This document shows, in pieces, positions 1-64,000 of a DNA stretch of 64,000 bases. Source of the DNA: Pelagibius marinus (GTDB lineage Bacteria > Pseudomonadota > Alphaproteobacteria > Kiloniellales > Kiloniellaceae); the NCBI RefSeq assembly GCF_014925385.1, contig NZ_JACSDK010000011.1, positions 1-64,000 of the forward strand, written 5' to 3'. The notes beneath the pieces were generated by a model, which was not told where the DNA came from, made no database searches, and was given only the letters and a program-made list of their open reading frames with translations. The first letter of the stretch is position 1. Each line of letters begins with the position of its first letter. Position numbers and translations under genes: made by a program.

Positions 1-62
<62 letters not shown>

Positions 63-68
63 CAAAAC

Positions 69-95
69 AGGCCCCCAAATCGGGGGCCTTTTTTT
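69..95 (+). terminator. Rho-independent terminator of the tRNA
   Basis: Seven GC pairs (70-76 with 82-88) plus an A-T closing pair enclose a five-base loop and are followed by seven T residues (89-95). It lies 8 bp after the tRNA CCA end, as expected for a monocistronic tRNA unit. Confidence 0.9.
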
Positions 96-121
96 GGCTC
101 CAGGTGGTGGGGCTCGAGCCT

Positions 122-484
122 TCAGCCCCGCAGCCAGGCCCAGGCCTGGTCGAGCTGGTCGGCGGGGAAGACCTTGATCTCCCCCTCCATGAAGAAGCCC
201 GCCCACTTGACGCACCAGTCGACCCAGGCGGGGCCGCCGACCACCGCCATGCGCTCGAAGTCGGCCCGGTGTTTCAGCCCGTAGGAGGCGTCGTCCCAGG
301 CGGCCTCCAGGTCCCAGCCTTCGAAGTCATCGGCCATAGAGAACAGCACCTTGAGCTTGCCGTGCTGCTTGAAGAGGGCTTCGAACCTGGGGATCAGGGT
401 CTGCTTGTAGTCTTCGTCGGTCAGCTTGCCGTGCGCCGTGACCCCCAGGACCCTGCCGCTGCTTTCGGGCATGAATTCGAACAT
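122..484 (-). CDS. SpoIIAA-like (STAS/DUF3478) protein
   Basis: This is a 120-residue protein of the SpoIIAA-like family, with a single small alpha/beta domain similar to anti-sigma-factor antagonists. It runs from MFEFMPESSG and carries the hallmark sequence GKLTDEDY near residue 20 and VLFSMADDFEGW near residue 47. The frame stays open upstream to 580, but the ATG at 484 is preceded by a good ribosome site (GGGAGGAAC, about 8 nt away), so the Arg/Pro-rich upstream extension is not taken as coding. There is no signal peptide or membrane segment. In proteobacteria this family is mostly uncharacterised; a phospho-regulated antagonist role is only an inference, and no kinase or sigma factor lies nearby. 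It sits 50 bp downstream of the LOG-family gene on the same strand. Confidence 0.85.
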   Translation of the reverse strand: MFEFMPESSGRVLGVTAHGKLTDEDYKQTLIPRFEALFKQHGKLKVLFSMADDFEGWDLEAAWDDASYGLKHRADFERMAVVGGPAWVDWCVKWAGFFMEGEIKVFPADQLDQAWAWLRG

Positions 485-534
485 CTCAGTCTGTTCCTCC
501 CTGATCTGTGGACCTGGCGGAGGCGGCGCTCTTT

Positions 535-1509
535 TTAGGTTTTGCCGTCGAACAGCGGTTCGCCGTTGATGCGGTGCCATTCCTGGATGCCGCCCCAGAT
601 CTCCTCGGCCTCCTCGGCGATCCAGAAAAGCTCCCGGTCCTCCGGGTCTATGACCCCTTCTTCGACAAGGAAATCGAAGTCGATGGCCCGCGACCAGAAC
701 TCGGCGCCGACGAGGACGACGGGCAGGGGCTTCATCTTGCGGGTCTGCACCAGGGTCAGGGTCTCGAAAAGCTCGTCCAGGGTGCCGTAGCCGCCGGGAA
801 AGGCGACCAGCGCCCTGGCGCGGCGCAGGAAGTGCAGTTTGCGCAGGGCGAAGTAGTGGAAGCTGAGGCAGAGATCCGGCGTGATGTAGGGGTTGGGATA
901 CTGCTCGTGCGGCAGGGTGATGTTGAGGCCGACCGACTTGGCGCCGGCCTCGAAGGCGCCGCGGTTGGCCGCCTCCATGATGCCCGGGCCGCCGCCGGTC
1001 ATCACCGCGATGCCGTCGCGCCCGCTGTGCTGCGCCGCTTCGCTGACCAGCTGGCTGAATTCCCGCGCCACCATGTAGTAGTAGCTGCGGTCCAGCACCC
1101 GCTCGGCGGCGCCGAGCGCGCGCTGCAGCTCGTTGTCCCCCGGCGCCCGGGCGAGGGCTTTCTGCAATTCTTCGACCCGCCGCCGCGCGGCCGCCGGCTC
1201 GACGATACGGGTGCTGCCGAAGACGACGATGGTGTGGCGGATGCCTTGCTCGCGCAGCAGCAGTTCGGGCTTCAGGTAGTCGAGGCCCAGCCGCGCGGCG
1301 CGTGCGTCGTCGCGGCGCAGGAAGTCGCTGTCCTCGTCGGCCGGGCGGTAGCTCGGGCTGGCCAGCAGGGCCTGCACCCGCTTCAAGGCTTCCGGGTCAT
1401 CCGCCAGGTCCTTCGGAGCCTGCCACGGCAGGGGCTGGCAACGCTGCTGCGGCGCGGGGCAGATCACCTGCGGGCAGGCGCTCTCCCGGGCCGGTTTCTC
1501 GTCGTTCAT
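535..1509 (-). CDS. LOG-family protein (TIGR00730, lysine decarboxylase-like fold)
   Basis: This 324-residue protein belongs to the Rossmann-fold LOG family. The family signature is present: GGGPGIMEAANRGA around residue 170 and PGGYGTLDELFE around residue 240, which together form the nucleotide-phosphate binding and catalytic PGGxGTxxE motif. Characterised members release free cytokinin-type bases from nucleoside 5'-monophosphates (phosphoribohydrolase) or cleave purine nucleotides; older annotations as lysine decarboxylase are wrong. About 100 residues precede the core domain, so this is the long bacterial form. The start is the ATG at 1509. The gene is followed by the SpoIIAA-like gene on the same strand. 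The physiological substrate here is unknown. Confidence 0.88.
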   Translation of the reverse strand: MNDEKPARESACPQVICPAPQQRCQPLPWQAPKDLADDPEALKRVQALLASPSYRPADEDSDFLRRDDARAARLGLDYLKPELLLREQGIRHTIVVFGSTRIVEPAAARRRVEELQKALARAPGDNELQRALGAAERVLDRSYYYMVAREFSQLVSEAAQHSGRDGIAVMTGGGPGIMEAANRGAFEAGAKSVGLNITLPHEQYPNPYITPDLCLSFHYFALRKLHFLRRARALVAFPGGYGTLDELFETLTLVQTRKMKPLPVVLVGAEFWSRAIDFDFLVEEGVIDPEDRELFWIAEEAEEIWGGIQEWHRINGEPLFDGKT

Positions 1510-1597
1510 GGTGTCGCTCGCGCTTGGATGCCTTCGACGCCGGACAGTCTAGCACCGGCGCAGGCCTTGGCGGGCAGGGGTCTTTTTTAGAGAACTC

Positions 1598-2638
1598 TCA
1601 GTCTGGGGCGCCGGCCGCCAGGGCCTCGAGCCGGGCGAGCAGGTCCTGGGGCAGTTCGATGCCGTCACGCAGGGCCTTGGCGCGTTGGGCCTGCTGGCGC
1701 TGACCGGGAATGCGCACCGGCGCGGCCGGGTCCGCCGGCGGCGTCTCCTGCACCAGGGCGCGGAAGCGGGAGACGGCGGCGGCGTAGGCCCCGGCGCCGA
1801 GCAGGCGCTTCGGATCGATCAGCAGGAAGAAGTGGCCGCTGCCGCTGGGCCGGTCCAGATGTCCGATGCCGGAGGAAAGGTCGGTGAGGAAGCGCGCCCC
1901 CGTCACCACGCCGGCCAGCAGGTCGACGGCCTGGGACAGGCCCGATCCCTTGTGGCCGCCGAAGGGCAGCAGGAAGCCGGCCAGGGCCGCCGCCGGATCG
2001 GTGGTGGGCCGGCCCTCCGCATCCAGCGCCCAGCCCTCGGGGATGGGGCGGCCCTCGCGCTCGGCGCGGCGGACCTTGCCGCGCGCCGCCACGCTCATGG
2101 CCATGTCGAGGAGGAAGTGCGGCGCTTCGGGGCAGGGCGCGGCCACCGCCAGCGGGTTGTTGCCGAGCCGCGCCTCGCGTCCGCCCCAGGGCGCCATGGT
2201 GCTGGCGGCGTTGCTGCCGCCGACCAGCAGGAAGCCCTTCTCGCAGGCCTTCAGGCCATAGGGCGCCAGGGCGCCCAGGTGGTTGGAGTTGCGGCAGCCG
2301 ACGTAGGCGATGCCGGTCTCGGCGGCCATCTCCAGGCCGCTTTCCAGCGCCGTCAGGGCGACGGCCTGGCCGAGGGCGCTGTCGCCGTCGACCAGCGCCA
2401 GGGAGGGGGCCTTGCGCTCGACGGTGATCTGCGCCGCCGCCTTGATGCCGCCCTGGCGCAGGCGCTGGCAGTAGGTGGCGAGGCGCTGCACGCCGTGGGT
2501 GGTGATGCCCAGCAGGTCGCTTTCCACCAGCACCTCGGCGGTTGCGGCCGCCTGCGCCGCCTGAGCCCCCGCGGCGGTCAGCGCGGCGGCGGCGAGGCGG
2601 CGCAGGTCCCCGGTAGCGATGGTGACCTGGTCACTCAT
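1598..2638 (-). CDS. Ldh-family NAD(P)-dependent oxidoreductase (malate/L-lactate/ureidoglycolate dehydrogenase type)
   Basis: This 346-residue protein belongs to the Ldh/MDH type 2 family (YlbC, YiaK, AllD, ComC relatives), which reduces or oxidises 2-hydroxy acids and does not use a Rossmann fold. Family marks seen are DLLGITTHGVQRL near residue 43 (substrate/NAD region with the conserved His), the SNHLGA segment near residue 118, and GGHKGSGLSQAVDLLAG near residue 225. The ATG at 2638 overlaps the TGA of tarD by four bases (ATGA), indicating translational coupling; the frame is open further upstream inside tarD, but homology begins here. Placed behind a D-tartrate dehydratase, it could reduce the oxaloacetate product or oxidise another hydroxy acid. 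That substrate assignment is inference. Confidence 0.87.
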   Translation of the reverse strand: MSDQVTIATGDLRRLAAAALTAAGAQAAQAAATAEVLVESDLLGITTHGVQRLATYCQRLRQGGIKAAAQITVERKAPSLALVDGDSALGQAVALTALESGLEMAAETGIAYVGCRNSNHLGALAPYGLKACEKGFLLVGGSNAASTMAPWGGREARLGNNPLAVAAPCPEAPHFLLDMAMSVAARGKVRRAEREGRPIPEGWALDAEGRPTTDPAAALAGFLLPFGGHKGSGLSQAVDLLAGVVTGARFLTDLSSGIGHLDRPSGSGHFFLLIDPKRLLGAGAYAAAVSRFRALVQETPPADPAAPVRIPGQRQQAQRAKALRDGIELPQDLLARLEALAAGAPD

Positions 2639-3804
2639 GTCTCGGTGGCCTCGCGCAGGCAGGCGATCAGCTTGGCTTTCTTCTCGAAGCCGATGCCCGG
2701 GGCGTCGGGCAGGGCGATGCGGCCGTTCTCCACCTTGGTGTCGTCGGCGAAGCCGCCGAAGGGGGCGAAGACCTCCGGGTAGGACTCGTTGCCGCCCAGC
2801 TTCAGCCCGGCGGCGATGTTCAGGGACAGCTGATGGCCGCCGTGGGGCACGACGTTGCGCCGGGAAAAACCATGGTCGCCGAGCAGCTCCAAGGTGCGCA
2901 GGTACTCGACCAGGCCGTAGCTGAGCGCGCAATCGAACTGCAGCCAGTCGCGGTCGGGCCGCAGGCCGCCGTAGCGCAGCAGGTTGCGGGCGTCCTGGTG
3001 GGAGAAGAGGTTCTCGCCCGTCGCCATGGGCCCCTCATAGTGCTTCGCCAGCTCGGCCTGCAGGGCGTAGTCCAGCGGGTCGCCGGCCTCCTCGTACCAG
3101 AACAGCTTGTAGGGCGCCATGGCCTCGGCATAGGCGATGGCCGTCTCCAGGTTGAAGCGGCCGTTGGCGTCGACCGCCAGGTACCTGCCCTCGCCGACCA
3201 CCTCCAGCACCGCCTCGATGCGTGCGATGTCCTCGGCCAGCGGCGCGCCGCCGATCTTCATCTTCACCACCTCGTAGCCCAGGCCGCGGTAGCGCCGCAT
3301 CTCCTCCTGCAGTTGGGCGTGGTCTTTGCCCGGGTAGTAGTAGCCGCCGGCGGCGTAGACGAAGACCGAGTCGTCCAGCGTGCCGTCGCCTTCGGTCTCG
3401 GCCAGGTAGCGGTAGAGCGGCACCCCGGCGATCTTGGCCACGGCGTCCCACACCGCCATGTCGACGACGCCCACGGCGACGGAGCGTTCGCCGTGGCCGC
3501 CGGGCTTCTCGTTGCTCATCATCGCCGCCCAGATCCGGCGCGGGTCCAGGTTGTCGCCGGCGTCGTTCAGCAGGCTTTCGGGATCGGCCTCCTCCAGGCG
3601 CGGCAGGAAGCGCTCGCGCAGCAGGCCGCTGGCGGCGTAGCGGCCGTTGGAGTTGAAGCCGTAGCCGACCACCGGCTCTCCGTCGCGGACCACATCGGTC
3701 ACCACGGCGACCACGCTGGCGGTCATCTTGGAGAAATCGATATAGGCGTTGCGGATCGGGGAGGAGATCGGAACGACGGTCTCGCGGATTTCGACGATGC
3801 GCAT
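2635..3804 (-). CDS. tarD: D(-)-tartrate dehydratase, enolase superfamily
   Basis: The 389-residue protein follows the Bradyrhizobium TarD sequence closely over its whole length, with characteristic stretches such as SPIRNAYIDF (15-24), NEKPGGHGERSVAVG (98-112) and PMATGENLFSHQDARNLLRY (259-278). TarD dehydrates D-tartrate to oxaloacetate. The enolase-superfamily machinery is present: the KxK motif (K181, K183), metal ligands D212, E238 or E239 and E264 at the ends of barrel strands, and the C-terminal His (H321/H324) of the PHGGHQ segment. K100 lies in the active-site loop. The gene is first in a two-gene operon with an Ldh-family enzyme (4-bp overlap). A tartrate dehydrogenase gene lies 8 kb away, which supports a tartrate-using lifestyle. 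Specificity is assigned by sequence recall, not by alignment here. Confidence 0.92.
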   Translation of the reverse strand: MRIVEIRETVVPISSPIRNAYIDFSKMTASVVAVVTDVVRDGEPVVGYGFNSNGRYAASGLLRERFLPRLEEADPESLLNDAGDNLDPRRIWAAMMSNEKPGGHGERSVAVGVVDMAVWDAVAKIAGVPLYRYLAETEGDGTLDDSVFVYAAGGYYYPGKDHAQLQEEMRRYRGLGYEVVKMKIGGAPLAEDIARIEAVLEVVGEGRYLAVDANGRFNLETAIAYAEAMAPYKLFWYEEAGDPLDYALQAELAKHYEGPMATGENLFSHQDARNLLRYGGLRPDRDWLQFDCALSYGLVEYLRTLELLGDHGFSRRNVVPHGGHQLSLNIAAGLKLGGNESYPEVFAPFGGFADDTKVENGRIALPDAPGIGFEKKAKLIACLREATET

Positions 3805-3957
3805 GGCGGGTTCCGGTCTGGCGGGCGTGATTGGGACGCGGGCAGCTGCCCCTGTCCTATAGAATGCCTGGCCGGGGCCTGTCGACCGCCTTCATTCTTG
3901 AATTGGGCGGCGATCGCGCCATGCTGGGCCCCGCATCTTGTAAAGGAGCCATCTGCC

Positions 3958-5541
3958 GTGAGCCGTGAAGTTTCCGCCGTCGAGGCCAAGACCCGGGTGC
4001 ACGACGGTGCGGAGATCGCCTTTCTCGATGTCCGCGAGGCCGGTGAATTCGGCGAGGGACATCCGCTCTTCGCCATACCTTGCCCCTACAGCCGCCTGGA
4101 AGCGCGCATCGCGGCCCTGGCGCCGCGGCGTAGCGTCCGGGTGCTGCTCATCGACGGCGGCGACGGTGTCGCCGCGCGCGCGGCGCAGACTTTAGAAAGC
4201 CTGGGCTACGGCGACGTCGCCTGGGTCGGCGGGGGCGTGGCGGCCTGGGCGGCGGCGGGCTTCGGTGTTTTCAAGGGCGTGAACGTGCCTTCCAAGACCC
4301 TGGGGGAACTGGCCGAGCATGCCTGGCATCCCGAGACCATCACCGCGCCGATGCTGAAGCGCTGGCAGGACGAGGGTCGCGTCATCCGCTTCTTCGACTG
4401 CCGGCCGCCGGCGGAGTACGCCAAGATGCGCGTGCCCGGCGCCGTCTGCCTGCCCAACGGCGAGCTGGCGCACCGCTTCCCGGTTGCGGCGCCGGAGGCC
4501 GAGACACCCGTGGTGGTGACCTGCGCCGGGCGGACCCGCAGCATCGTCGGGGCGCTCGGGCTGCGGCTCGCGGGCGTCGAGGCGCCGGTCTATGCCCTGG
4601 AGAACGGCACCCAGGGCTGGCAGCTCGCCGGCTACAAGCTGGAACGCGGCAACACGCCGGCGCCGTATCCGGAGCTCGACCCGGCGGGCGCGGCGGCGAC
4701 GCGCGCCCGCGCCGAGGTGCTGCTGGCGCGCCAGGGGATCGCCGTGGCCGACCGGGCGGCGGTGGAGGCCTGGCGCGCCGAGGCGGGGCGCAGCACCTAT
4801 CTCTTCGACCTGCGCGCGCCGCAGGAGATCGCCGCGGCCCCGGCGCCCGCCTTCATTCCCGCCCTCTCCGGACAGCTGGTGCAGGCCACCGACCAGTGGG
4901 TCGGGGTGCGCCACGCCCGCCTGGTGCTGCTGGACGACCTGGGCCTGCGCGGCGCCATCGCCGCCTTCTGGCTGCGGCAGCTGGGCTACGAAGTGGCGGT
5001 GGCCTGCTTCGATGCGGAACTCGCCGCCCTGCCGCCGGGCAAGGGGGCGCCGACCCTGCCGGCGGTCGAGCCTGTGGAGGCCGCCGCGGCCTGGCGGGCG
5101 GTGCGGGCAGGCGAGGCGCAGCTGGTCGATGTCCGCGCCTCGACCGCCTTCCAGGTCGGCCATGCCGCCGGCGCGCTCTGGGGCATCCGCCCGCGCCTGG
5201 ACCGCCTGCCGCTGGACCGCGCCCGGGCGGTTTATCTTGTCGGCGACGAGGCGGCGGTGACCGCCCTGGCGGCAGCCGAGCTGCGCGCGCTGGGACAGGC
5301 TGCGGTTTTCGCCGTCAGCGGCGGCCAGGACGCCCTGAGCGCCGCCGGCGCCGAGGTGGAGGCCAGCCCGGAAAGCCCGGGCCGGGAGGAGGCCATCGAC
5401 TTCCTCTGGTTCGTGCACGACCGCCACGACGGCAACCTTGACGCCTCGCGGGCCTACCTGGCCTGGGAGCAGGGCCTCATCGCCCAGCTCGATGCCGAGG
5501 AGCGGGCGGCCTTCGCCCTGGCGCAGACGCCGCCCGGCTGA
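3958..5541 (+). CDS. Four-domain rhodanese-related sulfurtransferase
   Basis: This 527-residue cytoplasmic protein is built of four consecutive rhodanese-like domains. Domain 1 (about 10-105) has AFLDVREAGEF but its loop is LLIDGGDG, without cysteine. Domain 2 (about 125-220) has FFDCRPPAEY and an active-site loop VTCAGRTRS with Cys189, so it is the likely persulfide-forming domain. Domain 3 (about 275-345) has YLFDLRAPQE with loop LLDDLGLR, and domain 4 (about 365-450) has LVDVRASTAF with loop YLVGDEAAV; both lack cysteine. The GTG start at 3958 is chosen because AAAGGAG lies nine bases upstream and homology begins there; the frame is open far upstream antisense to tarD. The likely role is handling of sulfane sulfur (thiosulfate or thiol persulfides). 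It is divergent from tarD. Confidence 0.86.
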   Translation: MSREVSAVEAKTRVHDGAEIAFLDVREAGEFGEGHPLFAIPCPYSRLEARIAALAPRRSVRVLLIDGGDGVAARAAQTLESLGYGDVAWVGGGVAAWAAAGFGVFKGVNVPSKTLGELAEHAWHPETITAPMLKRWQDEGRVIRFFDCRPPAEYAKMRVPGAVCLPNGELAHRFPVAAPEAETPVVVTCAGRTRSIVGALGLRLAGVEAPVYALENGTQGWQLAGYKLERGNTPAPYPELDPAGAAATRARAEVLLARQGIAVADRAAVEAWRAEAGRSTYLFDLRAPQEIAAAPAPAFIPALSGQLVQATDQWVGVRHARLVLLDDLGLRGAIAAFWLRQLGYEVAVACFDAELAALPPGKGAPTLPAVEPVEAAAAWRAVRAGEAQLVDVRASTAFQVGHAAGALWGIRPRLDRLPLDRARAVYLVGDEAAVTALAAAELRALGQAAVFAVSGGQDALSAAGAEVEASPESPGREEAIDFLWFVHDRHDGNLDASRAYLAWEQGLIAQLDAEERAAFALAQTPPG

Positions 5542-5557
5542 AGCAGCGAGGCGGCGT

Positions 5558-5739
5558 CTGTCATTGCGCTAGCGCAAGGCAGCGGCGGCGAATCCCTTGG
5601 ATGATGCCCCCATGTCTGAGGTCCAAGGTATTCCCCTTTTTCCAGAACCGCTGCGCTTTCTGCTCCGGCCCTTGCCGCTGTTCCCCCTGCGCCTCGCTTT
5701 GAACCGGGTGGTGGCGCGCTCTGCGGCGGAGCGTCCGGC
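5558..5739 (+). repeat. 182-bp direct repeat, copy 1 (ubiT promoter and 5' end)
   Basis: Positions 5558-5739 are repeated at 8939-9120 (constant offset 3381) with a single difference: C at 5721 versus T at 9102. The repeat covers the palindrome, the spacer, the ATG and about 42 codons of ubiT. Sequence identity stops abruptly on both sides. The two copies enclose an AraC-type regulator and an inverse-autotransporter-like gene. Confidence 0.97.
5564..5611 (+). promoter_or_regulatory. Duplicate FNR/CRP-type promoter in front of the ubiT fragment
   Basis: The palindrome TTGCGCTAGCGCAA (5564-5577) is centred exactly 41.5 bp before the ATG at 5612. GATGAT occupies -12 to -7 relative to that A. 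The layout is identical to the intact ubiT promoter (8945-8992). If active it would fire rightwards, antisense to the araC-type gene. Confidence 0.5.
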
Positions 5740-5776
5740 CGGGCTTTCCCACAACCCGTCAGGTCTTACACGATAG
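5612..5776 (+). pseudogene. Truncated ubiT copy (5' fragment)
   Basis: The reading frame starts MSEVQGIPLFPEPL exactly like the intact ubiT at 8993. It follows it for about 42 codons with one substitution (Phe to Ser, from the C/T difference at 5721), then leaves the repeat at 5739 and reads 12 unrelated codons to a TAG at 5774-5776. The 54-residue product lacks the SCP2-type lipid-binding domain of UbiT, so it is presumed non-functional. It is a by-product of the duplication that brackets 5740-8938. Confidence 0.85.
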
Positions 5777-5855
5777 CGGTTGATTCCCGAAGGCGACAAT
5801 TGCCGGTCTCGCAGGCCGCGGGACTTCCGGATCTCTCACCTGCGCTCGCCACCGG

Positions 5856-5883
5856 CGGAAAAGGAACCCGCTCGGGGCTCCTT
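5856..5883 (-). terminator. Probable Rho-independent terminator of the araC-type gene
   Basis: Read on the minus strand, GGAGCCC and GGGTTCC form a seven-pair stem (one G-T wobble) around a CGAGC loop, followed by TTTTCC. The stem overlaps the last bases of the AraC-type gene, whose stop is at 5885. The T-run is short, so efficiency is uncertain. Confidence 0.55.
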
Positions 5884-5884
5884 C

Positions 5885-6940
5885 CTATTGCTCGGGAGAC
5901 CGGGACCGGTCTGCGGCCTCCAGGTGTCCGCCATCCTCCGCCGCCGTCGTTTCCTGTCCGTCCGCGAGCTCGCGGAGGTAGCGCTTCGGCGGGGTCCCGT
6001 AGCGCTGGGTGAAGGCGTTGATGAAGTTGGTGACGTGCCTGTATCCGACCCGGTGGGCCACGACCTTCAGAGGAATATCCTCGGTTTCCAGGACCTGGCG
6101 GGCGTGCTCCAGGCGCTCATTGCGGAGCATTTCGAACGCGGTCATGCCGAACAGCTCGCGGAAGCCCGCGTTCAAGCGCCTTTCGCCCATTCCGGCCTCC
6201 GTGGCGATCTCGCTCAGGCTCGGCGGCTGGCGCATGTCGGCGATCAGGCGGTGGCGCGCTCGCGTGAGCCGCTGTCTTTCGTGGCGCGAAAGTCGGCTGT
6301 CGGTGCCGTCGTCTTCACGCGGGGAGCGCCGGACCATCTGTCCGATGTGATGCGCCGCGATCTCCAGGAGCGCGCCTTCGGTTTCGAGCCGGCGCAGCGG
6401 GCCCGTCAGCGGGCTCCGGAACAGGCGCCAGCCGAGCTTGCGCAACAGCGTTGTTGTGCGCAGCGGCCAATGCGGCGTCGTGTCCGCGGCGGCGCCGAAC
6501 AACCGGCCCAACTCCTCGGGAATGTCGCCGCCCAGCAGGCGCGCCATCACGATCCAGTCCGCCGACCACGCGATGTGCCGGATGGTCTGGCCCTCCGGCA
6601 GGCGGAATTCCGCCCAATCGTCGATCGCGCGGAAGGCGACTCCGTGTTGCGGATCGATGTCTATTTCCGGCGCGGGGTTGCCGGGAAGCTTCAGCGTAAG
6701 CTCGCCTTCGACGGTGAAATGAGAGCCCAGCCAGCCGGAGACGTCGGCCCGCGGCGTCACCGTCACGTCGCGATGGACCTTCGCCGTAGTCAGGTACAGG
6801 CGAACGCCATCCGACACTTCCAGCTTTTCGATTGCGGCGTCCCAGTTGTCGTCTTTGAGCTGCGCCACTTGGGCGACAGCGACGGTCTTACCCTCACCGT
6901 CGCTTTCCAACAGCCATTGATTGAACTTGTCTATGCCCAC
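5885..6940 (-). CDS. AraC/XylS-family transcriptional regulator (PchR-like)
   Basis: This 351-residue cytosolic regulator has an N-terminal sensory part (about 1-240) and a C-terminal AraC DNA-binding domain with two helix-turn-helix motifs: PPSLSEIATEAGMGERRL around residue 255 and IPLKVVAHRVGYRHVTNF around residue 300. The layout, with a long N-terminal region and no clear cupin motif, resembles siderophore-responsive PchR-type regulators; the ligand is unknown. The chosen start is GTG 6940 (VGIDKFNQWLL), since the upstream in-frame TTG at 6994 adds only a non-conserved basic tail. The gene lies inside the 3.2-kb segment bracketed by the 182-bp repeats and is divergent from the inverse-autotransporter-like gene, so it may control that gene. 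Confidence 0.82.
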   Translation of the reverse strand: MGIDKFNQWLLESDGEGKTVAVAQVAQLKDDNWDAAIEKLEVSDGVRLYLTTAKVHRDVTVTPRADVSGWLGSHFTVEGELTLKLPGNPAPEIDIDPQHGVAFRAIDDWAEFRLPEGQTIRHIAWSADWIVMARLLGGDIPEELGRLFGAAADTTPHWPLRTTTLLRKLGWRLFRSPLTGPLRRLETEGALLEIAAHHIGQMVRRSPREDDGTDSRLSRHERQRLTRARHRLIADMRQPPSLSEIATEAGMGERRLNAGFRELFGMTAFEMLRNERLEHARQVLETEDIPLKVVAHRVGYRHVTNFINAFTQRYGTPPKRYLRELADGQETTAAEDGGHLEAADRSRSPEQ

Positions 6941-7251
6941 GTCGCGTTTTCGGCTCCGCTTCAACCCCCCGGGAACCGCAACGCTACACGCCAATCCATG
7001 AACTGCGGCTTGCCTGTATTAATCCCAGGACCGGCGCGTGATGCAAGGCGTCGTCGTGTGACCTTTCTGCGCCCGCTCATATAAATCGGCCCCTCGTCCA
7101 TATATGCCGGCGCTCCGCTCAAGGCCCCCGCTTCGCTATCAAGAAAACGGCCGGCGGCGCGGCTTGGCAGGGGGCCAGGAACGGCCATTGCCGTTAACAG
7201 GCGCTAACCGGGTGCGGCCCGGGTGCGGCGGGGCATGAGGGGGAGCAAAGC
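6941..7251. other. Divergent intergenic region, araC-type gene / inverse autotransporter-like gene
   Basis: No gene was recognised in these 311 bp. The middle is less GC-rich than the surroundings and contains ATATAAAT and CATATATG stretches around 7079-7105 that could serve as promoter elements. The last 50 bp lead into the ATG at 7252, with GGGGGAG about 8 bp upstream. No clear operator repeat was found. Confidence 0.5.
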
Positions 7252-8868
7252 ATGAGGCTATCCAGGAAGCTTTCGGGGGCGATCGCGGCCGCCGGCCTGC
7301 TCGCGCTGTCCGGTTCGCCGGCGGCGGCGGACGACAAGTGGGGCGCGCACATCGACCTGGAGGGCAAGGCGGGGACGAAGCGCAACCTGGGCGAGGCGGA
7401 GATCTTCATACCGCTGGCGCAGAACGACGCCACGCTGTTCTTCGGCGATATCCGCACACGGCTCGACGACCGGGACTCGCGCGAGGGCAACGTCGGCCTC
7501 GGGCTGCGGCACATGCTGGGCGGCGGCTGGAACCTGGGCGGCTACGGCTACTTCGACCTGCGGCGCACGGAGAGCGGCCACTCCTACCAGCAACTCACCT
7601 TCGGCGCCGAGGCGCTGGGCGAGGACTTCGACCTGCGCGCCAATTCCTACTGGCCCGTCGGCAAGACGGTGAAGTCGCTGGACAGTCTCAACACGGCGAC
7701 CCTGTCGGGCTCGACGATCACCGTCCGGGCCGGCGAGGAGCACGCCTTGCGCGGCTTCGATGCCGAGGTCGGCTGGCGGCTGCCGGTCTTCGAGGCGGAG
7801 GGCCCCCTCGACCTCAGGCTCTACGCCGGCGGCTTCACCTTCTACGATCCCGACGACGGCGATGTGCCCGACGTGACGGGCCCGCGGCTGCGCGCCGAGT
7901 TCACCGCCTACGAGGTGCCCTATCTCTGGGACGGGGCGCGGCTGACCCTGGGCGCCGAGTGGCAGCACGACGAGGTGCGCGGCGGCCAGGGCTTCGCCAG
8001 CCTGCGCCTGCGCATCCCCCTGCAGCCGGAAAGGGAGCGCGCGCGCCGGCTGACCGCCCAGGAGCGGCGCATGACTGTCCCGGTGATCCGCGATGTCGAT
8101 ATCGTCGCCCAGGCCGGCGCCTTCGGCGCAGTGGAGACGGCGACCGAGACGGCGGACGGGCGCCCCCTCACCGTGCTGAGCAGTGCCTCCACCAGCGGCG
8201 CGGCCCTGCCGGCGGCGGTCGCCGCGGCCGGGGCGAACGCGACGGTGATCCTGTCGGGCACCTTCAACACGACCGCCGCCACGACGCTGCAGGACGGCCA
8301 GACTTTGATGGGGGCGGGGACGGTCACGGTGAAGACCCCGTCGGGCCGCACCGCGGCGCTTGCCACGCCGGCCGCCACCATCGCCGGCGCCATCACCGAC
8401 TGGACCGTCGCTATGGCGAACGACAGCACGCTCTCCGGCCTGACGGTCAGCAACACTAGCGGGATCACCACCGATGCGGTGCTGGTCGCCGGCGTCGACA
8501 ACGTCGCCATCCTCGACAACACCCTCACCGCCACCTCGACCAGCGGGGATGAGGCGGCAGCGATCGCCACGGCCGGCAACATCGACACGCTGCTGATCCG
8601 CGGCAACACGCTGACGGCAACGGACGCGCGTACTGGCGGTATCACGTACGGCATTTTCTTGAGCGCTGGCGGCACGACGGAAACCAACGTCACCGTAGCC
8701 GGCAACACTTTCAGCTCGTCCGGCGGGGTTGCTAACTTCACAATCAGCGCCAACGGCACGGCCTTCGTGACCGCCGCCTCCACCGGCAACATTATCATCA
8801 GCGGCACCTGCAGCGGTGGTGGCTCCACCGGTTCGGTCAGCTTCACCAACGGCTCGACCTGCCCATGA
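7252..8868 (+). CDS. Inverse autotransporter-like (intimin/invasin-type) beta-barrel protein with Ser/Thr-rich passenger
   Basis: This is a 538-residue outer-membrane protein. A Sec signal peptide (about 1-26, cleaved near SPAAA-DD) is followed by a beta-barrel region (about 27-270) with the typical start WGAHIDLEGKAGTKR, glycine-rich amphipathic strands (GLGLRHMLGGGWNLGGYGYFD) and a repeated pattern of aromatic strand ends. Residues about 290-538 form an Ala/Thr/Ser/Gly-rich passenger with short repeats around IAGAITDW, LDNTLTAT and IRGNTLTAT, suggestive of a parallel beta-helix. The C-terminal tail contains the only two cysteines (CSGGGSTG ... STCP), which could form a disulfide. Intimins place the barrel N-terminally, as here; no LysM or Ig-like domain is seen. 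A role in surface adhesion is inferred. Confidence 0.75.
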   Translation: MRLSRKLSGAIAAAGLLALSGSPAAADDKWGAHIDLEGKAGTKRNLGEAEIFIPLAQNDATLFFGDIRTRLDDRDSREGNVGLGLRHMLGGGWNLGGYGYFDLRRTESGHSYQQLTFGAEALGEDFDLRANSYWPVGKTVKSLDSLNTATLSGSTITVRAGEEHALRGFDAEVGWRLPVFEAEGPLDLRLYAGGFTFYDPDDGDVPDVTGPRLRAEFTAYEVPYLWDGARLTLGAEWQHDEVRGGQGFASLRLRIPLQPERERARRLTAQERRMTVPVIRDVDIVAQAGAFGAVETATETADGRPLTVLSSASTSGAALPAAVAAAGANATVILSGTFNTTAATTLQDGQTLMGAGTVTVKTPSGRTAALATPAATIAGAITDWTVAMANDSTLSGLTVSNTSGITTDAVLVAGVDNVAILDNTLTATSTSGDEAAAIATAGNIDTLLIRGNTLTATDARTGGITYGIFLSAGGTTETNVTVAGNTFSSSGGVANFTISANGTAFVTAASTGNIIISGTCSGGGSTGSVSFTNGSTCP

Positions 8869-8938
8869 GGGGTGCGGCGGCCGGCGGCGGCACTTTCAGC
8901 CTCTCACCCTTCCAATTCGAACCGCAGCTGGGAACGGC

Positions 8939-9120
8939 CTGTCATTGCGCTAGCGCAAGGCAGCGGCGGCGAATCCCTTGGATGATGCCCCCATGTCTGA
9001 GGTCCAAGGTATTCCCCTTTTTCCAGAACCGCTGCGCTTTCTGCTCCGGCCCTTGCCGCTGTTCCCCCTGCGCCTCGCTTTGAACCGGGTGGTGGCGCGC
9101 TTTGCGGCGGAGCGTCCGGC
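8939..9120 (+). repeat. 182-bp direct repeat, copy 2 (intact ubiT promoter and 5' end)
   Basis: This is the partner of 5558-5739, with 181 of 182 bases identical. In this copy the sequence continues into a full ubiT, so copy 2 is the functional end. The first base outside the repeat on the right is G at 9121, versus C at 5740. Confidence 0.97.
8945..8992 (+). promoter_or_regulatory. Predicted class-II FNR/CRP-family promoter of ubiTUV, leaderless start
   Basis: The perfect 14-bp palindrome TTGCGCTAGCGCAA (8945-8958) has its centre between 8951 and 8952, which is -41.5 if transcription starts at the ubiT ATG (8993). GATGAT at 8981-8986 then falls exactly at -12 to -7 (4 of 6 matches to TATAAT). 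No Shine-Dalgarno sequence precedes the ATG, fitting a leaderless mRNA. The half-site TTGCG differs from the classical FNR TTGAT, so which CRP/FNR member binds is open. Confidence 0.6.
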
Positions 9121-9550
9121 GATCTTCCGCCGACTCGGCAGTCACGCCGAAAAGGTCTACCTCATCGACGCCGTCGACCTTCCCTTCATCTTCCGCCTGC
9201 GCCCCTCGGCGGAGCGGCCGTCCATCGATCTCTGCCGCCGTGCGGTCTCGGGGGCGCGCCTGGGGCCGTGGGACGCGCGCATTGCCGGCCCTCTGGCGGC
9301 GCTGTTGGGCATGATCCACGGCAGTTTCGACGGCGATGCCCTGTTCTTTTCCCGCGACATCGTCGTCGAAGGGGACACCGAGGCCGTTCTCGCCCTGCGC
9401 AATGCCCTCGACGACGCGGAAATCGACTTGCTGTCCGAAGCCGCCAGACTCCTGGGCCCGGCCGGTGGCGTCGTGGAGCGCGTCGGGCGCGGTGTTCTCT
9501 CCGAGGCCGGCCGCCTCACCGGCGTCAGCCTGGTCCGGGCGGAGAGCTAG
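8993..9550 (+). CDS. ubiT: Ubiquinone biosynthesis accessory factor UbiT (SCP2 domain)
   Basis: This 185-residue protein has an SCP2-type sterol/lipid-carrier domain. In E. coli, UbiT works with UbiU and UbiV in O2-independent ubiquinone synthesis, probably binding prenylated intermediates. Residues about 45-150 contain the SCP2 core, including IFRLRPS, GDALFFSRDIVVEGDTEAVLALRN and the Asp/Glu-rich region after it. The N-terminal 45 residues are Leu/Pro-rich and shared with the truncated copy at 5612. The ATG at 8993 is preferred over an in-frame TTG at 8978 because the protein aligns from MSEVQG and the promoter geometry places the transcript start on this A. It is first of three genes; ubiU follows after 2 bp. 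Confidence 0.88.
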   Translation: MSEVQGIPLFPEPLRFLLRPLPLFPLRLALNRVVARFAAERPAIFRRLGSHAEKVYLIDAVDLPFIFRLRPSAERPSIDLCRRAVSGARLGPWDARIAGPLAALLGMIHGSFDGDALFFSRDIVVEGDTEAVLALRNALDDAEIDLLSEAARLLGPAGGVVERVGRGVLSEAGRLTGVSLVRAES

Positions 9551-9552
9551 GC

Positions 9553-10557
9553 ATGGAGGGCAGGAGAGAGGGCGCCAGGCTTGAACTCGTCTGCCCGGCC
9601 GGCACGCCCGCGGCCCTGCGGGCGGCGGTCGAGGCCGGGGCCGACTGCGTCTACTGCGGCTTCAGGGACGAAACCAACGCCCGCAACTTCCCCGGCCTCA
9701 ACTTCTCCCCGGAGGAGCTGGCGGAGTCGATCGACTACGCCCATGAGCGCGGCGCGCGGGTCCTGGTCGCCATCAACACCTTTCCCCGCGCCGGTGCCGA
9801 GGAAATCTGGCACCGCGCCGTCGACACCGCCGCGCAGCTGCGCGCCGATGCCGTCATCCTGGCGGACATGGGCCTCCTCGCCTACACCGCCGAGCGGCAC
9901 CCGGACCTGCGGCGCCATCTCTCGGTCCAGGCGGCGGCGGCCAACGCCCAGGCCATAGAGTTCTACGTCGAGGCCTTTGGCGTCCGCCGCGTGGTCCTGC
10001 CACGCGTCCTGACGGTGCAGGAGATCGCCGCCATCAACGCGGCGGTGTCTTGCGAGACCGAGGTCTTCGTCTTCGGCGGACTCTGCGTCATGGCCGAAGG
10101 GCGTTGCGCGCTGTCTTCCTACGCCACCGGCAAGTCGCCGAACATGCACGGAGTCTGTTCGCCGGCCAGCCATGTGCGCTATCAGGAAGAAGACGGCGAG
10201 CTGGTTTCCCGCCTCGGGAACTTCACCATCGACCGGGTGCCCGCCGGGGAGCCGGCGCCCTATCCGACCCTCTGCAAGGGGTGCTTCAGCGCCGGCGGCA
10301 AGCGCGGCCATGTCTTCGAGGACCCCGTCAGCCTGGACGCGGCCACGCTGCTGCCGCAACTTGCCGAGGCCGGCGTGACCGCGCTGAAGATCGAAGGGCG
10401 CCAGCGCAGCCGCTCCTACACCCAGGCGGTGGTCGCGAGCTTTCGCCGCGCCGTCGACGCCCAGGCCGAAGGCCGCGCCATCCCCGCGGGCGAACTGCGG
10501 CGCCTGAGCGAGGGTCAGACGACGACCGCCGGCGCCTACCGCAAGACCTGGCGCTAG
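9553..10557 (+). CDS. ubiU: Ubiquinone biosynthesis protein UbiU (U32 peptidase family, 4Fe-4S)
   Basis: This 334-residue member of the U32 family acts with UbiV as the O2-independent hydroxylation module of anaerobic ubiquinone synthesis. The start ELVCPAGTPAALRAAVEAGAD is typical. Four cysteines, C178, C185, C202 and C241, have the same spacing (7, 17, 39) as the iron-sulfur ligands C169, C176, C193 and C232 of E. coli UbiU, so cluster binding is well supported. KIEGRQRS near residue 280 is the family signature. The ATG at 9553 follows the ubiT stop by 2 bp. The cytosolic UbiUV complex is assembled from this protein and the next one. Confidence 0.95.
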   Translation: MEGRREGARLELVCPAGTPAALRAAVEAGADCVYCGFRDETNARNFPGLNFSPEELAESIDYAHERGARVLVAINTFPRAGAEEIWHRAVDTAAQLRADAVILADMGLLAYTAERHPDLRRHLSVQAAAANAQAIEFYVEAFGVRRVVLPRVLTVQEIAAINAAVSCETEVFVFGGLCVMAEGRCALSSYATGKSPNMHGVCSPASHVRYQEEDGELVSRLGNFTIDRVPAGEPAPYPTLCKGCFSAGGKRGHVFEDPVSLDAATLLPQLAEAGVTALKIEGRQRSRSYTQAVVASFRRAVDAQAEGRAIPAGELRRLSEGQTTTAGAYRKTWR

Positions 10558-10586
10558 CTGCGGCTCCCCAGGAAGGAGAGAAGACC

Positions 10587-11504
10587 ATGACCCAGCTGAC
10601 ACTCGGGCCGCTGCTGTTCAACTGGCCGGCGGAGCGCTGGAGCGACTTCTACGCCCGCATCGCCGACGAGGCGCCGCTGGACCGTGTCTGCCTGGGCGAG
10701 GTCGTCTGCTCCAAGCGCCTGCCGTTTTACGCCGACCGCATTCCGGAAGCCATCGAGCGGCTGCAGCGCGGCGGCAAGACCGTCGTGCTGTCCTCCCTGG
10801 CGCTGGTCACCCTGGCCCGCGAACAGCGGCTCTGTGCCGATCTGGCCGCCGGCGAAGACTTCGACGTCGAGATCAACGACCTGACGATGCTCGCTCATCT
10901 GGCGGCGGACCGGGACTTCGCGGTCGGGCCGCTGGTCAATGTCTACAACGAAGGCACGCTCGCCTTCCTCGCAAGTCGCGGCGCCCGCCACGTCTGCCTG
11001 CCGCCCGAGCTGCCGCTGGCCTCCGTGGCGACCCTGGCCGCCGCCGGCAAGACGCGGGGAATCGCGACGGAGGTCTGGGCCTTCGGGCGCCTGCCGCTGG
11101 CGATTTCCGGGCGCTGCTATCACGCCCGGGTGCACGGCCTGGCCAAGGACTCCTGCCAGTTCGTCTGCGGCGAGGATCCCGACGGCCTGCCGGTGGAAAC
11201 CCTGGACGGCGAGGACTTTCTGGCCATCAACGGCGTGCAGACGCTGTCCTTCGCCTATGCCGGCCTGCTCGGCGATATCGAGGTCCTTGAGGCGGCCGGG
11301 GTGGCGGCGCTGCGCCTTTCGCCCCAGGACTGCGACATGGTGGCGGTGGCGCGCCTGTTCCGGGAAACCCTCGACGGACGTCTTGCACCGGAGGCCGCGC
11401 AGGAGGCGCTGGCAGGCGACCTGCCTGAGATCGTCTTCGCCAACGGGTTTATCGCCGGGCGGCCCGGCGCGGAAGCCGCGGGGCACGGCTGGTCTGCCGC
11501 CTGA
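10587..11504 (+). CDS. ubiV: Ubiquinone biosynthesis protein UbiV (U32 family, 4Fe-4S)
   Basis: This is the 305-residue partner of UbiU. The start MTQLTLGPLLFNWPAERW is characteristic. Candidate cluster ligands are C41 (EVVCSKR) and the trio C177, C190 and C194 (SGRCYHARVHG ... SCQFVCGED). The 13 and 4 spacing of the trio equals that of E. coli UbiV C180, C193 and C197. The ATG at 10587 has GGAAGGAGAG eight bases upstream; the frame is open upstream through ubiU but that part is out of register with homology. The three genes ubiT-ubiU-ubiV form a tight unit, and their presence says the organism makes ubiquinone when oxygen is scarce, for example for anaerobic respiration. Confidence 0.95.
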   Translation: MTQLTLGPLLFNWPAERWSDFYARIADEAPLDRVCLGEVVCSKRLPFYADRIPEAIERLQRGGKTVVLSSLALVTLAREQRLCADLAAGEDFDVEINDLTMLAHLAADRDFAVGPLVNVYNEGTLAFLASRGARHVCLPPELPLASVATLAAAGKTRGIATEVWAFGRLPLAISGRCYHARVHGLAKDSCQFVCGEDPDGLPVETLDGEDFLAINGVQTLSFAYAGLLGDIEVLEAAGVAALRLSPQDCDMVAVARLFRETLDGRLAPEAAQEALAGDLPEIVFANGFIAGRPGAEAAGHGWSAA

Positions 11505-11614
11505 TCCTCTGGGGCTGCGCCGTTTGGCTTCGGGGCCCGTATGGTGTATCTCCGCCTTGAGGAAATGACCCGGCCGGACCTGCGGCGCGGGCGCGGACAG
11601 CGGAAAGACGAAGC

Positions 11615-12673
11615 ATGAAGAAGCACAAGATCGCCGTGGTGCCGGGTGACGGCGTCGGCCCGGAAGTCATCGCAGCGGGCCTGGAGGTGCTGCAGGCCGT
11701 GGCCGAGGCCGACGGCGGCTTCACCTTCGAGAGCCAGAGCTTCGACTGGGGCTCCGACCGCTATCGCCGGGTCGGCAGCATGATGCCGGAGGACGGCGTC
11801 GAGACCCTGCGCGGCTTCGACGCCATCTACTTCGGCGCCGTGGGCGACCCGGACATTCCCGACCACATCACCCTCTGGGAACTGCGCCTGGCCATCTGCC
11901 AGGGCCTGGACCAATACGCCAACGTGCGCCCGACGCGCCTGCTGCCCGGCATGCAGGGGCCGCTGCGCCCCGAACTGGGCGAGCAGATCGACTGGGTGAT
12001 CGTGCGCGAGAACTCCGAGGGCGAATACGCCGGTGTCGGCGGGCGGGTCCACACCGGCCTGCCGCTGGAAACCGCCATGGATGTCTCGGTTTTCACCCGT
12101 GAGGGCGTCGCGCGCATCTGCCGCTTCGCCTGCGAGCTGGCCATGAGCCGCCCGCGCAAGCGCCTGACGGTGGTCACCAAGTCCAACGCCCAGCGCCACG
12201 GCATGGTGTTCTGGGACGCGGTCTGCCGCGAGGTCCTGGCCGACTTCCCGGATCTGAACGTGGACTTCAAGCTGGTCGACGCCATGACCGCGCGCATGGT
12301 TACCCACCCGGGCGACATCGACACCGTGGTGGCCACCAACCTGCACGCCGACGTGCTCTCCGACCTGGCCTCGGCCCTGACCGGCAGCCTGGGCAACGGC
12401 GCCACCGCCAACATCAACCCCGGGCCCGGCGTGCCCTCGATGTTCGAGCCGATCCACGGCTCGGCCTTCGACATCACCGGCAAGGGCATCGCCAACCCGG
12501 TGGGCGCCTTCTGGACCGGCGCCATGATGCTGGAGCACCTGGGCGAGACGGCGGCGGCGGAGCGCCTGATGAAGGCGGTGGAGGCGGTGACGGAGAACGG
12601 GCCGCGCACGCCGGACATGGGTGGCCAGGCCGGCAGCGCCGACGTCACCAAGGCGGTGCTGGCGGCGCTCTAG
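11615..12673 (+). CDS. ttuC: Tartrate dehydrogenase/decarboxylase (D-malate dehydrogenase family)
   Basis: This 352-residue beta-decarboxylating dehydrogenase belongs to the isocitrate/isopropylmalate family. The sequence fits the tartrate dehydrogenase/D-malate dehydrogenase branch: IAVVPGDGVGPEV at the N-terminus, DAIYFGAVGDPDIPDHITLW near 70, VRENSEGEYAG near 128, the catalytic Lys in VVTKSNAQRHG near 188, the metal-binding Asp region NLHADVLSDLASALTGSLG near 245, and the NAD loop EPIHGSAFDITGKGIANP near 280. Known enzymes oxidise tartrate, meso-tartrate or D-malate with NAD. Substrate choice cannot be settled from sequence. It lies 110 bp after ubiV on the same strand but probably has its own promoter. 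TarD is encoded 8 kb upstream. Confidence 0.88.
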   Translation: MKKHKIAVVPGDGVGPEVIAAGLEVLQAVAEADGGFTFESQSFDWGSDRYRRVGSMMPEDGVETLRGFDAIYFGAVGDPDIPDHITLWELRLAICQGLDQYANVRPTRLLPGMQGPLRPELGEQIDWVIVRENSEGEYAGVGGRVHTGLPLETAMDVSVFTREGVARICRFACELAMSRPRKRLTVVTKSNAQRHGMVFWDAVCREVLADFPDLNVDFKLVDAMTARMVTHPGDIDTVVATNLHADVLSDLASALTGSLGNGATANINPGPGVPSMFEPIHGSAFDITGKGIANPVGAFWTGAMMLEHLGETAAAERLMKAVEAVTENGPRTPDMGGQAGSADVTKAVLAAL

Positions 12674-12690
12674 CAGGCGCCGGCCCGGCG

Positions 12691-13050
12691 CTACTGCTTG
12701 TTGAGCAGGTCGTAGATGACGTAGGCGATATCGCCTTCCAGGGGGAAGGACAGCATCCCCATGACCGAATAGCCGAGCAGCCAGGGCATGAGGTAGAAGC
12801 GGACCATAAAGAAGAACCAGGCGACGAAGAGCGGCACCAGCGGCTCGATCAGGAAGCCCGGCGTCACCGGCTTGAAGACCCTGAGGATGGGGTTGGTCAG
12901 CTTCACGAAAGCCTTCATGAAGAACCAATCGGAATCGACCGGCAGGAAGAGGTTCATGGCGACCCTTCCAATCAGGGTCCACATGACCACGCCGAGGGCG
13001 TAGTCGATCGCCACGACCCAGATCGGGAAAGTGGAAAGCGGATCGGTCAT
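12691..13050 (-). CDS. YggT-like small membrane protein
   Basis: This 119-residue protein has three likely membrane helices, at about 10-30 (VVAIDYALGVVMWTLIGRV), 65-90 (LIEPLVPLFVAWFFFMVRF) and a shorter one near 95-105. The FVKLTNPILRVFKPVTPG segment resembles the conserved P-x-x-P loop of YggT-family inner-membrane proteins (LxxLTxPxLxPxRR), which are implicated in membrane or osmotic homeostasis in other bacteria. It ends 17 bp from the convergent tartrate dehydrogenase. It is separated from the symporter upstream by a strong terminator, so it must have its own promoter in the short 13051-13084 gap or depend on read-through. Function is not established. Confidence 0.65.
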   Translation of the reverse strand: MTDPLSTFPIWVVAIDYALGVVMWTLIGRVAMNLFLPVDSDWFFMKAFVKLTNPILRVFKPVTPGFLIEPLVPLFVAWFFFMVRFYLMPWLLGYSVMGMLSFPLEGDIAYVIYDLLNKQ

Positions 13051-13084
13051 CGGGACTGCTTAACTCAAAGAAGCCGTCGAAGGA

Positions 13085-13118
13085 AGAAAAAGGGGTGGCG
13101 GAGAAACTCCGCCACCCC
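13085..13118 (-). terminator. Strong Rho-independent terminator of the symporter operon
   Basis: A perfect 12-bp stem (13092-13103 with 13107-13118, GGGGTGGCGGAG) with a three-base loop is followed on the minus strand by TTTTTCTT. It lies 27 bp beyond the symporter stop codon. Confidence 0.93.
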
Positions 13119-13144
13119 AGTTCACACTTGCTTTGTAACTCAGG

Positions 13145-14962
13145 TCAGTGGGCAGCACCGAGGATCGTCTTGCCCGAAGGCACGCGAACCTCGTCCACCA
13201 TGGCCTGGGTTTCCGCATCAGGTGCGGGGGTCATCAGGCTGACGACGACCATGGCGACCAGGCTCACCGGCATGCCGATGATCGCGAAGCGCAGATGGTC
13301 GATGCCGAGCCAAGGCGTACCGCCCATGCCTCCAGGGAAGACATAGTAGAGGTAGGCCGATCCGGCGACGAAACCGCAGACCATGCCTGCGATCGCGCCT
13401 TGGGTATTGGCCCGTTTCCACCAGACGCCCAGCACCAGCGGGAAGAACAGGCCGGAGGCCGCGAAGCAGAAGGCCCAGGCCACTGCACCGAGGATGCCGG
13501 TCAGCTTCAAGCTCGCGATGAAGGCCGCCAAGGCGCCGATGGCGATCAGCAGGACGCGCGCCACGATGAGGCGGTGACGCGTATCGGCCTTCGGATCGAT
13601 GATCTTGTAGTAAAGATCATGGCTGAGGGCGTTGGCGATGGCCAGCAGCAGGCCGTCGGCCGTCGACATGGCGGCAGCCAGGCCACCGGCGGCGACCAGA
13701 CCGGAGATGACGTACGGCAGGCCGGCGATCTCCGGCGTTGCCAGCACGACGATATCCGGCCGCATGAAGAACTCGTTCAGCTGCAGAATGCCGTCGCCGT
13801 TGCTGTCGGAAAGCGCAAGCATCCCGACGCTCGACCAGTTCTGGATCCAGGGCAGGCTGCTCACCGCCTCGAAGGACTGTCCGATGATGGCCGTCGGCAA
13901 GGTCGGATCGAGGAGCTGCAGCTTCGTCAGCGTGGCCAGAGCCGGCGCCGTGAAGTACAGCAGGAAGATGAAGAACAGCGAGAAGGCAACCGACTTGCGG
14001 GCCGCGCGAACCGATGGCGTCGTGAAGTAGCGCATCAGAATGTGCGGCAGCGAGGCGGTGCCCGCCATCATGCAGAAGGCCAGGGTAACGAACTTCCAGC
14101 TGTCCAGCCCCCCCTGCGGATCGTTGTGCGGTGTCGTCAGGATCCGCAAGCCCGCGAAGGATTCGGTGGCGGCGGTACCCAGCCCCACTACGGGCTCCAG
14201 TTCCTGGATGCGTTGCACCGCATCGCCGTAGCTGAAGTGTGGAATGACGCCGAAGCCCTGCACGTTGGACATCCAGACGACCGGCACCACGTAGGCGATG
14301 ATGAGCACGATGTACTGGGCCACCTGGGTCCAGGTCACCGCCCGCATGCCGCCCAGCATGGAGCACAGCAGGATGCCGAGAAGGCCGACCCAGACACCCA
14401 CCTCGAAGGGGATGTGCAGGGCACGGGCCGCGATGGTGCCGGAGGCGTTGATCTGCGCGGTCACGTAGGTGAAGGAGGCGGCCACGAGAACGACGATGGC
14501 ACAGAAGCGGGCCAAGTTCCCGCCGTAGCGGGTGCCAATGAAGTCCGGCACCGTATAGCAGCCGAACTTGCGCAGGTAGGGCGCCATCAGCGAGTTGACC
14601 AGCACATAGCCGCCGGTCCAGCCGACGACGAAGCCCAGGTAGCCGTAGCCGCCGAAGTAGATGCCGCCGGCCAGGGCCACGAAGGAGGCGCCGGACATCC
14701 AGTCCGCCGCCGTGGCCATGCCGTTGTAGACGGCGGGCACTTCACGCCCGGCGACATAGTAGGCTTCAACCTGCATGGTGCGGGAGAGCCAGCCGATGAC
14801 CGCGTAGATCACCACGGTGAAGGCCACGAAGAGAATGCCGATGGTGTTGGCGCCCACACCGAACAGTTCAAGAATGGCCATCAGGATGACGAAGGCCAAG
14901 AACCCGCCGGTATACATCGCGTATACGCGGCCGAGGTTTTCGATAAAGCTTCCTTTTATCAT
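13145..14962 (-). CDS. Sodium:solute symporter (VC_2705-type, ActP-related)
   Basis: This 605-residue inner-membrane transporter of the SSS family has about 13 predicted helices, beginning with AMYTGGFLAFVILMAILELFG. The conserved SSS regions are AADWMSGASFVALAGGIYF (86-104), YTVPDFIGTRYG (136-147) and GLAAAMSTADGLLLAIANAL near 435. This subtype is usually paired with a DUF4212 protein, as here (11 bp upstream gene, same strand), and is annotated as a putative acetate or monocarboxylate symporter. Residues 386-397 read DSNGDGILQLNE, a complete canonical EF-hand calcium loop, lying between two predicted helices. A strong terminator follows. Substrate is unknown; acetate or a related organic acid is the best guess. 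Confidence 0.88.
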   Translation of the reverse strand: MIKGSFIENLGRVYAMYTGGFLAFVILMAILELFGVGANTIGILFVAFTVVIYAVIGWLSRTMQVEAYYVAGREVPAVYNGMATAADWMSGASFVALAGGIYFGGYGYLGFVVGWTGGYVLVNSLMAPYLRKFGCYTVPDFIGTRYGGNLARFCAIVVLVAASFTYVTAQINASGTIAARALHIPFEVGVWVGLLGILLCSMLGGMRAVTWTQVAQYIVLIIAYVVPVVWMSNVQGFGVIPHFSYGDAVQRIQELEPVVGLGTAATESFAGLRILTTPHNDPQGGLDSWKFVTLAFCMMAGTASLPHILMRYFTTPSVRAARKSVAFSLFFIFLLYFTAPALATLTKLQLLDPTLPTAIIGQSFEAVSSLPWIQNWSSVGMLALSDSNGDGILQLNEFFMRPDIVVLATPEIAGLPYVISGLVAAGGLAAAMSTADGLLLAIANALSHDLYYKIIDPKADTRHRLIVARVLLIAIGALAAFIASLKLTGILGAVAWAFCFAASGLFFPLVLGVWWKRANTQGAIAGMVCGFVAGSAYLYYVFPGGMGGTPWLGIDHLRFAIIGMPVSLVAMVVVSLMTPAPDAETQAMVDEVRVPSGKTILGAAH

Positions 14963-14973
14963 GATGGCTTCCC

Positions 14974-15249
14974 CTATTGCTGATCGCTCTCGCTACCGAC
15001 ACCGGCCTCGTCGTCGATCGCGTCCTGCCGCCAGTTCTGGAAGAAGATGAGCAGCACGAACACGATCAGCGAGCCTTGAACGATGAAGTAGTAGCCCAGC
15101 GGAAAGCCGATGAAGGTCATCGAGTTAAGGTCTTTGGCGAACCAGGGAACTATAAATGAGAAGATGAACCAGAGCGCCAGGACCAAGATCGTCAGACTTC
15201 GCGTCTTGGCCCAATGGCGCTGTTTAGCGTCTTGGCTGATTTCAGGCAT
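14974..15249 (-). CDS. DUF4212 small membrane subunit of the symporter
   Basis: This 91-residue protein has two transmembrane helices, about 18-38 (LTILVLALWFIFSFIVPWF) and 50-70 (YYFIVQGSLIVFVLLIFF), joined by the family signature FIGFPLGYY. It ends in an acidic cytoplasmic tail. DUF4212 proteins nearly always precede an SSS symporter of the kind encoded next (gap 11 bp), and they are thought to be a second subunit of that carrier. The ATG at 15249 starts the operon. The upstream gap of 188 bp holds the promoter. Confidence 0.9.
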   Translation of the reverse strand: MPEISQDAKQRHWAKTRSLTILVLALWFIFSFIVPWFAKDLNSMTFIGFPLGYYFIVQGSLIVFVLLIFFQNWRQDAIDDEAGVGSESDQQ

Positions 15250-15297
15250 GTTATCCCCCGCATTAATTATTGTATCTTACCCCACTACTGTGACCCC

Positions 15298-15325
15298 CTT
15301 GGCGGATGACTGGGATCACGCCAAG
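15298..15325. promoter_or_regulatory. Inverted repeat in the divergent promoter region of the symporter operon
   Basis: CTTGGCG (15298-15304) and CGCCAAG (15319-15325) form a perfect 7-bp inverted repeat with a 14-bp spacer, 49 bp upstream of the DUF4212 start. It could be an operator or the stem of a leader hairpin. No regulator gene lies next to it. Confidence 0.4.
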
Positions 15326-15437
15326 ATTGTACAAAAATGGGTAGCATTGTAATACCAATAATGAAGGTAGACCGTCGAATTTTGGTCGGGCCGGCAGGCC
15401 AGTCGGCTGAAACTGGCGCAACAGGGGGTTTTTGCGG

Positions 15438-16121
15438 GTGATCCCAAGCCTGAAGACGGCACGGGCGTTTTTACCGGAATTCATCGCTCGTTTGACAATC
15501 CGGCGCGAATCGGAACCGATCGATTCGCTTTCGGGCCTTTCCCGATTCGTTTCTACACGTGCGGCTTTCATTGCCCAGAAGACCCTCTACGGTTACCTGA
15601 AGACCCGGATGGGCACGCGCTATCCCAGCATGTTCGAGGACGACATCTTCGTCGCCTCCATCAACGTGGCCAAAATGCACGTCTTCGCCGCCTGCCTCTC
15701 CGACATGGCGATCTTCGCGGTGCGGCGCGCCTTCTTCGACGCCCCGCTGGACGACGCCCTGCGCCGGCGGGCGGCGCTCGCCTGCTACGAGCGCGGGCTG
15801 GCGGACAACGCCGGGCAGGCGGCGGGGGTGGAGGGCTTCTCTCCGCCGGAGGCGCTGGCCGCCTTCGAGCGGCGCCTGGCCTTCTTTGACTGGCACGACG
15901 GAGCCAGCGGCACCGATCTCTTCAGTGAAAGCCCGGCGGCGCTGGTGCGCTGGGCGCCCATCGCGCCGGAGCTCAAGAAGTTCGACGAGGAAATCGTGCG
16001 GAACTCCGTCAGGTTTGCCTGGCGCGAGGTGCGCAGCCAATTGGAAAAGCGCATCGACGGCGCCGCCCTTGCAGCGGAAGCGCAGGCGGGGGAGCCGGCG
16101 CCTCCGGTCCCCGGGGGATAA
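15438..16121 (+). CDS. Conserved alphaproteobacterial protein of unknown function
   Basis: This is a soluble protein of about 227 residues, mainly alpha-helical, with conserved-looking blocks YGYLKTRMGTRYPSMFEDD (about 50-68) and NVAKMHVFAACLSDMAIFAVRRAF (about 75-98). I do not recognise a catalytic motif; a previous label of esterase for similar proteins is not supported by any GxSxG motif here. The start is unsure: GTG 15438 (GGGGG about 10 bp upstream) is preferred, TTG 15432 is possible. The stop lies 7 bp before the exonuclease-CBS-nucleotidyltransferase gene, so the two are very probably one operon and may act together. GC content and codon use match the neighbours. Confidence 0.7.
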   Translation: MIPSLKTARAFLPEFIARLTIRRESEPIDSLSGLSRFVSTRAAFIAQKTLYGYLKTRMGTRYPSMFEDDIFVASINVAKMHVFAACLSDMAIFAVRRAFFDAPLDDALRRRAALACYERGLADNAGQAAGVEGFSPPEALAAFERRLAFFDWHDGASGTDLFSESPAALVRWAPIAPELKKFDEEIVRNSVRFAWREVRSQLEKRIDGAALAAEAQAGEPAPPVPGG

Positions 16122-16128
16122 AGCGGCC

Positions 16129-18258
16129 ATGAGCTTCCGCGGGGCCGACGACAGCCTTTCGGGCCTGCCGCTGGGCGCCGTGCCCGCGGTGGCGCTGGAC
16201 CTGGAGACCACGGGCCTGGACGTCGCCACGGACCGCATCGTGGAAATTGCCGCGGTGCGCCTGCAGGCCGGCGGCGGCGATGACAAACCCTTTGCCCGGC
16301 TGGTCAACCCCGGCATTCCGATCCCGCCGGCCTCGATCCGCATCCACGGCATCACCGACGACGAGGTGGCCGGGGCCGAGGCCTTCGCGGCGGTCGCTCC
16401 GGAATTCAGCGAATGGGTCGGGCGCCGCCTGGTGATCGGCTATGCCCTGGGTTTCGACCTGGCGGTGCTGAAGGCCGAGCACCAGCGCCACGGTCTCGAC
16501 TGGCAGGCGCCGCGCTCCATCGACGTGCGCCACCTGGTTCAACTGGTGGCGCCGGACCTGCCGAACCAGTCGCTGGAACTGGCGGCGAAGTGGCTGGGGG
16601 TCGAGGTCGGCGAGCGGCACCGGGCCCTCGGCGACGCCGAGACCGCGGCGCGGATCTTCACGGCCCTGGTGCCGAGGCTCAGGGAAAAGGGCATCGTCAC
16701 CCTGGCCCAGGCCGAGCGGGTCTGCCGCAACCTCACCACCCGCCTGGAGGAAGAGGCCCAGGCCGGCTGGCACGAGGTGCTGCGCGACAGCCGCATCGCC
16801 CCGCAAAGCGTCGCCGAATACGCCCGCATCGACAGCTTTCCCTACCGCCACCGGGTCTACGACGTCATGCGCTTCCCGGCGGTGACCCTGCCGCCGACGA
16901 CGCCGGTGCGCGAGGCGCTGGCGCTGATGATGGAAAAGGGCATCTCCTCGGTCTTCGTCGATCCGGAAGAGGCGGGCGGCAGCTACAGCATCCTGACCGA
17001 GCGAGACCTGCTGCGCGCCTTCAACAGCAACGTCGCCGGCGTGCGCGATGCGCCGATCTCCGACTACGCCAAGGGGCCGCTGGTCACCGTGGAGAGCGAG
17101 GAGTTCGTCTACCGCGCCATCGCCAGCATGTCGCAGCGCGGCTTCCGCCACCTCGGCGTGCGCGATCCGGACGGCAAGCTGGTGGGCGCGATCTCGGCGC
17201 GCGACCTGCTGCGCCAGCGCGCCGGCGACGCGCTCTCCCTGGGCGACAGCCTGGAACGCGCCGCCAGCCCCGGGGACCTGGGCCGCATCTGGTCGGAGCT
17301 GACCACCGTGGCGCGCGGCCTGGTTTTCGAGGAGGCCGACCCCCGCGACATCGCCGCCATCATCTCGCGCGAGCTCAGGGCCCTGACGCGGCGCGCCTGC
17401 GAGCTGGCGGAGGCGGAGATGGCCAAGCGCGGCGAAGGCCAGCCGCCCCGGCCTTACGCCATGATGGTGCTGGGCTCCGGCGGGCGTGGCGAGAGCCTGC
17501 TGGCCATGGACCAGGACAACGCCGTCATCTTCGATGAAGGCGAGCCGGGCGGCGAGGCCGACCGCTGGTTCGAGCGGCTCGGCACACTGGTCGCGGACAT
17601 GCTGAACGAGGCCGGCGTGATCTACTGCCCCGGCGGCATCATGGCGTCCAAGCCGGAATGGCGCCTGGACGTGGCCGGCTGGCGCCACCGCCTGGAGACC
17701 TGGATCACCAAGGCGCGGCCCGAGGATCTGCTGAACAGCGATATCTTTTTCGACGCCGTGCCGGTCTACGGCGAGCGCGCCCTGGCCGAGAGGCTCTACG
17801 ACGAGGCTCAGACGGCGGCCGGCGGGTCACGCGATTTCCTCATGGCCATGACCCTGAAGGCCAGCGACTTCCGCCCGCCGCTCAACTGGCTGGGGCGTCC
17901 GCGGCTGGAAAACGGGCGCATCGACCTGAAGAAAAGCGGCCTCATGCCGATCTTCTCGGCGGCGCGCATCGTCGCGCTGACCCACAAGTTCGACGCCCGT
18001 TCGACGCCGGAGCGCCTGGAGGCGGTGCGTCAGCTCGGCGCCTTCGATGCCGGGGTCATCGGCAAACTGATTGATGCGCACAAGATCCTGCTGGGTGCGA
18101 TCCTGCGCCAGCAGCTGCGCGATATCCAGCACGGCGTCGCGCTGTCGAACAAGGTCGCCCCCGGCGAGATGCCGGCCCACGAGCGCCAGGAACTCACCTG
18201 GGCCCTGGGCCAGGTGGAAAACGTCCGCAACCTGCTCGGCACGCCGGCAGTGGGCTAG
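16129..18258 (+). CDS. DEDDh exonuclease - CBS pair - DUF294 nucleotidyltransferase fusion
   Basis: This 709-residue multidomain protein has three parts. Residues about 15-190 form a DEDDh 3'-5' exonuclease of the DnaQ/epsilon type (ALDLETTGLD with the first Asp and Glu, and the closing HRALGDAETAA His/Asp). Residues about 235-365 form two CBS domains (RFPAVTLPPTTPVREAL, ISDYAKGPLVTVESEE), which usually bind adenine nucleotides. Residues about 370-709 form a DUF294 putative nucleotidyltransferase (MVLGSGGRGESLLAMDQDNA, the GSGGRGE/DxD-like catalytic loop) with its C-terminal helical substrate-binding domain. DUF294 proteins are relatives of GlnD/GlnE-type uridylyl- or adenylyltransferases. 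ATG 16129 is used because the exonuclease domain begins there; the open frame upstream lies out of phase over the preceding gene. It is the second gene of a two-gene operon. Confidence 0.86.
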   Translation: MSFRGADDSLSGLPLGAVPAVALDLETTGLDVATDRIVEIAAVRLQAGGGDDKPFARLVNPGIPIPPASIRIHGITDDEVAGAEAFAAVAPEFSEWVGRRLVIGYALGFDLAVLKAEHQRHGLDWQAPRSIDVRHLVQLVAPDLPNQSLELAAKWLGVEVGERHRALGDAETAARIFTALVPRLREKGIVTLAQAERVCRNLTTRLEEEAQAGWHEVLRDSRIAPQSVAEYARIDSFPYRHRVYDVMRFPAVTLPPTTPVREALALMMEKGISSVFVDPEEAGGSYSILTERDLLRAFNSNVAGVRDAPISDYAKGPLVTVESEEFVYRAIASMSQRGFRHLGVRDPDGKLVGAISARDLLRQRAGDALSLGDSLERAASPGDLGRIWSELTTVARGLVFEEADPRDIAAIISRELRALTRRACELAEAEMAKRGEGQPPRPYAMMVLGSGGRGESLLAMDQDNAVIFDEGEPGGEADRWFERLGTLVADMLNEAGVIYCPGGIMASKPEWRLDVAGWRHRLETWITKARPEDLLNSDIFFDAVPVYGERALAERLYDEAQTAAGGSRDFLMAMTLKASDFRPPLNWLGRPRLENGRIDLKKSGLMPIFSAARIVALTHKFDARSTPERLEAVRQLGAFDAGVIGKLIDAHKILLGAILRQQLRDIQHGVALSNKVAPGEMPAHERQELTWALGQVENVRNLLGTPAVG

Positions 18259-18309
18259 GGCTGGAATCCGATTTGGCTAGGCCAAATACCCGTGGAGGGA
18301 TTTCACTAC

Positions 18310-18948
18310 ATGTCTGATTGGGGATATGCCGATACGGTAGCCTCAGGTCGAAGGGCGCGGCTTCTTAATGCGCCGTCGTTTGACGTCATATCGCAAGAAG
18401 TCGTCGAGCATATGTCGATTGGCTGCTGCCATGATGACCGATGTTGCGACGACAATCGGTTTAGCCGAGTTGTGTTTTGCATTAGGATCACTTGCCCGCT
18501 TTTCGACAAGTTCTTTAACTCGCTACATGGATACCGAGGGGCCTATTATCAGTCTCCATATTGCGGTAGCCAGGCAAATGATGAATTCATCCGTCGACTT
18601 TCTCCAATCCTTCTCAAATGGGCGGAGTCGAATTGCGATCGCTTTCGCAGCGAATTTGCAAAGGAGTCTCTGAGCTCACCTTCGGCGAAAGTCTGGCTTG
18701 CAGAGGTCAACAAGAACCTCTGCTCGGAATGTGAAGGAGAGTGGAGTGTTCCTCAGGACGACAAAGCAGAAATACAAAATGAGCGGTGGGAGAAGGAAGA
18801 GACTCAGAAAGCGAAATGGGGGCGGAAGGCCCCAACTGGTACCAAGTTACGGATCTTCGGTGCGTTTCTCGATGAAAAGCGCAATGTGTTTATCGCTGAG
18901 AACAAGCGGTATCGCGCGGTCGAAATTCATGAACACGGTTGGTCCTGA
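18310..18948 (+). CDS. Hypothetical cysteine-rich protein, atypical composition
   Basis: This 212-residue protein was not recognised. It has a Cys/Asp cluster near residue 40 (IGCCHDDRCCDDNRF), another cysteine pair in NLCSECEGEW near 142, and a Lys/Glu-rich C-terminal third. It shows no signal peptide and no membrane helix. GGAGG sits about 10 bp upstream of the ATG at 18310. The gene is clearly poorer in GC and freer in third codon position than both neighbours, which suggests recent acquisition. It is flanked by the DUF294 fusion gene (same strand, 52 bp) and by convergent tag. A metal-binding role for the cysteines is only a guess. Confidence 0.55.
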   Translation: MSDWGYADTVASGRRARLLNAPSFDVISQEVVEHMSIGCCHDDRCCDDNRFSRVVFCIRITCPLFDKFFNSLHGYRGAYYQSPYCGSQANDEFIRRLSPILLKWAESNCDRFRSEFAKESLSSPSAKVWLAEVNKNLCSECEGEWSVPQDDKAEIQNERWEKEETQKAKWGRKAPTGTKLRIFGAFLDEKRNVFIAENKRYRAVEIHEHGWS

Positions 18949-18981
18949 TAACAAAGCTGCCTTCTTTCAGTGTTCACTGGG

Positions 18982-19602
18982 TTACTGTTGCCGATTCGTC
19001 GGCACCGTGAACCGCTTGCGCGCCGTCTCGGCCTTGGCTCTCATCGCGCAGTCCTCGACGTGGTCGTTGATGAGGCCCATGGCCTGCATGAAGGCATAGA
19101 CCGTGGTCGGGCCGACGAACTTCCAGCCCAGCTTTTTCAGGTCCTTCGACAGCGCAACCGACTCCGGCGAGGTGGAGGCGGTCTGCGGTTTGCCGAGCGT
19201 CTTTGGGTCGGGCTCGTAGCGCCAGAGGAAGGCGGCGAGCGAGCCATCCTGCTTCACCATCTCGCGGGCCCGCTTGGCGTTGTTGATGACCGCCTCGATC
19301 TTGCCGCGGTGGCGGATGATGCCTTCGTCCTTCAGTAGCCTTTCGACGTCGCGCTGTGTGAAGCGGGCGATCTTGTCGAAATCGAAGTCCTTGAAGGCGG
19401 CGCGGAAGTTCTCGCGCTTGGCGAGGATGGTGCGCCAGCTGAGGCCCGACTGGAATCCCTCCAGGCAGAGCTTCTCGAAGAGGCGCCGGTCGTCGGCGAC
19501 CGGAAAGCCCCACTCCTTGTCGTGGTAGACGAAGAACTCCGGGGCGGCGGCACACCAGCGGCAACGCGGCTTGCCGTCCGGCCCCTCGACCGTGTTGCCC
19601 AT
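18982..19602 (-). CDS. tag: DNA-3-methyladenine glycosylase I
   Basis: This 206-residue TagI-type base-excision enzyme removes 3-methyladenine from alkylated DNA. Signature features are RCRWCAAA (Cys14 region), the zinc His in FVYHDKEWGFPV (about 25-36), LCLEGFQSGLSW (about 46-57) and the C-terminal zinc pair NDHVEDC (about 178-184); this gives the Cys-His-His-Cys zinc snap of E. coli Tag. Its ATG is 3 bp after the YciI stop, making it the last gene of an operon headed by an Old Yellow Enzyme and its TetR regulator. That is an unusual partner set, combining electrophile detoxification with DNA alkylation repair. Confidence 0.95.
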   Translation of the reverse strand: MGNTVEGPDGKPRCRWCAAAPEFFVYHDKEWGFPVADDRRLFEKLCLEGFQSGLSWRTILAKRENFRAAFKDFDFDKIARFTQRDVERLLKDEGIIRHRGKIEAVINNAKRAREMVKQDGSLAAFLWRYEPDPKTLGKPQTASTSPESVALSKDLKKLGWKFVGPTTVYAFMQAMGLINDHVEDCAMRAKAETARKRFTVPTNRQQ

Positions 19603-19605
19603 GCC

Positions 19606-19911
19606 TCAGGCCTCGACCAGGAAGCTCAGCCGCTCGTCGGCGCGCGAGGGCGTCATCTCGATGATCTCGGCGTTGACGACCTTTTCCACGACGAAGGGGT
19701 CGGCTTTCACCCGGACCTCCAGGTCTTCGCGCGAGGTGTTGTGCGCCACGATGCCGCCGCCGCCCGCCCCTCCCTGGTCATTGGGCTGCAGGCTGCCGGC
19801 CAGCAGGAAGACGCCTTCGTCGAAGCCCTGTTGAAGCCAGGCCTTGTGGCCTTCCATGAACTGGCCGGCCTGGCCTTTGTTTTCCGCGAACTTGAGCTGC
19901 ACGATGAACAT
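19606..19911 (-). CDS. YciI family protein
   Basis: This 101-residue protein has a ferredoxin-like YCII fold. Conserved marks are MFIVQLKFAENK at the N-terminus, the His in EGHKAWLQQGFDEG (about 20-33) and the DPFV motif (about 71-74), whose Asp is thought to act with His. Family members are mostly uncharacterised, and some are linked to ring-cleavage or dehalogenase-like chemistry. It lies in the oye-tetR-yciI-tag operon, 13 bp after tetR and 3 bp before tag. A role in removing reactive metabolites is inferred from this context only. Confidence 0.88.
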   Translation of the reverse strand: MFIVQLKFAENKGQAGQFMEGHKAWLQQGFDEGVFLLAGSLQPNDQGGAGGGGIVAHNTSREDLEVRVKADPFVVEKVVNAEIIEMTPSRADERLSFLVEA

Positions 19912-19924
19912 CGCTCGAGGTCTC

Positions 19925-20548
19925 CTAGGGTGCGGCCTGGCGCTTGCGTGGCCGGGCGCCGTTCTTTCCGGTGTTCTTCGCTTCCGCGAGGCGGGCGTCC
20001 AGCCAGTCGAAGAGCCCCTCCACCTCGCGCCGGACGAAGGCGTCGTCCTGGTAGGCGTTGGCCAGGGTCGCGACGCCCTGGCTGGCGGCGAGGACGTGCA
20101 GCGCCAGGGCGTCGGCCTCGGCCCCGTGGCCGAGTTCCTCGAACTGGCGGCGCAGCCAGGTTCGGAACAGGGTGAAGAGCGCCTTGGCCTCGCCCTGGGC
20201 CTCGTGGTTCAGCTTGGCCAGTTCGCTCGACAGCGTGCCCAGCGGGCAGCCGTAACGTTTGATGTCCGCCTGGTTGGTGATCAGGATCTTGATGTAGCAG
20301 CGGATGCGCTCGGCGGGCGATTCCGTCTCCGCCTCCCAGCGCGCCAGCATCGCGCGGCGGTCGGCCAGGCGCTGCTCGATCACCGCGTCCAGGATCTCGT
20401 CCTTGGTCTTGAAGTAGTAGTAGAAGTTGCCGCGCGAGATCTGCACAGCCTCAGCGATGTCGGCGAAGGAGGTGTGGTCATAGCCCTGCCGGTAGAACAG
20501 TGCATCGGCGGCCTCGACGATCTGCTCGCGGGTGGTCTTCTCGCTCAT
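19925..20548 (-). CDS. TetR/AcrR-family repressor, probably NemR-like
   Basis: This 207-residue regulator has the N-terminal TetR helix-turn-helix at about 8-52 (REQIVEAADALFYRQGYDHT, then FADIAEAVQISRGNFYYYFK) and an all-helical ligand domain of the type seen in regulators next to Old Yellow Enzymes. A cysteine in IKRYGCPLGTLSSEL near residue 100 lies at the position expected for the electrophile-sensing cysteine of this TetR subgroup. It is encoded 33 bp downstream of the alkene reductase, same strand. Two matching inverted repeats upstream of that gene are its likely operators, giving an autoregulated operon. Confidence 0.88.
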   Translation of the reverse strand: MSEKTTREQIVEAADALFYRQGYDHTSFADIAEAVQISRGNFYYYFKTKDEILDAVIEQRLADRRAMLARWEAETESPAERIRCYIKILITNQADIKRYGCPLGTLSSELAKLNHEAQGEAKALFTLFRTWLRRQFEELGHGAEADALALHVLAASQGVATLANAYQDDAFVRREVEGLFDWLDARLAEAKNTGKNGARPRKRQAAP

Positions 20549-20581
20549 GGTCTTGTCTCCGGGTCCGGCGGCGCCTCTGCC

Positions 20582-21673
20582 TCAGGCCGCCGAAACGTAT
20601 GCGCTGCGGTAGGTGGGGTAGTCGGTATAGCCTGTTTCGCTGCCGCCGTAGAAGGTGGTGCTGTCGGCCTCGTTCAGGGGCAGGCTCTCCCGGTAGCGCC
20701 GCACCAGGTCGGGGTTGGCCAGGAAGGGCGTGCCGAAGGCGACCAGGTCGGCCGCGCCCTCGCGCAGCGCCGCCCGGGCCCGGGCCAGGTCATAGCCGTT
20801 GTTGGCGATGTAGGGGCCGTCGAACTTCGCACGCAGGGCGCGGTAGTCCACGCTACTGGCCTTGGTCAGCATGTCGCCTTCCAGGACGTGCAGATAGGCC
20901 AGGCCGCGGGGGCTGAGCTGCTCGGCGAAGTACTCGAAATGTCCCTGGGGGTCGGAGTCCGACATGGCGTTGAAGCTGTTCTCGGGTGTCAGGCGCAGGC
21001 CGACGCGATTGGCCGGCCAGACCTCGCAGACCGCCTCCAGGATCTCGTTCAGCAGGCGCAGCCGCTTCGCCGCGCTGCCGCCGTAGGCGTCGCCGCGCTG
21101 GTTGCTGCCGTCGCGCAGGAACTGGTCGATGATGTAGCCGTTGGCCCCGTGCACTTCGATGCCGTCGAAGCCGGCGCGCCGGGCCAGCTCGGCGCCCTGG
21201 CGGAACTGCGCCACGATGCCGGCGATCTCCCGGGTCTCCAGGGCGCGGGGCGTCACGAAATCCTGCATGCCGCTGTAGGTCACCGCCTGGCCCGCCGGGC
21301 GCAGCGCCGAGGGCGCGACCGGGGTTTCCCCGTCCCGTTGCAGGCTGGGGTGCGAGATGCGCCCGCAGTGCTGCAGCTGGATGAAGATGCGCCCGCCGGC
21401 CGAGTGCACGGCATCGGTAAGGCTCAGCCAGCTCGCCGCCTGGGCGTCGGTGAAGATGCCCGGGGTGAAGGGATAGCCGATGGCCTGGGCCGAGACCGGC
21501 GCGGACTCCGTGACGATCAGCCCGGCGCTGGCGCGCTGCTGGTAGTAGGCCGCCATCAGCGGCGGCACCACCCCGTCGGCGCCGGCGCGGTTGCGCGTCA
21601 TCGGCGCCATGACCAGGCGGTTGGCGAGGGTCAGGTCGCCCAGCTGGACGGGCGCGAAGAGGTCTGCGGCCAT
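20582..21673 (-). CDS. Alkene reductase, Old Yellow Enzyme family (NemA-like)
   Basis: This 363-residue FMN-dependent TIM-barrel enzyme reduces activated C=C bonds and other electrophiles with NAD(P)H. OYE signatures present are NRLVMAPMTRNRA (about 18-30), VTESAPVSAQAIGYP (about 54-68), IQLQHCGRISHP near 100 (substrate/FMN Gln-His-Gly), FDGIEVHGANGYIIDQFL near 170 and the FMN phosphate loop PYIANNGYD...FGTPFLANPDLV near 300-330. It heads the operon oye-tetR-yciI-tag. Two TetR-type palindromes lie 33-77 bp upstream of its ATG, so expression is likely induced by electrophiles. Confidence 0.94.
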   Translation of the reverse strand: MAADLFAPVQLGDLTLANRLVMAPMTRNRAGADGVVPPLMAAYYQQRASAGLIVTESAPVSAQAIGYPFTPGIFTDAQAASWLSLTDAVHSAGGRIFIQLQHCGRISHPSLQRDGETPVAPSALRPAGQAVTYSGMQDFVTPRALETREIAGIVAQFRQGAELARRAGFDGIEVHGANGYIIDQFLRDGSNQRGDAYGGSAAKRLRLLNEILEAVCEVWPANRVGLRLTPENSFNAMSDSDPQGHFEYFAEQLSPRGLAYLHVLEGDMLTKASSVDYRALRAKFDGPYIANNGYDLARARAALREGAADLVAFGTPFLANPDLVRRYRESLPLNEADSTTFYGGSETGYTDYPTYRSAYVSAA

Positions 21674-21703
21674 GAAGCACTCCCAGGGTCCGAAACGAGG
21701 GTA

Positions 21704-21750
21704 TAGGACGAACGTCCAAATTCAGGGTATTGATTTAGGACGACTGTCCA
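21704..21750. promoter_or_regulatory. Tandem TetR operators upstream of the alkene reductase operon
   Basis: Two nearly identical inverted repeats are present: TAGGACGAACGTCCAAA (core 21706-21717, perfect) and TAGGACGACTGTCCAAA (core 21738-21749, four perfect outer pairs). Their centres are 32 bp apart, about three helical turns, and they lie 33-76 bp upstream of the start codon. The adjacent TetR gene in the same operon is the obvious binder. Confidence 0.75.
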
Positions 21751-21808
21751 AATTTGTCAAGGGGGCAGAGACGCGCCGTAGTGCCCGCCGGCCCGATTAC
21801 CGGGCCGG

Positions 21809-23911
21809 CTAGGCGTTCTGCCGGGGTTGCGGGCGGAAGCCGATGCGCCCCGGCGTGCCCGGCTTGGCGGCGGCTTCCTTGGCCAGCAGCCCGACGATGG
21901 CCTCGGGCGAGGCCGCGTCCTCCTGGAAGCGCAGCTGGCGCGCCACCACGGCGAAGTCGCCGGGCGTCAGGCCCGCGATCTCGGCCAGGCGCGGCGGCGC
22001 CGGCCGGTCGAAGAAGACCTCGAAGGCCCGCGCGGCGGCGGCCGGGCCCAAAGCCTCCAGCTTCACCTTGAAGACGAAACGGCGCAGCGCGGCGCTGTCC
22101 AGCCGCGCCGCGTGGTTGGTCGCCGCCACGAAGGGGAAGGGATGGCTGTCCATCCAGGTCAGCAGCTCGTTCACCTGGCTGACTTCCCAGGTCTTCTCCG
22201 CGCGGCCGCGGTCGGACAGCAGCGAGTCGACTTCGTCGAACAGCAGAATGCTGCCGCTTTCCGCCGCCTCGGTGAAGGACTCGGCGATCAGCTTCTCGGT
22301 CTCGCCGATCCACTTGGACAGCAGGTCGGAGGCGCGCTTGACCAGCAGCGGCCGGTCGAGCTGCCGCGCCAGATGGCGCGCCAGCGCGGTCTTGCCAGTG
22401 CCCGGCGGGCCGGTCAGCAGCAGCGAGAAGTCGGCCGGCGCGCCCGCGGCAGACAGCCGGTCGAAGAGCGCCGCGATGGAGATGTCGGACTGGTAGAGGC
22501 CGAGGTCGAGGTCGCGCTCCGCGCCCCCGCCCGGCGGCAGGCGGCGGCCGTAGCGCAGGCCCGTCACCAGGGACTCCAGGACCTGGCTGGTCTCTTCCTC
22601 GCCGCCCTGCAGCAGGCGCGCCGTGCGCAGGGCGTTGCGCGCCACGGCGGTCGACTCGCTGGCGGTCTCGGCCAGGCGACCGATGGCGCCGGGCGACAGC
22701 TCCAGGCCCTCGTCCCGCGCGATGCGGCCGAGAATCACCTTGCGTGCCTGCGGCGAAGGAAGGTCCATCTTCATGACGTAGGTCATGCGGCGCAGGTAGG
22801 CCGGGTCGATGTTCTCGATGGAGTTGCTGGTCCAGATCGTCGGCACGGCGTTGCTCTCGAACAGCCGGTTCACGAAAACCTTGGAGCCCGGCCGCCGCGA
22901 AATGCGGTTGTCGGTGTTGCGGTAGGCGTCGCCGATCAGGTCTTCCATCTCGTCGAACAGCAGGACTGCGTCGCGGCGCTGGGCCAGAAGCTGTTGCGCC
23001 AGCTTCAAGGCGTCGACGCGCTCCCAGCGCTCCGGCTCGTCGCCATAGCCGTCGGTCTCGCCCACGGCATAGAGGCGCGCGCCGGCCGCCGCCGCCAGCG
23101 CCTTGGCCAGCTCGGTCTTGCCGGTGCCCGGCGGCCCGTAGAGCAGGATGTTGATGCCCTCGGCCCTGTCGCTCAGGGCCCCGCGTAGCAGGCGGTGGAG
23201 CAGCGACAGCTCTTCGCCCCGGCTCGCGAAGTCGCTCAGCGCCAGGCGCGCGGGCGCCGCCGTGCCGACCAGGCATTCGATCATCGCCTCGTCGTTCATC
23301 GGCGCGCGGTTCAGCAGCCGGTGGACGCAGTGCATCGCTCGGAGGGTCGGCGTCGTGTCGTGCCGCCCGATCGACAGGTCGATCAGGTTGAGCTGCACGG
23401 ACTTGGTCTGGCGCAGGGCCTCGAGAGACTCGATGCCCGCCAGTTCCAGCAGCAGCGGCGGCGTTTCCGCGCCGTGGCGTTCCAGCAGATGGCAGAGCGC
23501 GGAGCAATGGCGCAGGCGGTCGCAGGCCACCACTGTCTGCAGCAGCCGCGTCTCCGCCGCGTCGAGCGCCAGCAGCGCGGCGAGGCGCGCTGTCAGGACC
23601 AGCACAGGCGAAGGCTTCGCCGGCGCCGCCGTGCGGGCGGCGGCGATGTCGCGCGCGAGCTCAGCCCAGGCCTCGGCGGGCGGCGCCGGCTTCTCCTCGG
23701 GCTTCTGCTCAGGCTTCCGCCGGAGCCACAGGCGGGGCCGCTTCTTCGTATCTTCCTCGGACTCCTCCGCCTTTTCCGGGGCGACCGGCAGGCCAAGCAC
23801 ATGGGCCCTGTCCCGGCACCAGGCCAGGAGCGCCTTCGCCAGCGGAGAGTCGGCCGGGGCGTCCCGCACGGCAAGGTGCAGCAGTCCCAGCAGCAGTGAT
23901 CTTTCGTCCAT
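21809..23911 (-). CDS. Tandem AAA+ ATPase of unknown function
   Basis: This 700-residue cytosolic protein has two AAA+ modules. Module 1 (about 225-440) has Walker A YGPPGTGKTE (259-266 core) and Walker B VLLFDEMEDL (316-321). Module 2 (about 470-680) has Walker A GPPGTGKT (501-508), a pore-loop-like KWIGETEK (533-540) and Walker B ILLFDEVDSLL (555-560). The module-2 motifs resemble classical AAA unfoldases of the katanin/Vps4/p97 kind. The N-terminal 225 residues include a Lys/Glu/Pro-rich linker (45-80) and a helical region without a recognised domain. No partner gene is adjacent: the 445 bp upstream are empty and the OYE operon downstream starts divergently from other signals. Function cannot be stated beyond an ATP-driven remodelling role. 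Confidence 0.8.
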   Translation of the reverse strand: MDERSLLLGLLHLAVRDAPADSPLAKALLAWCRDRAHVLGLPVAPEKAEESEEDTKKRPRLWLRRKPEQKPEEKPAPPAEAWAELARDIAAARTAAPAKPSPVLVLTARLAALLALDAAETRLLQTVVACDRLRHCSALCHLLERHGAETPPLLLELAGIESLEALRQTKSVQLNLIDLSIGRHDTTPTLRAMHCVHRLLNRAPMNDEAMIECLVGTAAPARLALSDFASRGEELSLLHRLLRGALSDRAEGINILLYGPPGTGKTELAKALAAAAGARLYAVGETDGYGDEPERWERVDALKLAQQLLAQRRDAVLLFDEMEDLIGDAYRNTDNRISRRPGSKVFVNRLFESNAVPTIWTSNSIENIDPAYLRRMTYVMKMDLPSPQARKVILGRIARDEGLELSPGAIGRLAETASESTAVARNALRTARLLQGGEEETSQVLESLVTGLRYGRRLPPGGGAERDLDLGLYQSDISIAALFDRLSAAGAPADFSLLLTGPPGTGKTALARHLARQLDRPLLVKRASDLLSKWIGETEKLIAESFTEAAESGSILLFDEVDSLLSDRGRAEKTWEVSQVNELLTWMDSHPFPFVAATNHAARLDSAALRRFVFKVKLEALGPAAAARAFEVFFDRPAPPRLAEIAGLTPGDFAVVARQLRFQEDAASPEAIVGLLAKEAAAKPGTPGRIGFRPQPRQNA

Positions 23912-24356
23912 CGGTCATCCGATCGTCGCCTTCGGGCGGCCGGACGCGCGCAAGCGCGCAGCGCCACCGGAAGGTGGTTCTTGTTCAATTCGTTTGGGGA
24001 TGACAGGCCGGGCCTCGCCCGGCCGGAACCGCTAGTCTGCGGTCGCTGGGACGAGGAGGCGGGGCGTCATGCCCAGGGTATCTTCCTTGCGCTCAATCAT
24101 GCGCGTGCCTCGTTCTCGAAAGGGACGGCGCCCGAAGACGCCGTGGGCGCGGTTGATAGCAATCCCTGGTGCCGGAGTCAACTCCAAGGGGGCGATGAGG
24201 CCCGCGCGAAGCAGCGAGGCCTCAAGACTGAAGCAAGCTCCCTGCTGGCGCTGGCAGGGGCGCGAGAATCCGAAAACGTCGAATGCCGACGCCACATGAA
24301 GATCGCATCCTGGCTCCATTTGGACGAGAGAAGGAGTCGCCGCCTGTTAGATCTTA
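23912..24356. other. 445-bp region without a convincing gene
   Basis: Open frames exist on both strands, but none looks coding: they are rich in Arg/Pro/Ser, and no ribosome site or family pattern was found. The region holds a perfect 8-bp hairpin (24006-24013 with 24017-24024, GGCCGGGC, loop of three) 95 bp upstream of the AAA+ gene, without a T-run. The part from about 24100 to 24356 may be decayed coding DNA between the AAA+ gene and the following orphan. Confidence 0.4.
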
Positions 24357-25541
24357 TCAGTCGGAATGGTCAGGGCCTGGGACGCGCCTTTGTTGCAACC
24401 CGGCGCGTATCCTAGCCTCCTTTTCCAGGTCCTCTTTCGCTCTGTCGCGCAGCATTTTCATCTGTGATGCCGCGACTTGGTTTCGTCGGATGATGTAGGG
24501 GGTGGTGAGTGCGAAGATAATCTGGGAGAAAAAGGTATCGAACGATTCGATACAGGTGTTGAACTGATCAGTATAGATCGAGCGGAAGATCTTTTGGACT
24601 GACGGCTCTGAGATCACCTTCTCCAGGTTGACCGGGGACCCCGGCGTGTAATCCGGATAGACCGCAGCAGTTGGCTCCAGAGCAACGAGTTGGGCAAGTA
24701 CCCATTCCAGGTCCGTCAGCTTCGCTGCGTTTGACGGGTCCGCCAGCGCAGCAAGCACGGCTTCGGGCGGCAGGGTCCTGTCGTTCTCTTCGATCCAGAC
24801 CCGGGCTTCCTCGGTAAGGTTGCGACGCTTCGACGTTACGGATCGATTGATCTCTCCTTCTCTCGGCAGCAGAGTTGACGCCAAGGAACTGCGCTCACCG
24901 AACTCCTTGGAGAGAGTCGAAGACCCTTCTATAAAGCGCCTCGTATCGATGTACTGTTTCATCGCGAGCAGCGATGCAAGGGTTGGGCCGGGCGCTTTTC
25001 TCTTTCGGTTTTCCGCCAGCTGTTGTTCCGGCCCAAAGCCGCTCGGCGGGTCGCGGAAGCGAAACTCCGCACAATACTGCACTGGTCTTTTTTCGTAGCG
25101 CTCGGCGTCGCACGAGAAATTGAGACGCCTAACCCCTTCAGTGAGAATACGGGTGACTAGGTCGAATTCCTCGACATCGCAAAAGTCATATACGGTCGTA
25201 TAGAGGGGGTTCAGGTTCGACGGCTTGAAGGAGCTGCTGATTCGAGGGGACTCCTTCGTGACCGGGTCATGGTCGCAAAAGGAGGTGCCAACGGATACCA
25301 TCGTATGGCCGTTGATCTCGCCGAGTTCCGGGGCCCGCGCCTCGACCTTGAAAAGAAACCTCTCGGATTTGAACTCAACGGCAAAAATGTCGTAAAAATC
25401 CGGGTCAGGGCCTCCGCCCTCGGTCGTCCTGCCTACCCGGGCGACGGAAAACCCGGAGTCAAAGTCCGTGGCTTTGGATTCAAATCCCGCGAATCTGTGC
25501 AGTTCGCTATTGATCAGCGGTCTGTAGGTCCTGTGGAACAT
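24357..25541 (-). CDS. Hypothetical protein, possible TIGR04255-like orphan
   Basis: This 394-residue soluble protein has no motif I can name with confidence. It has mixed alpha/beta composition in the first 200 residues, with hydrophobic strands (FYDIFAVEFKSERFLFKVEA, GHTMVSVGTSFCD), a long helical stretch RARLNLTEEA-type near 250 and an amphipathic C-terminal helix rich in Lys/Glu. Its overall look, with a C-terminal SFDTFFSQIIFALT region, loosely recalls TIGR04255-type conserved proteins, but this is weak. Codon use is less GC-biased than that of its neighbours, suggesting acquisition. The start at ATG 25541 has only a poor ribosome site. It stands alone between an empty stretch and eutC. 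Confidence 0.6.
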   Translation of the reverse strand: MFHRTYRPLINSELHRFAGFESKATDFDSGFSVARVGRTTEGGGPDPDFYDIFAVEFKSERFLFKVEARAPELGEINGHTMVSVGTSFCDHDPVTKESPRISSSFKPSNLNPLYTTVYDFCDVEEFDLVTRILTEGVRRLNFSCDAERYEKRPVQYCAEFRFRDPPSGFGPEQQLAENRKRKAPGPTLASLLAMKQYIDTRRFIEGSSTLSKEFGERSSLASTLLPREGEINRSVTSKRRNLTEEARVWIEENDRTLPPEAVLAALADPSNAAKLTDLEWVLAQLVALEPTAAVYPDYTPGSPVNLEKVISEPSVQKIFRSIYTDQFNTCIESFDTFFSQIIFALTTPYIIRRNQVAASQMKMLRDRAKEDLEKEARIRAGLQQRRVPGPDHSD

Positions 25542-25638
25542 TCGGTGTCCCGCTATGGGTTAGGTCTTCGCCGACCATTCTGTTTGAAAGCAGGCCGTCG
25601 TTCCAGGTTTGCTGCGACCGGAGGTTCCTTCGCCGCCG

Positions 25639-26631
25639 TCACGACTGAAACACCGTGCCCGCGCCCGCAGCACGCGCCCGGGCGACGGCCAGGGTGGCGA
25701 TGGCGGTGTCCTGCACGCCGGTGCCGGTGAGGTCGCAGAGCACGCAGGCCGCCTCGCTCTCGCGGCCCGGCTTGTCGCCGGCGATGACTTCGCCCAGCTC
25801 CGGGAAGACCGCGTGGGCGTCGACGGCGCCGGCCTCGATGGCGTGGTGCAATTCGCCCAGCAGGCGCACCTGGCTCAGGCGGTCGCAGACGTAGGTGTCG
25901 GCGGCGGCCAGGGCTTCCGCCGCGACCTCGTTCTTGTAGGAGGCATCGGAGCCCATGGCGATGAGGGTCAGGCCCGGGCGCAGATGCTCCGGGGTGATCA
26001 GCGGTTTGTTGGAGGGCGTGGTGGTCACCACCACGTCGCTCTCCGCGCAGAGGGCGCCGATGTCGTCGCAGGCGCTGATCGGGATGCCCAGGGCGTCGGT
26101 CATCTCCTGGGCGCAGGCTTCGGCGTTGCCGCCGTCGCGCGCCCAGACCAGGGCGCTCTCCAGGGGGCGCACCAGGCTCAGCGCCTTCAGCTGCAGACGC
26201 GCCTGCACCCCGGCGCCGACGATGCCCGCGGTCTTCGCGTCCTTGCGGGCCAGCCAGTCGGCGGCGACGCCGCCGGCCGCCGCGGTGCGCAGATCGGTCA
26301 GGTAGCCGTTGTCCAGCAGGATGGCTTCCACCATCCCGGTCTTGGCGCTGAACACCACCATGAGGCCGTTGAGGCTGGGCAGGCCGATCTTGGGATTGTC
26401 GAAGAAGCCGGGGCTCATCTTCATGGCCAGGGAGTCGAGGCCCGGCACGTAGGCGGTCTTCACGTCGATCTCGCCGTTGGCCTCGGCGATCTCCAGGTGC
26501 AGCACCGGCGGCATGATGACCGCCTTGGTGGCCAGCGCCTTGAAGGCCTCCTCGATGCAGGTGACGACGTCGCGGTCCAGGCTCAGCAGGTCGCGCAGGT
26601 CCGGCTCGTTCAGGATGCTGACTTCAGGCAT
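25639..26631 (-). CDS. eutC: EutC, ornithine cyclodeaminase-family enzyme (ectoine utilisation)
   Basis: This 330-residue NAD(P)-dependent enzyme belongs to the ornithine cyclodeaminase/mu-crystallin family. MKMSPGFFDNPKIGLPSLNG (about 70-89), the Rossmann loop TAGIVGAGVQARLQ near 133 and CDLTGTGVQDTAIATLA near 300 agree with the EutC subgroup, which accompanies EutB in (hydroxy)ectoine degradation clusters. A true ornithine cyclodeaminase or an iminosuccinate reductase is possible but fits less well. Its ATG overlaps the end of eutB by 8 bp, so the two are co-translated. The rest of an ectoine pathway (doeA, doeB, transporter, EnuR regulator) is not in this window. Confidence 0.82.
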   Translation of the reverse strand: MPEVSILNEPDLRDLLSLDRDVVTCIEEAFKALATKAVIMPPVLHLEIAEANGEIDVKTAYVPGLDSLAMKMSPGFFDNPKIGLPSLNGLMVVFSAKTGMVEAILLDNGYLTDLRTAAAGGVAADWLARKDAKTAGIVGAGVQARLQLKALSLVRPLESALVWARDGGNAEACAQEMTDALGIPISACDDIGALCAESDVVVTTTPSNKPLITPEHLRPGLTLIAMGSDASYKNEVAAEALAAADTYVCDRLSQVRLLGELHHAIEAGAVDAHAVFPELGEVIAGDKPGRESEAACVLCDLTGTGVQDTAIATLAVARARAAGAGTVFQS

Positions 26632-27667
26632 GGCGCGCAGCCTCCGTCAATTGCGCCTGACGCTCGGCCAGCAGGTCCGGGTTCTCGCCGGCGACGATGC
26701 GCTGGTGCAGGGTCATGTCGATGTTGCCGCCGCTGAGCAGCGCGATGGTGACGCCCCAATCAGGATGCGGCGCGGTGAGCAGGGCGGCGATGCCCACGGC
26801 GGCGGCGCCCTCGATCACCTGGCGTTCCTCGGCGTAGGCATGGCGAATGGCCCCGGCGATTTCCTCTTCACTGACCAGCAGCACCTCGTCCACTAGGTCG
26901 CGCACCATGGCGAAGCTGTGGCGGTTGTCGAGGCCGATGCCGCCGCCCAGGGAGTCGGCCAGGGTCGGCAGTTCCTCCACCGGCACCGGGTGTCCCGCCT
27001 TGAGGCTGTCGTGCATGGCGGCGCCGCGCTGCATGGAGATGCCGACGACGCGGATCGAGGGCTTCACCGTCTTGGCCGCCATGGCGACGCCGGCGATGAG
27101 GCCGCCGCCCGACAGCGGCACCAGCAGGGTCTCGGCCTCCGGCAGCTCCTCCAGCATTTCCAGCCCCAGGGTGCCCTGGCCGGCGATGATGTCGGCGTGG
27201 TCGAAGGGCGGCAGGGCGATCATGCCTTCTTCGGCCACCAGGCGGTCGACCTCCACCTGGGCGTCATCCTGGGACAGGCCGACGATGCGCGCTTCCGCCC
27301 CCAGGGCCTCGATGGCCTCGACCTTGTTGGCCGGCACCAGGGCCGACATGCAGACGATGCAGGGGATGCCCGCCGCGCGCGCCGCATGGGCCAGGGCGCG
27401 GCCGTGGTTGCCGGTGGAGGCGGCGGTGACGCCCTTGCCGCGCTGGTCCGGCGGCAGGGCGAGCACCGCGTTGGTGGCGCCGCGCAGCTTGAAGGCGCCG
27501 GTGATCTGCTGGTGCTCGCACTTCAGGTGGACGGCTGCGCCGTGGCGGGCGGTGAGGCTGGGTGAGGCGATCAGCGGCGTGCGGCGCAGGCGGCCGGCCA
27601 GACGGCGGCGCGCCACCAGGGTGTCGGTCAGTTGCGGATGTCTTGTGCCTTGCTCTGGGCCGGCCAT
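26624..27667 (-). CDS. eutB: EutB, PLP-dependent threonine dehydratase-like enzyme (ectoine utilisation)
   Basis: This 347-residue fold-type-II PLP enzyme has the PLP lysine in ITGAFKLRGATNAVLAL (about 55-71), the substrate loop ASTGNHGRALAHAA (about 83-96), the phosphate-binding SGGGLIAGVA (about 170-179) and the C-terminal SGGN (about 313). The pairing with EutC and the subgroup sequence point to hydroxyectoine utilisation dehydratase; ordinary threonine dehydratase or beta-hydroxyaspartate dehydratase are the alternatives. The ATG at 27667 follows GAGGAAAGG. The two-gene eutBC operon is preceded by a 100-bp gap after the winged-helix/TPR regulator, which is on the same strand but likely separate. 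Confidence 0.84.
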   Translation of the reverse strand: MAGPEQGTRHPQLTDTLVARRRLAGRLRRTPLIASPSLTARHGAAVHLKCEHQQITGAFKLRGATNAVLALPPDQRGKGVTAASTGNHGRALAHAARAAGIPCIVCMSALVPANKVEAIEALGAEARIVGLSQDDAQVEVDRLVAEEGMIALPPFDHADIIAGQGTLGLEMLEELPEAETLLVPLSGGGLIAGVAMAAKTVKPSIRVVGISMQRGAAMHDSLKAGHPVPVEELPTLADSLGGGIGLDNRHSFAMVRDLVDEVLLVSEEEIAGAIRHAYAEERQVIEGAAAVGIAALLTAPHPDWGVTIALLSGGNIDMTLHQRIVAGENPDLLAERQAQLTEAARHA

Positions 27668-27768
27668 AGGGCGCCTTTCCTCAGGGTCTTCTTCTTGGAT
27701 CTGCTGCGGCCCGAAAGGCTTAGCACAGCCCCTGGGACGATTGAAACCCGGGCTCTGCCGAGCGCTGC

Positions 27769-29472
27769 CTAGGAGAAGCCCGCCTTGCGCAGGGCGGCGA
27801 CGAAATGGTCGCGGTCGACGGGGTCCTTGAAGGGAAAGGCCTCGGTGATGGCCGCCAGGGAGAAATCTGGGTTGAGGATGCGCACCTGTTCGGCTTCCCA
27901 GTCGGCGTCGTCCATCCGGCCCGCCTGGGCATAGGACGCGGCGAGCCAGATGTGCAGGCGCTCCGAGGCCGGGTTGCTCTCGACGCCGGCAAGCAGGGCC
28001 TCGATGGCCTTGTCGTAGTCGCGCAGCACGAAGTAGGCCTGGCCCAGATGGAACTGATAATTGAAGGGGTGGTGCGGGTTGAGCCGCATGGCCTGTTTCA
28101 GGCGCTCGACGCTCTCGGCCGGGCGGCCGGCGTAGTAGAACAGCGTGGCCAGCAGCACATGGGCGTTGGCGTAGTTGGGATCGAGCGCCAGGGCCTTCTC
28201 CACCTCCACCATGGCCTTCACGTCTTCGCCGCGCTCGCGGAACACCAGGCCGGTGATGAAGTAGGACAGCGGAATTTCCGGGTCCGCCGCGATCGCCAGC
28301 CGGGCCGCCTCATCGGCGCGCCGCAGCGCCGCCGTGCGATCGCTTGCCCAGCCGTTCACGGCATCGAAAACGTAGGTCCAGGCCAGCATAGCATGCGCCA
28401 TGGCGAAGTCGGGATCCTGCGTCAGTGCTTCTTCGAAGAACTTCCGCGCCTTGGCGTTCTCTGGTTTGTTCCGGTAGAGGTAGAAGTGCTGCCGGCCAAG
28501 CTGGAAGGCCCGGTAGGCCGCGGCGCTGGAGGTGCGCGCCACCAGCAGGCGCTCGCTTTCGGCCGACCCCGCTTCTTCCGTCAGCAGCGGAACGACGGCG
28601 CGCAGCACCCGGTCTTCGACGTCAAAGATGCGACCGGCATCGCTGTCGAAGCTTTCCGCCCAGCGATGGCTGCCGTTCGAGGCATCGACCAGCTGTACGT
28701 TGACCCGCAGCCCCTCGCCGCTGCCGCGGACGGTGCCGCGCAGGATGTAGTCCACGCCGAGGCGCTGCGCGACCTCCTTGTAGTCGACAGTGCCGTCCTT
28801 GTAGACGAAGGCCGAGTCGCGGGCGATGACCAGCAGGTTTCGCGACTTCGCCAAGGCCGTCGTCAGGTCGTCGGTCAACCCGTCGGCCAGGTGCTCCCGG
28901 CCGTCCAGCGCGCCGAGCTGCTGGAAGGGGAGGACGACGACGGCGCTTCGGGTGGCAAGCGGCCCGGGGGCCTCCACTTGGTCATCGCGGCTGGTGAGCC
29001 AGAACAGCCCCGCCGCGAGGAAGGCGGTCGCCATGGCCGCGGCGGTGGCGCGGAGGGGCCGGCCGCCGAAGCGGCGCCGCGGTGGCGTGCCGTCGCTTTG
29101 CTCCGCGACTTCTTCCCCGATCTGCCCAGTGTCCGGCTGCGGCGCCGCCAGCAGGCGGTAACCGCGCTTCGACAGGGTCTCGATAATGCGCGGCTCTTTC
29201 GGGTCGTCACCCAGCGCCTTGCGCAGCTTGAAGATGATGCTGGTAAGCGCGTCGTAGCCCACGACGCGGTCCTGCCAGATGGCGTCCTCGATCTCCGACC
29301 TCGGGACGACTTCGCCGGGCCGGCCGGCGAGATAGGTGAGAACCTTGATGGCCTGCGGCTGCAATCTGACGTCGCAGTCGCCGCCTTGGATCCGGCCGGT
29401 CGCCGGATCCACGCGGCAAGACCCGATCCGGTAAGGTCCTCGAAGATCGATGAAACCGGACTGGCTTTTCAT
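27769..29472 (-). CDS. Winged-helix transcriptional regulator with membrane segment and TPR domain (CadC/HilA-like)
   Basis: This 567-residue protein has an N-terminal OmpR/PhoB-type winged helix (about 10-105; RLQPQAIKVLTYLAGRPGEV, then IIETLSKRGYRLL). A linker and one hydrophobic helix follow (about 140-162, ATAAAMATAFLAAGLFWLTS). Next is a TolB-N-like segment (about 175-300, VVLPFQQLG...GLTDDLTTAL...DYILRGTVRG), then at least five TPR-like repeats (about 330-560). It is therefore a one-component regulator anchored in the membrane with a periplasmic or protein-binding TPR sensor. ATG 29472 is preferred over the upstream in-frame TTG because a GGGGGGTGG sequence precedes it. It is divergent from soxY across a short AT-rich gap containing an inverted repeat, so control of soxYZ and of itself is likely. 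Confidence 0.84.
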   Translation of the reverse strand: MKSQSGFIDLRGPYRIGSCRVDPATGRIQGGDCDVRLQPQAIKVLTYLAGRPGEVVPRSEIEDAIWQDRVVGYDALTSIIFKLRKALGDDPKEPRIIETLSKRGYRLLAAPQPDTGQIGEEVAEQSDGTPPRRRFGGRPLRATAAAMATAFLAAGLFWLTSRDDQVEAPGPLATRSAVVVLPFQQLGALDGREHLADGLTDDLTTALAKSRNLLVIARDSAFVYKDGTVDYKEVAQRLGVDYILRGTVRGSGEGLRVNVQLVDASNGSHRWAESFDSDAGRIFDVEDRVLRAVVPLLTEEAGSAESERLLVARTSSAAAYRAFQLGRQHFYLYRNKPENAKARKFFEEALTQDPDFAMAHAMLAWTYVFDAVNGWASDRTAALRRADEAARLAIAADPEIPLSYFITGLVFRERGEDVKAMVEVEKALALDPNYANAHVLLATLFYYAGRPAESVERLKQAMRLNPHHPFNYQFHLGQAYFVLRDYDKAIEALLAGVESNPASERLHIWLAASYAQAGRMDDADWEAEQVRILNPDFSLAAITEAFPFKDPVDRDHFVAALRKAGFS

Positions 29473-29528
29473 GGCCACCCCCCAAGTCCCGGACAAGGGA
29501 AAGTTGAGACCACCCTTATTAAACTACT

Positions 29529-29552
29529 GATTTTAAATGATAATCTAAAATC
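29529..29552. promoter_or_regulatory. AT-rich inverted repeat between the winged-helix regulator and soxY
   Basis: GATTTTA (29529-29535) and TAAAATC (29546-29552) form a perfect inverted repeat with a 10-bp spacer in the only strongly AT-rich stretch nearby, 57 bp upstream of one gene and 94 bp upstream of the other. This is the likely operator and/or promoter of the divergent pair. Confidence 0.5.
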
Positions 29553-29645
29553 CAGAATAAAACCAGCAAATCATCATAACTTCCTCGCCGCGTCCCCCTA
29601 GCCTCGCTGCGGTGTTTGGCAAAGCAAGCTGACGGAGGTGAGGAG

Positions 29646-30125
29646 ATGGAACGCAGAGACTTTCTCATGGGTGCGGCGGCCTGCGGCGCGCTGCTGGTCG
29701 GCGGAGCGATCGTCCCCGCGTGGGCGGGCGACGGTGCCGCCGCCGCTTTCGCGGCCAACAGCGAAGACGAGGTGCTCGCCCGGCTCTTCCCCGGGCTGAC
29801 TGCCCGGCCGAGCGACGCGGTGGACCTGATCGCGCCCTATCTCGCCACGCCGGGCCAGGCCATCATGGTCCGGGCGGCCTATCGCCGTGAGCCGGCGCAG
29901 GGGATCGCGATCACCGCCCCTGACGCGGAACGGCCGCTCGTGGCCTTGGCGGTCCTGCAGAGGTCGGCGGGGGTTTTCGGCCTGCGCTTGCGTTTGCAGC
30001 GCAGCTCCCCGGTGGTCGCCTATGTCCTGAGCGAGAGCGGCCTCTATTCGGCCACGCGCCGGATCAAGGTGACCCGCGGCGGCTACGGCATGGGCTTCGG
30101 CCGGCTCGAAAAGAAGGGAGGATGA
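29646..30125 (+). CDS. SoxY-like protein lacking the carrier cysteine
   Basis: This 159-residue periplasmic protein has a twin-arginine signal (ERRDFLMGAAACGALLVGG, cleaved near AWA-GD) followed by a SoxY-type immunoglobulin-like domain. The order of strands and the closing SATRRIKVTRGG block match SoxY of the thiosulfate-oxidising complex, and a SoxZ gene follows after 2 bp. However, the usual C-terminal GGCGG swinging arm, whose Cys carries the sulfur substrate, is replaced by GGYGMGFGRLEKKGG; the only cysteine is in the signal peptide. It therefore cannot carry thiosulfate in the known way. ATG 29646 follows GGAGGTG by five bases. No soxA, soxX, soxB or soxCD are present in the window. The change looks real rather than a frameshift, since the frame runs normally to TGA. 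Confidence 0.75.
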   Translation: MERRDFLMGAAACGALLVGGAIVPAWAGDGAAAAFAANSEDEVLARLFPGLTARPSDAVDLIAPYLATPGQAIMVRAAYRREPAQGIAITAPDAERPLVALAVLQRSAGVFGLRLRLQRSSPVVAYVLSESGLYSATRRIKVTRGGYGMGFGRLEKKGG

Positions 30126-30127
30126 TC

Positions 30128-30418
30128 ATGGAAAAGACGACGCGGATGCGGGTGCGGCGGCAGGGGCTGCTGAACGAGGTTCAGGTCCTGGTGCGGCATC
30201 CCATGAAGGCAGCCGGCGCAGAGGCCGCCGACTGCATCGAGAAGCTGACCTGCCGCTGCAACGGCGCGGCCGTGGGCGAGATCTATACCGGCGCCAACGT
30301 GGCGGAGAATCCCCTCTTCGTGCTGGCCGTCGACGAGATCTGCGCCGGCGACCTGCTGGAGGTCTGCTGGCGCGACAGCCGGGGCGACCGGGGCCAGGCC
30401 GCTTTGCTGGTCAGCTAG
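30128..30418 (+). CDS. soxZ: SoxZ-like protein
   Basis: This 96-residue protein has no signal peptide; SoxZ normally rides out with Tat-exported SoxY. Family features are the early MRVRRQG...EVQVLVRHPMKA (about 5-29), the mid-domain LTCRCNGAAVGEI, the ANVAENPLFVLAVD segment (about 57-70) and the C-terminal GDLLEVCWRDSRGDRG. ATG 30128 is chosen over ATG 30122 because the GGGAGG motif is six bases away. The last 8 bp overlap the convergent NDUFA9-like gene. Together with the cysteine-less SoxY it would form a SoxYZ heterodimer of unknown cargo. Confidence 0.78.
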   Translation: MEKTTRMRVRRQGLLNEVQVLVRHPMKAAGAEAADCIEKLTCRCNGAAVGEIYTGANVAENPLFVLAVDEICAGDLLEVCWRDSRGDRGQAALLVS

Positions 30419-31328
30419 TCTTCGCGGGCGCGAAGTCGCGCCGGAGGATCTCGTCTATCGACGTGGGCTTTATCCCCAGGGCATCGAGTCCCGGCAGGTC
30501 GGGCGGCACGAAGTTGTCCTGCTTCATCAGGGCCACCTGGCCCTCGGTCAGCGGTGGTCTCGGCAGGACGCCGGCGGCGAGCGCCAGGGTGTCCCAAAGC
30601 GGAAAGGGCAGCGGGAGAAGGAGAGGCCGTCGCCCGGCAAAGTCCATCAGCCGCTTGAGGAGTTGACGGTAGCTGTATATCTGCGGCCCGCCCAGACCGT
30701 AGAGGGGAGCGGGAGGTTCCTTCAGGGTAAGGACCCGCACCGCTGCTTCGGCAACGTCCTCTGCGAAGACAGGCTGCAGGCGGGTGTCGCCGCGTCCGAA
30801 CAGCGGGATGACGGGCAGTCGCCGCACGAGGGGCAGCAGTGTGTTCAGAAAGGCATCGTCGGCCGCGAACATCACGCTGGGCCGGAATACGGTCGCCTGT
30901 TCGAAGGCGGCGCGCACGGCCGCTTCGCCTTCGCCGCGGCAGCGGATGTAGGCCGAGCGTGCTGTTTGGTCGGCGCCGATCCCCGACAGCTGGACAAGCC
31001 GCTCGACACCGTGGCGGCGGCAGGCGGCGGCGACGTTTCCCGCCCCCTCGACGTGGACGGCATGGAAGGTCGCCTCGCCCCGCTCCACGTACAGCCCGAC
31101 GGCATTGACCACCCCTTGTGCGCCGGCGACGGCTGCGTCGACCGAGGCGGCGTCGCGCACATCGGCCCGCACCACCGACAACTCCTGCGTCGCCGAGCCG
31201 GATGGTTCTGTGGTCCCGGCCTTGCGGCCGGCCACCCTGACCCGCAGCCCGCGCCGGCGCAGGCGGTCGACGATCCGGCGTCCGAGAAAACCTGTGCCTC
31301 CGAATACGGTGATCTGCTCGACGGGCAT
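30411..31328 (-). CDS. Complex I NDUFA9-like atypical short-chain dehydrogenase
   Basis: This 305-residue NAD(P)-binding protein begins with ITVFGGTGFLGRRIVDRLRRRG (Rossmann TGxxGxxG motif at 8-14). It continues with VRADVRDAASVDAAVAGAQGVVNAVGLYVERGEATFHAVHVEGAGN, the pattern of the NDUFA9/39-kDa-subunit-like group common in Alphaproteobacteria. The catalytic Tyr-x3-Lys of classical SDRs is not evident: SAYIRCRGEGE stands in that region, so it may bind NADPH without catalysis, as in NDUFA9. There is no signal peptide; a membrane-contacting Pro/Leu-rich stretch (RRPLLLPLPFPLWDTL) is near 225. It is convergent with soxZ. Confidence 0.85.
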   Translation of the reverse strand: MPVEQITVFGGTGFLGRRIVDRLRRRGLRVRVAGRKAGTTEPSGSATQELSVVRADVRDAASVDAAVAGAQGVVNAVGLYVERGEATFHAVHVEGAGNVAAACRRHGVERLVQLSGIGADQTARSAYIRCRGEGEAAVRAAFEQATVFRPSVMFAADDAFLNTLLPLVRRLPVIPLFGRGDTRLQPVFAEDVAEAAVRVLTLKEPPAPLYGLGGPQIYSYRQLLKRLMDFAGRRPLLLPLPFPLWDTLALAAGVLPRPPLTEGQVALMKQDNFVPPDLPGLDALGIKPTSIDEILRRDFAPAKTS

Positions 31329-31356
31329 GGCGGCCCCTCTTTCAGAACTCTGTGGC

Positions 31357-32022
31357 TCAGCGGCGGTCCTGGCGCCCGGCCTCGGTCACGATCACGTCCA
31401 TGGGGATGTCGTGGGCCTGGGGAAAGATCGAGGCGATGGCGCCGCTGCCGTCACCGACGCCGATGGCCAGCGGCTTCTCGGCGAAGGCAGCCAGGGTGCG
31501 GTCGAAGAAGCCGCCGCCGTAGCCCAGACGGTAGCAGTTCGGGTCGTGGCCGACCAGCGGCGCGACGACCACGTCGGGGACGACCTCGGGACCCTGGGCG
31601 GGGATGGGGATCTTCCAGACGCCGTGGGACATGCGGCAGCCCGGCGTCCAGGCGCGGAAGACCAGCGGCTGGTCCTTGGCCACCACCACCGGCAGGGCGG
31701 CGCGTCCGCCCTTCCCGACGAAATCCCGCATCCAGGGGCGCAGGTCCAATTCCCCGCGGAACGGCCAGTAGAGACCGACCACGGCGTCCGGGGCGATCAG
31801 GCGGTCCAGTTCCCGGCCGACCTGGTCGGCGATGGCCTGACGCTCCTCGGCCGGGCGCGCCACGCGCAGGGCGACCAGACGCGCGCGTTCCTCGCGGCGC
31901 CACTGCGCCACCTGCCGGGCCCGCTCTTCCGGGCTCAGCGGCTTCAGCCAGGCCTCGTCCAGCTCCCGCGCGTAGCAGGTGGGCGAGGCAGGGTCGTCGG
32001 GTGGGGGATCGTCGTGCGGCAA
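31357..32022 (-). CDS. 5-formyltetrahydrofolate cyclo-ligase
   Basis: This 221-residue enzyme converts 5-formyl-THF to 5,10-methenyl-THF using ATP, a one-carbon salvage step. The signatures are an N-terminal basic helix (WRREERARLVALRVAR), VGLYWPFRGELDLRPWM (about 82-98), FRAWTPG near 121, VPDVVVAPLVGHDPNCYRLGYGGGFFDRTL (about 148-177; the GYGGGFYD motif) and the PMDVIVTEAG ending. The start is a TTG at 32022; no in-frame ATG or GTG is close to the expected N-terminus. It lies 28 bp downstream of marR on the same strand and may be co-transcribed. Confidence 0.92.
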   Translation of the reverse strand: MPHDDPPPDDPASPTCYARELDEAWLKPLSPEERARQVAQWRREERARLVALRVARPAEERQAIADQVGRELDRLIAPDAVVGLYWPFRGELDLRPWMRDFVGKGGRAALPVVVAKDQPLVFRAWTPGCRMSHGVWKIPIPAQGPEVVPDVVVAPLVGHDPNCYRLGYGGGFFDRTLAAFAEKPLAIGVGDGSGAIASIFPQAHDIPMDVIVTEAGRQDRR

Positions 32023-32050
32023 GGTTGCCTTCCTGAGGGTCGGATCGGAC

Positions 32051-32518
32051 CTACAGCCTGCTGCTTGCGGTCAGGCGGCGCAAGAGGCGCTTCAGCGCCT
32101 GGCGCTCGCCTTCGTTCAGGGGGGCCAGCAGCAGTTCCTCGGCTTCCAGGATGCGCTCGCGCAGGGCAAGGAAGAAGGCCGAGCCCGAGGGCGTCAGGAA
32201 ATAGCCGGCGCGCCGGCCGTCGTCGTCGGCGGCGCGCTTCACCAGGAAGCCGGCTTCCAGCAGCGGCTTCATCGCGGTGGTGACGACCGACGGCGCGGTC
32301 ACCATGCCTTCGGCCAGTTCGCCGTGGGTGAGGCCGGGGTTGAGCAGTACCAGTTCCAGGATGCCGTACTGCAGCGGCGAAAGATCGCTGCCGTCGAATG
32401 CCTTGGCGAAGGCCTGCTGGCTGCGCAGGTGACTGCGCCGGAAAAGGTGGCCGAGGGCGTCGTGCAGCAGGCCGGTGCTCAGCGTCTTTTCGTGCTTTGC
32501 GGCGCTGCCCTTGCTCAT
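32051..32518 (-). CDS. MarR-family regulator
   Basis: This 155-residue winged-helix repressor has its DNA-recognition part at about 50-105: LSPLQYGILELVLLNPGLTHGELAEGMVTAPSVVTTAMKPLLEAG, then the wing with VKRAADDDGRRAGYFLTPSG. It ends the operon dctP - flavoprotein monooxygenase - marR (gap to the monooxygenase 16 bp). A perfect GTTTAC-TAT-GTAAAC palindrome upstream of dctP is the likely operator, so it probably represses its own operon and is relieved by an aromatic or related acid. The ligand is unknown. Confidence 0.9.
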   Translation of the reverse strand: MSKGSAAKHEKTLSTGLLHDALGHLFRRSHLRSQQAFAKAFDGSDLSPLQYGILELVLLNPGLTHGELAEGMVTAPSVVTTAMKPLLEAGFLVKRAADDDGRRAGYFLTPSGSAFFLALRERILEAEELLLAPLNEGERQALKRLLRRLTASSRL

Positions 32519-32534
32519 GACGTGCCGCCTTTGC

Positions 32535-33806
32535 TCATGCTGCGCCTTGGGGCAGTTGCACGATGGAGGGGCGGCTGTTGAGCGCGTCCTTGTCGAAGCC
32601 GGCCAGCTTCTTGTAGTTCGCGGCGGTCTCTTCCAGCTCGCCCGGCGTCAGCACCTCCTCGATGCGCCGGAAGCCGTCGGGCGCCAGCTCCTCGACCCGC
32701 TGCATCACCTGCTCCGGCCCGTTCTGGCGGTTGGCCAGCACGATCTTGGCGGTGGCCGGGCGGCGCTCGGCCTCGTAGGACGCCAGGGCGGCGGGCGTTG
32801 CGCCCTGGGCCAGGATCTCGCGGGTCAGCACCCGGGCGTCGAGGATCGCCTGGGAGGCGCCGTTGGAGCCGATGGGATACATGGCGTGCGCCGCGTCGCC
32901 CAGCAGCGTCGCCCGCCCTTCGGTCCAGTGGGGCAGGGGATCGCGGTCGACCATGGGATACTCGTAGATCGCCTCGGCGGCGCGGATCAGCGCCGGCACG
33001 TCCAGCCAGTCGAAGGTCCAGTCCTCGAACTGCGGCAGGAAATCGGCCGGATCGCCGGGACGGTTCCAGTCCTCGCGCCGCCATGCGTGGTCGGCCGCGA
33101 ACTTGCGTTCGGCGATGAAGTTGATCAGCGCCTTGCCGTCTTCGTCGGGTTCGGACAGCGGGTAGCAGACGAACTTCTGGAACTCGTGGCCGGCCATGAT
33201 CATCGATCGTCCGGTGAGGTAGGGCTTCGCCCGCGCCGTGCCGCGCCACAGGATGGCGCCGTTCCAGATCGGCGCGCCCTCGTCGGGGTAGAAGCGCCGG
33301 CGCAGGCTGGAGTGAATGCCGTCGGCGCCGACCAGCAGGTCGCCCTCGGCCGCGCCGCGCGGCTTGCCGGTCTTCTTGTCGATAAAGGCGGCCGTGATGC
33401 CCTTGCCGGTCTCCCGCCAGTCGGCGAGGTGCCAGCCGGGGACGATGTTCTCCTTGCCGATGCGCTGCTGGGCGACCTCCAGCAGCATCATCTGCAGCGC
33501 GCCGCGGTGGATGGAGAACTGCGGCCAGCGGTAGCCCGCGGCCTCGCCGCGCGGCTCCGACCAGATGAGCTGGCCGCGCTTGGAATAGTAGGCCAGCTCG
33601 GCGGTACGCACGCCCAGGCGATCCAGCCCGGCCAGCAGGCCCAGCTCGTCCAGCTCGCGCACCGCGTGGGGCAGCAGGTTGATGCCGACCCCCAGCGGCC
33701 GGAGCTCGGTGGCGGTCTCGAAGACCTTCACCGGCACTCCGGCCTGGTGCAGGGAGAGGGCGAGGGTCAGCCCGCCGATGCCGGCGCCGGCGACGAGGAC
33801 GGTCAT
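32535..33806 (-). CDS. FAD-dependent monooxygenase (class A, salicylate hydroxylase/PhzS-like)
   Basis: This 423-residue flavoprotein has the FAD dinucleotide motif at the N-terminus (MTVLVAGAGIGGLTLALSLHQAG, GxGxxG), the second FAD/NADPH motif LLVGADGIHSSLRRRF (about 155-170, DG fingerprint) and the FAD ribityl motif GRATLLGDAAHAMYPIGSNGASQAI (about 286-310). It fits the group A aromatic hydroxylases and is nearest in style to those annotated as flavin-dependent oxidoreductases related to PhzS. The substrate is probably an aromatic or heteroaromatic acid, taken up by the adjacent DctP-dependent TRAP system. That link is inferred from operon structure: dctP lies 30 bp upstream and marR 16 bp downstream. 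Confidence 0.88.
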   Translation of the reverse strand: MTVLVAGAGIGGLTLALSLHQAGVPVKVFETATELRPLGVGINLLPHAVRELDELGLLAGLDRLGVRTAELAYYSKRGQLIWSEPRGEAAGYRWPQFSIHRGALQMMLLEVAQQRIGKENIVPGWHLADWRETGKGITAAFIDKKTGKPRGAAEGDLLVGADGIHSSLRRRFYPDEGAPIWNGAILWRGTARAKPYLTGRSMIMAGHEFQKFVCYPLSEPDEDGKALINFIAERKFAADHAWRREDWNRPGDPADFLPQFEDWTFDWLDVPALIRAAEAIYEYPMVDRDPLPHWTEGRATLLGDAAHAMYPIGSNGASQAILDARVLTREILAQGATPAALASYEAERRPATAKIVLANRQNGPEQVMQRVEELAPDGFRRIEEVLTPGELEETAANYKKLAGFDKDALNSRPSIVQLPQGAA

Positions 33807-33836
33807 AACGTTCCCAGCTCCGCTCTTCCGGACAGC

Positions 33837-34886
33837 CTACTCGGCGCCCGCGTACTCGGCGATCAGCGCCTTGGCGTCGGCCACCATGGCGGCGCCGTCG
33901 TAGCCCTTGGCGTTCATCTCCTCGATCCACTGGTCGACCAGCGGCGCCGCCACCTTCTTCCAGCGCGCGACTTCCGCTTCGTCCAGCGTGAGCATCTTGT
34001 TGCCGGACTTCTTGGCGATGGCGATGCCCGGGGCGTCGCCTTCGTCCATCACCCGGCCGACCCACTTGGAGGTCTCGAGACCGGAATTGGCGTCGATCAC
34101 CGCCTTCAGGTCGGCGGGCAGGGATTCGTACTTGGGTTTGTTCATGGCGAAGACGAAGAAGGAGGTGTAGAGCCCGCGCGAGCCCGCGAAGTTGGTGTGG
34201 CTGTCGACCAGTTCGGCCACCTTGAACGGCGTGGTCACCTCCCAGGGGATCACGGTGCCGTCGATCACACCCTTGGAGAGGGCTTCCGGCATGGCCGGCA
34301 CCGGCATGCCCACCGGCGTCGCGCCCAGCGCCGAAAGCAGGGCGTTGGCCTGGCGGGTGGGCCCACGCAGCTTCAGGCCCTTCATGTCCTCCAGCTTGGC
34401 GACGCCGTCCCCCTTCACGTGCAGCAGGCCGGGCCCGTGCACATGCACGGCGATCATGTGCACGTCCTTGAACTCGTCGGTCAGGTACTTCTCGTAGAAA
34501 CGCCAGGCGGCCTGCGAGGTCTGCTCGGCGCTGGCCGGCATGAAGGGCAGTTCGAAGGCCTCGGTGCCGGGGAAACGGCCCGGGGTGTATCCGGGCAGGG
34601 TCCAGACGACGTCGACCACGCCGTCACGCGCCTGGTCGTAGAGCGCCGGCGGCTTGCCGCCCAGCTGCATGGTCGGATAGATCTCGACCTTGATGCGCCC
34701 GCCGGATTCCTTCTCGATCTTCTCCGCCCAGGGGGTGATGAAGTTCTTGGGCACCGGCGCCGGCGGCGGCAGGAAATGGTGGACGCGCAGGGTGACCTCC
34801 TGCGCGGCGGCCGGGCCGACCTGGCCGGCGAAGCACGCCGCCGCGATCAGGGCGGCGGCGCAAAGGTTTTTGAAAAACGACGTCAT
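33837..34886 (-). CDS. TRAP transporter solute-binding protein (DctP family), orphan of the monooxygenase operon
   Basis: This 349-residue periplasmic protein has a Sec signal peptide (about 1-29, AAAQ-EVTLRVHHFLPP). DctP-family features are the Arg region PTMQLGGKPPALYDQARDGVVDVVWTLPGYTPGRFPGTEAFELPF (about 72-117) and LKGLKLRGPTRQANALLSALGATPVGMPV-like core, shortened here to DMKGLKLRGPTR. It is a paralogue of the DctP at 44086, sharing long identical blocks such as EALSKGVIDG and PWEVT. ATG 34886 is taken because GGAGGAG is 6 bp upstream. No dctQ or dctM lies in this operon, so it must use membrane subunits encoded elsewhere, perhaps dctQM at 41.9-43.7 kb. Confidence 0.93.
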   Translation of the reverse strand: MTSFFKNLCAAALIAAACFAGQVGPAAAQEVTLRVHHFLPPPAPVPKNFITPWAEKIEKESGGRIKVEIYPTMQLGGKPPALYDQARDGVVDVVWTLPGYTPGRFPGTEAFELPFMPASAEQTSQAAWRFYEKYLTDEFKDVHMIAVHVHGPGLLHVKGDGVAKLEDMKGLKLRGPTRQANALLSALGATPVGMPVPAMPEALSKGVIDGTVIPWEVTTPFKVAELVDSHTNFAGSRGLYTSFFVFAMNKPKYESLPADLKAVIDANSGLETSKWVGRVMDEGDAPGIAIAKKSGNKMLTLDEAEVARWKKVAAPLVDQWIEEMNAKGYDGAAMVADAKALIAEYAGAE

Positions 34887-34940
34887 GAGGTCTCCTCCCA
34901 AGGCGTCCCGGTCTGCGAGGACCGGGCGTCATTGATTATT

Positions 34941-34955
34941 GTTTACTATGTAAAC
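34941..34955. promoter_or_regulatory. Perfect palindrome, probable MarR operator
   Basis: GTTTACTATGTAAAC is a 15-bp perfect inverted repeat (6-3-6) lying 55 bp upstream of the dctP start in an otherwise AT-rich patch that should contain the promoter. Size and symmetry fit MarR-family sites, and the operon itself ends with a marR gene. Confidence 0.7.
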
Positions 34956-35010
34956 TGATTGCCGTGTCGCGGGTCAAGTCTCCCGATGAGGCGGCCCGCC
35001 GTGCGGGTTC

Positions 35011-36216
<1,206 letters not shown>

Positions 36217-36226
36217 TTATTTTGGG

Positions 36227-36293
36227 GCATTACAGCGCCTCCGGCGGCGCGGGCGGAAGGGAGACTTCGGACAAATTCCTGGACAGATCGAAC
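36227..36293 (-). promoter_or_regulatory. pobA upstream element, copy 1 of a shared promoter/operator
   Basis: This 67-bp stretch matches 43911-43977 without gaps at 57 of 67 positions, and at 34 of 37 over 36257-36293. On the minus strand the core contains a short direct repeat, TCTGTCCAGGAATTTGTCC (GTCC twice, 12 bp apart), then CTTCCG and TGTAAT separated by 19 bp as -35/-10 candidates. The element ends 43 bp before the pobA ATG. Confidence 0.65.
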
Positions 36294-36322
36294 ATAAAGC
36301 CACCTGGGCCGGCGAGGCGGGA

Positions 36323-37240
36323 ATTCCCAACTTCGCCCTCTACGGCGAGGCCCCGGGGCGCCAGGGGGGCGAGGCCGGGCAGGCGCCCTTTCCCGACGTG
36401 CTGCACTGCGAATCGATCCCGGCGCGGGCCAGCCTGCACGACTGGACCATCGCGCCGCACCGCCACCACAACCTGCACCAGTTCTTCTGGATCGAACCGC
36501 CGAAAGAGAATGCAGAAGGCGGCGAGGCGACGCTGGAGGGCCGGAGCCACGCCCTGGCCCCTGCGGCGGCGATCTCCCTGCCGCCCCTGAGCGTGCACGG
36601 TTTCCAGTTCCGGCCCGGCACCCAGGGCTGGGTGGTGACGCTGCCGGTGGCCACCCTGGCCCAGCAGCTGGCCGACGCGGCGCCGCTGCGCGCCGCCCTG
36701 GCGCGCACGGCGCTGATCCGTCCGCCCCTCATTCACCGGGAGCAGTCCCCCGCCTGGATCTTCGAAGCGGTGGCCCGCGAATTCGCCGGCAGCGGGCTCG
36801 GCCGCGACAAGGCCCTGGCGTCTCTCGTCGGGCTGCTGGCCACCTGGTTCGCCCGGGCACTGGCCCAGGAGGCGGCCCGGGAGGCGGCGCGCGACGGCGC
36901 TGCGCCCCAGGCGGGCGCGGAGCTGCTGGCGCGCTTCCAGGCGCTGGTGGAGCAGGACTACCGCAGCGCCCGCGCCCTGGCCGACTACGCGCGCGCCCTG
37001 GGCGTGACGCCGACGCACCTCAGCCGCGTCAGCCGGGCGCTGACCGGCGTTCCGGCCTCGCAGCTCGTCCTCGAGCGGCGCTTGCTGGAGGCACGCCGCG
37101 CCCTGGCCTACACCACCATGCAGGTGGCGGAGATCGCCTACATGCTGGGCTACAGCGACCCGGCCTACTTCGCCCGCGTCTTCGCCAAGGCGACGGGGGA
37201 AAGCCCGTCGGCGTTCCGGGTGCGGATGACGGCGCTGTAG
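36323..37240 (+). CDS. AraC-family regulator, PobR-like
   Basis: This regulator of about 305 residues has an N-terminal cupin-like ligand domain (FALYGEAPGRQ..., ESIPARASLHDWTIAPHRHHNLHQFFWI) and a C-terminal double helix-turn-helix (ARALADYARALGVTPTHLSRVS, then MQVAEIAYMLGYSDPAYFARVFAKATGESPSAFR). Regulators of this kind divergent from pobA activate it in response to 4-hydroxybenzoate. The start is unsettled. Homology suggests IPNFALYGE, whose codon is ATT at 36323, preceded by GGCGAGGCGGG. The next standard start is GTG 36398, and the only in-frame upstream ATG (36161) lies inside pobA beyond the shared promoter element. It probably binds the element at 36227-36293. Confidence 0.85.
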   Translation: MPNFALYGEAPGRQGGEAGQAPFPDVLHCESIPARASLHDWTIAPHRHHNLHQFFWIEPPKENAEGGEATLEGRSHALAPAAAISLPPLSVHGFQFRPGTQGWVVTLPVATLAQQLADAAPLRAALARTALIRPPLIHREQSPAWIFEAVAREFAGSGLGRDKALASLVGLLATWFARALAQEAAREAARDGAAPQAGAELLARFQALVEQDYRSARALADYARALGVTPTHLSRVSRALTGVPASQLVLERRLLEARRALAYTTMQVAEIAYMLGYSDPAYFARVFAKATGESPSAFRVRMTAL

Positions 37241-37406
37241 CCCAAGCGGCGCCAACTTTTAGGACAGAGCTTGACTTCAAAGCGGACGACCTATGGCGAC
37301 CTCCGGACGTCCACATCTGACCCATCTCGGACAGTTGATGCGTGCGCGAATTTTCGGGATCATCGAGATTGCATTGCGACCCACTGCCAAGGAAAACCAT
37401 TAAGAA

Positions 37407-37871
37407 ATGCCGACAGAGACGAACTTTATTGTTGCCGAAGCGGAAGTTGAAAATGCTCCGATCGTTGGGAAGTTGGTCCATAACCTTTTGAAAGAGCTTG
37501 CTGATGGTCAAGGGCCTTCACTCAATGATTTGACTGCCACCGCAAAAGAACTTATGGCCTCGGGGGTAGTGACGGGCCTTATCGCCTTTAAAGATCAGGA
37601 ACCTGTTGGGGTGTTATGTTTGAACGAATGCGCTGCGATTTACGCCAGGGGGCGTTTCGGTGAAATCACAGAGTTGTACGTAACGCCGGAGTACCGATCT
37701 CAGGGGATAGCCCTAAGGCTTATTGAAGCGGCAAAGAAGGTTGGAGAGGCGCGCGGTTGGTCGCGTTTGGAAGTTGGTGCTCCCGACCAACCAGCGTGGG
37801 AACGTACTTTGAGCTTCTACTTGAAAGAGGGTTTCGCTGAAATCGGTCCGCGTCTGAAGATGGCCCTCTGA
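37407..37871 (+). CDS. GNAT-family N-acetyltransferase
   Basis: This 154-residue acetyltransferase has the acetyl-CoA pyrophosphate loop in VTPEYRSQGIALRLIEAAKKVG (about 91-112; Q/RxxGxA type) and a preceding beta-strand EITELYV. The C-terminal WERTLSFYLKEGFAEIGPRLKM fits motif B (FY...GF). The acceptor is unknown. GC content is visibly lower than in neighbouring genes, with AAA/GAA/TTT-rich codons, so it may be a recent arrival. It stands alone, 166 bp after the AraC gene, and is followed by the repeat-like 3' flank of the hemerythrin gene. Confidence 0.85.
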   Translation: MPTETNFIVAEAEVENAPIVGKLVHNLLKELADGQGPSLNDLTATAKELMASGVVTGLIAFKDQEPVGVLCLNECAAIYARGRFGEITELYVTPEYRSQGIALRLIEAAKKVGEARGWSRLEVGAPDQPAWERTLSFYLKEGFAEIGPRLKMAL

Positions 37872-37890
37872 CATGCAGACAAGAGCCGTT

Positions 37891-38005
37891 CCTGGCACAT
37901 CTAAGACCAAAGGCGCCCTCTTGCCTGCTTCCGCAGGGAGAGACTGAGCGGACCTCTGAGAAAAGGCGTCTCATTGCCCCCCGAGACGTCAGCCAATCTC
38001 CCCCC
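37891..38005. repeat. Duplicated hemerythrin 3' flank, copy 1
   Basis: This stretch is aligned without gaps to 41176-41290 (offset 3285), with about 94% identity. It covers about 98 bp of non-coding DNA downstream of the hemerythrin gene plus its last codons. The non-coding part is better conserved than the two coding regions. It contains GAGAGACTGAGCGGACCTCT-type sequence reminiscent of dispersed repeats in Alphaproteobacteria. Confidence 0.85.
37961..37988 (-). terminator. Probable terminator directly after the first hemerythrin gene
   Basis: On the minus strand CGTCTC and GAGACG (37988-37983 with 37972-37967) enclose a 10-base loop and are followed by CCTTTTC. The hairpin abuts the stop codon. 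The second hemerythrin gene has the same structure with one mispaired base (41252-41273). The stem is short, so this is a moderate call. Confidence 0.45.
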
Positions 38006-38567
38006 GCTCGATCAGCAGCGGAATGACCAGGTCTTCCTCGTCGTCGAGGTGGCGGTGCATGCGGCGTAGCAGGCGGGCGCTGGTTTCGGCGTAGGCCGCG
38101 GCCGGCGCTTCCACGTCGGGCCTGCGGGCGAGGGCCTGCAGCAGCGCGTTGGCCGCTTCCGCGGTGGCGTGGAGATCGGCATGCAGGGTCACGTGGTCGC
38201 GGTCCAGCGCGTCGAAGCCGCGTTCCAGGCTCGGCTCGGCGCGCCGGAAAACCGGGAAGTAGTGGTGGTCCTCCACCTGGTGGTGCCCGTTCAACTCGCC
38301 CAGCAGCAGCCTGAGGCGCGGCACGAAGAAGCCCTGGAACTCCTCCGCCTCGACACCGCCGCCGAGAAAGCGCTGCGTCGCCTGTTCCAGCAGATCGCCC
38401 AGGCTGCGGAAGGCGCCGTGGCGCTCCAGCCAGAAGGCGGCGGTCATGCCGAGTGCCCCCGGGTCCTGCCAGCGCTCGCGCGGATGGCGCGCCAGCAGCG
38501 TCAGCTGGCAGCTTGGAATTCCAATTGCACGCTTTCTGGAGGCTGCTTCGTCTTGGACTGGCGGCAA
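37989..38567 (-). CDS. Hemerythrin HHE-domain protein, 5' end rebuilt by insertion
   Basis: This 192-residue protein has an HHE cation-binding four-helix bundle: ELNGHHQVEDHHYFPVFRR (His/Glu iron ligands, about 90-108), LDRDHVTLHADLHATAEAANAL (about 121-142) and HRHLDDEEDLVIPLL near 175. It is a paralogue of 41274-41846 with the same order of motifs, but similarity begins only at GIPSCQLTLLARHPR (about residue 16). The first 15 residues are encoded by DNA that also encodes, in another frame, the C-terminus of the preceding racemase-like gene (67-bp overlap). Its original start was therefore lost and the present one (ATG 38567) is provisional. Such proteins bind a di-iron site and sense or handle O2 or NO. 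Confidence 0.82.
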   Translation of the reverse strand: MPPVQDEAASRKRAIGIPSCQLTLLARHPRERWQDPGALGMTAAFWLERHGAFRSLGDLLEQATQRFLGGGVEAEEFQGFFVPRLRLLLGELNGHHQVEDHHYFPVFRRAEPSLERGFDALDRDHVTLHADLHATAEAANALLQALARRPDVEAPAAAYAETSARLLRRMHRHLDDEEDLVIPLLIERGEIG

Positions 38568-39697
38568 CCACTGGCTGTCTTCACTACCTGGACAACGAAG
38601 GGTGACGTCATGGCGCGGAGCAGCGCGCTGTAATTGAGCTGGAAGCGGACTTCGGCGCCAACGGACAGACGGGAGCCACCGGAATCGACAATGAGATGGT
38701 CGCTGCTGGCTCCGAGAATATCTATTCCGGCAGGCGGAAGAAGGCCGTCCGGATCGATATCCTGGCGCCCAAGGGCAAGGATTGTCTGCGTGGTGCGGCT
38801 CTGTTCGGCGGCGGGTTCGGAAATCCGGTCCGTGGCAGGGGTCGGCGTCGCGCCAAACGCGGTCTGGGCAATATCACCCCACGGCTTTGACGGCTTGACC
38901 TTCGTCTCGATCACTTCGGCGATCAGCGTGAAGGCGTCGGTGTACAAACCCTCGATCGGCTGACGACGCAGCGGCTCGCAGCCCAGCAAGATTGCTTCGC
39001 CGAGGCGCAGATCGTTGATCCGACCCGTATCGGCGCCGCTCAGAGCCCATTGGAGATTAGCCGAATTGCCGCCCGAGACGATCTCGAGCCCGGAACCGGC
39101 GGCAGACCCGAGCCGGGGGCGAAGTCGATGGCCGAAGGTAGCATCGATCGAATCGGCCAGCACCGACAGTTCGGCCATGTTTCTGGCGTCCGGTGCCACG
39201 CCGCTGCGGCAGGCGAGGTTGGTGCCGATACCCCTAAGCGCGGTGCCGGGAAAGTCCAGCATCGCATGCACAAATGACTCAAGGTCGCCGGGCATGATGC
39301 CTTCCCGCAGATCACCGAGCTCGACCATCAGCATGATGCCATGCGTGCGCCGCGCCGCAATTGCGGCCTGGGATAGTGCGCTGACGACGTCGAGTTCGGT
39401 ATTGAAGCTGGTCTCGGCCTGCGCGACGACCTTTTCCACCTGGCTCAGCATCGGCGATCGGATCAGCATTATCGGCGCGACAATGCGCGCACCGCGCAGG
39501 GTCGCGATGTTTCCGATGCGCGAGTCGCCCAGAGCCACCACACCGGCGCGGATCAGCGCGGCGGCGATTTCGGGCGCGCCGAGGACCGCCTTGGTGACGC
39601 CGGTGACCGAAATGCCTCGTGCGCCCAGTCGGTCGACCAGAGTGCGGGCGTTGTGGTGGATTTTATCGAGGTCGATTTCCAGCCGTGGGGCCGTCAT
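38501..39697 (-). CDS. Alanine/ornithine racemase-family PLP enzyme
   Basis: This protein of 398 residues has a fold-type-III PLP barrel at the N-terminus. LEIDLDKIHHNARTL (about 6-20) and VTGVTKAVLGAPEIAAAL (about 31-48, with the Schiff-base Lys) are typical of the ornithine-racemase branch; VGDSRIGN-like and MVELGDLREGI segments follow. The last part has RLGEAILLGCEP near 235. The final residues (SVQLEFQAAS) and the stop are read from the sequence of the adjoining hemerythrin gene, so the natural C-terminus seems to have been replaced at an insertion junction near 38520. The ATG overlaps the end of the DUF1611 gene by 4 bp, so the pair works together, presumably in D-amino-acid metabolism. 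Confidence 0.82.
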   Translation of the reverse strand: MTAPRLEIDLDKIHHNARTLVDRLGARGISVTGVTKAVLGAPEIAAALIRAGVVALGDSRIGNIATLRGARIVAPIMLIRSPMLSQVEKVVAQAETSFNTELDVVSALSQAAIAARRTHGIMLMVELGDLREGIMPGDLESFVHAMLDFPGTALRGIGTNLACRSGVAPDARNMAELSVLADSIDATFGHRLRPRLGSAAGSGLEIVSGGNSANLQWALSGADTGRINDLRLGEAILLGCEPLRRQPIEGLYTDAFTLIAEVIETKVKPSKPWGDIAQTAFGATPTPATDRISEPAAEQSRTTQTILALGRQDIDPDGLLPPAGIDILGASSDHLIVDSGGSRLSVGAEVRFQLNYSALLRAMTSPFVVQVVKTASGCRQSKTKQPPESVQLEFQAAS

Positions 39698-40884
39698 CCC
39701 GCCCCGGCAGTCAACGCAACGCCGAACGCGGGAAAAGCGGCGAGTACCATGTCCACCAAGCGCTCCGGCGAACGGGTCAGGGCGTCTGTGACGGGGATGT
39801 CGAGCTCGTCTTCGTAGCGGGTGATCGCGGTGTCGATCTCTGCGCCGGTCATGTTTTCATGGTTGATCGTCAGGCCGATGACCTTTGTGTCGGCGAAGGT
39901 CTCGATGAGATTGATTTCGCTGGCTGGAGTCGGCATTGCCATCGTTGCGAAGTCACAGCGATGGCTGCGTCCCGGTGCATGCTGCAGCACGACCCCATCG
40001 GGGCAGCTCCCGCGCAGGATAAATGAGGAGGTAGAGTAGGCGGGATGGCTCAGCGCGCCCTGACCTTCGACGACGATGATGTTGGGGTTTTCCGCCTCGA
40101 ACGCCTCGACAATAGTGGCCTCCAACTCGCCGGCGCAGAATTGTGACGGGACGGCGTCGAGCGCTATTCCGTAACGCGCGCCCTGGATCAGGCCTGTCTG
40201 GCCGGTGCCGACCAATACCGCCTTCACGCCGCGATCGTTGAGCGCCTGGGTCAGGATGGTAGCGGTGGTGCGCTTGCCGATGGCGCAATCGGTGCCGAGC
40301 ACGGCGATACGTGGGCAGGTGACTTCGGCAATGCGACCGCTGAACGTCCGAAGCCCCTTTAGCGCGCGCGGTTTGCGGACATCAAGGATCGTTACGTTTG
40401 CCAACACCGCGGCCGCCACGAATTTCGGATCCTCGCTGAGGAACTCGTGCAAACCGTTGACGATGTTCATCCCGTGCCCCATTGCCTCGAGCAGGATGGC
40501 GCGCTCCTGAGGCGACAGCAGACCGCTCGCCGGCGCCATCCCGAAAATGAAATAGTCGGGCACACCTCCGGCATGTGTCAGAGCGGCTGCAAGATCGCGG
40601 CAGATGGGGATAGCCTTCGGTGTTCCATCGAGCACCATGCCGGCGTCATGGCCGGCCTTGCAGCTATCTATAACCGAGAGAATTTCGTATTTCTGCGAGT
40701 AACGAACCAGCCCGTTGGCGGTTTTGCCGTCGATTGAGCCAAAATTCGCTTCGCAATAGACGATGGCGCTGCCCGGCACTGTATGCAGGGGCGCGTCAGG
40801 GGATATGGCCAGCGCGCCGACCGGGGGCTCGTCTTTGACCGGGCATGGCAGTCGCGTTGATTGTCCCGAGAGCCGTAGGGGCAT
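39694..40884 (-). CDS. DUF1611 protein, DgcN-like (D-amino-acid N-acetyltransferase candidate)
   Basis: This protein of about 396 residues has the DUF1611 layout: a Rossmann-like N-terminal part (SAIVYCEANFGSIDGKTANGLVRYS, about 40-64) and a C-terminal P-loop-type domain starting at VLGTDCAIGKRTTATILTQAL near 195. VVEGQGALSHPAYS near 270 and VIGLTINHENMT near 340 follow. A characterised relative, DgcN of marine bacteria, N-acetylates D-glutamate; the coupled racemase gene (4-bp overlap) agrees with D-amino-acid chemistry, but the substrate here is not known. ATG 40884 is chosen because the open frame upstream is AT-rich and promoter-like. The two genes make a cassette lying between duplicated hemerythrin genes. 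Confidence 0.8.
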   Translation of the reverse strand: MPLRLSGQSTRLPCPVKDEPPVGALAISPDAPLHTVPGSAIVYCEANFGSIDGKTANGLVRYSQKYEILSVIDSCKAGHDAGMVLDGTPKAIPICRDLAAALTHAGGVPDYFIFGMAPASGLLSPQERAILLEAMGHGMNIVNGLHEFLSEDPKFVAAAVLANVTILDVRKPRALKGLRTFSGRIAEVTCPRIAVLGTDCAIGKRTTATILTQALNDRGVKAVLVGTGQTGLIQGARYGIALDAVPSQFCAGELEATIVEAFEAENPNIIVVEGQGALSHPAYSTSSFILRGSCPDGVVLQHAPGRSHRCDFATMAMPTPASEINLIETFADTKVIGLTINHENMTGAEIDTAITRYEDELDIPVTDALTRSPERLVDMVLAAFPAFGVALTAGAG

Positions 40885-41175
40885 AAAAATACCTGTAATT
40901 ATTTCGGAAATACCGTGGCGCCATAAGAGATATAGAGGTAATTTCAGATAAAACAACTAAAAATAATATTGTTTATCGAATTTGTTCGATTTAACTTCAA
41001 TAAAAAGAAACCCATGATCAAATCACAGTGCCAACATTATTCAGCATGGTGACGGATGGATATTTAATGTGAGGACAGTATTTCTTGTGCTCTATACTTG
41101 CGGTGCAAGATCGGTCCCCTGCCCCCAACGGCGATGAAGAGGGCCACAGGCGCCCCGTTTTCGCTGATCTCCGCT
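40885..41175. other. AT-rich upstream region of the DUF1611/racemase cassette
   Basis: No gene was recognised. The first 200 bp are far richer in A+T than anything around them, with runs such as AAATAATATTG, and form the promoter region of the minus-strand cassette. The remaining part to 41175 is GC-rich and featureless up to the duplicated hemerythrin flank. Confidence 0.5.
40975..40990. promoter_or_regulatory. Inverted repeat upstream of the DUF1611/racemase cassette
   Basis: ATCGAATTTGTTCGAT is a 6-4-6 perfect inverted repeat, 90 bp upstream of the DUF1611 start within the AT-rich block. It is a plausible operator; no regulator is adjacent, so the binder is unknown. Confidence 0.45.
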
Positions 41176-41290
41176 CCTGGCACATCTAAGACCAAAAGCG
41201 CCCTCTTGCCTGTGTTCGCAGCGAGAGACTGAGCGGACCTCTGAGTAAAGGCGTCTCATTGCCCCCCGAGGCGTCAGCCAATCTCCCCCA
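41176..41290. repeat. Duplicated hemerythrin 3' flank, copy 2
   Basis: This is the partner of 37891-38005, about 94% identical and gap-free. It includes the last codons of the second hemerythrin gene and about 98 bp beyond its stop. Confidence 0.85.
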
Positions 41291-41846
41291 GCTCGATCAT
41301 CAGCGGAATGACAAGGTCTTCCTCGTCGTCCAGGTGACGCAGCAGGCCACTGAGCAGGTCGCCGCTGATCTCGGCGTAGGTCTCCAGCGGGCCTTCCGCG
41401 GCGCTTGGATCGCGGGCGAGCGCCTGCAACAGGGCGTTGGCGGCCTCGGCCGTCGCAATCAGCTCGGCGTGCAAGGTCTGGTGGTCGCGGTCCAGCAGTT
41501 CGAAGCCGGGGGCGAGATCCGGTTCGGCCTGGCGGAAGACCGGGAAGTAGTGGAGGTCCTCGACCTGGTGGTGCCCGTTCAGCTCGCCGAGGAAGAGCCG
41601 CAGGCGCGGCACGAAGCCCGCCTGGAAATCCTCGGGCGCGCTGCGGCCGGCGCGTAGAGCCTCGATGCTGTCCTGCAGCGCCTGGCCGAGCTGGCGGAAG
41701 GCCTGGTGGCGGTCGAGCCAGAACTGCGCGGTCATGCCTAGTGTTCCGGGGCTCTGCCAGCTGCTGCGCGGGTGGCGCGACAGCAGGGTGAGCCATTCCG
41801 CCGGCAGGCCGTTGCGCCTGTCGAGATCGAGAAGGTCGTCGTTCAT
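41274..41846 (-). CDS. Hemerythrin HHE-domain protein
   Basis: This 190-residue four-helix-bundle di-iron protein has the ligands in ELNGHHQVEDLHYFPVFRQ (about 90-108), LLDRDHQTLHAELIATAEA (about 122-140) and LLRHLDDEEDLVIPLMIE near the end. ATG 41846 is preferred; an in-frame GTG at 41855 is possible. It begins 15 bp after the dctM stop on the same strand, so it may be the last gene of the dctQM transcript. It is the intact member of a pair, the other being 37989-38567, whose N-terminus was changed by an insertion. Hemerythrin-like proteins of this type are linked to O2 or NO sensing or storage. Confidence 0.9.
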   Translation of the reverse strand: MNDDLLDLDRRNGLPAEWLTLLSRHPRSSWQSPGTLGMTAQFWLDRHQAFRQLGQALQDSIEALRAGRSAPEDFQAGFVPRLRLFLGELNGHHQVEDLHYFPVFRQAEPDLAPGFELLDRDHQTLHAELIATAEAANALLQALARDPSAAEGPLETYAEISGDLLSGLLRHLDDEEDLVIPLMIELGEIG

Positions 41847-41861
41847 GCCCGGCACTCTAGC

Positions 41862-43184
41862 TCAATAGAGCAGCCGCACCAGCCCCAGGGTGATCGTCGG
41901 GAAGAGGATCAGGATCGCGATCCGGATGACGTCGCTGAGCACGAAGGGCAGGGCGCCGCCGTAGGTGCGCGGCAGCGGCACGTCGGGCGCCATGGAGTTG
42001 ATGACGAAGAGGTTCATGCCCACCGGCGGCGTGATGAGCCCGACCTCCACCGTGATCAGCACGACGATGCCGAACCAGATCGCCAGCTCCTCCGATGGCA
42101 GGCCGAAGTCGAGGACCGAGACGATGGGGAAGAAGATCGGGATGGTCAGCAGGATCATCGACAGGGAGTCCATGACGCAGCCGAAGACCAGGTAGCAGGC
42201 CAGGATGAGCACCAGCACCAGCCAGGGGCTGACCCCCAGCGTGGCGACATAGTTGGCGGTCTCCTGCGGCAGCTGGGAAAAGGCCAGGAAGCCGTTGAAG
42301 ACGACCGCGCCCAGCACGATAAAGAAGATCATGCCGGTGGAGATCGCCGTGCCGGTGATCGACTCGCCGAGGCCGCGCCAGGTGAGGCCGCCGTTGAAGA
42401 AGGCGAGCAGCCCGGTGCCGGCGGCGCCCACGGCGGCGCCCTCGGTGGGGGTGAACCAGCCGAGGTAGATGCCGCCGATGACCAGGGTGAAGATCAGCAG
42501 CACCGGCCAGACGGAGACCAGCGCGGAGAGCCGCTCGCCCCTGTCGGCGGGCTCGCGCTGGCCGGCCGAGTCCGGCTTCAGGCGCACGTAGATGGCGATG
42601 GTGATCATGTAGCCCAGGGCGGCCAGCACGCCGGGCACCATGGCCGCCATGAAGAGCTTGATGATGTTCTGCTCGGTGAGGATGGCGTAGATCACCAGCA
42701 CCACCGAGGGCGGGATGAGAATGCCCAGGGTGCCGCCGGCCGCCAGGCAGCCGGTCGCCAGCGCGCCGGAGTAGCCGTAGCGCCTGAGCTCCGGCAGGGC
42801 GACCTGGCCCATGGTGGCCGCCGTGGCCAGCGAGGAGCCGCAGATGGCGCCGAAGCCGGCGCAGGCGCCCACGGCGGCCATGGCGACGCCGCCGCGGCGG
42901 TGGCCCAGCCAGGTCTCCGCCGCCTTGAACAGCGCCTGGGACATGCCGCCGCGCGTGGCGAACTGCCCCATCAGCAGGAACAGCGGCACGATGGAAAGCG
43001 AATAGTTGGAGAAGGTGTCGTAGGTCAGCGACTTCATCTGCGCCAGGATCGGCGTCCAGCTGCCGGTCACCAGCCAGGTGCCGAAGAAGCCGACCAGCAG
43101 CATGGCGAGGCCGATGGGCACGCGCAGAAAGATCAGCGCCAGCAGCAGCGGGAAGGACCAGAGACCCAGTTCCAGGTGACTCAT
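41862..43184 (-). CDS. TRAP transporter large permease, DctM family
   Basis: This 440-residue integral membrane protein has about 12 helices and catalyses Na+-coupled uptake with DctQ and a periplasmic binding protein. Family marks are LIFLRVPIGLAMLLVGFFG at the start, GACAGFGAICGSSLATAATMGQVALPEL near 105, GTLGILIPPSVVLVIYAILTEQ near 150 (the conserved GxxIPPS) and LITPPVGMNLFVINSM near 395. ATG 43184 shares ATGA with the dctQ stop. The open frame upstream is an overlap artefact. Substrate is probably a carboxylate; a link to 4-hydroxybenzoate is suggested by the shared promoter element (43911-43977). Confidence 0.95.
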   Translation of the reverse strand: MSHLELGLWSFPLLLALIFLRVPIGLAMLLVGFFGTWLVTGSWTPILAQMKSLTYDTFSNYSLSIVPLFLLMGQFATRGGMSQALFKAAETWLGHRRGGVAMAAVGACAGFGAICGSSLATAATMGQVALPELRRYGYSGALATGCLAAGGTLGILIPPSVVLVIYAILTEQNIIKLFMAAMVPGVLAALGYMITIAIYVRLKPDSAGQREPADRGERLSALVSVWPVLLIFTLVIGGIYLGWFTPTEGAAVGAAGTGLLAFFNGGLTWRGLGESITGTAISTGMIFFIVLGAVVFNGFLAFSQLPQETANYVATLGVSPWLVLVLILACYLVFGCVMDSLSMILLTIPIFFPIVSVLDFGLPSEELAIWFGIVVLITVEVGLITPPVGMNLFVINSMAPDVPLPRTYGGALPFVLSDVIRIAILILFPTITLGLVRLLY

Positions 43185-43708
43185 CGCTCGGAGATCTTTC
43201 GCGCGCCGTGGGTCGTCCGGGTCTCGCGCAGGCTGCGCACGACGGTGTAGGCGCAGACCAGGGTAAAGGCGGCGGCGCCCAGCAGGGAGGCGGCGTAGCC
43301 CCACCAGACCGGGAACTGCAGGATGAAGGTGGTCTCGCCGTAGGAGCGCTTGTCGAGCATGCCGTCGTAGAGACGCCAGGTCAGGACGGCGGCCGCGCCG
43401 GTCATCAACAGGTTGGAGATCACGTCGATGACGGCGTTGGGGCGGCGTCCCGCGCGCGACAGAAAGAGATCCACCGTGACGTGGCCGCGGTGGAACTGGC
43501 AGAGCGGCAGAAAGGTCAGCACGGCGAAGGCGGTGCCGGCCTCCACCAGCTCGAAGTCACCGGGGATCGGGCCCAGACCCGCGAAGATGAGGCTGCGCCC
43601 GATGATGCTGACGACGGTCAGGACCAGCACGGCGATCAGCGCCACGCCGCCGAGCATCGCGGTCCAGAACGCGATGCGTTCGACGGCCCGATCAATCCTT
43701 GATCGCAT
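43181..43708 (-). CDS. TRAP transporter small permease, DctQ family
   Basis: This 175-residue protein has four membrane helices, at about 12-38 (AFWTAMLGGVALIAVLVLTVVSIIGR), 52-72, 90-110 and 130-155. The DctQ pattern of helix 2, PGDFELVEAGTAFAVLTFLPLCQFHRGHVTVDLF, is present. ATG 43708 is preferred over an in-frame TTG at 43723. It overlaps dctM by 4 bp. The 377-bp gap upstream contains the element shared with pobA, so dctQM is transcribed independently of the dctP at 44086. Confidence 0.93.
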   Translation of the reverse strand: MRSRIDRAVERIAFWTAMLGGVALIAVLVLTVVSIIGRSLIFAGLGPIPGDFELVEAGTAFAVLTFLPLCQFHRGHVTVDLFLSRAGRRPNAVIDVISNLLMTGAAAVLTWRLYDGMLDKRSYGETTFILQFPVWWGYAASLLGAAAFTLVCAYTVVRSLRETRTTHGARKISER

Positions 43709-43910
43709 AGACGAGGTCCCCAAAAGAGCTTTCCATCCTGTTCAGCCCGATACAGCTCCCCTTCGGGGGGTATCGCAGACCGCCCGCGGCAGGGCGCAGT
43801 CTATTCGTTTCGCGCGGGCGTCCGCCAGCGGGACCCGCCCCCGACAATTCCAACCAGCATAGTAATAGCCGAAGACCCACCCTTGCCCGTTCTTTTCCTA
43901 TTTTTTTGGC

Positions 43911-43977
43911 GCATTACAGCCACCGGGGCGGCCGGGGCGGAAGGGGGACTTCGGACAAATTCCTGGATAAATCGAAC
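43911..43977 (-). promoter_or_regulatory. dctQM upstream element, copy 2 of the shared promoter/operator
   Basis: This element is gap-free and 57/67 identical to the pobA upstream element (36227-36293), in the same orientation relative to the downstream gene. The CTTCCG/TGTAAT pair with 19-bp spacing and the GTCC half-sites (one changed to ATCC) are kept. It lies 202 bp before dctQ. The rest of 43709-44085 holds no recognised gene. Confidence 0.65.
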
Positions 43978-44085
43978 CTGAGACCGCGAATTCCGGCATC
44001 CCGCTTTCCACGCCTGTGATATGGGGCGCGCGCCGAGGGGGCGGCCTCCGCGCCGGCGAAGCGGTTCCCTGGCCATGTTCGGGCC

Positions 44086-45129
44086 CTATTGGCCGCTGTA
44101 TTTCTCGATCCGCCTGCGCGCGTCTTCCACCAGGGCGGCGCCGTCGATGCCTTTGCCCTTCATCTCGGCGATCCAGTCGAGCTTGGTTTTCTCCGCGACC
44201 TCCTGCCAGCGTGCGGTCTCCGCGTCGTCCAGGGTGATGATGCTGTTCCCGGCTTTCTCGGCGACGCTGCGGCCAATCACGTCGACCTCGTCCATGGCCC
44301 GCCCGAAGAGGGCGGCGACCTCCGGGCCCGAGTTGTCGTCGATGACCTTCTTCAGGTCGGCGGGAAGTTGCTCGTAGGAGTCGCGGTTCATGGCGAAGAT
44401 GAAGGTCGAGGTATAGAGCCCGTGGCGCCCCGAAAAGTCGGTGTGGCTGTCGACCAGTTCCGAGATCTTCAGCGGCAGGGTCACTTCCCAGGGGATGGCG
44501 ACCCCGTCGATCACGCCCTTCGACAGGGACTCGGGCACCGAGGGTACCGGCATCCCCACCGGGGTGGCGCCCAGGTTCTTCAGCAGGCCGGCGGCAACGC
44601 GGGTCGGCGTGCGGATCTTCAGCCCTTTCATGTCGGCCAGGCTGTGCACCCCGCTGCCGCGCACATGCAGCAGGCCGGCGCCGTGGGTGTGGAGCGCGAT
44701 AGGATGCACGTCCTTAAATTCGTCCAGCGCGTTGGCCAGTACGTATTCATGGAAGGCGCGGCTGGTCACTTCCGCGGTGGTGACCATGAAGGGCAGTTCG
44801 AAGGCTTCCGACTTCGGGAAGCGGCCCGGCGTGTAGCCCAGCACGGTCCAGATCAGGTCGACCACGCCGTCGCGGGCCTGGTCGTAGAGCGCGGGCGGCG
44901 CGCCGCCCAGTTGCATCGAGGGGTAGTGTTCCACCTTGATGCGCCCGCCGGACTGGCTTTCGACCTTCTCGATCCAGGGCGTCAAGGCCCTGGCCGGAAT
45001 GGCCGCCTGGGGCGGCAGCATCTGGTGCAGGCGCAGGGTGACTTCCTGCGCCTGTGCCGCCGGCAGCAGCGAAACCGTGACGGCAGCCGCGAGGGCGAAC
45101 GCCAGCGCGAAGGAAACGTTTCTTTTCAT
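44086..45129 (-). CDS. TRAP transporter solute-binding protein, DctP family
   Basis: This 347-residue periplasmic protein has a Sec signal (about 1-27, AAQA-QEVTLRLHQMLPP). DctP blocks present are YPSMQLGGAPPALYDQARDG (about 69-88), LPFMVTTAEVTSRAF near 115 and LKIRTPTRVAAGLLKNLGA (about 172-190, with the substrate-carboxylate Arg in the TPTR segment). It resembles the DctP at 33837 over the full length. It stops 377 bp upstream of dctQ, and its own start faces the minisatellite region and the divergent MetE-like gene. It is the probable binding protein for the DctQM pair that follows. Confidence 0.95.
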   Translation of the reverse strand: MKRNVSFALAFALAAAVTVSLLPAAQAQEVTLRLHQMLPPQAAIPARALTPWIEKVESQSGGRIKVEHYPSMQLGGAPPALYDQARDGVVDLIWTVLGYTPGRFPKSEAFELPFMVTTAEVTSRAFHEYVLANALDEFKDVHPIALHTHGAGLLHVRGSGVHSLADMKGLKIRTPTRVAAGLLKNLGATPVGMPVPSVPESLSKGVIDGVAIPWEVTLPLKISELVDSHTDFSGRHGLYTSTFIFAMNRDSYEQLPADLKKVIDDNSGPEVAALFGRAMDEVDVIGRSVAEKAGNSIITLDDAETARWQEVAEKTKLDWIAEMKGKGIDGAALVEDARRRIEKYSGQ

Positions 45130-45173
45130 GATAGCCTCCCGTTGACGCCTCTCCCGGTAAGACCTAAAGCCCT

Positions 45174-45266
45174 GGGCCCTGGAGCCTCGGGCCCTGGAGC
45201 CTCGGGCCCTGGAGCCTCGGGCCCTGGAGCCTCGGGCCCTGGAGCCTCGGGCCCTGGAGCCTCGGG
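45174..45266 (+). repeat. 15-bp minisatellite, six copies
   Basis: The unit GGGCCCTGGAGCCTC is repeated perfectly six times (45174-45263) plus GGG of a seventh. It lies 45 bp upstream of the dctP start in the divergent dctP/metE-like gap. It is open in several frames but has no ribosome site or other coding sign. The GGGCCC palindrome in every unit allows hairpins. Confidence 0.95.
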
Positions 45267-45405
45267 AGGGCGATCTTATTCAGGTCCGGCTTCTGCTGCC
45301 CGGCCGGACTTCATTTGGGGTCTAGCTTGATGCTTCCATGTCTCGTGATCAACCCCGCTCTCTGCGCCGCTGCGGCGGCCCCGGTTTTGACGCAGATCGC
45401 ACTTT

Positions 45406-45490
45406 CCCAAGGGCTGCCCGGGCCCAAGGGCTGCCCGGGCCCAAGGGCTGCCCGGGCCCAAGGACTGCCCGGGCCCAAGGACTGCCCGGG
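45406..45490 (+). repeat. 17-bp minisatellite, five copies
   Basis: The unit CCCAAGGGCTGCCCGGG occurs five times in a row; the last two carry GGACTG in place of GGGCTG. It lies 118 bp upstream of the metE-like start, in the same 479-bp intergenic gap as the 15-bp array. It also contains the GGGCCC junction, and read on the other strand it is loosely similar to the first array. Confidence 0.95.
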
Positions 45491-45608
45491 CGTTGTATAA
45501 AGCGGCAAGACGCGCTACCGAGAAGGTGTGGGGGCTACCCCCTGCGCCGCCTTTCAGGGCGGGAAGCGACGATTCCGCGGTAAGCGGAACAGACCAGGAG
45601 GCTTTTTG

Positions 45609-46727
45609 ATGCACGGTACACGCCCTTTTCGCGCTGACCACGTCGGCAGTTTTCTGCGCCCCGAGCGTCTCGTCGAGGCCCGCGGGCGCCATGCCGCCGG
45701 TGACCTGAGCGCCGAGGCCCTGCGCGAGGTCGAGGACGAATGTATTCGCGAACTGGTCGCCAAGCAGGAAGAAGTCGGCCTGAAAGGCATCACCGACGGA
45801 GAGTTCCGCCGCACCTTCTTCCACGTGGACTTTCTGGAGCGCCTGGAAGGCGTGACCGTGACCTACGGCGAGTTCACGGCGGCCTTTCGCCGGGACGACG
45901 GCACCGAGGTGGGCTTCCGCCCGCCGACCATGCACGTCGAGAAGCCGATCCGCCACGTGGCGTCGATCCAGGGCGCGGACTACGACTACCTGGCGAGCGT
46001 CGTCAGCCGCACGCCCAAGGTCTGCATCCCGGCGCCTTCCATGCTGCACTTCCGCGGCGGCCGCCAGGCGATCTCGGAAGAGGTCTATCCCGACCTGGAG
46101 GCCTTCTACGCCGACCTCACCGCCGCCTACCGGGCCGAGATCAACGACCTGGCGGCGCGCGGTTGCCGCTACCTGCAGATGGACGACACCAACCTGGCCT
46201 ACCTCTGCGACCCGGCGATCCGCGAGCGGACGGCGGCGCGCGGCGATGATCCCGACGAGCTGACCCATCTCTATTGCCGCCTGGTGAACGAGGCGATCAA
46301 GGACCGCCCCGACGACATGACGGTCTGCGTCCACCTCTGCCGCGGCAACTTCAAGAGCGCCTGGGTGGCCCAGGGCGGCTACGAGCCGGTGGCGGAGATC
46401 CTCTTCAACGAGATGGGCATCGACGGCTTCTTCCTGGAGTACGACGACGAGCGCTCCGGCGACTTCGCGCCCCTGCGCTTCATGCCCAAGGGCAAGCGCG
46501 TGGTCCTGGGGCTGATGAGCTCCAAGCACCCGGCGGTGGAATCCAAGGACGAGCTGAAGCAGCGTATCGACGAGGCGACGCAGTACGTGGCGCTCGACCA
46601 GTGCGCCCTCAGCCACCAGTGCGGCTTCTCCTCCACCGCGCACGGCAACCAGCTTTCCGAGGACGACCAGTGGAAGAAGCTGGCGCGCTGCGTCGACGTC
46701 GCGGGCGAAGTCTGGGGCGAGACCTGA
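45609..46727 (+). CDS. Cobalamin-independent methionine synthase-like protein (MetE C-terminal family)
   Basis: This 372-residue single-domain protein of the MetE/YxjG type carries a (beta/alpha)8 barrel with zinc ligands in VCVHLCRGNF (His-x-Cys, about 238-247) and SHQCGFSS (Cys, about 337-344). RADHVGSFLRP near the start and QMDDTNLAYLCDP near 195 are typical of the stand-alone family. Related proteins transfer methyl groups to homocysteine or a thiol from various donors. It lacks the N-terminal half of full MetE. AGGAGG lies seven bases before ATG 45609; the frame upstream runs into the minisatellite. Its real donor and acceptor are unknown. Confidence 0.87.
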   Translation: MHGTRPFRADHVGSFLRPERLVEARGRHAAGDLSAEALREVEDECIRELVAKQEEVGLKGITDGEFRRTFFHVDFLERLEGVTVTYGEFTAAFRRDDGTEVGFRPPTMHVEKPIRHVASIQGADYDYLASVVSRTPKVCIPAPSMLHFRGGRQAISEEVYPDLEAFYADLTAAYRAEINDLAARGCRYLQMDDTNLAYLCDPAIRERTAARGDDPDELTHLYCRLVNEAIKDRPDDMTVCVHLCRGNFKSAWVAQGGYEPVAEILFNEMGIDGFFLEYDDERSGDFAPLRFMPKGKRVVLGLMSSKHPAVESKDELKQRIDEATQYVALDQCALSHQCGFSSTAHGNQLSEDDQWKKLARCVDVAGEVWGET

Positions 46728-46785
46728 GAGCCGCGCACGCCAAGGGGGCTTTCCCGCTTCCGATGGAACGTCTAAGGAAGAGGGC

Positions 46786-47679
46786 ATGACAGTCGAAGGT
46801 TCCGAGCCCACCTTCCTGACCACGCGCGAGGTTGCCGAGCTGCTGCGCGTGAAGGAGCGCAAGGTCTACGACCTGGCGGCCTCCGGCGGCATCCCCTGCC
46901 GCCGGGTGACCGGCAAGCTGCTGTTCCCGCGCGCGGAGATCGAGGCCTGGCTGGCCGGCGCCGACGGCGAGGTTGCACGACCGAAGACCGCGCCGGCCAA
47001 CATCGCCGCAGGCAGCCATGATCCTTTGCTCGACTGGGCGATCCGCGAGTCCGGCTCCGGCCTCGCCACCTTCTTCGACGGCAGCCTGGACGGGCTGAAG
47101 CGCCTGCGGGCGGGCGAGGCGGCACTGGCCGGCCTGCACGTCTACGAGCCGGAGCGGCGCGACTGGAACGTCGCCCACGTCCGCGAGGCCCTGGGCGGCG
47201 CCCCGGTGGTGCTGGTCGAATGGGCCCGGCGTCAGCAGGGCCTGCTGCTTGCCGAGTCCCTGGACGGCAGCGTGACCTCGGCCGCCGACCTGGCCGGCCG
47301 GCGCGTGGTCCGGCGCCAGGCCTCGGCCGGGGCCGGCCTGCTGCTCGACCACCTGCTGGCGGAAGCCGGGCTCGGTCCTTCGCAGGTCGATTTCCTGGTG
47401 GAGGTCGCGCGCACCGAGACAGAGGCGGCGGCGGCCGTCGCTTCCGGGCAGGCTGAAGCGGCGCCGGGGCTGGAGGCCATGGCCCGCCAGTTCGGCCTGG
47501 CTTTCCTGCCGACGGTGGAGGAGCGCTTCGACCTGGTGGTCGACCGCCACGCCTGGTTCGAGCCGCCCTTCCAGCGGCTGCTGAGCTTCTGCGGCTCCTC
47601 GGCCTTCACCGCCAAGGCGGCGGAGCTGGGCGGCTACGATCTCTCCGGCCACGGCCGGGTGGTCTGGAACGCGCCCTGA
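46786..47679 (+). CDS. Helix-turn-helix regulator with periplasmic-binding-like oxyanion domain
   Basis: This 297-residue cytosolic protein has an excisionase/MerR-type helix-turn-helix (about 10-57, FLTTREVAELLRVKERKVYDLAASGGIPCRRV) and a PBP-like domain (about 75-297) of the kind seen in molybdate/tungstate-responsive regulators. LAGLHVYEPERRDWN near 120 and ADLAGRRVVRRQASAGAGLLLDHLL near 170 are family-like. A complete tungstate ABC transporter is encoded 1.7 kb downstream on the other strand, so tungstate (or molybdate) sensing and control of tupBCA is a sensible inference. The gene stop lies 4 bp before the methyltransferase gene. Confidence 0.8.
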   Translation: MTVEGSEPTFLTTREVAELLRVKERKVYDLAASGGIPCRRVTGKLLFPRAEIEAWLAGADGEVARPKTAPANIAAGSHDPLLDWAIRESGSGLATFFDGSLDGLKRLRAGEAALAGLHVYEPERRDWNVAHVREALGGAPVVLVEWARRQQGLLLAESLDGSVTSAADLAGRRVVRRQASAGAGLLLDHLLAEAGLGPSQVDFLVEVARTETEAAAAVASGQAEAAPGLEAMARQFGLAFLPTVEERFDLVVDRHAWFEPPFQRLLSFCGSSAFTAKAAELGGYDLSGHGRVVWNAP

Positions 47680-47683
47680 CATC

Positions 47684-48313
47684 ATGACAGACGAGACTTC
47701 CTCGGCGGAGCGCTGGGACGAGCGCTACCGGGCGGCGACGGAGCCGCCTTTCGGCGAGGCGCCCAACGAGTATCTGCGCATGGTCTGCGCGCGCTCGGAC
47801 TTCGCGGCGCGGCGCGTGCTCTCCCTGGCTGACGGCGACGGGCGCAATGGCGCCTGGCTGGCCGCGCAGGGCTTGGCGGTGACGGCGGTGGATTGCTCCG
47901 CGGTGGCGACCGAGCGGGCGGAGGACCTGGACCGGCGCCGCGGCGTCGCGGTGACGCGGATCGTCGCCGACCTTGCCGAGTGGTCGCCCGCGCCGGGCGA
48001 GGCCTGGGATGCGGTCTTCGTGATCTATCTGCAGGGCACCCAGGCGCTCAGGCTGCGCGCGCTGGAGATCGCGGCGGCGGCGCTGGCGCCGGGCGGCTGG
48101 CTGCTGGTGGAGGGGTTTTCGAAGGCGCAGGGCCCGCGGCCCGGCATCGGGCCGGACGACCCCGACCGGCTCTATGACCTGGAGGAGCTGCGCGCGGCGA
48201 CTTCCGGCTTGCAGGTGATCGAGGCCCTGGCCGGGCAGGTGCGGCTCGACGAAGGCCCCCGGCACCGGGGCGAAGCGGAAGTGGTCCGTTTCGCCGCGCG
48301 GCGTCCCGCCTGA
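47684..48313 (+). CDS. Class I SAM-dependent methyltransferase (TehB-like)
   Basis: This 209-residue enzyme begins WDERYRAATEPPFGEAPNEYL (about 10-30). It has the SAM-binding motif VLSLADGDGRNGAWLAAQG (about 44-62, the GxGxG-like motif I with DGDGRN), acidic VTAVDCSAV (about 65-73) and VFVIYLQGTQ near 107. This is the thiopurine/TehB-like group common in proteobacteria. The acceptor is unknown. It is co-transcribed with the oxyanion-sensing regulator (4-bp gap), which suggests methylation of, or response to, a metal oxyanion, but this is only contextual. Confidence 0.88.
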   Translation: MTDETSSAERWDERYRAATEPPFGEAPNEYLRMVCARSDFAARRVLSLADGDGRNGAWLAAQGLAVTAVDCSAVATERAEDLDRRRGVAVTRIVADLAEWSPAPGEAWDAVFVIYLQGTQALRLRALEIAAAALAPGGWLLVEGFSKAQGPRPGIGPDDPDRLYDLEELRAATSGLQVIEALAGQVRLDEGPRHRGEAEVVRFAARRPA

Positions 48314-48329
48314 TCGCTTGAATGGAAAA

Positions 48330-48388
48330 TGAATGGCCCCCTGCCGGCAGATGGGACTTGAGCGAGCCCTGCGGCACGAGGCCATTCA
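48330..48388. other. Long-loop inverted repeat between convergent genes
   Basis: TGAATGGCC (48330-48338) and GGCCATTCA (48380-48388) are perfect inverted complements 41 bp apart in the 133-bp gap between the convergent methyltransferase and tupA genes. This could be a bidirectional termination structure; no T-run is present. Confidence 0.35.
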
Positions 48389-48446
48389 CCCCTCGTTCGC
48401 GCCCCACCCGGGAAAGGGCAGGGCACGACCCCGGGAACTTTGAACC

Positions 48447-49292
48447 TCAGCTCATCTTGGCGTTGGGAAAGAAGAGCTGCTTGCCGTCGCGCCTGTAGTC
48501 GGCGATGGCGGACTGGCCCTCGTCGGAGAGAATCCAGTTGATGAAGGCCTGGCCCAGGTCCGCCTTCACGTTGGCGCACGTCTCCGGGTTCACCAGGATG
48601 ACGCCGTACTGATTGAACAGGCGCTCGTCGCCCTCGACGGCGATCTCGAAGTCGCCCTTGTTGCCGAAGGCGATCCAGGTGGCGCGGTCGGACATGGTGT
48701 AGGCGCCCATGCCGACGGAGGCGTTGAGGGTCGCGCCCATGCCCGAGCCGGTCTCGCGGTACCAGCTGCCGCTGTCCGCCGTCGGGTCGATGCCGGCGGC
48801 TTTCCAGAGCGCCATCTCCTTCTTGTTGGTGCCGGAATCGTCGCCGCGCGAGGCGAAGACCGCCTTGCTGTCCTTGATCTTGGTGAGCGCCGCCGTGACG
48901 TCCTTACCGCCGGCGATGCCCGCCGGGTCGCTGCCCGGGCCGACGATGACGAAGTCGTTGTACATCACGTCGGCGCGGCTGACGCCGTAGCCGGCGGCCA
49001 CGAACTTCTCTTCCGAGGCTTTGGCGTGCACCAGCAGCACGTCGCCGTCGCAGTTCTGCGCGTTCTTGATCGCCTGGCCGGTGCCGACGGCGACCACGCG
49101 CACTTCGACGCCCGTCTCTCTGGTGAAGATCGGCAGCAGGTAGTCATAGAGGCCGGAGTTCTGGGTCGAGGTCGTGGACTGCACGACGATGAACTTGTCC
49201 TCGGCCTGGGATGGCCCGGTGAAGGCCAGGCCGGCGGCGGTCGCCGCGGCGGCGCCCAGAAGCGTCAGGGTGAGGAACGAACGTCTGATCAT
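48447..49292 (-). CDS. tupA: Tungstate ABC transporter substrate-binding protein
   Basis: This 281-residue periplasmic protein has a signal peptide (about 1-31, PSQA-EDKFI). The TupA oxyanion-binding residues lie in VQSTTSTQNSGLYDYLLPIF (TTSTQNSG, about 38-45), DVLLVHAKASEE (about 82-93) and FASRGDDSGTNKKEMALW (about 145-162); this TTTS...SRGDDSG pattern separates tungstate-specific TupA from ModA and WtpA. It is last in the operon tupB-tupC-tupA, 38 bp after tupC. Tungstate would serve tungsten enzymes such as aldehyde or formate dehydrogenases, which are not in this window. Confidence 0.95.
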   Translation of the reverse strand: MIRRSFLTLTLLGAAAATAAGLAFTGPSQAEDKFIVVQSTTSTQNSGLYDYLLPIFTRETGVEVRVVAVGTGQAIKNAQNCDGDVLLVHAKASEEKFVAAGYGVSRADVMYNDFVIVGPGSDPAGIAGGKDVTAALTKIKDSKAVFASRGDDSGTNKKEMALWKAAGIDPTADSGSWYRETGSGMGATLNASVGMGAYTMSDRATWIAFGNKGDFEIAVEGDERLFNQYGVILVNPETCANVKADLGQAFINWILSDEGQSAIADYRRDGKQLFFPNAKMS

Positions 49293-49330
49293 TAAGCGTC
49301 TCCCGTATTCTTAGACTGATCTGTTTGGGT

Positions 49331-50104
49331 TCAGAGAAGCAGGCGGCCCTCCAGGTAGGCCTGCGCCGCCGCCGACTGCGGCTGCGCGAAGAAGGTCTCG
49401 GCCGGGGCGCGCTCGGCCAGCTGGCCGCGGTGCAGGAACAGCACCTCGTCGGCCAGCCGCAGCGCCTGGCCGCGGTCGTGGGTGACCATGACGATCTTGA
49501 CGCCCTTGGCGGCGGCCTGGCTGACCAGGGCCTCGATGGCGGCGGTGGCCTGGGGGTCCAGGCTGGCGGTGGGCTCGTCGAGCAGCAGCAGGTCCGGCTC
49601 CGCGGCCAGGGCGCGCACCATGGAGAGACGCTGCTGCTCGCCGCCGGAGAGCACGCGGGCCGGGCTGTCGGCGATGCTCTCCAACTGGCCGAGCGAGAGC
49701 AGTTCGTCGAGGCGCTGTGCCCGCTGGCCGCGCGGCACGCCGTAGGTCTTCAGCGCGTGGGTCAGGTTGGCGGCGACCGAGCGGCGCAGCAGCACCGGGC
49801 GTTGGAACACGATGGCGACGCGGCGGCGCAGGGTCTCGTCCAGGGGCTGTCCGGCGAAGGTGACGCGCCCGGCACTGGGGCGCAGCAGGCCCGCGACAAG
49901 GCGCAGCAGGAGGCTCTTCCCGGCGCCGTTGGGGCCCATAACGATGCTGCGCAAGCCGGGGGTCAGCTGCAGCGACAGGCGGTCGATCAACGTCTTGTCG
50001 CCGGCGGCAAAGCTGGCGTCTTCCAGCGCCACCGGCCAGATGGCGCCGGCCGGCGCCGCCGCGGTGGTGCGCTGGCGCGCCGGGCTGGTCAGGGCGTCAT
50101 GCAT
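49331..50104 (-). CDS. tupC: Tungstate ABC transporter ATP-binding protein
   Basis: This 257-residue ABC ATPase has Walker A MGPNGAGKSLLLRLVAG (about 57-73), Q-loop region VFQRPVLLRRSVAAN (about 105-119), signature VLSGGEQQRLSMVRAL (about 157-172), Walker B DLLLLDEPTASLDP (about 177-190) and the switch His in VMVTHDRGQALRL. It is cytosolic and associated with TupB. The ATG overlaps the tupB stop by 8 bp. Confidence 0.94.
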   Translation of the reverse strand: MHDALTSPARQRTTAAAPAGAIWPVALEDASFAAGDKTLIDRLSLQLTPGLRSIVMGPNGAGKSLLLRLVAGLLRPSAGRVTFAGQPLDETLRRRVAIVFQRPVLLRRSVAANLTHALKTYGVPRGQRAQRLDELLSLGQLESIADSPARVLSGGEQQRLSMVRALAAEPDLLLLDEPTASLDPQATAAIEALVSQAAAKGVKIVMVTHDRGQALRLADEVLFLHRGQLAERAPAETFFAQPQSAAAQAYLEGRLLL

Positions 50105-50804
50105 AGGCCAGTCGCGCCGCGCTGCCGCGCAGCCCCATGACGAGGCCGTTCACCAGGATGGAGAGGCCGACCAGGATGATGCCGAGCCCCAGCGCCAGGG
50201 AGAGGTTCCCCTTGGAGGTCTCCAGGGCGATGGTGGTGGTCATGACCCGGGTCACGTGGTTGATGTTGCCGCCGACGATGATGACGGCGCCGACCTCGGC
50301 CAGGGCGCGGCCGAGACCGGCCAGGGCGGTGGTCAGCAGCGAGTAGCGGGCGTCCCACAGCAGGGTGGCGATGACCCCCAGGCGGCGCGCGCCCATGGAG
50401 CGCAGCAGTTCGTCGTACTCGGCGTGGAGGTCCTCCACCACCTGGCGGGTGAGGGCGGCGACGATGGGCGTCACCAGGATGGTCTGGGCGATGACCATCG
50501 CCGTCGGGGTGTAGAGCAGCTGCAGCACCCCCAGGGGGCCGGCGCTGGACAGCAGCAGGTAGACGCCCAGGCCGACCACCACGGGCGGCAGGCCCATGAG
50601 GGCGTTGACGAAGACCGTCGCGGCGCCGCGGCCCGGAAAGCGCCCGACCGCGAGCAGGGCGCCCAGCGGCAAGCCGATGGCGCAGGCCATGGCCACCGCC
50701 AGGATGGTCACCCGCAGCGACAGCGCGATGATTTCCATCAGGTCGGCGTCGCCCGACAGAATAAGGGCGAAGGCCTGGCCGAAGGCCGCCCCGAAATCCT
50801 GCAT
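50097..50804 (-). CDS. tupB: Tungstate ABC transporter permease
   Basis: This 235-residue inner-membrane permease has five or six helices. The ABC permease EAA loop is seen at ELLRSMGARRLGVIATLLWDAR (about 135-156; EAA-x3-G type with G142) and the C-terminal helix LSLALGLGIILVGLSILVNGLV is clear. GVDPxx-like ALAEVGAVIIVGGNINHVTRVMTT near 175 is a TupB hallmark. ATG 50804 is preferred to the adjacent in-frame GTG. It heads the operon; the 210-bp gap upstream (50805-51014) contains AT-rich DNA near 50830-50885 that should hold its promoter. Confidence 0.93.
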   Translation of the reverse strand: MQDFGAAFGQAFALILSGDADLMEIIALSLRVTILAVAMACAIGLPLGALLAVGRFPGRGAATVFVNALMGLPPVVVGLGVYLLLSSAGPLGVLQLLYTPTAMVIAQTILVTPIVAALTRQVVEDLHAEYDELLRSMGARRLGVIATLLWDARYSLLTTALAGLGRALAEVGAVIIVGGNINHVTRVMTTTIALETSKGNLSLALGLGIILVGLSILVNGLVMGLRGSAARLAYA

Positions 50805-51014
50805 CACCTGGTCCCCTCAACTCCGGCCCACAGCATACTCTAATCTGCGTTAGTTGTCGAAATTTCCTGATATTCGGAAAATAAACATATCAAAGGGCAA
50901 GAAAGCCAGGGAATCCTCAGGTTTCGGGCGCAGTCGGCAGGCCGGGCCTTGTCCCGGCGCGACCGCGACCGATACTTCTAAGTGCCGTGGAGAAAACGAT
51001 TTTTCGGGGGCGAT

Positions 51015-52334
51015 GTGGGCATCGAGGAAACGCAGCAGGCGGTCTACGAGCTGCTGACCAGCGAGGACGACGGCCGGGTCTGCCGCGACATTCCCGAAGA
51101 GGCCTGCGATGAGCAGCCGCAGAACTTCACCAAGCACGTGATCAGCCTGGCGGCGACCAAGACCGGCGACGGCCTGGTCGACCCGAAGCTGGTGCTGTCC
51201 TGGCTGTTGACCGCGCTGGGTGCGCCGGCCTTCATGATCGGTTTTCTGGTGCCGCTGCGCGAGGCCGGGGCCCTGCTGCCGCAGCTCTTCATCGCCGCCA
51301 CGGTGCGCGGCCTGCCGCAGCGCAAGTGGGTCTGGGCCGGCGGCAGTCTGGTGCAGGGGCTCTGCCTGCTCGGCATGGCCGCGGCGGCGCTGACCCTGAC
51401 CGGCGCGGCAGCCGGCTGGGCGATCCTGGTGCTGCTGGCGGTCTTCGCCAGCGCGCGCGCGGCCTGCTCGGTGAGCTACAAGGACGTACTCGGCAAGACG
51501 GTCTCCAAGGCGACCCGCGGCACCGCGACCGGCACGGCGAGCAGCATCGCCGCCGCCCTGGTGCTGGCCTTCGGCCTGCTGCTCAGTCTCGGCCTGCTGG
51601 AGAAATCGTTGGCGACGATCGCCGCGGCCCTGACGGTGGCCGCCGGGCTCTGGATCCTGGCCGCCGCCGTCTTCGCCACCCTGGCCGAACAATCCGGCGC
51701 CACAGAGGGCGGCGGCGATCCCATTGCCGTGGCGCGCGAACAGGTCTCCCTGCTGTGGCGCGACCCGCAGCTCACGCGCTTCATCGCCACCCGCGGCCTT
51801 TTGACCGCCACGGCGCTGGCGCCGCCCTACCTGCTGGCGCTGGCCGGGCGCGAGGGGGGAGGCGAACTGGGCCAGCTCGGCCTCTTCGTCGTCGCTTCGG
51901 CCCTGGCGGGCATGGGCGGCGGCTATGTCTGGGGACGCCTGTCCGACAAGTCGAGCCGCAAGGTGCTGCTGCTTTCCGCCCTGGTCGCGGCGGCGGTGCT
52001 GGCGCTCTGCGCGCTCGTCGGATGGTGGGCCCCGGGCCAGCTGACCGGCGGCGTCGCCGCCCCGGCGCTGCTGCTGGTGCTGATGATCGCCTATCAGGGC
52101 GTACGCCTCGGCCGCTCCACCCATATCGTCGACATGGCCGGGCGCGACGACCGCGCCGCTTATACGGCGCTCTCCAACAGCGTGATCGGGATTCTGCTGC
52201 TGGCCGGCGGCGCCTTCGGCTTCCTGGCGCAGGCCGCCGGAGAGGCGACGGTGCTCGCGGTTTTCGCCATCATGAGTGCGCTGGCCGCGCTGACCGCCTG
52301 GGGTCTGCGCGAGGAACAGGCGCGCGAGGCGTGA
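51015..52334 (+). CDS. Major facilitator superfamily transporter
   Basis: This protein of about 439 residues has 10-12 helices starting near residue 55 (WLLTALGAPAFMIGFLVPLREAG), preceded by an acidic N-terminal cytoplasmic segment (IEETQQAVYELLTSEDDGRVCRDIPEEACDEQPQNF). GRLSDKSSRKVLLLSAL near 310 is an MFS motif-A relative. GTG 51015 (GGGGGC just upstream) is chosen; an earlier in-frame GTG at 50982 is possible. Its substrate is unknown. The following gene, 61 bp downstream on the same strand, encodes an ABC-type membrane domain without ATPase, and the two might be functionally linked. Confidence 0.83.
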   Translation: MGIEETQQAVYELLTSEDDGRVCRDIPEEACDEQPQNFTKHVISLAATKTGDGLVDPKLVLSWLLTALGAPAFMIGFLVPLREAGALLPQLFIAATVRGLPQRKWVWAGGSLVQGLCLLGMAAAALTLTGAAAGWAILVLLAVFASARAACSVSYKDVLGKTVSKATRGTATGTASSIAAALVLAFGLLLSLGLLEKSLATIAAALTVAAGLWILAAAVFATLAEQSGATEGGGDPIAVAREQVSLLWRDPQLTRFIATRGLLTATALAPPYLLALAGREGGGELGQLGLFVVASALAGMGGGYVWGRLSDKSSRKVLLLSALVAAAVLALCALVGWWAPGQLTGGVAAPALLLVLMIAYQGVRLGRSTHIVDMAGRDDRAAYTALSNSVIGILLLAGGAFGFLAQAAGEATVLAVFAIMSALAALTAWGLREEQAREA

Positions 52335-52354
52335 CGCACCAGAGCCTCTACCCA

Positions 52355-52382
52355 CCAGGACTTCACCTGCCAGGACTTCACC
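52355..52382 (+). repeat. Short direct repeat between the MFS and ABC-TMD genes
   Basis: CCAGGACTTCACC occurs twice with a 15-bp period (52355-52367 and 52370-52382) directly before the ribosome site of the next gene. It is probably a local slippage product. Confidence 0.7.
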
Positions 52383-52395
52383 GGGAGTTCCCAAG

Positions 52396-53370
52396 ATGCC
52401 CGAGTTCCTGATTCCCCCGCGCAAGATACCCCGCTCTGGCGACGACACGCCCGCCGCGACGCTGCTGCGCTACGTCTGGCGAATGAGCGGCTGGCATCAG
52501 GTCACGATCTGCCTGCTCGCCGTGCTCACGGCCGGGCTGACCGCGGTGCCGCTGGAACTGCAGCGGCGCATCGTCGATCGCGTCATCGGCAACGAGGATC
52601 TGAACCTGCTGTGGCTCTTCGCCGGACTTTACCTTGCGGTCCTGCTGATGCAGGGGCTGACCAAGTACGTCCTGCGCATGTACCAGGGCTGGCTGAGCGA
52701 GAGCGCGATCCGCTACAACCGCGCGCATCTCTCGCGCATCTACGAATGCCGCCAGGCCGGCGCGGAGCCGAAGGGAAATGGCGAGGCGGGCGAGGCCGTC
52801 TCGGTCATCGGCCAGGAGGTCGACAAGCTTGGCGGCTTTGTCGGTGAAGGGCTGTCGCAGCCCTGCACGAATCTGGCGATGCTGCTGGCCGTTGGCGGCT
52901 ACATGATCGCCGTCGAGCCCCTGGTCGCCCTGGTCTCCCTGGTCTTCATCCTGCCGCAGATCGTTCTGGTGCCGCTGTTCCAGCGCCGCATCAATCGCCT
53001 GATCGCCACGCGCGTACGCATGATGCGCGCCCTCGGCGACAGCCTCACCGCCTTGCCGGAGACCGAGGGTAGCCTGGAGGACAGCGACCTGCCCGGCCAA
53101 CTCGACGGCATCTACGACAACCGCCTGCATAGCTTCCTGCTGAAATTCGGTCTCAAGGCGGCCAACAACCTGCTGAGCGCCCTGGCGCCGCTCAGCGTGC
53201 TGCTGATCGGCGGCTTCATGGTGATCCAGGGACAGACCACCATCGGCGTGGTGGTGGCCTTCATCTCCGGTTTCGACCGGCTTTCGGCGCCGCTGCGTGA
53301 GCTCGTCGCCTACTACCGCGTCGCCGCCCAGGCCAACGTGCAGCACCGCATGATTGCGCGTTGGATGTAG
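52396..53370 (+). CDS. ABC exporter transmembrane domain protein without nucleotide-binding domain
   Basis: This 324-residue protein is equivalent to a type-I ABC exporter membrane domain alone. It has helices at about 33-58, 68-90, 148-170, 172-195 and 258-300, and the exporter-like closing segment TTIGVVVAFISGFDRLSAPLRELVAYYRVAAQANV that normally leads into the ATPase. The frame then stops at 53370: no Walker A, signature or Walker B follows in any frame within the next 500 bp, so this looks like a natural single-domain protein rather than a frameshift. It must either pair with an ATPase encoded elsewhere or have lost transport activity. Similar truncated forms exist in other Alphaproteobacteria. 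Confidence 0.75.
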   Translation: MPEFLIPPRKIPRSGDDTPAATLLRYVWRMSGWHQVTICLLAVLTAGLTAVPLELQRRIVDRVIGNEDLNLLWLFAGLYLAVLLMQGLTKYVLRMYQGWLSESAIRYNRAHLSRIYECRQAGAEPKGNGEAGEAVSVIGQEVDKLGGFVGEGLSQPCTNLAMLLAVGGYMIAVEPLVALVSLVFILPQIVLVPLFQRRINRLIATRVRMMRALGDSLTALPETEGSLEDSDLPGQLDGIYDNRLHSFLLKFGLKAANNLLSALAPLSVLLIGGFMVIQGQTTIGVVVAFISGFDRLSAPLRELVAYYRVAAQANVQHRMIARWM

Positions 53371-53655
53371 CCCTGCAGGAAGATTCCGGGGAAGGCTTCA
53401 ACGAGGGCGGGGGCGGCCGGTTTTCGCTGGCCGCCCCCTCGTTCGGTTGCCCTTTCCCTGCCGCCGTTTACGGCAGCCGGGCGGTAGTTTGTCGGCGGGA
53501 CGAAGCGCCGCGCGCTGCGGATAGCCGGGCGGGGGACCCGTGGGCGTGAGCCGGGAGCTTATCCGCGTTGACGAGCGCCATGGCGAAGCCTTGGACCAAG
53601 CGGGAAATCGTCATGGGCGCTTCAGCCCCTTATTCCCTGGTCGGGGGACCAGAGC

Positions 53656-53778
53656 CTACTTCTTGGGGGCAGCCGACTTGCCGGTGCCGGCGCCCTTGCT
53701 GGGGGCAGCCTTCACCTGGGACGCGGAGGACGAGCCGCTCTTGCCGCCCGCCGATTTGGTGGATTTGCCGAATGCCAT
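53656..53778 (-). CDS. Small basic Ser/Lys/Ala/Gly-rich protein (40 aa)
   Basis: This short frame encodes 40 residues beginning MAFGKSTKSAGGKSGSSS and ending GKSAAPKK, with a net charge of about +8 and almost no hydrophobic residues. GGAG lies nine bases before the ATG, and a CTGGTC-CCCC-GACCAG hairpin follows the TAG. The composition resembles the disordered tails of histone-like or nucleic-acid-binding proteins. It lies alone between the ABC-TMD gene and the LysR gene, on the opposite strand. The remaining gap (53371-53655 and 53779-53919) holds no other convincing gene; opposite-strand frames across it are Pro/Arg-rich and unlikely. Confidence 0.65.
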   Translation of the reverse strand: MAFGKSTKSAGGKSGSSSASQVKAAPSKGAGTGKSAAPKK

Positions 53779-53919
53779 TTTGATGGGCTCCAATAGACGG
53801 CGACAATTCGCCGATGCCCGGAAGATGCGCCTGCTCTATCCATTTAACAAACGAATTTTATTGCAGTTTAATATCGATGAAACAAATATAGCGCCTTCGC
53901 CTGCCTGACGGCGGGTTTC

Positions 53920-54834
53920 ATGGCTAATTTTATCCTGGTTGCATGGGGCACCCCGGTCTTGGACATCGATCTCGCCCGTACCTTCCTGGCCGTGGTCGAC
54001 AGCGGCAGCTTCGTCGAGGCGGCCAAGCGCGTCTACGTGACCCAGTCCACCGTCTCGACGCGGATCCGCACCCTGGAAGACCGGCTCGGCAAGCCGCTCT
54101 TCGAGCGCAGCAAGGCCGGGGCGGTGCTGACCCCGGCGGGCGCGCAGTTCCACAAGCATGCCGTCGCCATGATCCGGGTCTGGGAGCAGGCGCGGCTCGA
54201 AGTGTCGCTGCCGCCGGGCTACCAGGCGGCCCTGACCGTGGGCGGCCAGTACAGCCTCTGGGACGGCTTCCTGCTGGACTGGCTGGCGCGCATGCGGGCC
54301 AAGGCGCCGGAGGTGGCGATCCGCACCCTCTCCGGCATTTCCTCGGCGCTGATGCAGCGCCTCGTGGAAGGCACCCTCGACTTCGGCGTCATGTACACGC
54401 CCCAGGGGCGGCCCGGCTTCGAGGTGGAGCTGCTGTTCGAGGAAGAGCTGGTGCTGGTCTCCAGCGAGCCGCGCCCTGCGGGGGCGCAAGGCGGCAAGCC
54501 CGGCAGCAGGTTGGGCCGCAACTACATCTACATCGACTGGGGCCCGGAGTTTCAGGTGGATCACAGCCTGAACTTTCCGGACATCGTGACGCCGGGCCTC
54601 TACATGGAGCTGGGTTCGCTGGGCCTGAAATACCTGCTGCAGAACCGCGCTTCGGCCTACCTGCCGCGCCGCCTGCTGACCGCGCCGCTGGTCGAGGGGC
54701 ATCTGAAGCTGGTGCCCCAGGCGCCGGTCTTCCACTATCCCGCCTACGTGGTCTACCCGGCCGCCGGCGATCCCGAGGTCACCGACCTGGTGCTGAAGGC
54801 TCTGCGCAGCGTCGCGAAGCAGACGGCATCCTAG
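53920..54834 (+). CDS. LysR-family transcriptional regulator
   Basis: This protein of about 304 residues has an N-terminal helix-turn-helix (DIDLARTFLAVVDSGSFVEAAKRVYVTQSTVSTRIRTLEDRLGKPLF, about 14-60) and a LysR substrate-binding domain (about 95-300). The alternative start TTG 53959 (LDIDLARTFL) would give a more typical LysR N-terminus; ATG 53920 adds 13 residues. It precedes ridA by 27 bp. Divergent arrangement with a target operon is absent, so the regulated genes may be ridA and the decarboxylase operon across the convergent junction, or genes elsewhere. Confidence 0.9.
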   Translation: MANFILVAWGTPVLDIDLARTFLAVVDSGSFVEAAKRVYVTQSTVSTRIRTLEDRLGKPLFERSKAGAVLTPAGAQFHKHAVAMIRVWEQARLEVSLPPGYQAALTVGGQYSLWDGFLLDWLARMRAKAPEVAIRTLSGISSALMQRLVEGTLDFGVMYTPQGRPGFEVELLFEEELVLVSSEPRPAGAQGGKPGSRLGRNYIYIDWGPEFQVDHSLNFPDIVTPGLYMELGSLGLKYLLQNRASAYLPRRLLTAPLVEGHLKLVPQAPVFHYPAYVVYPAAGDPEVTDLVLKALRSVAKQTAS

Positions 54835-54861
54835 CAATTCCACCCGAGAGAGGTTGAAGCC

Positions 54862-55263
54862 ATGGCCCTGAAGCACCTGAACGCCCCCGATGCCGCCCCG
54901 GCGCCGCCCGGCGCGCGCTACAGCCACGCCGTGGAGGCGGGGCCCTTCCTCTACGTCACCGGGCAGCTGCCGGTGGACCCCGACGACATGGAGGCGCCCA
55001 TGCCCGAGGCCATCGAGACGCAGACGCGGCTGGTCTTCAAGAACCTGGAGCGCATCGTCGCCCATTGCGGCTACAGCCTGGCCGACACGGCCTTCGCGCG
55101 GGTCTACCTCACCGATTTTAAGCGCGACTTCCCCGGCATGAACAAGATCTACGCCGAGTACTTCCCCGACGACGCCCGCCTGCCGGGGCGCACCACCGTC
55201 GGCGTCACCGCGCTGGCCCGCGACGCCCGGGTGGAGATCGACCTGGTGGTCTACAAGGGTTAG
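54862..55263 (+). CDS. RidA family protein
   Basis: This 133-residue trimeric Rid/YjgF/UK114 protein is marked by the YSHAVEAGPFLYVTGQLPVD start (about 20-39), NLERIVAHCGYSLADTAFARVYLTDF (about 60-85) and the Arg in PGRTTVGVTAL (about 108-118), which in RidA binds the imine intermediate. It probably hydrolyses reactive enamine/imine products of PLP enzymes. It follows the LysR gene and converges with the decarboxylase subunit genes. Confidence 0.93.
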   Translation: MALKHLNAPDAAPAPPGARYSHAVEAGPFLYVTGQLPVDPDDMEAPMPEAIETQTRLVFKNLERIVAHCGYSLADTAFARVYLTDFKRDFPGMNKIYAEYFPDDARLPGRTTVGVTALARDARVEIDLVVYKG

Positions 55264-55270
55264 GTGGGGG

Positions 55271-55873
55271 TTAGTCGGCGCTGAGGCCCAGGGCGACGCG
55301 CAGGCGCGACTTGTTGTAGGCGCCCTCGCGGACCGGCACCACGCGCGGCGCGTCTTCCCGGGCGATCTTGACCACGGCGACCGTCGGTTGCTTGCCCACC
55401 GCATGGGCGCGCGCCGCCAGCGTCCCGACCTCGGCCAGGGTGGTGAGCGTGGTGCTGTCGGCAATGCCGCAGGCCTTGGCCACGGCGGCGAGGTCGGTGG
55501 CGCCGGCGGTATGGGTTTCCTGCTGGCCGGTCTCGCCGTAGAGGCCGTTGTCCAGGATGACGACGGTCAGGTTGCCGGGGACCTGCTGGGCGAGGGTGGC
55601 GAAGCTGCCCAGGCCCATCAGCATCTCGCCGTCGCCGGTGACCACCAGCACCGGCACCTCCGGCTGCGCCAGCGCGAGGCCGAGGCCCAGGGCGAGGGTG
55701 CCGCCCATGGCGCCCCAGAGATAGAAGTTGCGCTCGTGGTCGCCCGCGGCGGCGACATCGTAGGTGGCGGCGCCCAGGCCGGTGACGACCAGGGTGTCGC
55801 GGCGTGGCGCCAGCAGGGCGGCGACGGCTTCGCGTCGGTCCAGGCGGCCTTTTATTTTGCGACCTCCCCTCAT
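55271..55873 (-). CDS. Thiamine-diphosphate-dependent decarboxylase subunit, sulfopyruvate decarboxylase beta-like
   Basis: This 200-residue protein is the C-terminal half of a split ThDP decarboxylase. The ThDP/Mg2+ motif is seen as VTGDGEMLMGLGSFATLAQQVPGNLTVVILDNGLYGETGQQ (GDG...N, about 88-130), and WGAMGGTLALGLGLALAQ precedes it. The split alpha/beta layout equals ComD/ComE sulfopyruvate decarboxylase, which makes sulfoacetaldehyde, but phosphonopyruvate or another 2-oxo acid is equally possible. ATG 55873 overlaps the alpha subunit stop in an ATGA. Confidence 0.85.
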   Translation of the reverse strand: MRGGRKIKGRLDRREAVAALLAPRRDTLVVTGLGAATYDVAAAGDHERNFYLWGAMGGTLALGLGLALAQPEVPVLVVTGDGEMLMGLGSFATLAQQVPGNLTVVILDNGLYGETGQQETHTAGATDLAAVAKACGIADSTTLTTLAEVGTLAARAHAVGKQPTVAVVKIAREDAPRVVPVREGAYNKSRLRVALGLSAD

Positions 55874-56409
55874 TTCACGAACTCTTTTGACCCGATGAGG
55901 CGCTGCGACAGCAGCACCGCGACCGCCGAGCCGCCCTCGTAGGCGGTCTTGGCGCCGGCGCGCACCACCGCGCCCACCTCCTCCGGGTGGTCGGCGCGCA
56001 GCACCTGCACGTCCATCATCTCGAAGGCGGCGGGGGTGGCCTGCCCCATGGGCACCTGCCAGGGATTGAACTCGCCCCACTCGCCGCGCATGGTCACCAG
56101 GCTCAGGAAGGGAAAGCGGCAGGTCTTGATGAGCGAGAGCATGTTCACGCAGTTGCCGACGCCGCTGGACTGCATGAGGAGCGCGCTGCGCTGGCCGCCG
56201 AGCCAGGCGCCGGCAGAGAGCGCGACGCCTTCCTCCTCGGTGGTGAGCGAGATGGCCCGCATGCTGGGCTCGGCCTGCACCGCGAGGATCAGCTCGGCCA
56301 GCCCGCCGTCGGGCACGTAGGGCACCTGGCGGACGTCGAACTCTTTCAGCAAGGAGAATACCTCGTCCGGCCAGCGCGGCCCGGACGCTTCATGGGGCTG
56401 GGCGACCAA
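55870..56409 (-). CDS. Thiamine-diphosphate-dependent decarboxylase subunit, sulfopyruvate decarboxylase alpha-like
   Basis: This protein of about 179 residues is the N-terminal (Pyr) domain of the split decarboxylase. VPYVPDGGLAELI (about 28-40) and LTTEEEGVALSAGAWLGGQRSALLMQSSGVGN (about 57-88) carry the catalytic Glu of ThDP activation. No ATG or GTG start fits; TTG 56409 (preceded by GGGAC) is preferred, TTG 56478 is possible. It lies 77 bp after the SDR gene and shares an ATGA overlap with the beta gene, so alpha and beta are made together. Confidence 0.83.
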   Translation of the reverse strand: MVAQPHEASGPRWPDEVFSLLKEFDVRQVPYVPDGGLAELILAVQAEPSMRAISLTTEEEGVALSAGAWLGGQRSALLMQSSGVGNCVNMLSLIKTCRFPFLSLVTMRGEWGEFNPWQVPMGQATPAAFEMMDVQVLRADHPEEVGAVVRAGAKTAYEGGSAVAVLLSQRLIGSKEFVK

Positions 56410-56486
56410 TGTTTCTGTCCCGGGGCATCTGCTCTTGTTGTTGCCCCGATCATGCCCCGGCGGCTGTCGCCCTGGCAAGGGAAGGG

Positions 56487-57257
56487 CTAGAGACTGGCGG
56501 TGATGCCGCCGTCCACGTAGAGGATGTGGCCGTTGACGAAACTGGCGGACTCGCCCGCCAGGAAGATCGCGGCGCCGACCAGTTCCTCCACCTTGCCCCA
56601 GCGCCCGGCGGGGGTGCGCTTGGCCAGCCAGGCGGAGAACTCCGGGTCGGCGACCAGGGCCGAGTTCAGTTCGGTCTCGAAGTAGCCGGGGGCGAGGCCG
56701 TTCACCTGCAGGCCGTGTTTCGCCCAGTCGGTGGCCATGCCCTTGGTCAGATTGGCGACGGCGCCCTTCGAAGCCGTGTAGGGCGCGATCCCGGGGCGTG
56801 CGAGCGCCGACTGCACCGAGCAGATGTTGATGATGCGCCCGGCGCCGCGCCTGATCATGTGGCGGGCCACGGCCTGGCCGACGTTGAACACCGTGGTGAC
56901 GTTGGTCTGCATCAGGCGCTCGAAGTCCGCCGGCTCGAAGTCCTCCAGCGGCGTGCGGTGCTGCATGCCGGCGTTGTTGACCAGGATGTCGATGGCGCCG
57001 GTCTCCGCCTCGAAGCCGTCGACAGCGGCCTTCACCGCGCCGTGGTCGGTCGCATCGAAGGCCAGCAGGTGGACCGTCGCACCTTCCGCTTTCAAAGCTT
57101 CCGCCGCTTCGCCCAGGCGCGCCGCATCGCGGCCGTTGACGATCACCTGGGCGCCGGCGCCCGCCAGGCCCTGGGCCAGCGCGAAGCCGATGCCGCGGCT
57201 GGAGCCGGTGATGAGGGCGCGTTTACCGGTCAGATCGAAGAGGGCGAGGGACTGCAT
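56487..57257 (-). CDS. Short-chain dehydrogenase, gluconate 5-dehydrogenase-like
   Basis: This 256-residue classical SDR has cofactor loop TGSSRGIGFALAQGL (about 17-31, TGxxxGIG), NNAG at about 92, catalytic Ser in ICSVQSALARPGIAPYTASKGAVANL with Tyr and Lys of YxxxK (about 146-170) and the closing VNGHILYVDGGITASL. Sequence style and the nearby L-idonate dehydrogenase favour gluconate 5-dehydrogenase (IdnO/GNO type). It lies upstream of the decarboxylase genes in the same direction (77 bp), perhaps co-transcribed. Confidence 0.87.
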   Translation of the reverse strand: MQSLALFDLTGKRALITGSSRGIGFALAQGLAGAGAQVIVNGRDAARLGEAAEALKAEGATVHLLAFDATDHGAVKAAVDGFEAETGAIDILVNNAGMQHRTPLEDFEPADFERLMQTNVTTVFNVGQAVARHMIRRGAGRIINICSVQSALARPGIAPYTASKGAVANLTKGMATDWAKHGLQVNGLAPGYFETELNSALVADPEFSAWLAKRTPAGRWGKVEELVGAAIFLAGESASFVNGHILYVDGGITASL

Positions 57258-57393
57258 GGCGGGTATCCTGTTCCGGAAGGCAGGCGGTTGTTGTCGGGCA
57301 TCGGCGCCGGCCCGTCAACCGGCCGTTGGTAGACGCGCCGGCGGCCTGGGCGGATGATGGTGGGGTCCCCGGACAGTCGGACGGAGCCGGACT

Positions 57394-58101
57394 GTGTGGC
57401 GCGTCGCCATCGTTGCACTCGTCGTTCTGTCGCTGACGCTGCCGTCACCGCCGGCTGCGGCGACCTCGGTCGAGCTGGAGCTGGTTCTGGCGGTCGATGT
57501 CTCGGCCAGCGTGGACGACGAGGAATACGCCCTGCAGCGATCGGGCACGGCCGCCGCCTTCCGCGACCCCGCGGTACGGGACACCATATCGCAGGCGCGG
57601 GGCGGAATTGTCGTTACCGTCTTTCATTGGGCCGGCCCGGAGCATCAGTTTGTCGCCGTTCCCTGGAGGCGGCTGCAAAGCCGGGAATCGATGGATGCCT
57701 TCGCGGATGAGGTCGCGCGAATGCCACGAAGGAGCTTCCGCGGCAGCACGACGATCCATGCCGCCCTGGCCTTCGCCTACCGCCTGTTCGACAGCTCTCC
57801 CGTCATGGGAAGACGGCGGGTCATCGACCTTGCGGGCAATGGAGAGGCGGACAATCTTCCCCCGACCCTGGCGGTGCGCGACGACATTGTCGCGGGCGGC
57901 GTCGTCATCAACGGGCTGGCCATCGAGGAGTTGAAGGCCGACCTGACGTCCTTCTTCCGGGCCCACGTGATCGGCGGGCCCGGCGCCTTTGTCGAGACGG
58001 CCTGGGACTTTGACGATTTCGCCCGTGCCATGCGGCTGAAGCTGCTGCGGGAGATCGGCGACCAGCAGATCAGCCGGATGGAAATGACGACGACTCCTTA
58101 G
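57394..58101 (+). CDS. DUF1194 von Willebrand A-like exported protein
   Basis: This 235-residue protein has a signal peptide (about 1-24, PPAAA-TS) and a VWA-like domain with the MIDAS motif DVSASVDDEEY (about 35-45), the T of GSTTIHAAL near 118 and the D of DLAGNGEADN near 143. DUF1194 proteins are common and uncharacterised in Alphaproteobacteria. The start is GTG 57394. The product is probably periplasmic. It is divergent from the SDR gene and followed 78 bp later by the idonate dehydrogenase gene on the same strand. Confidence 0.88.
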   Translation: MWRVAIVALVVLSLTLPSPPAAATSVELELVLAVDVSASVDDEEYALQRSGTAAAFRDPAVRDTISQARGGIVVTVFHWAGPEHQFVAVPWRRLQSRESMDAFADEVARMPRRSFRGSTTIHAALAFAYRLFDSSPVMGRRRVIDLAGNGEADNLPPTLAVRDDIVAGGVVINGLAIEELKADLTSFFRAHVIGGPGAFVETAWDFDDFARAMRLKLLREIGDQQISRMEMTTTP

Positions 58102-58179
58102 GCCGGAGACGACGCATCCCCTTGCCAGGAGGCCGGGGCTTGGGCACTCTCGTGGACCCCCCTGCCAACCGCGAAAGCC

Positions 58180-59232
58180 ATGGCCATGCGCGCGCTCGTA
58201 GTTCACGCCCCCAAGGATCTTCGCGCCGACGACTGGCGCGAGGAAGCCCCGGGCCCCGGCCAGGTGCTGCTGCGCACCGCTGCCGGCGGCATCTGCGGCT
58301 CCGACCTGCACTACTATAACCACGGCGGCTTCGGGCCGGTGCGCCTGAAGGAGCCCATGGTGCTGGGCCACGAGGTCTCCGGCCGCGTCGCCGAACTGGG
58401 CCCGGGCGTGGCCGATATGGTTCCTGGGGGCCTTGAGGTGGGCGATCTGGTGGCGGTCAACCCCTCGCGGCCCTGCGGCAAGTGCCGCTACTGCCTGGAA
58501 GGGGCGCCGAACCACTGCCTCGACATGCGCTTCTACGGCTCGGCCATGCCTTTCCCCCACATCCAGGGCGCCTTCCGCGAGGCGCTGCTGGTCGATGCGA
58601 GCCAATGCGTGAAGGCCGAAGGGGTGAGCCCCGGCGAGGCCGCCATGGCCGAGCCCCTGTCGGTCGCCCTGCACGCCACCCGGCGGGCCGGACCGCTGCT
58701 GGGCAAGCGGGTGCTGGTGACCGGCTGCGGGCCCATCGGGGTACTGGCCATCCTGGCCGCGCGGCGCGCCGGGGCGGCGGAGATCGTCGCCACCGACATC
58801 GAGGACCAGCCGCTGGTCCATGCGGCCAGGGCCGGGGCCGAGCGCACCATCAACGTCGTCAAGGAACAGGACGCCCTTGCCGCCTACGGTGCCGACAAGG
58901 GCACCTTCGACGTGCTCTACGAGGCCTCGGGCGCCCAGGCGGCTCTGGTGGCGGGCCTGGGCGCGCTGCGACCACGCGGCGTGGTGGTGCAGCTGGGCAT
59001 GGGCGGCGACATGACGCTGCCGATGATGCAGATCACCGGCAAGGAGCTGGAGCTGCGCGGTTCCTTCCGCTTCCACGAGGAGTTCGCCCTGGCGGTGGAG
59101 ATGATCGCCAAGGGCCTCATCGACGTGAAGCCGCTGATCACCCACACATTGAAGTTCGACGACGCGGTGGCCGCTTTCGAGCTGGCCGGCGACCGCAGCC
59201 AGGTGATGAAGGCCCAGATCGCCTTCAACTGA
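58180..59232 (+). CDS. idnD: L-idonate 5-dehydrogenase (zinc alcohol dehydrogenase family)
   Basis: This 350-residue MDR enzyme has catalytic zinc ligands CGSD (about 40) and GHE (about 65-67), structural zinc cysteines in RPCGKCRYCLEGAPNHC (about 95-111), and the NAD-binding VLVTGCGPIGVLAILAARRAG (about 176-196). NHGGFGPVRLKEPMVLGHEVSG and FYGSAMPFPHIQGAFRE are typical of L-idonate 5-dehydrogenase. Paired with the gluconate 5-dehydrogenase-like SDR it would interconvert idonate, 5-ketogluconate and gluconate. An alternative start is ATG 58186. Confidence 0.9.
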   Translation: MAMRALVVHAPKDLRADDWREEAPGPGQVLLRTAAGGICGSDLHYYNHGGFGPVRLKEPMVLGHEVSGRVAELGPGVADMVPGGLEVGDLVAVNPSRPCGKCRYCLEGAPNHCLDMRFYGSAMPFPHIQGAFREALLVDASQCVKAEGVSPGEAAMAEPLSVALHATRRAGPLLGKRVLVTGCGPIGVLAILAARRAGAAEIVATDIEDQPLVHAARAGAERTINVVKEQDALAAYGADKGTFDVLYEASGAQAALVAGLGALRPRGVVVQLGMGGDMTLPMMQITGKELELRGSFRFHEEFALAVEMIAKGLIDVKPLITHTLKFDDAVAAFELAGDRSQVMKAQIAFN

Positions 59233-59285
59233 ACACCTTCAATTGACAGCTTTCTGGCAAGGCCGTGATGAGAGAGGAAAAGAGA

Positions 59286-59843
59286 ATGCTGCTGCTGCGC
59301 GCTTTCGCGGTGCTCTGTGTTTTCGTGCTTTTCGGTGGATCCTCGCAGGCGGCGGAGCTGGAGCGGCCCGAGGGCGCGGTGGTGGTGACCGTCGCCGGGG
59401 CCATCGAAAACACCAACCGGCCGGCCTTCGACGCGAACAAGGACTTCTTTCTGAAGTACCACGAGCGCAGCTTCGAGAAGGCGGTCGAATTCGACACGGC
59501 CATGCTGGCGGCCCTGGGCATGCACGCGGTCGAGATCAACCTCGACGCCTGGCCGGAGCCCGTCTACGTCCAGGGGCCCTACCTGCGCGACCTGGTGGGT
59601 GCGGTCGGCGGTGCCGGCAAGACCGTCACCCTGGTGGCGCTGGACGGCTACGCCAGCGAGATTTCCTGGGACGACCTGCAGGGCCTGGACTGGGTCGTCG
59701 GCCTCCGCCAGGACGGCAGGCCCCTGGGCCTGGGACAGCGCGGCCCGCTCTGGGTTGTCTACACCTATCCCGATGGCCGGGCGCTGACCGCCGACGACGA
59801 GCTGCGCTGGCCCTGGGCGACCTTCTACATCGAGATCAAGTAG
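59286..59843 (+). CDS. Exported molybdopterin-binding-like small protein (COG3915 type)
   Basis: This 185-residue protein has a signal peptide (about 1-22, SSQA-AELERPE). The body (AVEFDTAMLAALGMHAVEI, GPYLRDLVGAVGGAGKTVTLVALDGYASEISWDDL, WPWATFYIEIK) matches the oxidoreductase molybdopterin-binding fold of small periplasmic proteins that lack the Mo-coordinating Cys, so it is unlikely to be a full enzyme. ATG 59286 is chosen because GAGAGG lies upstream and the signal peptide begins there. It follows idnD by 53 bp and might be co-transcribed. Confidence 0.8.
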   Translation: MLLLRAFAVLCVFVLFGGSSQAAELERPEGAVVVTVAGAIENTNRPAFDANKDFFLKYHERSFEKAVEFDTAMLAALGMHAVEINLDAWPEPVYVQGPYLRDLVGAVGGAGKTVTLVALDGYASEISWDDLQGLDWVVGLRQDGRPLGLGQRGPLWVVYTYPDGRALTADDELRWPWATFYIEIK

Positions 59844-59923
59844 GCCTCTTTCACGAAACCTTCATGCCGCCAGGGACGTCGGCGGTGCTTTAGTGCGCCT
59901 CTTCACTTGTCCGGAAGACCGCT

Positions 59924-60535
59924 ATGTCCACCATCACCACCCCTGAAGAACTGGAAGCAATCTATGGCCGGCCCGGCGAGGCCTCGCTGGTCAAGGAGGC
60001 CGACCGCATCACGCCGCAGTACCGCCGCTTCATCGAGGCCTCGCCCTTCGTTGCCCTGGCGACCAGCGGTCCCGGCGGCCTCGACTGCTCGCCGCGCGGC
60101 GAGCTGGGCGGCGTGCTGCACATCGAGGACGAGAAGACGCTGATGCTGCCGGACCGGCGCGGCAACAACCGCATCGATTCCCTGAGGAACGTGCTGCACG
60201 ACCCGCGCGTCGCCCTGCTGTTCCTGGTGCCCGGCTCGGGCTCCACCATCCGCGTCAACGGCCGCGCCGTGATCAGCGTCGATCCGGCCCTGCTGGATCG
60301 TTTCACAGCGCAGGGCAAGGCGCCGCGCAGCGTGCTGGTGATCACGGTGGAGACGGTGTTTTTCCAGTGCGCCCGGGCCATCCTGCGCTCGGAGCTGTGG
60401 CACCCAGAGCGCCACGTCGACCCCAGGTCCCTGCCGACCCCCGGCCAGATCCTCGCCGCCCAGAGCGAAGACCGCGTCGGCGGCGCCGCCTACGACGAGG
60501 AATGGCCGGCGCGGGCGCAGAAGACGCTGTGGTAA
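59924..60535 (+). CDS. Pyridoxamine 5'-phosphate oxidase-family FMN flavoprotein (MSMEG_1061 type)
   Basis: This 203-residue PNPOx-like split-barrel protein is marked by FIEASPFVALATSGPGGLDCSPRG (about 35-58), LMLPDRRGNNRIDSLRNVLHDPRVALLFLVPG (about 75-106), TIRVNGRA near 112 and the Cys-Ala-Arg-Ala element FFQCARAILRSELW (about 148-161). These are the marks of the MSMEG_1061-type subfamily of FMN-dependent PPOX proteins. The substrate is unknown. It stands alone with its own promoter region. Confidence 0.9.
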   Translation: MSTITTPEELEAIYGRPGEASLVKEADRITPQYRRFIEASPFVALATSGPGGLDCSPRGELGGVLHIEDEKTLMLPDRRGNNRIDSLRNVLHDPRVALLFLVPGSGSTIRVNGRAVISVDPALLDRFTAQGKAPRSVLVITVETVFFQCARAILRSELWHPERHVDPRSLPTPGQILAAQSEDRVGGAAYDEEWPARAQKTLW

Positions 60536-60612
60536 CGGCCCCGCCGTAGTTCCGCCGCATTCTCCCGGCAAGGTAGCGACGTTCTGAAGCCGCCAGCCGT
60601 TGCGGGGGATAC

Positions 60613-61332
60613 ATGCTGCGCTTCTTCGTTTTCGCTGTAATCCTCGCGGGGATCACCGCCTGCGTCCAGCGTCCCACGACGGTGCATAAGCTCTTCGGCG
60701 GCAAGCTCGAGGTGTCGATCCCCAACAGCTATTCGCTCTACGAGCGCCCGCAGTTCCGCGACCTCCCCGAAGATGCGCCGGAGAGGCGGCAGGTGGAGTT
60801 TGTCCGCTTTGGTGGCAACGAGGCACTTCGTCGGAAATTCCCAGATCATCCCTTCGGCGAAACATTTCTCGACGGCTTTGCCGGCAAGGACGTGCAAGCG
60901 AATATACTGGTCTTTATCGTCGAGCTGATACCGGAAGGCGAGCCGGGTGAGTGGGAGGACCGCAGCCAGGCCTTGGTCGTGCCGCGCAACGCCACGGCTC
61001 GGGCTGTTCACGAACATTTCTGCAGGAGCTTTGCTGGCTATTGGGGGGAGTCCGGATTTTCCCTGTTCGATTCGAAACTGGGAATCGGACATTGTGTGAA
61101 CTATGCCGGCGCTTTCGTCAGCGCTTTCGAGCGATGGGTCGGAGACACGCTTGTGGTTGTGACCGGGTTGGATTTTGTCGAGGCGCTGATCTTCGAGAAG
61201 AAGGGACCCGGAGCAGCTTTCCTCCAGATGCCCCCGGAAGAGAAGTGGCGGAAATTCCGGGATGCGAGCAACGCCGATGTAGCTGAGCAGGTTCTGCTCA
61301 GCGCGAAAATACACGACAATCCTGATCCCTAG
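60613..61332 (+). CDS. Hypothetical lipoprotein
   Basis: This 239-residue protein has a lipoprotein signal, with a hydrophobic stretch followed by the lipobox ITAC (Cys17). The mature part is mixed alpha/beta with no recognised domain. A first segment, FGGKLEVSIPNSYSLYERPQ, looks like the start of a beta-rich domain, and two cysteines (HFCRSF, GHCVNY) could form a disulfide. GC content is lower than in the gene before it. Its stop shares CTAG with the convergent Calx-beta gene. Function is unknown. Confidence 0.75.
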   Translation: MLRFFVFAVILAGITACVQRPTTVHKLFGGKLEVSIPNSYSLYERPQFRDLPEDAPERRQVEFVRFGGNEALRRKFPDHPFGETFLDGFAGKDVQANILVFIVELIPEGEPGEWEDRSQALVVPRNATARAVHEHFCRSFAGYWGESGFSLFDSKLGIGHCVNYAGAFVSAFERWVGDTLVVVTGLDFVEALIFEKKGPGAAFLQMPPEEKWRKFRDASNADVAEQVLLSAKIHDNPDP

Positions 61333-64000
61333 AACCCCGTCGTCGCCAACAGTTCCGTCTCGGAGAGACCCAGGGGCTGGGCTTCGGCCCCGCCGCCGGT
61401 GACCAGGCCCGCCGGGGCCGCCTCGCTGCCGCCGGCCGGGGGCGTGCCGATCACCAGGACGTCGTCGATGGTGATCTCGGTGTACTCGTCGGACCAGGTC
61501 TTCTTGCTGTTGTAGCCGCCGATGGCCAGGCTGTGGTCGCCAGCCGCCAGGCTGCCCAGGTCCAGCGCCGCCGCCTGCAGACCTGTCGTCTGGTCGGGGC
61601 CGCCGTTGCCGTCGCCGAAGAGTTCGTCCACGGTGATCGGCGCACCGCCGTCAATGCTGACCAGAACCTGGCTGTACTCGTCGGCCTCGTACTGGGTGGA
61701 GATCAGCAGCTCGTAGCTGAAGGTCAGGTAGACGTCCATATCGGCCGCCAGGGAGAAGTCGATCTCCCAGGCGCCGGACATGTCGGTTACCGTGCTGTTG
61801 CTGCCCGCGCCGAGGTCGATGGTAAGGGCGCCGCCGGACCAGTTGCCGTCCGCGTCGGACTGGGAGGCCGGTCCGCCGAAGACGCCGTCGCTGTAGACGA
61901 AGCCCCCCGTATCGCCGCCGGCATTGAAGTCGGCCTCGACCAGGGTCACCGGCCCGGTCGGCTCGGGATCGTCGTTCAGGATCGTGCCGCCGGCGGAGGC
62001 GCCGGTGATCTCGCCGCCCACAGCCGGGTTGGAGAGGATCACGGTGAAACCCTCGTCGGCCTCGAAGTCGGTGTCGCCGACGACCTCGATGGAGATCGTC
62101 GCTTCGCTCACGCCGGGGGTGTCGAAGATGATGCTGCCGCCGGGCAGCAGGCCGCCCAGGAAGTCGTCCGCGTCGGCCGCGGCGCCGCCGGAGCCGACGA
62201 CGGTGAAATCGACACTCCCGTTCTGCACCAGGTCGCCGCTACGGGTCACGGTGAAGGTGAAGATCGTGGTGCCGGCGTCGCCCTCGCTCAGCACCGCGTT
62301 GTCGGCGGCGATGGCGTAGCTGGTGTCGATGGGCTCGGGCGGCGCGGTCGGCGTGGCCGTCGCCGTCACGTCGTCGATGGTGAGGTCGGTGAACTCGTCG
62401 GACCAGGTTTTCTTGTTGTTGAAGCCGCCGATGGTCAGGCTGTGGTCGCCGGCCGCCAGGACGCCGAGCACCGCGCTGAAGGTCTGCGGGCCGGTGCTCT
62501 GCGCGCCGCCGCCGTTGCCGTTGCCGGTCAGGCTGTCGACCAGGATCGGCGCGCCGCCGTCGATGCTGACCAGCAGCTGGCTGTACTCGTCCGCCTCGTA
62601 CTGCTCCGACTGGGTCAGCTCGTAGAGGAAGGACAGCGAGACCTCGCTTTCCGTGTCCAGGGTGAAGCTGGTGGTCCAGCCGCCGGACATGTCGGTGACC
62701 GTGGTGTTGCTGCCGCCGCCGAGATCGACCCGCAGCGCGCCGCTGTCCCAGCTGCCGTCGGCGTCGCCCCCGGCCGAGCCGCCGAAGCTGTTGTCCGCGT
62801 AGGTGAAACTGCCGCTGTCGCTGTCGAAGCTCTCGTCGATGACGGTGACGGGCCCCACCGGCGGCGTGTCGTCGTTCAGGATGGTGCCCTCGGCGCTGGC
62901 GGTGGTGATGGCGGAACCCGCCGAAGAGTTCGAGAGGGTGACGGTGAAGGTCTCGTCTGCCTCGAAGTCGGTATCGCCTGCAACGTTGACGTTGACGGTC
63001 TTGCTGACCTCGCCGGCGGCGAAGTTCACCGTGCCGCCGGGCAGGCTGCCGCCGAAGTCGGCGCTGTTGACATCGCTGCCGCTGACCGCCCAGTCGACGG
63101 ACTCGGCCCCCGAAGTGTCGCCGGAACGGGTGACGGTGAAGCTATAGGCCGTCGTGCCGGCGTCGCCCTCGGCCTTGACCGCGTCTTCGGCGGCGATGGC
63201 GAGGACGGTCGGCGGCGGGGCGCTGTCGTCGTTCAAAATGGTGCCCTCGGCGCTGACGGAGATGATCTGCGCGCCTGCCGAAGGATTGGAAAGCCGGATC
63301 CAAATCAGCTCGTCCGCTTCGATGTCGGTGTCGCCGACGACCTGCAGCGTAATGAGCTTGCTGGTCTCTCCGGCGGCGAAGCTCACGGTGCCGCTCGGCA
63401 AGACGCCCCCGAGGAAATCGTCTGCGCCGGCCTCCAGCGCCGTGGTGGGCGCCTGCACGGCGTAGTCGACGGAATCGGCCCCGGAGGTGTCGCCCGAGCG
63501 CGTCACGGTGAAGGTGAAGGCGGTAGTGCCGGCATCGCCTTCGGCCTTGACCGCGTCCTCGGCGGCCAGGGCGAAGAAGGTCGACGGCGGGGCCGGGTCG
63601 TCGTTGAGGATGGTGCCGCCGGCGCTCGGTGTGGTGATTTCGGAGCCCGCCGAGGGGTTGGAGAGGGTGACGGTGAAGTCCTCGTCGGCCTCGAAATCCG
63701 TGTCGCCGGCCACGTTGACAGTGATCGTCTTGCTGGCCTCGCCGGCGGCGAAGCTTACGGTGCCGCTCGGCAGGTTGCCGCCGAGGAAGTCGCTGCCGTC
63801 GGCCTCGCTGCTGGTGACTGTCCAATCGACGGAACCGGCCCCGGAAAAATCGCCGGAGCGGCTCACGGTGAAGGTAAAGGCGGTGCTGCTGGCATCGCCC
63901 TCGGCCTTGACCGCATCCTCGGCGGCCAGGGCGAAGAAGGTCGACGGCGGGGCCGGGTCGTCGTTGAGGATGGTGCCGTCGGCGGTTGCGATGGTGATTT
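61329..64000 (-). CDS. Large Calx-beta repeat surface protein, C-terminal 889 residues
   Basis: The frame is open from the window end (64000), so the N-terminus is missing; internal methionines are not starts. Visible are four full Calx-beta domains and the end of a fifth, each with DAVKAEGDAGTTAFTFTVTR, SVSFAAGE..KTITV, DTDFEADEDFTVTLSNPS and an ILNDD end. Two copies of a different module of about 150 residues (DMSGGW ... YEADEYSQ ... KTWSDE ... TIDDV), resembling a lectin-like jelly-roll, sit after the fourth and fifth Calx-beta domains. The tail (GLVTGGGAEAQPLGLSETELLATTGF) has no hemolysin-type nonapeptide repeats or beta-barrel. Calcium binding is known for Calx-beta, and adhesion is the usual role. 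Confidence 0.9.
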   Translation of the reverse strand, partial: ITIATADGTILNDDPAPPSTFFALAAEDAVKAEGDASSTAFTFTVSRSGDFSGAGSVDWTVTSSEADGSDFLGGNLPSGTVSFAAGEASKTITVNVAGDTDFEADEDFTVTLSNPSAGSEITTPSAGGTILNDDPAPPSTFFALAAEDAVKAEGDAGTTAFTFTVTRSGDTSGADSVDYAVQAPTTALEAGADDFLGGVLPSGTVSFAAGETSKLITLQVVGDTDIEADELIWIRLSNPSAGAQIISVSAEGTILNDDSAPPPTVLAIAAEDAVKAEGDAGTTAYSFTVTRSGDTSGAESVDWAVSGSDVNSADFGGSLPGGTVNFAAGEVSKTVNVNVAGDTDFEADETFTVTLSNSSAGSAITTASAEGTILNDDTPPVGPVTVIDESFDSDSGSFTYADNSFGGSAGGDADGSWDSGALRVDLGGGSNTTVTDMSGGWTTSFTLDTESEVSLSFLYELTQSEQYEADEYSQLLVSIDGGAPILVDSLTGNGNGGGAQSTGPQTFSAVLGVLAAGDHSLTIGGFNNKKTWSDEFTDLTIDDVTATATPTAPPEPIDTSYAIAADNAVLSEGDAGTTIFTFTVTRSGDLVQNGSVDFTVVGSGGAAADADDFLGGLLPGGSIIFDTPGVSEATISIEVVGDTDFEADEGFTVILSNPAVGGEITGASAGGTILNDDPEPTGPVTLVEADFNAGGDTGGFVYSDGVFGGPASQSDADGNWSGGALTIDLGAGSNSTVTDMSGAWEIDFSLAADMDVYLTFSYELLISTQYEADEYSQVLVSIDGGAPITVDELFGDGNGGPDQTTGLQAAALDLGSLAAGDHSLAIGGYNSKKTWSDEYTEITIDDVLVIGTPPAGGSEAAPAGLVTGGGAEAQPLGLSETELLATTGF

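Follow-up and report, generated by a model that had tools for sequence, protein, structure and literature searches.

A CRP/FNR-type box at -41.5 from the start codon suggests class-II activation of a leaderless ubiTUV operon in Pelagibius marinus

Taken as a whole, the region upstream of ubiT in Pelagibius marinus is best explained by class-II activation in which the ubiT RNA would start at, or 1 to 4 nt before, the ATG codon, a reading to which we assign a probability of roughly 0.78 on the basis of sequence comparison. Within the window studied (the whole stretch of 64,000 nucleotides that was analysed), the 14-bp palindrome TTGCGCTAGCGCAA would be the single binding site of an activator of the CRP/FNR superfamily at a class-II promoter. 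This promoter would drive ubiT, ubiU and ubiV at low oxygen and/or in the presence of nitric oxide, RNA polymerase starting at the A of the ubiT ATG or, in some relatives, a few bases upstream. UbiT would then be translated from a leaderless mRNA without a Shine-Dalgarno (SD) sequence, and the downstream ubiU and ubiV would be translated from ordinary ribosome sites.

Table 1. Features of the ubiT region and of the DNA directly upstream (positions in the window)
Feature	Position	Strand	Evidence or remark
Left copy of the 182-bp duplication	5558..5739	+	14-mer at 5564-5577, -10 region and first ubiT codons
Truncated ubiT frame of the left copy, 54 aa	5612..5776	+	
3.2-kb insertion between rhodanese gene and ubiT	5740..8938		Absent between these genes in the nearest relative (G004)
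AraC-family gene in the 3.2-kb insertion	5885-6994	minus	
Inverse-autotransporter beta-domain gene in the 3.2-kb insertion	7252-8868	plus	
Predicted activator box, CRP/FNR-type (NnrR-like), 14-bp palindrome TTGCGCTAGCGCAA	8945..8958	+	Centre 8951.5, i.e. -41.5 from the ATG; identical box in G004
Candidate -10 element GATGAT	8981..8986	+	At -12 to -7; 4/6 match to TATAAT; register seen in relatives
Predicted transcript start (A of the ubiT ATG)	8993..8993	+	Inferred from spacing, SD energies and -10 register
ubiT	8993..9550	+	NCBIfam NF047962 UbiT, 69.8 bits (cut-off 46.9)
ubiU	9553..10557	+	NCBIfam NF047963 UbiU, 520.8 bits (cut-off 440)
ubiV, with a clear SD (aaggag) in front	10587..11504	+	NCBIfam NF047965 UbiV, 366.8 bits (cut-off 275); SD -9.4

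UbiT, UbiU and UbiV are encoded by adjacent genes, the arrangement that marks the UbiTUV operon of O2-independent ubiquinone synthesis (Table 1). A sequence-only reading of this DNA had placed the palindrome exactly at -41.5 from the ubiT ATG (8995 being the last base of that codon), with GATGAT at -12 to -7, and had seen no ribosome site before the ATG. The coordinates agree with this geometry, and the pairing with the anti-SD (calculated for -21 to -4, in kcal/mol) is -3.1 for ubiT against -6.6 for ubiU and -9.4 for ubiV of the same operon.

A scan of the 64-kb window for the 14-mer, allowing up to two mismatches, gave two matches, both exact, against an average of 0.34 in shuffled versions of the window, where two matches were reached in 4 of 100 shuffles. 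TTG-N8-CAA occurs five times in the 64 kb, and symmetric 5-bp half-sites are seen only in the two copies of TTGCGCTAGCGCAA. Extended to the 5.44-Mb genome, as the sequence-only reading had proposed, the search finds the exact 14-mer in two places, 5564 and 8945; there is thus a second copy, but it is not independent because it lies inside the 182-bp duplicate of the ubiT 5' end, and we rejected it as evidence of a regulon. The more general pattern TTGCG-N4-CGCAA is present at 7 places in the genome, compared with 2 for the reversed control. The other five of these lie inside open reading frames and were discarded as promoter boxes, so that among symmetric sites of the own genome only ubiT and its duplicate carry the pattern outside reading frames. 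Across eight genomes of the genus the pattern occurs 4 to 8 times each, a number that does not clearly exceed that of its reversed control (0 to 10). The palindrome was also considered as a terminator hairpin and discarded, there being no T run 3' of it.

The distance between box and start codon was then compared among ubiT loci. In a first survey UbiT was matched in 27 of 58 genomes (own genome included), and 26 loci, among them the window's own, were measured, L034-L036 being left out. G004, the nearest relative and a member of the same genus (UbiT 84% identical), has the identical box at -42.5, and two genomes of another family (G053, G047) have TTGATCTC(C/A)ATCAA, with half-site TTGAT, at exactly -41.5. 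More distant UbiT genes have boxes mostly at about -65 to -99 from the ATG and in two cases at about -220; four loci (L012, L014, L017, L025) had no box at that cut.

A larger set of 81 ubiT starts comprised the best 80 of 417 related contig stretches together with the window's own genome (G000) and G004, minus L123, for which no start codon was found; start codons were picked by alignment, with ATG preferred, in near and far groups alike. Within this best-80-of-417 set, 68 of the 81 starts have a box scoring at least 15: the near distances are -41.5 (15 loci), -42.5 (5), -43.5 (2), -44.5 (5) and -45.5 (1), and 40 far boxes lie at -54.5 to -107.5. None of these 68 loci has a box between -41 and -20, which gives the distribution a sharp edge at -41.5. 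With a score cut of 14, 69 of the 81 are boxed, 28 near (-41.5 to -45.5) and 41 far (-54.5 or beyond), and 12 have none; one of these 12, Rhodoblastus L084, has a degenerate TTAACCATTGTTAA at -40.5. Conservation of the spacing in relatives had been set beforehand as a test that could refute the proposal, and its outcome does not refute it: site and spacing are kept to within 4 nt in 28 of the 69 boxed loci (the nearest relative among them), as expected of class-II promoters of orthologues, and the other 41 show ordinary distances.

The near set includes Rhodoblastus and its relatives, Beijerinckiaceae, Kiloniellaceae, Aurantimonas, Afifella, Mesorhizobium, Nitratireductor, Brucella endophytica, Rhabdaerophilum, Siculibacillus and Rhodoplanes, and 36 of the 41 far rows fall, with two rows lacking a box, in a Paracoccaceae/Roseobacteraceae-type clade. 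On a tree with the full-length UbiT of G000, 18 of the 41 far rows and 8 added family rows, the near label changes 7 times against a mean of 21.5 for shuffled labels, and relatedness therefore explains much of the near count. The exact -41.5 spacing is found in three separate clades and does not represent fifteen independent events: the own lineage with Mesorhizobium and Nitratireductor (3 rows), Kiloniellaceae (2 rows) and Rhodoblastaceae/Beijerinckiaceae and allies (10 rows). In the Siculibacillus group one locus has a similar box at -44.5 and three have it at distances of -81.5 to -97.5, and some near loci have other in-frame ATG codons closer to the box (for example L093 at -31.5 and L096 at -34.5).

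In two Rhodoblastus acidophilus strains (L062, L065; about 160 bases upstream of ubiT) some 105 nt more separate the ubiT ATG from the box and the -10 region, and strain DSM 137 of this species (L064) keeps -41.5, so that these strains are a predicted natural pair of leadered and leaderless forms. In a sample spread evenly over the class, UbiT was matched in 41 of 385 genomes; 29 non-own loci were scanned for boxes (3 of them failed the motif finder) and two had boxes at -41.5 or -42.5, namely L137, whose boxes are those of L078 and which probably stems from one and the same genome, and L155, where a further ATG stands at -60.5. A plasmid search with UbiT returned matches below 60% identity.

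Ribosome-site strength differs between the near and far loci of the best-80-of-417 set. Near ubiT genes (n=28) have a mean SD energy of -2.85 kcal/mol against -3.49 for shuffled sequences, that is, no excess, and 4 of the 28 reach -6 or better, whereas far ubiT genes (n=41) have a mean of -5.81 against -3.88, with 21 of the 41 at -6 or better (near versus far, Mann-Whitney p=1.4e-4). The ubiU and ubiV genes of the near loci pair well, at -6.39 (n=28) and -6.50 (n=27), values taken without a shuffled control, and these genomes therefore use SD signals. Of the 28 near loci 26 start with ATG, compared with 19 of the 41 far ones (Fisher p=7e-5). Of the features expected of a leaderless gene, the AUG start is found here, and the SD signal is absent as a group mean.

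Counting from the box centre plus 41.5, T at -12 is shared by 75% of the near loci and 85% of the far ones, G at -14 occurs in 79% of near loci, and A at -11 is found in 93% of far versus 39% of near loci. A -10 element at fixed spacing, as class-II activation predicts, is seen in the aligned 28 + 41 ubiT loci and in 24 hemN loci (see below), and from this shared register the promoter geometry looks alike in near and far groups. What differs, judging from the alignments, looks to be whether or not the start codon falls on the predicted +1. GATGAT is itself a weak -10 element, without the T at -12 that is usual in the near group, and the extended -10 motif TGnTA, of which G-14 and T-12 are common in that group, is absent from the window's own sequence.

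These data also bear on a rather unlikely variant, in which class-II activation is real but transcription starts a few bases upstream, giving a very short leader, and the ribosome would still be guided by a stretch that weakly resembles an SD, GGAT here and AGGAT in G004. It would accommodate the 13 of 28 near loci in the best-80-of-417 set that lie at -42.5 to -45.5 as well as G004, where TTAGGATG precedes the ATG and can be read as a weak SD, but the commonest distance is exactly -41.5, where the distribution has its sharp edge, the mean SD energy is not above that of shuffles and a leader of 1 to 4 nt is too short to hold an SD and its spacer.

The layout is repeated at hemN, which encodes the O2-independent coproporphyrinogen III oxidase (TIGR00538, 450 bits against a cut-off of 325). 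A pattern search in the own genome found TTGACCTCCGTCAA at -42.5 from the hemN ATG. The HemN protein was matched in 56 of 58 genomes and the best 30 loci were examined: 24 of the 30 (own locus included) have a box at -41.5 (15), -42.5 (6) or -43.5 (3) from an in-frame ATG, L191-L193 having three in-frame ATGs each, and six do not fit (L186, with a GTG at -45.5; L202, L205, L208, L210; and L211, at -40.5). Fitting loci have T at -12 in 79%, A at -11 in 62% and T at -7 in 83%, and the SD energy has a mean of -3.39 against -3.52 for shuffles and a median of -4.8; this SD and -10 table takes in L212 (TTGTC/TTGAT box), which was uncounted in the first hemN box tally. The own hemN locus (L180, contig C13 of G000, 45981-46032) combines an FNR-type box with a weak SD. 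Comparison between genomes thus lends support to the activator-dependent start at the ATG that had been proposed from the single sequence, through the edge in spacing, the lack of an SD, the -10 register and the hemN layout.

The stretch 5558-8938 consists of an insertion with an AraC-family and an inverse-autotransporter gene, on both sides of which the ubiT 5' end stands as a 182-bp direct repeat, 5558-5739 repeating 8939-9120 with 1 mismatch in 182. The insertion looks recent, since it is absent between the rhodanese gene and ubiT in G004 and its adhesin-like protein is found in 1 of 8 genus genomes, only the window's own. The truncated ubiT frame of the left repeat, which bears a box, could be co-induced.

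The insertion is relevant to a further explanation, namely that the box serves for repression or some other function and that ubiT is transcribed from farther upstream or, in relatives, by read-through from the rhodanese gene, whose 3' end lies directly upstream of ubiT in G004. We judge this very unlikely: here the 3.2-kb insertion parts the rhodanese gene from ubiT and yet left the sequence intact from a point 6 bp upstream of the box, the SD is weak for a longer mRNA, the -10 register fits class II, and counterparts are described as activated by NnrR or FnrL in the available portions of PMC6710368 and PMC2908626. That palindrome and spacing are a coincidence in a GC-rich genome, where TTGCG-N4-CGCAA also occurs inside genes and genus counts do not clearly exceed the reversed control, has next to no likelihood, considering that another species has an identical box and that other families keep the spacing with half-sites that differ.

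Under the preferred reading of class-II activation at the start codon, the protein that reads the box has to be considered, and the sequence-only reading had suggested that a CRP/FNR member other than FNR may be involved. Both half-sites are TTGCG and not the FNR-type TTGAT-N4-ATCAA of an FNR regulon. TTGCG-N4-CGCAA is the NnrR consensus in the available part of PMC1274295, where the alphaproteobacterial NnrR regulon consensus ctTTGcgnnnncgCAAag matches the palindrome of the window. The suggestion fits the NnrR-type half-sites of the box at ubiT, but the search of G000 and G004 (assemblies about 98% complete) found no NnrR orthologue, the best matches being 24-27% identical to a Mesorhizobium NnrR-type query. 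The several boxed promoters expected of an NnrR regulon were likewise not found among the 7 genomic places recovered in the search for symmetric sites. The NnrR targets named in the same source are nir, nor, nos and nnrS, joined in some species by hemN. G005, of the same genus, has a 42% match to the NnrR-type query with the same LHTVSR helix; this gene (L244, 1411-2245; helix TGTTLHTVSR) is followed by TTGCGCCAACGCAA, starting 23 bases past its stop codon, which suggests that NnrR and its box existed in the genus.

The own genome has five CRP/FNR proteins, all of which, from the alignment, keep the recognition glutamate. L037 is an FNR with the cysteine cluster, as an FNR regulon requires (FnrL model 186.5 bits, below the cut-off of 300); L040 clusters with cytochrome-cd1 nitrite-reductase-type, NosR-like and COX1-family genes; and L041 adjoins narG and a NarK-type transporter gene. 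Four genomes outside the genus with a TTGCG box at ubiT (three near, and Rubellimicrobium, far) have an NnrR-type protein with histidine at the FNR glutamate position (L226, L227, L228, L239), the second Rubellimicrobium protein, L225, having phenylalanine. This link between NnrR and TTGCG is weakened because Afifella has histidine NnrR-type proteins with a TTGAG/TTGAT box. Candidate readers of the TTGCG box in this genome are L037, the FNR, and L040, the regulator in the nir cluster. For L040 this role found no support, orthologues 52-70% identical being present where the boxes are TTGAT or TTGAG (genomes of Aurantimonas, Afifella and Kiloniellaceae); none was found in the four tested TTGCG genomes outside the genus, and G004, which has the TTGCG box, has one that is 91% identical. 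The 17 kb around L040 contain four TTG-N8-CAA sites, two of them TTGAC palindromes and none TTGCG.

In the UbiT tree G000 and G004 group with Phyllobacteriaceae/Afifella rows (96/94), apart from the genus members G002 and G007, which are on long branches; this fits a joint acquisition of operon and box, and the NnrR-type TTGCG half-site probably arrived with the ubiTUV operon from a Hyphomicrobiales-like lineage. Two clusters lie on contig C9 of the own genome (L049, L050), one of the cytochrome-cd1 nitrite-reductase type and one with narG; both include a CRP/FNR regulator as well as boxes of the TTGAC or TTGAT type, and the organism is therefore probably a denitrifier.

The closest published parallel comes from the accessible portion of PMC6710368, in which the box of Bradyrhizobium diazoefficiens bll7628 has its first base at -48 from the annotated start, that is, its centre at -41.5. 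There, bll7628 and bll7627 are up 10.1-fold and 75.3-fold without oxygen and down 10.3-fold and 15-fold in an nnrR mutant. Read from their annotation, bll7628 (sterol-binding) is apparently UbiT and bll7627 (a U32 protein) apparently a UbiU/V protein, and the two systems share apparently the same gene type and a CRP/FNR-type box at the same distance. They differ in that the bll7628 box, TTGTTCCCGCTCAA, is not that of the window and that Bradyrhizobium needs NnrR, which was not found in this genome. FNR control of anaerobic ubiUV in E. coli, mentioned in the sequence-only reading, agrees with PMC10470549, which in the part available describes Fnr activation of the O2-independent ubiquinone genes ubiT and ubiUV; E. 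coli differs in that ubiT and ubiUV each have their own promoter within a single intergenic region, with the F2 site 33 nt upstream of a described ubiT start. In Rhodobacter sphaeroides, the excerpt of PMC2908626 includes RSP0465/0466 among the FnrL targets and lists a hemN site with one half equal to TTGCG.

The term leaderless occurs in neither PMC6710368 nor PMC10470549. Leaderless mRNAs of Bradyrhizobium japonicum, according to the part of PMC4842269 available, include 192 starts exactly at annotated start codons and have an extended -10 motif TGnTA, which resembles the G-14 and T-12 of the near ubiT group; that part does not connect them with control of ubiT or hemN by FNR or NnrR. For Magnetospirillum the leaderless share is given as 5% (PMC9549626, in part). 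The view that a leaderless ubiT had not been described agrees with a survey of part of the open-licence literature, which yielded no report of a leaderless ubiT or hemN.

Leaderless mRNAs have already been mapped in alphaproteobacteria, but little is known of the regulons that use them or of the reasons for it. One named activator family and its fixed geometry provide a rule by which leaderless genes would be predictable from the sequence alone. We hold it an even chance that this is a conserved leaderless anaerobic regulon, in which FNR/NnrR-type promoters are built onto the start codons of ubiT, hemN and possibly more genes in several alphaproteobacterial families, yielding SD-free mRNAs, the activator being exchangeable (TTGAT, TTGAC, TTGCG) and the fusion of promoter and start codon being kept. 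The findings suggest that anaerobic ubiquinone and haem synthesis may use a different route of translation initiation.
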